From: a bacterium
GTDB lineage: Bacteria > JAHJDO01
Direction: 5' to 3'
Assembly: GCA_030652805.1 (NCBI GenBank)
Contig: JAUSPT010000002.1
Location: 1 to 10,869 of the forward strand
Length of the DNA stretch: 10,869 nucleotides
The notes beneath the pieces are model-generated. The model did no database searches. It was not told where the DNA came from and worked only from the letters and a program-made list of their open reading frames with translations. The stretch's first letter is position 1. Each line of letters begins with the position of its first letter. A program made the position numbers and the translations under genes. Positions 1-10,869 of the stretch are shown in pieces.

Positions 1-26
1 AAGTAAAAACTAGCTGTCTTTCTCAT
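1..26 (-). CDS. Start of a leftward gene running off the window (first 8 codons)
   Basis: On the minus strand an ATG at 26 opens a frame reading M-R-K-T-A-S-F-Y to the window edge. A very strong Shine-Dalgarno, GGAGGAG (plus 34-40), sits 7 nt upstream, which is why I accept it as a real start. Eight residues are too few to name the product. The near-perfect hairpin just upstream (59-92) would suit a REP-type or IS200-type single-strand transposase, but that is only a guess from context. Confidence 0.45.
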
Positions 27-58
27 TTGGCAACTCCTCCGATATGGTAGATTCTTGC

Positions 59-92
59 TCCAAACATTGCTCGCTAGCTCGCAATGTTTGGA
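59..92. repeat. Perfect 12-bp inverted repeat (hairpin)
   Basis: TCCAAACATTGC (59-70) is followed by a 10-nt centre containing the palindrome GCTAGC, then by its exact reverse complement (81-92). Weaker outer pairing exists between TGGTA (45-49) and TACCA (105-109). No T-run follows on either strand, so it is not a normal intrinsic terminator. It lies in the 5' leader of the leftward gene that starts at 26. Confidence 0.8.
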
Positions 93-158
93 TGTCTTCT
101 ATCATACCACGAGTGTTACCTATGTTTCTCAGCCTCCGCACAGTATACTAGCATATAA

Positions 159-170
159 GCAAAATTTTGC
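159..170. promoter_or_regulatory. 12-bp perfect palindrome, possible operator
   Basis: GCAAAATTTTGC is a perfect palindrome midway between the leftward gene start (26) and the rightward aldo/keto reductase (286). Just left of it lies AGTATACT (143-150), itself palindromic and usable as a -10 in either direction. Its position between divergent genes suits a regulator site; no protein can be assigned. Confidence 0.3.
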
Positions 171-285
171 AATAAATTTGCCATACGATATTCTTTATGA
201 TAAAAGACGTGATTAAACTATAACACAACGCAAATGGTTGCTAGGATTATTGTAACTGGTGCGGAGAGACGCGGAACACAAGATT

Positions 286-1236
286 ATGCAGACAAGGAAA
301 TTAGGGTATAGTGATCTAAATATAACAAATATAGGTCTCGGCACATGGGCAATCGGCGGAGGCGGGTGGAAATTCGCATGGGGGCCACAGGATGATAAAG
401 AATCAATTGCTGCTATACGTAAAGCAATTGATATCGGCATAAACTGGATAGATACGGCTGCTCTTTATGGTCTTGGACACTCTGAAATCGTTGTGGGTAA
501 AGCTATCAAAGAAATGAGAGAAAAACCCATCATTGCAACAAAATGTTGCAGACGCTGGGATGAAAAACGAAGAATATTCAACAGTCTAAAAAAAGATAGT
601 ATTCGTTCCGAGGTTGAAGCAAGTTTAAAGAGACTTAGAGTAGATGTTATTGATTTGTATCAGATTCACTGGCCAATACCTGAAAAGGAGATAGAAGAAG
701 GATGGGATACAATAGCAACTCTCATAAAAGAAGGGAAAATTCGCTACGGTGGTGTTTCGAATTTTAGTGTGGAACAGCTCAAACGCATTCAACCTATTCA
801 TCCGATTGCTTCACTCCAGCCGCCTTACAGCATGTTGGAAAGAGGTATTGAAGATGAGATGCTGGATTATTGCAAAAAAAACAATATTGGAGTTATAGTT
901 TACAGCCCAATGCAAAGAGGGCTTCTTGCAGGAAAGTTCTCTAAAGAACGCGTTCAAAATCTCCCAAAAGATGATCATCGACGCAAGAATATACAATTTC
1001 AAGAACCTCAGTTAAGTGCAAATCTTGAGCTGGTGGAATCTCTCAGACCCGTAGCAGAGAAGAATAATATAACTCTTGCACAGCTTGCCCTGGCATGGGT
1101 TTTGCGCAGAAAAGAAGTAACTGCAGCTATTGTGGGAGCCAGAAGCCAATCGCAGATTCAGGAAACTGCAGCTGCGGGTGATGTTAAACTTACTGAAAAT
1201 GATATTGGAGTAATTGAAAAATTATTAAATCGCTGA
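286..1236 (+). CDS. Aldo/keto reductase family oxidoreductase
   Basis: This is a 316-residue NAD(P)H-dependent aldo/keto reductase, a soluble TIM-barrel enzyme that reduces aldehydes or ketones to alcohols. The catalytic tetrad is visible as D56 and Y61 (in DTAALYGLGHSE), K86 (IIATKC) and H128 (YQIHWP). The C-terminal coenzyme region carries the VGARSQSQIQE stretch typical of the family. I chose ATG 286 because the protein then begins MQTRKLGYSDL, the usual family start, with GGAA about 10 nt upstream. A GTG at 259 would add nine unconserved residues. Length matches the AKR11/AKR12-like general stress and sugar-reductase groups. The substrate cannot be read from sequence. It is followed 42 nt later by the phosphofructokinase gene, which has its own promoter, so co-transcription is possible but not needed. 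Confidence 0.9.
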   Translation: MQTRKLGYSDLNITNIGLGTWAIGGGGWKFAWGPQDDKESIAAIRKAIDIGINWIDTAALYGLGHSEIVVGKAIKEMREKPIIATKCCRRWDEKRRIFNSLKKDSIRSEVEASLKRLRVDVIDLYQIHWPIPEKEIEEGWDTIATLIKEGKIRYGGVSNFSVEQLKRIQPIHPIASLQPPYSMLERGIEDEMLDYCKKNNIGVIVYSPMQRGLLAGKFSKERVQNLPKDDHRRKNIQFQEPQLSANLELVESLRPVAEKNNITLAQLALAWVLRRKEVTAAIVGARSQSQIQETAAAGDVKLTENDIGVIEKLLNR

Positions 1237-1241
1237 ATATT

Positions 1242-1271
1242 TTGCACATTTTCTTTATTTTATAGTATACT
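1242..1271 (+). promoter_or_regulatory. Promoter for the phosphofructokinase gene, probably giving a leaderless mRNA
   Basis: TTGCAC (1242-1247) and TATACT (1266-1271) are separated by 18 nt. The -10 hexamer ends only 7 nt before ATG 1279, so a start site at the usual distance falls on or beside the start codon. No Shine-Dalgarno is seen upstream of that ATG. Both facts point to leaderless transcription. Confidence 0.55.
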
Positions 1272-1278
1272 GACTTTT

Positions 1279-2595
1279 ATGGATACTCATTGCTTGACTA
1301 CGGATGAATTGCCAGATTTAACAATTGAAAAGATTGGATCTTCAAGTGTAGTTTCTCCCATTGTAAGAAGCAGAGATTACTTCACTAATGACCATGAAAA
1401 AATTCTAATATATTCACATTCTAAAGATTTAAAAGCATGTCAAAACTCTGATAAAGAACTTCCAATGTTTGAAAGAGCTGGTCCAAGGCAAAGAATCTTC
1501 TTTGACGGAAAAAAAATAAACTGTGGAATAGTTACTTGTGGAGGATTATGTCCTGGGCTCAATGATGTAATACGGACAATCGTTCTTAGCCTTATATGGC
1601 AATATGGTGTCAGGAAAGTTTTCGGCTTTCGCTATGGATATGCAGGCCTGTCATCAAGCGCCCCTAAAGAACCATTAGTATTAACCCCGGAAACTGTTGA
1701 TGAAATTCAACATAAAGGAGGAGATATCCTGTCGTTGTCCCGCGGTCAGCAAGATTCGGATGATATAGTTAGCAATCTGGAAAAAAGAGAAATTAGTTTA
1801 TTATTTGTTATTGGGGGCGATGGCACACTAAGAGGAGCTTCAGATATAGTTAAAGCGATAAAGAAAAGAGATTTAAAAATTGGGGTAATTGGAGTTCCGA
1901 AGACAATTGATAACGATATCTGCGCAGTAGAGCAGTCTTTTGGCTTTTCAACAGCTGTTGAAGCGTCGCGTTCAGCAATTTGCGGAGCACACGAAGAAGC
2001 CAAAGGAGCCTGGAATGGTGTTGGGTTAGTTAAACTAATGGGCAGGGATTCTGGCTTTATTGCTGCTTATGCTACTCTGGCAAACAGTGATGCAAACTTC
2101 TGTTTTATCCCGGAAGTACCTCTTGTTTTAAAAGGAGAAAACGGATTTTTACGTCTACTTGAGAAACGTCTGGACAGGAAGCATCACGCTCTAATTGTAG
2201 TAGCTGAAGGAGCGGGACAGGACTTGATACAAGAAGCTGGTTATCAAGAAAGAGATGCTTCCGGTAATATTGTATATAAGGATATCGGAGGATTCTTAAA
2301 GAAGGAAATTATAAAATATTTTAAAGAGAAGAAAAAACCATTGGTTTTAAAGTATATAGATCCAAGCTATATAATCCGAAGTATACCTGCCAATTCTCAA
2401 GATTCGGCATTTTGCCTGATGCTTGGACAAAATGCTGTGCATGCCGGGATGTCAGGCAGAACAAATATGGTAATAAGCTACTGGAACCAGTACTTTGTGC
2501 ATATCCCCATATCACTGGCTGTTCTGAAGAAGAAAAAAGTTGACCCAAACGGCCATTTATGGCAGACTGTTTTGGAAACGACCGGTCAGGTATGA
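1279..2595 (+). CDS. pfkA: 6-phosphofructokinase, plant-type ATP-dependent
   Basis: This 438-residue enzyme phosphorylates fructose 6-phosphate to fructose 1,6-bisphosphate, the committed step of glycolysis. The visible motifs are FERAGPRQRIFF (64-75), GGLCPGLN (88-95, phosphate loop), GGDGT (179-183), PKTIDND (207-213, with catalytic D211), MGRDSGF (254-260), and an acidic substrate site around PEVP and AEGAGQD. GGDGT rather than GGDD at the donor site points to ATP, not pyrophosphate. PKTIDND with the long N-terminal extension is typical of the plant, trypanosome and spirochaete group rather than of the short 320-residue E. coli PfkA. The whole N-terminal extension looks conserved with that group, which supports ATG 1279 even though no ribosome binding site precedes it. 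Donor choice is an inference from motifs. Confidence 0.9.
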   Translation: MDTHCLTTDELPDLTIEKIGSSSVVSPIVRSRDYFTNDHEKILIYSHSKDLKACQNSDKELPMFERAGPRQRIFFDGKKINCGIVTCGGLCPGLNDVIRTIVLSLIWQYGVRKVFGFRYGYAGLSSSAPKEPLVLTPETVDEIQHKGGDILSLSRGQQDSDDIVSNLEKREISLLFVIGGDGTLRGASDIVKAIKKRDLKIGVIGVPKTIDNDICAVEQSFGFSTAVEASRSAICGAHEEAKGAWNGVGLVKLMGRDSGFIAAYATLANSDANFCFIPEVPLVLKGENGFLRLLEKRLDRKHHALIVVAEGAGQDLIQEAGYQERDASGNIVYKDIGGFLKKEIIKYFKEKKKPLVLKYIDPSYIIRSIPANSQDSAFCLMLGQNAVHAGMSGRTNMVISYWNQYFVHIPISLAVLKKKKVDPNGHLWQTVLETTGQV

Positions 2596-2649
2596 TTCAA
2601 ACATTTATGTGCTTACCTCCGCTTGTAAACAAAAACTTTAGGAAAATTT

Positions 2650-2862
2650 ATGAAAGAGTGTAATGTTCAAGAGAATAAGCTAAATTGCAACTGCACTTAT
2701 GAACCGTGCAGTAAGAAAGGTATTTGCTGCGAATGTATTAACTATCATTGGCAAATGGGACAATTCTCTGCCTGTTTCTTCCCTGATGATATTGAGAAAA
2801 CGTATGATAGAAGCATTGAAAAATTTATGGAAACCTATCAGGAAAGAGGAAAGTGGTGGTAA
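2650..2862 (+). CDS. Small cysteine-rich protein, DUF6485-like
   Basis: A 70-residue soluble protein with seven cysteines crowded into residues 4-43, in the order C4, C13, C15, C20, then CCEC at 26-29, then C43 in SACFFPDD. The tail carries [11 protein letters not shown]. From memory this pattern (CCEC, then ACFFP, then KTYDRSIE) matches the uncharacterised DUF6485 family; I could not check this. The cysteines suggest metal or Fe-S binding. Start ATG 2650 has GGA about 8 nt upstream. Its 3' end overlaps hisS by 10 nt, so the two are translationally coupled, and the ribosome binding site of hisS lies inside its last codons. Role unknown. Confidence 0.8.
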
Positions 2863-4121
2863 AAACAGTTCGCGGGACAAGTGATATATTACCAAGTGAT
2901 GTAGGTACCTGGCAGGCGTTAGAGCTTGTTTCCAGAAATCTGCTGGAAGCTTATGATTATAGGGAGATTCGCACGCCTATATTTGAACAAGCCGGACTCT
3001 TTCAAAAAAGTGTTGGGGAATCTACAGACATTGTAAGTAAAGAAATGTATGTGTTCTCTGATAAAAAGGGTAGAGAACTCGCTCTTAGACCTGAAGGAAC
3101 TGCCTCGATCGTACGCTCATTTGTTGAGCACAATATGTATACACAGCCTTTTCCTGTAAAACTATACTACATAGGCCCATTTTTTAGATATGAAAGACCG
3201 CAGTCAGGAAGAACAAGGCAATTCCATCAGATTGGAGCAGAGGCAATTGGCATTGAAGATGTGAGACTGGATGCAGAGATAATTGATATTGCAATCCAAA
3301 TTCCATCCAAAATGGGCATTAAAAACCTAAAAGTAATGCTGAATAGCATTGGTTGTGGGGAATGCAGGTCAAAGTACGTAAAACATCTTCTAGCGCACCT
3401 TGAAAACCGAATCAAAAACCTGTGCATGGACTGTAAACGCAGATACTCTACTAATCCTTTAAGAATTCTGGACTGCAAAAAACCGGAATGCATTCAACAC
3501 GTAAAAGAAGGACCTACTATCACAGAAAATTTATGCGCCAAATGCAGGAATAAACTTGAGACAGTAGAGAAACACATAAACTGTTTAGGCATTGATTATC
3601 AAATACAGCCTTATCTTGTTCGTGGCCTTGATTATTACACAGGTGTGATCTTTGAGATTATTCATTCTCAGCTTGGCGCGCAGAATGTAGTTGCTGCCGG
3701 AGGAAGATATGATAACTTGGTTGAACAGATGGGTGGAAAATCAACTCCTGCTGTTGGATTTGCAGCAGGAATTGAGAGAATGATAATGCTATTAGCACAT
3801 AGAAACTTCCAAAGCAGCAACTCAGTATACCTAGTGTATCTCGATTTCCCCATGGATGAAAGAGTGTTTGCATTCCTTGCTGCATTAAGACAAAATGGAA
3901 TACATACCAAAACAACTTATCAGGAAAAAACTCTTAAGAACCAGTTGAAGACAGCCGCAAAATCAAACTGCAAATTCAGTCTGATTTTAGGCACAAATGA
4001 ACTATCAAAAGGCACTGTCATTCTTCGCGATATGAAAACAAGTACACAAGAAGAGATTAGGCTTGATAATGCAGTGTCAATCATAAAGGGAAAGTTAGTT
4101 AAAGGAGTCATTTTGACATGA
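2853..4121 (+). CDS. hisS: Histidine--tRNA ligase
   Basis: Histidyl-tRNA synthetase, a cytoplasmic class II enzyme that charges tRNA-His using ATP. The 422-residue product shows VRGTSDILP (6-14), motif 1 region PIFEQAGLF to the ALRPEGT loop (42-83), motif 2 around [13 protein letters not shown] (105-117) with the GRTRQFHQ loop, the histidine-specific signature RGLDYYTG (257-264), and motif 3 GFAAGIERM (302-310). Between motif 2 and the signature lies an insertion with CGEC, CMDC and CAKC pairs (about 168-231), found in many bacterial HisRS and likely zinc-binding. The C-terminal anticodon-binding domain follows residue about 325. A GTG start at 2853 (or the adjacent GTG 2856) is set by AGAGGA at 2845-2850. 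The next gene begins inside its stop codon (ATGA). Confidence 0.97.
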
Positions 4122-4981
4122 AAAGAGAAATAATAGTTCAGCTCAATAAAACGTTTGAAGGATTGACATATACGCAAAAGGGTGTTGAGTATTGGATGGC
4201 AAGAGATCTTCAGGAATTATTAGATTACACGGATTGGCGTAATTTTTTACAGGTTATTGAAAAAGCTAAAACATCTTGTGCGAATTTTAGCCAAGATACG
4301 ACAGACCATTTTGTTGACGTTAACAAAATGGTCAAGTTGGGCTCTGGAAGCGAACGGCAAATTGACGATGTTATGCTTACTCGCTATGCCTGTTACTTAA
4401 TAGCCCAAAACGGTGATCCTCGCAAGGAACAGATAGCTTTTGCACAGAGTTATTTCGCTATTCAAACACGTAAACAAGAATTGCTGGAAGAGCGTATTGC
4501 GTTGGCGGAACGTATACGAGCTCGCGAAAAACTTGCGGATACCGAATCAAAACTTTCAGGGGTTGTGTATGAGCGCGGTGTTGACGGAAAGGGATTTGCG
4601 CGATTACGGAGTAAAGGTGACCACGCGCTTTTTGGTGGATATACGACACTGCAAATGAAAAAGAAGCTTGGCGTGCCAGAAAAACGTCCTTTAGCTGATT
4701 TTTTGCCAACTATAACTATTAAGGCAAAAGATTTTGCGGCTGAAATTACCAGCTTTAATACAAAAAAGAAAAATTTACGCGATGAGCAGGCTATTACGGG
4801 CGAACATATAAAAAACAACAAAGATGTGCGGAATCTACTCAAGAAAAGTGGGATAAAGCCTGAGTCTTTGCCTCCTGAAGAAGATATTAAAAAATTACAG
4901 CGTAGGATTAAATCCGAGGATAAAAAGATCGCAGGAAACATAAAAACATCGAAGAGTTTGAAGATAACCCGAAACGATTAA
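4118..4981 (+). CDS. dinD: DNA damage-inducible protein D homologue
   Basis: A 287-residue homologue of E. coli DinD (274 residues), an SOS-induced protein reported to bind RecA and inhibit strand exchange. The recognisable core is the LTRYACYLIAQNGDP region (87-101) leading into the helical FAIQTRKQE stretch (113-121), then YERGVDGKGF (151-160) and KGDHALFGG (166-174). The C-terminal third (about 205-287) is Lys/Glu-rich and probably helical. ATG 4118 overlaps the hisS stop (ATGA), with AAAGGAG 10 nt upstream at 4101-4107, so translation is coupled to hisS. I see no LexA-type box in front of it, so if it is damage-controlled here, control acts at an upstream operon promoter or not at all. 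The family call is from remembered motifs but the match is extensive. Confidence 0.88.
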   Translation: MKREIIVQLNKTFEGLTYTQKGVEYWMARDLQELLDYTDWRNFLQVIEKAKTSCANFSQDTTDHFVDVNKMVKLGSGSERQIDDVMLTRYACYLIAQNGDPRKEQIAFAQSYFAIQTRKQELLEERIALAERIRAREKLADTESKLSGVVYERGVDGKGFARLRSKGDHALFGGYTTLQMKKKLGVPEKRPLADFLPTITIKAKDFAAEITSFNTKKKNLRDEQAITGEHIKNNKDVRNLLKKSGIKPESLPPEEDIKKLQRRIKSEDKKIAGNIKTSKSLKITRND

Positions 4982-5369
4982 TGTTAGATAAAAATATGAT
5001 AAAACCAAATTTTTACATTTCAAAAGAGAATTTCAATAAATTGATAGGTCATGGATTCTATAAAAGAAATGATATAGCACCTGAAAAATGGACGCATATT
5101 AAAAATCATTTTGGGATGGAAGACACCCTTGCTGTTTTTGTTAGTGGAGCCAACCTCATAGAATAGATGATTCAAATAGTCATCATGGAGGCATTGATTG
5201 GCTAAAATTAGAACCGAATAGAAGAAAAGGAGAACCTCTTTTAAATGTATATAACTATGCTATTGGTACGCCAAGTGGAGATTGGTATCCAGTTTATGGA
5301 CCATATAAATATGGGGCTTTAATATCACATCACCCTGACGAGAAGGAAATAGAAAAATATTTTTTATAA
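4981..5369 (+). pseudogene. Frameshifted gene of unknown function
   Basis: ATG 4981 shares a base with the dinD stop and reads 61 residues, ending at TAG 5164-5166. In the +2 phase, an open frame continues directly from about 5163 (I-D-D-S-N-S-H-H-G-G-I-D-W) to TAA 5367-5369 with protein-like composition, including the stretch GDWYPVYGPYKYG. Joining the two at about 5160-5166 gives a plausible product of about 128 residues. A 1-nt loss or 2-nt gain explains the break, and no slippery heptamer is present. I do not recognise the protein. Either the gene is inactivated or the base call is wrong. It is the third member of the hisS-dinD coupled string, now decaying next to an IS. Confidence 0.6.
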
Positions 5370-5404
5370 TCAAAGTTAGCATAAATTAAAGGAATAGTAA
5401 TAAA

Positions 5405-5442
5405 ATGAGAACTGAATTAGGAAAAGATGAAAAGAATATGTA
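5405..5442 (+). pseudogene. Gene start cut off by the IS66-type element
   Basis: AAAGGA (5388-5393) lies 11 nt before ATG 5405, which reads M-R-T-E-L-G-K-D-E-K-N and then M and stop. The stop TAA (5441-5443 region) is supplied by the tip of the transposon inverted repeat, GTAAC, starting at 5440. This looks like the 5' end of a host gene interrupted by the insertion. No matching continuation is visible on the far side of the element (7564 on or 7657 on). A chance mini-ORF is the alternative. Confidence 0.35.
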
Positions 5443-5462
5443 ACAGTTTAGCTACAAAAAGT
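5440..5462. repeat. Left terminal inverted repeat of the IS66-type element
   Basis: The 23-mer begins GTAACAGTTTAG and ends AAAAAGT. It matches the reverse complement of each right-end copy (7541-7563 and 7634-7656) at 19 of 23 positions; similarity stops on the outer side. It carries a stop codon that ends the interrupted frame from 5405. Confidence 0.75.
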
Positions 5463-5521
5463 AATGAGAAAATTTAGATGAGAAAATCAGCGAATAAATT
5501 TGAACGAAATAAAAATAATAA

Positions 5522-7018
5522 TCAAGGCGATCTTGTTTGTGGCAAATCAAATTGTCTGAAGAGTTCGGGAGTTAGCCCTTTGGTTAAAAGAGTCATGAGA
5601 ACTTGTTTGGGATCCAATCCTTTGAGTTTGGCAGTTTGGATAATAGTTGAAATAAGAGATACGTTCTTAGTTCCCTGGTCAGAGCGATTGCCAAAAGTAA
5701 TCTTTCTGAAGATGACCAAATTTCTTAAACTTCTTTCGGCTATATTGTTGGTTGGTTTTACTACTTTTGGATACTTAAGAAAAGTCAGGATTTCATCATT
5801 ATGTTTTAGCAATCTTTTGCGCAAGGTTTCAGCCTTGGGATGTGAAATGGGAATTTTGTACAAGCTTTTAAATCTACGGAAGATATTCTTTTTAGAGGAT
5901 TTCCATTTTTCCGGAGGCAATTTGTCATGTTGACTAAGAAGAAGGATAGCGTCTTGAATAAGCTTTTTGAGATTGTTGCAGAACGAAATAACTTCTGTCT
6001 CCTCAGGAAACTTTTCCTCAAGATCCTTAACAGCTCTAAGCAGATGAGCATTGCACTTTTGTTTAGCAAAAGCGTTGATGGAACTGTTGTAAGCAGAATA
6101 AAAGTCAGAGCTAAGAATGCCCTTGTAGTTAGAACCAAGATGTTCTTTAACAACATCTCCGGAGCGATGAGGATCAATATGGAAGAAAATAAGTTGTTCG
6201 TTAGAGAAAGTCCAAAGCCATTTCTTCTTCCAGCCTGTTTCATCGGCATAGATAGAGGAAGTATATGGTAACATCTTTTTTAAAGCTTCATAGAGAGATA
6301 GCCCTTTTCGGTAGATTTTGTTATCAAATCCGACAATTGCTCCCGGAGTTATTTCTAAACCAAACAAATTTTGGAGGATATGTTGAATATCATCATAAGA
6401 GATTTTAGTCTGATATCTAAGAAAACCTGCAACAGCTTTAGCAACAGGACCGATGGGAGCTTTAGGGATTTCGTTTTCTGCGACGCCAGAAACAACCTTC
6501 TTGCAATGAGGACACCAGTAATGGAAATGGACAAAGGATCTTGTAATAACTTTTTTGATAACAATGTCCTGCTGAACATGCTCGTCAGTATCTTTGCAGA
6601 TAGAAAGTTTAGAATTGCCGCAGACAGGACATTTCTTCAGAGGTACAGCAACATATTCGTCAATAGTTTCAGGATTTTTTCTGGATGCTCCAGGATGACC
6701 AAATGGCGCGCCTCTTTTCTTTGGAGTATCGCCAGAAGAATTTCTTTTGGAATAAAACTTCTTAAACGGAGCTTGTTGAGCTTGAGTAAGATCTTCTTCA
6801 AGGGATTTCTTTTCTTGGGTAAGCTGGCCTACCTGTTCTTTAAGTTTAGTAATTTCACGTTCAGCAAAACCAAAAAGATTCTGCATTTGATTAACCCTCT
6901 CCCTGAGATAGTTTCTTTCAGCAAGTACCTTGAAAGTAGATTCTCCGTTAAGATGCGGACAGGATTTAGAGAAATGGCAATGCTGAACTTTTGTTGCAGG
7001 AAAATGAGAATAGCTCAT
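5522..7018 (-). CDS. tnpC: IS66-family transposase TnpC
   Basis: The 498-residue DDE transposase cuts and joins the element ends. In order: a Cys/His-rich N-terminus (C14, C20, H22); a coiled coil of about 34-82; the basic SKRNSSGDTPKKRGAPFGHPG linker (about 90-110); an IS66 zinc finger with CPVC (130-133) and CPHC (169-172); then the catalytic core with D259 in YADETGW, D305 in LSSDFYSAY and E428 in NNIAERSLR, plus CNAHLLRAVKDL (322-333). Length is normal and all three acidic residues are present, so it looks intact. Its ATG overlaps the stop of the upstream DUF6788-like gene (ATGA), so translation is coupled. It ends 82 bp inside the left terminal repeat. Confidence 0.96.
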   Translation of the reverse strand: MSYSHFPATKVQHCHFSKSCPHLNGESTFKVLAERNYLRERVNQMQNLFGFAEREITKLKEQVGQLTQEKKSLEEDLTQAQQAPFKKFYSKRNSSGDTPKKRGAPFGHPGASRKNPETIDEYVAVPLKKCPVCGNSKLSICKDTDEHVQQDIVIKKVITRSFVHFHYWCPHCKKVVSGVAENEIPKAPIGPVAKAVAGFLRYQTKISYDDIQHILQNLFGLEITPGAIVGFDNKIYRKGLSLYEALKKMLPYTSSIYADETGWKKKWLWTFSNEQLIFFHIDPHRSGDVVKEHLGSNYKGILSSDFYSAYNSSINAFAKQKCNAHLLRAVKDLEEKFPEETEVISFCNNLKKLIQDAILLLSQHDKLPPEKWKSSKKNIFRRFKSLYKIPISHPKAETLRKRLLKHNDEILTFLKYPKVVKPTNNIAERSLRNLVIFRKITFGNRSDQGTKNVSLISTIIQTAKLKGLDPKQVLMTLLTKGLTPELFRQFDLPQTRSP

Positions 7019-7320
7019 TCTTCAAATTCACCTTTTTTAATTAATTGGACATTTATGTCTGTAAGTTCTTCAAGGAGCTTTTTATGATGTTTCCAGTTAT
7101 TGGTAAGTTTTTTCATTTTGTTATAGTATTTTTTAGGAACGTAAAACATGTTTTGTTTCCCTTTTGCAGAGAAGGAAAAAAAGTAGCCACGGTGAAGTTC
7201 TCCTCTTTGACATTTACAGCCCTTTTTCCCGCAAGAACGATAACTTTCTGCCAGAGAACCCTTCATCATGTCAGTAGTTTTGCTCAGGTAATTAAGAATT
7301 TGTTTTTTGCGTATGGGCAA
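7015..7320 (-). CDS. DUF6788-like accessory protein of the IS66-type element
   Basis: A 101-residue basic protein with the motif CGKKGCKCQRGELHRGY (30-46), then FSFSAKGKQNMFYVPKKYY and a helical C-terminus rich in Leu/Glu (LLEELTDINVQLIKKGEFEE). From memory this fits the DUF6788 family, often found just ahead of IS66-like transposases. The CxxxxCxC cluster with a nearby His suggests metal binding, perhaps DNA binding for transposition; its function is not established. It starts at TTG 7320, supported by GAGAGG (plus 7329-7334) 8 nt upstream and by a near-consensus promoter further up. The stop overlaps the tnpC start by ATGA. Confidence 0.85.
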   Translation of the reverse strand: MPIRKKQILNYLSKTTDMMKGSLAESYRSCGKKGCKCQRGELHRGYFFSFSAKGKQNMFYVPKKYYNKMKKLTNNWKHHKKLLEELTDINVQLIKKGEFEE

Positions 7321-7354
7321 GCTAATTTCCTCTCTGTTAAAATTCCATTAACAG

Positions 7355-7383
7355 ATTATGCCTCGCAAAGTCGTATTTGTCAA
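7355..7383 (-). promoter_or_regulatory. Promoter of the IS66-type transposase operon
   Basis: On the minus strand TTGACA (plus 7378-7383) and CATAAT (plus 7355-7360) are separated by exactly 17 nt. Start of transcription would fall near 7348, giving a leader of about 28 nt with the ribosome binding site GAGAGG before TTG 7320. One mismatch from consensus overall. Confidence 0.7.
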
Positions 7384-7516
7384 GAGGATCGGAGAAATTT
7401 TAAAATAATTCTTTTAATTTTGTAAAAAAATGATACTATATATCAATATCAATCAAGCTGGAAAGGAGGTGGCAGAGAGCTTGAATTGTCGTGGCGTTTC
7501 TACGTATAAAGTAAAA

Positions 7517-7563
7517 ATGCAAAAAAAGTTGAAAAGATCAACTTTTTATAACTAAACTATAAC
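7517..7563. repeat. Direct repeat copy 1, with hairpin and IS right end
   Basis: Starts ATGCAAAAAAA and ends AACTAAACTATAAC. It contains a perfect 10-bp stem, AAAAAGTTGA (7523-7532) and TCAACTTTTT (7538-7547), with a 5-nt loop. The last 23 nt, reverse-complemented, match the left terminal repeat at 5440. Copy 2 is at 7611-7656, differing by one missing A and about three substitutions. Confidence 0.8.
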
Positions 7564-7610
7564 TTAATGTCTATGGTCTGAAGTCTGAATTAGAGGAGGT
7601 GATAAAGAGA

Positions 7611-7656
7611 ATGCAAAAAAGTTGAAAAAATCAACTTTTGATAACTAAACTGTAAC
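7611..7656. repeat. Direct repeat copy 2, with hairpin and IS right end
   Basis: Near-identical to 7517-7563, offset by about 93 bp. The stem is AAAAGTTGA (7617-7625) with TCAACTTTT (7631-7639) and an AAAAA loop. Its terminal 23 nt match the left IS end as well as those of copy 1 do, so this may be a leftover right end from an earlier insertion or a duplicated end of the present one. Confidence 0.75.
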
Positions 7657-7672
7657 CATCCAACAGCATACT

Positions 7673-7701
7673 TTGAACTGTTGAGCAAGAATTATTAATA
7701 A
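7673..7701 (+). promoter_or_regulatory. Probable dfx promoter
   Basis: TTGAAC (7673-7678) and TAATAA (7696-7701) are spaced 17 nt apart. An inverted repeat, CAACAG (7661-7666) and CTGTTG (7678-7683), straddles the -35 and could be an operator. The predicted transcript would start close to the ribosome binding site, leaving a short leader. Confidence 0.4.
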
Positions 7702-7720
7702 AAAAAGGGAGGGCTAAGAA

Positions 7721-8104
7721 ATGGCAAAACAAAACGCAATCTATAAATGCGATATTTGCGGAAATGTCGTATCTGTTCTGGAAGCGCACGTTGGAGAGCT
7801 CGTATGCTGTGGACAGCCGATGAATCTTCTTGAAGAAAAAACCGCTGAGCAGGAAGGCAAAGAAAAACATGTTCCTATAGTAGAGTCATTTGAAAAAGGC
7901 ATTCGTGTAAGAGTTGGCTCTATTCCTCATCCAATGGAAGAAAAACATTACATAGAGCTTATCCAGCTTATAAAAGGTGATGATGTTGTTGCTGGAAAAA
8001 GATTGAAGTACAATGATAAACCGGTTGCTGAATTCTGTCATTTACATGCTGAAGGATTAAAGGCAAGAATATTTTGTAATATCCATGGAGTGTGGGTAAG
8101 TTAA
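7721..8104 (+). CDS. dfx: Desulfoferrodoxin (2Fe superoxide reductase)
   Basis: The 127-residue cytoplasmic enzyme reduces superoxide to hydrogen peroxide without releasing oxygen, the usual superoxide defence of anaerobes; electrons normally come from rubredoxin. The N-terminal desulforedoxin-type domain has the rubredoxin-like Fe(Cys)4 center I: C10, C13, C29 and C30 (CDICG ... VCCGQPM). The C-terminal superoxide reductase domain has the square-pyramidal center II ligands H50 (EKHVP), H70 and H76 (IPHPMEEKHY), C119 and H122 (FCNIHGVW), with K49 next to H50 as the active-site lysine. Length matches class I enzymes and all ligands are present. GGGAGGG (7707-7713) lies 7 nt before ATG. It stands alone between an IS end and a terminator. 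No rubredoxin gene is next to it. Confidence 0.97.
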   Translation: MAKQNAIYKCDICGNVVSVLEAHVGELVCCGQPMNLLEEKTAEQEGKEKHVPIVESFEKGIRVRVGSIPHPMEEKHYIELIQLIKGDDVVAGKRLKYNDKPVAEFCHLHAEGLKARIFCNIHGVWVS

Positions 8105-8155
8105 ATAAAAATATTATCCTTACATTCTTTGCATTCTCCGATTTTTGTATTGTAT

Positions 8156-8182
8156 GGGCGAACATCATGTTCGCCCTTTTTT
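8156..8182 (+). terminator. Intrinsic terminator after dfx
   Basis: A perfect 9-bp stem, GGGCGAACA (8156-8164) and TGTTCGCCC (8168-8176), with a TCA loop is followed directly by six T. It isolates dfx from the module downstream. The 50 nt before it are AT-rich with no gene. Confidence 0.93.
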
Positions 8183-8203
8183 CTTTTTACACATAGAATA
8201 CCG

Positions 8204-8220
8204 TGTTACAATAACGAAAA
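8204..8220. promoter_or_regulatory. Operator-like repeat, upstream copy
   Basis: GTTACAATAACGAAAA (8205-8220) is repeated exactly at 8244-8259, 39 bp downstream. The core is an inverted repeat of GTTA and TAAC around a CAA centre. This copy lies just upstream of the -35 at 8223. Confidence 0.65.
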
Positions 8221-8222
8221 AC

Positions 8223-8251
8223 TTGACAAAATAGGTGTAATTCGTTACAAT
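8223..8251 (+). promoter_or_regulatory. Strong promoter of the HEPN-like/nucleotidyltransferase module
   Basis: A perfect TTGACA (8223-8228) and a TACAAT -10 (8246-8251) are spaced 17 nt apart. The start would be near 8258, about 15 nt before ATG 8273. The -10 lies inside the downstream operator-like repeat, so a bound repressor would block it. Confidence 0.8.
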
Positions 8252-8259
8252 AACGAAAA
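8243..8259. promoter_or_regulatory. Operator-like repeat overlapping the -10
   Basis: CGTTACAATAACG (8243-8255) has 5-bp arms, CGTTA and TAACG, around CAA, and includes the -10 hexamer TACAAT. It is an exact 16-bp repeat of 8205-8220. A repeated palindrome placed on a promoter is the usual layout for autoregulation in toxin-antitoxin operons; the binding protein is unknown. Confidence 0.65.
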
Positions 8260-8272
8260 GAAAGGATGAAAA

Positions 8273-8641
8273 ATGGGTGATTTTCAGAAACATTTAGGAT
8301 TGGCAAAAGAAAAACTTAGAGCAGCAATTGATGCTTATAACAACAAACAAAACACAGTAGTAGGAGATTTAGGCACAAAGGTTGTTGAGCAGTTAGTAGA
8401 AACTGATGCTGCTAGAAATGGAGAGCATTTTGGTGACCATAAGAGCAGGCATGAATACTCAAATAAGAATTTCCCTGCTGAAGTAAACAAGGCAATGCGT
8501 AAGATATGGTTTGCCTATGGTGATTTGGGTTATGACGGAATTAATGGCAACAGAGCCAAGACAGTGGTAGATAATCTTAAAATAATAATTGAGTTTTTTG
8601 AAAAAAGGTTTGAAGTAGAAATCTATGAAAAGAATACTTAA
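8273..8641 (+). CDS. Small helical protein, possibly HEPN-like, partner of the nucleotidyltransferase
   Basis: I do not recognise the family with certainty. The 122-residue product looks all-alpha: helices of about 3-23, 29-48, 68-83 and 94-113, a layout compatible with HEPN ribonuclease-type proteins. A polar stretch between helices 2 and 3 holds R48, H52, H56, R59, H60, E61 and Y62. The toxin signature RX4HXY of HepT is nearly but not exactly present: HEY fits HXY, yet the residue five before H60 is D55, not Arg. A conserved-looking FAYGDLGYDG (80-89) follows. AAGGA (8262-8266) sets the start. The gene overlaps the nucleotidyltransferase by 17 nt, the usual toxin-antitoxin arrangement. The HEPN call rests mainly on context. 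Confidence 0.6.
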   Translation: MGDFQKHLGLAKEKLRAAIDAYNNKQNTVVGDLGTKVVEQLVETDAARNGEHFGDHKSRHEYSNKNFPAEVNKAMRKIWFAYGDLGYDGINGNRAKTVVDNLKIIIEFFEKRFEVEIYEKNT

Positions 8642-9203
8642 AAAGATATCAAAAGAGCTTTCAAAAATTGAAGATGTAAAAGCTGTCATCCTTTATGGGA
8701 GTCTTGCCAGAGGAGAATTTACTTCAAGGTCAGACATTGATTTATTTATACTTACAACCGAAGATAAGAGCCTGAGGGAAGTGCAGGATAAAGTTATAGA
8801 GCTTGAATCAGAAATAGGCAGAAATATCCAGCCGACAATAAGAACCATAGTTGAATTGCAAAAGACAGATACAGGCTTGCTCCAGAACATCTTTCAGGAA
8901 GGAAAGATTCTCTATCTGAGAGAGCCATCCGACATACCATCTGCTATACTGCTGAAGCAGAAACCTTACCTGATTTATTCTTTTCAGATAAGCAACTTAC
9001 TCCAAAAAGATAAGGTGCGATTTAACAGACAGCTTTACGAACAGATAAGAAAAGGATACAAGTATAAAGGTTTACTGCAGGAAATAGCCGGGCAGAAGCT
9101 TTCTGCGGGTTGTGTAATGATTCCTTATGAGCAAATGGGGAAGATTGAAAAATTCTTCAAGAAATTCAAAGTGCAGTTTGAACAGTTGAAAGTGTGGAAA
9201 TAG
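8625..9203 (+). CDS. Nucleotidyltransferase domain protein (MNT type) with C-terminal domain
   Basis: The 192-residue protein starts with a polymerase-beta-type nucleotidyltransferase domain: GSLARG (25-30) and SDIDLF (36-41) form the GS...DXD active site with D37 and D39. A third catalytic acid is expected on a strand near 72-82, but the stretch there (QPTIRTIVEL) has no Asp, so activity may be reduced or use E81. Residues about 103-192 are a separate domain with YKYKGLLQEIAG (about 145-156), which I recall from archaeal nucleotidyltransferases; its role is unknown to me. In MNT-HEPN toxin-antitoxin pairs the MNT protein neutralises the HEPN RNase by adding AMP to its active-site tyrosine. 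The 17-nt overlap with the helical partner supports that kind of pairing. The pairing is an inference. Confidence 0.75.
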   Translation: MKRILKKISKELSKIEDVKAVILYGSLARGEFTSRSDIDLFILTTEDKSLREVQDKVIELESEIGRNIQPTIRTIVELQKTDTGLLQNIFQEGKILYLREPSDIPSAILLKQKPYLIYSFQISNLLQKDKVRFNRQLYEQIRKGYKYKGLLQEIAGQKLSAGCVMIPYEQMGKIEKFFKKFKVQFEQLKVWK

Positions 9204-9251
9204 GAATTACGATAAACGTCTAAGTGAAATTTTATGAGAGAGGGTTTTGGA

Positions 9252-9563
9252 ATGGATAAGAATCAAGAATTTATTTTAGAGAAAATTAAATACGGATTAG
9301 CCAACAAGTATCCACCGGAAACGATGAGTAAAAAAGATGTTGAAAGATTGAATTGGGATGCTGATAACTATTCTAAAGTTCCATGGGAAGAATGGAGCGA
9401 ATGGTCAAGAAAAATCCTTCGCTTTGCTCAGGAAGCTTTCACAAGCGGGAAACCATTACGGTTCCCGACAAGAATAATCACTTTATTTCTATCATCTCGC
9501 CGCAACTGGGACAATGCAAATAGCTTTGACCATCATCGTGATATTCTTTACCGCCAGGTTTAA
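9252..9563 (+). pseudogene. Third gene of the module, truncated by the IS91-type element
   Basis: ATG 9252 has GAGAGAGGG (9236-9244) 7 nt upstream, preferred over ATG 9234, which lies inside that site. About 64 residues look native: an N-terminal helix, then PPETMSKKDVERLNWDADNY and a Trp-rich WEEWSEWSRKILRF segment. At 9442-9445 the frame meets CAAG and the transposon hairpin; beyond that it runs through antisense transposon sequence to a chance stop at 9563. I do not recognise the protein. It lies 48 nt after the nucleotidyltransferase and may belong to the same operon. Confidence 0.5.
9442..9472. repeat. Hairpin and CAAG sites at the IS91-type end
   Basis: CGGGAAACC (9446-9454) pairs with GGTTCCCG (9460-9467) across an ATTAC loop, with one bulged A. 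CAAG lies directly on its left (9442-9445) and again 2 nt to its right (9469-9472). IS91-family elements insert next to CAAG or GAAC at the end that lies downstream of the transposase gene, and that end has a hairpin. This is the expected position for that end. No T-run follows, so a terminator is less likely. Confidence 0.55.
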
Positions 9564-9675
9564 ACTGCTCAATATATTCTATGGGAACATTAATTTGATG
9601 CTTGCATTTGGAACAAGAATAATTGATTGTTCTGTCGGATTGTCCTTTGTTCTTTGGACTCTTTTTCCACCACAT
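9478..9675 (-). CDS. Small zinc-ribbon protein overlapping the transposase gene
   Basis: The 65-residue product has two CXXC pairs in an ordered ribbon: CSKC at 21-24 and CPSC at 55-58, separated by a segment containing VPIEYIEQFKPGGKEYHDDG. ATG 9675 lies inside the transposase gene in another frame (86-bp overlap), and AGGAG (plus 9683-9687) sits 7 nt upstream, so it can be translated on its own. Length, zinc pattern and ribosome binding site argue for a real gene rather than an overlap artefact. It may alternatively be a C-terminal extension of the transposase lost by a shift at the A5 run in GTGGTGGAAAAAGAG. Its role is unknown; DNA binding in transposition is possible. Confidence 0.55.
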   Translation of the reverse strand: MWWKKSPKNKGQSDRTINYSCSKCKHQINVPIEYIEQFKPGGKEYHDDGQSYLHCPSCGEMIEIK

Positions 9676-10869
9676 CCTTTCTCTCCTCTACCCATTTCCC
9701 ATCCCTAAAGATATCATAAACTCTTCCGTATTTAGGATGCCACACCTCATAAAGAATAAGCTCTTCTCCACACTTGGGACATCTAAATGGATCTATGCCA
9801 AAACTCTTCTGGAGTCTGCTTCTATAGTCTCCAGAGGAAGACGATGTACCTAAAAAAGAAATGAATTCATGCGAAATAGCTTTTGTAAATCTAAATGTTC
9901 TATCGATTAATTTTTTTACCTTCTTAACCTTACAACGGGCATACAGACCATAGTGACGGATAAGCTTTAAACCCTTGGGAGGGATGTGTTGTATTAGCAT
10001 TGCAATAAATTCATATGCATTAACCTTGGCAAAAACCTGCCTGTCTGTAGGATGCTCTCTATACCAATACCTCACGTATTCACCATCATAACCAGCTATT
10101 CTGTATAACGCTATGGGAGGGGATGCAACGTATTTGATCAAGTATCCGATGATGTCCGTTTTTCTTACTTTCTCTTTCTTAGCTCGGGCAATAAGCCCTG
10201 TTTCGCTTCTCTTCTCGAATACTTCTTCAATCAACCTCATTGCCTCTGGATCCTTGCTTAAAGCCTTCTTTAACGCGCTTAAGAGAATATACATCCACTT
10301 CTTGCGTAATATTTTGTAATCAAAATAATAAAACTTTTTCCAGTGATTATCTTTATCCAGTCCTCCCTCTGTAACCAGAAGATGCAGGTGTGGATTCCAT
10401 GTAGATCTCCGCCCTGCAGTCTGGGTAATTAAGATAGTTCCCAATTCTATTTTCTTGCCTCTTGAACATATACAGCAGACCTCTTGAACCAGTTTTGCTC
10501 CAGAGTCAGCTAAAAGCTTAAGCATTTGACCATCGTGGAAATACTTCCATAGACTTCCTGGAACAGTAAGGATAATGTGGCGATGCTCAATCTTGGCAAA
10601 TATAGTTTGCTTCATCCTGACTACCCAGTTATCAGTATATACCTTAGAACAACGCAGGCAAAACCTTGATTTGCAACTAAATGGAACTCTCTTGATATAA
10701 CCGCAGCTACAACGATATTCAGCATAGCCGTTCTTGAACAGTCCACAACCCAGCATCTTTTGGACATTAACCTCAATATCTTCATCTACATGCTCAGGAT
10801 GAAACTCCTTGAACCCTTCCCAATGATCCCGAAATATCTGGATGAGCCTGTTTTTGTAGTAGATAGGAC
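9590..10869 (-). CDS. IS91-family (HUH) transposase, N-terminus outside the window
   Basis: A rolling-circle type transposase. The frame has no stop up to the right edge: 37 further codons upstream of ATG 10756 are open and read like the family N-terminus (RLIQIFRDHWEGF), so the true start lies beyond 10869. Numbering from ATG 10756: a zinc-binding domain with CSCG (16-19), C28, C33 and C36 (SCKSRFCLRC); HUH-type HLH at 123-125 in NPHLHLLVTEGG; candidate catalytic Tyr205 or Tyr209 in GYLIKYV; then the family block PPIALYR (213-219) and IQHIPPKGLKLIRHYG (255-270); and a C-terminal CPKC (326-329). It nicks one strand at the element end for one-ended transfer. The visible part looks intact. Confidence 0.88.
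   Translation of the reverse strand, partial: PIYYKNRLIQIFRDHWEGFKEFHPEHVDEDIEVNVQKMLGCGLFKNGYAEYRCSCGYIKRVPFSCKSRFCLRCSKVYTDNWVVRMKQTIFAKIEHRHIILTVPGSLWKYFHDGQMLKLLADSGAKLVQEVCCICSRGKKIELGTILITQTAGRRSTWNPHLHLLVTEGGLDKDNHWKKFYYFDYKILRKKWMYILLSALKKALSKDPEAMRLIEEVFEKRSETGLIARAKKEKVRKTDIIGYLIKYVASPPIALYRIAGYDGEYVRYWYREHPTDRQVFAKVNAYEFIAMLIQHIPPKGLKLIRHYGLYARCKVKKVKKLIDRTFRFTKAISHEFISFLGTSSSSGDYRSRLQKSFGIDPFRCPKCGEELILYEVWHPKYGRVYDIFRDGKWVEERKDVVEKESKEQRTIRQNNQLFLFQMQASN

What the first reader, a model, noticed from the sequence alone, without database searches (positions are those of the whole stretch)
8202..9203. Two-gene helical-protein/nucleotidyltransferase module that may be an undescribed toxin-antitoxin variant
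Seen: a strong promoter with repeated palindromes, a 122-residue helical protein, and a 17-nt overlap with a GS...DXD nucleotidyltransferase that carries an unusual extra domain. Known: HEPN-MNT (HepT-MntA) pairs share this layout, with an RX4HXY toxin motif and AMP transfer by MNT. Here the RX4HXY arginine is replaced (D55 before HEY 60-62) and no third Asp is apparent in the MNT domain. So it is either a divergent branch with altered chemistry or a different kind of pair. A second highly unusual trait is the FAYGDLGYDG block shared by no toxin motif I know.
Basis: partly seen in the sequence, partly recalled or inferred. Interest (0 to 1): 0.75.

Follow-up and report, generated by a model that had tools for sequence, protein, structure and literature searches.

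The report
Divergent HEPN–MNT toxin–antitoxin-like gene pair
Two overlapping genes that travel together between unrelated microbes look like a poison-and-antidote pair built on the known HEPN–MNT plan; the poison part has lost the usual cutting motif, and the antidote carries an extra, previously uncatalogued domain that probably lets it switch off its own promoter.

Summary
In detail: 8202-9203 carries two palindromes, a near-consensus promoter, a 122-aa helical protein (P1) and an overlapping 192-aa GSx10DxD nucleotidyltransferase (P2) with a C-terminal extension. P1 matches no Pfam, NCBIfam or PADLOC family, but its predicted structure is a HEPN fold (best match AF_0298, Z 16.0 over 116 residues). 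P2 residues 1-100 are an MNT domain; its extension looks ferredoxin-like. The pair stays together in all 13 loci with enough sequence, across bacterial phyla and an archaeal MAG, and is patchy within the genus. Four loci have P1 broken by stops or a frameshift while P2 is intact, as expected if P1 is the toxin. Two palindromes precede the pair throughout; an exact search of the host genome finds them nowhere else. Operator type follows P2 rather than P1, suggesting P2 is the repressor. This resembles the predicted but biochemically untested 'class II' HEPN/MNT modules. Verdict: new variant of a known kind. Toxicity, AMPylation of Tyr87 and DNA binding are inferred, not shown.

The parts
8202..8218 (.). 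operator palindrome 1 (CGTGTTACAATAACGAA)
   Evidence: sequence; counterpart at the same 39-bp spacing in most clade A homologues
8223..8228 (+). -35 box TTGACA, between the two palindromes
8241..8257 (.). operator palindrome 2 (TTCGTTACAATAACGAA), covering the -10 box
8246..8251 (+). -10 box TACAAT
8261..8266 (+). likely ribosome-binding site AAAGGA
   Evidence: sequence, inference
8273..8641 (+). P1: HEPN-fold protein, 122 aa, putative toxin; conserved H52, H56, R59, H60, Y62 and the Y82-N91 loop
   Evidence: broken in four relatives that keep P2
8625..9203 (+). P2: MNT-family nucleotidyltransferase (GSx10DxD), 192 aa, putative antitoxin
8937..9200 (+). C-terminal extension of P2 (about residues 105-192), ferredoxin-like alpha/beta; candidate DNA-binding/repressor module
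   Evidence: no Pfam match; C-terminal profile found only in MNT genes beside a HEPN-like gene
8156..8176 (+). terminator-like hairpin followed by a T-run behind the upstream desulfoferrodoxin gene; the pair has its own promoter

Best explanation
A mobile, self-regulating toxin-antitoxin-like pair on the HEPN-MNT plan. P1 is a HEPN-fold protein that most likely harms the cell when free (inferred). P2 is an MNT nucleotidyltransferase that binds P1 and most likely neutralises it, probably by adding AMP to the loop tyrosine Tyr87, the counterpart of the tyrosine modified in HepT (inferred). P2 (inferred, most likely through its C-terminal extension) or the P1-P2 complex binds the two palindromes that flank the -35 box and cover the -10 box, and represses the operon. 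If P1 is an RNase, its site must differ from the classical Rx4-6H, because the arginine is replaced by glycine; candidates are H52/H56/R59/H60 in the loop between helices 2 and 3, together with the Y82-N91 loop. Shown here: HEPN fold (prediction), MNT domain, strict linkage, patchy and horizontal distribution, purifying selection, conserved paired operators, and loss of P1 with retention of P2.
For: Fold: P1 model pLDDT 85.5, pTM 0.81; the top VIA-align rows are HEPN proteins, AF_0298 Z 16.0, 2.1 A, 116 residues, then ST0689 13.7, TT1696 13.0, sacsin HEPN 12.6, TM0613 12.5. P2: Polbeta 3e-18 and NTP_transf_2 1.3e-12, both over cut-off; MNT antitoxin structures Z 13.1; MntA_antitoxin 51.7 bits. 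Linkage: P2 directly follows P1 in all 13 loci that extend far enough; in 285 Omnitrophota genomes P1 and the P2 C-terminal domain occur in the same five genomes, plus one divergent MNT beside another HEPN-like gene. Mobility: 70-92% identical copies in Elusimicrobia, Omnitrophica, Aminicenantes, Anammoxibacter and an archaeal MAG; present at the desulfoferrodoxin locus in 3 of 5 genomes of the genus and absent there in 2. Toxin role of P1: broken in L007 (two TAA), L017 (TAG at codon 40), L018 (TGA at W79) and L020 (frameshift) while P2 is open in all four; no P2 break was seen. By gene length the chance of 4 of 4 hits in P1 is about 0.02. Intact copies: dN/dS 0.03-0.17 for both genes where measurable. 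Operators: two palindromes upstream of the close homologues read, 39-40 bp apart in clades A and B, not found elsewhere in the genome as exact matches. Repressor: L006 and L017 combine a clade-A-like P1 with a clade-B P2 and clade-B operators; operator type needs 1 change on the P2 tree and 2 on the P1 tree, and moving L006/L017 into clade A is rejected for P2, AU p 0.024. Precedent: MNT antitoxin SO_3165 binds its own promoter, which has two palindromes (PMC4621449).
Against: No experiment on this family. P1 lacks Rx4-6H, so toxicity and RNase activity are unproven; broken P1 copies could instead be decay of a non-toxic subunit, and the p of 0.02 rests on four MAG loci. P2 lacks the third metal aspartate, so AMP transfer may be weakened or lost. 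HEPN first is the reverse of the usual antitoxin-first order. Assigning the repressor to P2 rests on two related recombinant loci, and the P1 tree alone does not reject the opposite grouping (AU p 0.125 for protein, 0.259 for DNA). The profile-profile match to HEPN-T is weak by itself (P 0.0026, probability 12%).
Confidence: 0.62

Rival explanations
1. A two-subunit nucleotidyltransferase in which P1 is a substrate-binding subunit and P2 modifies a third partner (small molecule, RNA or protein); not a toxin-antitoxin pair.
For: P1 lacks Rx4-6H; HEPN-like domains serve as substrate-binding parts in ANT/KNT-type enzymes (structural matches), and this was an early proposal for HEPN-MNT (PMC3710099); P2 keeps GSx10DxD in all 13 aligned sequences.
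Against: Repeated loss of P1 with P2 kept open is odd for an obligate subunit; patchy mobile distribution and dedicated operators are typical of TA pairs; no neighbouring substrate gene is conserved.
Confidence: 0.18
2. Roles reversed: P2 is the toxic nucleotidyltransferase (as in AbiE or MenT systems) and P1 the antitoxin.
For: Nucleotidyltransferases are toxins in AbiEii and MenT (PMC3985639, PMC10435456 in the search); P1 is encoded first, the usual antitoxin position.
Against: Four loci keep an open P2 without a working P1, which would leave a free toxin; P2 is nearest to the MntA antitoxin model and to MNT antitoxin structures.
Confidence: 0.08
3. An ordinary member of the known class II (PF05168) HEPN/MNT modules that Pfam misses only because it is divergent, with nothing new in how it works.
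For: Nearest structures include HEPN-T proteins; collinear alignment to PF05168 members over 117 columns with the loop tyrosine kept; class II is described as lacking RX4H and keeping a tyrosine (PMC7641770).
Against: No PF05168 hit at E up to 10; the 'RYP' arginine is replaced by glycine; the P2 extension was not seen on the MNT partners of most PF05168 genes read; clade-specific paired operators.
Confidence: 0.12

Closest known systems
Class II HEPN/MNT modules (PF05168/PF01909)
   Same: HEPN-T-like fold, adjacent GSx10DxD MNT, no RX4HXY, conserved loop tyrosine, conserved His in the loop between helices 2 and 3
   Different: not recognised by PF05168; RYP arginine replaced by glycine; MNT with an extra C-terminal domain; HEPN gene first
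HepT/MntA, type VII toxin-antitoxin (class I; Shewanella SO_3166/SO_3165)
   Same: two overlapping small genes, HEPN plus MNT, GSx10DxD, promoter with two palindromes bound by the MNT antitoxin (PMC4621449)
   Different: no RX4HXY, no third MNT Asp, gene order reversed, MNT extended by about 90 residues
Legionella HEPN-MNT (Lpg)
   Same: HEPN fold with MNT partner; RNase activity reported to depend on residues other than RX4HXY (PMC11586414)
   Different: has RX4HXY; its MNT is minimal, without an extension
AF_0298 of Archaeoglobus fulgidus (PDB 2hsb)
   Same: closest structure to the P1 model (Z 16.0, 2.1 A)
   Different: only 7% identity; function not known to me

Membership tests
HEPN superfamily | HEPN helical-bundle fold | tested here: met
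   P1 model against PDB: the best rows are HEPN or HEPN-like proteins, Z 11.8-16.0 over 106-116 residues
HEPN superfamily | Rx4-6H RNase motif | tested here: not met
   no conserved Rx4-6H in the alignment; the loop Arg is Gly86. Several HEPN families lack it too (PMC3710099), so this does not remove fold membership
HepT/MntA (class I, type VII TA) | RX4HXY in HepT | tested here: not met
   D55 replaces R relative to H60/Y62, and the homologous loop has no R or H
HepT/MntA (class I, type VII TA) | GSx10DxD in MntA | tested here: met
   G25, S26, D37 and D39 invariant in 13 sequences
HepT/MntA (class I, type VII TA) | third metal Asp (D71 of SO_3165) | tested here: not met
   aligns with Arg73
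HepT/MntA (class I, type VII TA) | NCBIfam MntA_antitoxin model over cut-off | tested here: not met
   51.7 bits, cut-off 60
HepT/MntA (class I, type VII TA) | antitoxin AMPylates the toxin tyrosine | not testable with these tools
   candidate Tyr87 invariant in 10 sequences
Class II HEPN/MNT (PF05168/PF01909) | HEPN partner recognised by PF05168 | tested here: not met
   no PF05168 hit at E up to 10
Class II HEPN/MNT (PF05168/PF01909) | MNT partner recognised by PF01909 | tested here: met
   48.4 bits, cut-off 21
Class II HEPN/MNT (PF05168/PF01909) | conserved loop tyrosine without RX4H | tested here: met
   Y87 aligned with the Y of RYP
Toxin-antitoxin pairs in general | strictly linked, mobile two-gene operon | tested here: met
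Toxin-antitoxin pairs in general | one gene toxic, the other neutralising | not testable with these tools
   indirect: P1 broken with P2 intact in four loci
Toxin-antitoxin pairs in general | autoregulation at promoter palindromes | tested here: inconclusive
   paired palindromes conserved and not found elsewhere in the genome; binding not testable

The most novel reading that the evidence does not exclude
P1 represents a HEPN toxin branch with chemistry other than the Rx4-6H RNase (a relocated His/Arg site between helices 2 and 3, or a non-nucleolytic action), and P2 is a previously undescribed antitoxin type that joins toxin-modifying nucleotidyltransferase and sequence-specific repressor in one chain through a new ferredoxin-like domain.
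Probability: 0.3. Interest if true: 0.7.

Novelty: new variant of a known kind. Interest (0 to 1): 0.5.

Why it matters
HEPN/MNT pairs lacking the RNase motif (class II) are common in archaea and thermophilic bacteria, and the paper that defined them said it was unproven whether they are toxin-antitoxin systems at all (PMC7641770, 2020). This branch offers comparative evidence that the HEPN gene is the costly one, a defined candidate modification site (Tyr87), and an antitoxin that appears to carry its own DNA-binding module with swappable operator types, so the question becomes directly testable with two small genes.

Tried and rejected
P1 against Pfam, NCBIfam, PADLOC and PHROGs: no meaningful hit. 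P1 and its profile against PDB sequences: only chance hits. P1 in plasmids: none; in phages: four weak hits to an RNA ligase gene (E 0.08 or worse), taken as chance. P1 profile in viral contigs: no relative. P2 in plasmids: only the MNT domain of other pairs; in phages: none. P2 C-terminal domain: best structural rows are procarboxypeptidase pro-domains at Z about 7.5, taken as shared ferredoxin-like topology, not kinship; the domain could not be folded alone. Reading the stops in P1 as recoding: rejected, since different stop codons occur in different loci and neighbouring ORFs, P2 included, are normal.

Full report
Observation. The window holds two overlapping ORFs, P1 (8273-8641, 122 aa) and P2 (8625-9203, 192 aa), sharing 17 nt. 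Upstream lies a TTGACA-17-TACAAT promoter set into two palindromes: CGTGTTACAATAACGAA (8202-8218) and TTCGTTACAATAACGAA (8241-8257), centres 39 bp apart. The -10 box lies inside the second palindrome and the -35 box between the two. The promoter match alone is not above chance. The palindrome core CGTTAYNRTAACG occurs only three times in the 2.0-Mb genome, each time in front of one of the two copies of this pair; the fourth site (window palindrome 1) differs by one base.

What P1 is. No family library recognises P1. AlphaFold2 with ten homologues gives a confident five-helix model (pLDDT 85.5, pTM 0.81). Against solved structures the best rows are HEPN proteins: AF_0298 Z 16.0 (2.1 A, 116 of 122 residues), ST0689 13.7, TT1696 13.0, the sacsin HEPN domain 12.6, TM0613 12.5. 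Helical bundles can reach Z 13 by chance, but here the top is filled by one superfamily and the best row stands well above unrelated bundles. HepT toxins follow at Z about 8-10. A profile comparison with PF05168 (HEPN-T) proteins taken from related genomes is collinear over 117 columns, weak on its own (P 0.0026, probability 12%). H52 and H56 fall where HEPN-T proteins carry a conserved His between helices 2 and 3, and are invariant even in the most distant relative.

What P2 is. Residues 1-100 are an MNT domain (Polbeta 3e-18, NTP_transf_2 1.3e-12; MNT antitoxin 8xeo Z 13.1). GSx10DxD is invariant. The third metal-binding Asp of MntA, D71 in SO_3165 (PMC7641770), aligns with Arg73. About 90 extra residues form a predicted alpha/beta domain of ferredoxin-like topology with no Pfam match. 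In 285 Omnitrophota and 343 Planctomycetota genomes this domain was found seven times: six beside P1 and once (L027) beside a different 120-aa HEPN-like protein with the same H-x3-H pattern.

Linkage and mobility. P1 relatives occur in the host genome (two copies), its genus, an archaeal MAG, Elusimicrobia, Omnitrophica, Aminicenantes and Anammoxibacter. P2 follows directly in all 13 loci with enough sequence; two further contigs end inside the pair. Protein identity of 80% and more between phyla, two copies in one genome, and presence in 3 of 5 but absence in 2 of 5 genomes of the genus at the desulfoferrodoxin locus point to horizontal movement. Some copies sit beside HsdM, an N6/N4 DNA methylase, DUF3800 or DUF4062 genes, a defence-island setting. 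Intact copies are under strong purifying selection where it can be measured (dN/dS 0.03-0.17).

Which gene is the toxin. In L007 (two TAA), L017 (TAG at codon 40), L018 (TGA at Trp79) and L020 (frameshift) P1 is broken, while P2 is open full length in each. No locus showed the reverse. If breaks fell by gene length, four of four in P1 has a chance of about 0.02. This is the pattern expected when the toxin is shed and the antitoxin kept. It is indirect evidence from MAGs.

Who binds the operators. The upstream regions of the close homologues have two palindromes sharing a TTAnnnTAA core: TTCGTTA-TAACGAA in clade A; TTCCTTA-TAAGGAA, or imperfect variants, in clade B (L006, L017, L019, L020, L029); a TCTTA-TAAGA form in L030. 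Spacing is 39-40 bp in A and B. L006 and L017 carry a P1 that is 78-85% identical to clade A (L007 apart) and 58-72% to clade B, but a P2 nearer to clade B, and clade B operators. Operator type changes once on the P2 tree and twice on the P1 tree. Forcing L006/L017 into clade A is rejected for P2 (AU p 0.024), but holding the clade B set together is not rejected on P1 (AU p 0.125). I therefore favour P2, probably through its extension, as the repressor, as a lean rather than a proof. SO_3165, a MNT antitoxin, binds its own two-palindrome promoter (PMC4621449).

Mechanism. Most likely, P1 damages the cell when free, P2 binds it and adds AMP to Tyr87, and P2 or the complex represses transcription; falling P2 would free P1 and open the promoter. 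Fold, motif, linkage, operators and P1 loss are computed here; toxicity, AMPylation and DNA binding are inference.

Known relatives and novelty. PMC7641770 split HEPN/MNT pairs into class I (RX4HXY, proven) and class II (PF05168, no RX4H, conserved Tyr, not tested by 2020). I found no later test of class II in the paper searches made here, which cover open-licence papers only. This pair works like class II but fails its defining profile, has lost the RYP arginine and adds a domain to the MNT. I call it a new variant of a known kind. Interest is moderate: the plan is known, yet the branch gives a clear handle on an open question.

Noticed in passing
window 5522-7320 (-) and 9590-10756 (-): The pair lies between an IS66-family transposase with a DUF6788 companion and an IS91-type (Y2) transposase; the small ORF at 9234-9563 runs towards the IS91 side and may be truncated.
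   Followed up: partly
window 4118-4981 (+): DinD-like protein (NCBIfam DNA damage-inducible protein D, 363.9 bits; Bro-N domain) next to hisS.
   Followed up: no
L002 (second copy, same genome): The second copy of the pair sits directly upstream of a type I restriction HsdM gene.
   Followed up: partly
L008 1058-1894 (-): A canonical class I HepT-like/MNT pair lies about 2.1 kb from this pair's P1 on the same contig.
   Followed up: no
L039 (G000:C26:7555-7899): The host also carries a PF05168 HEPN gene whose MNT partner appears fused to a winged-helix-like N-terminal part, another case of an MNT joined to a likely DNA-binding part.
   Followed up: partly
L027 791-1770 (+): Distant relative: MNT with the same C-terminal domain but a different HEPN-like partner, so the domain is not tied to P1 alone.
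   Followed up: partly
L058: In genus-mate G003 the desulfoferrodoxin locus lacks this pair, and the locus carries a different small gene that looks like a Panacea/SocA-type antitoxin by eye.
   Followed up: no
The search of solved structures, 9xbd_E: Closest solved sequence to the P2 profile is an unnamed nucleotidyltransferase (E 1.6e-9) that also lacks the third Asp; its partner was not identified.
   Followed up: no
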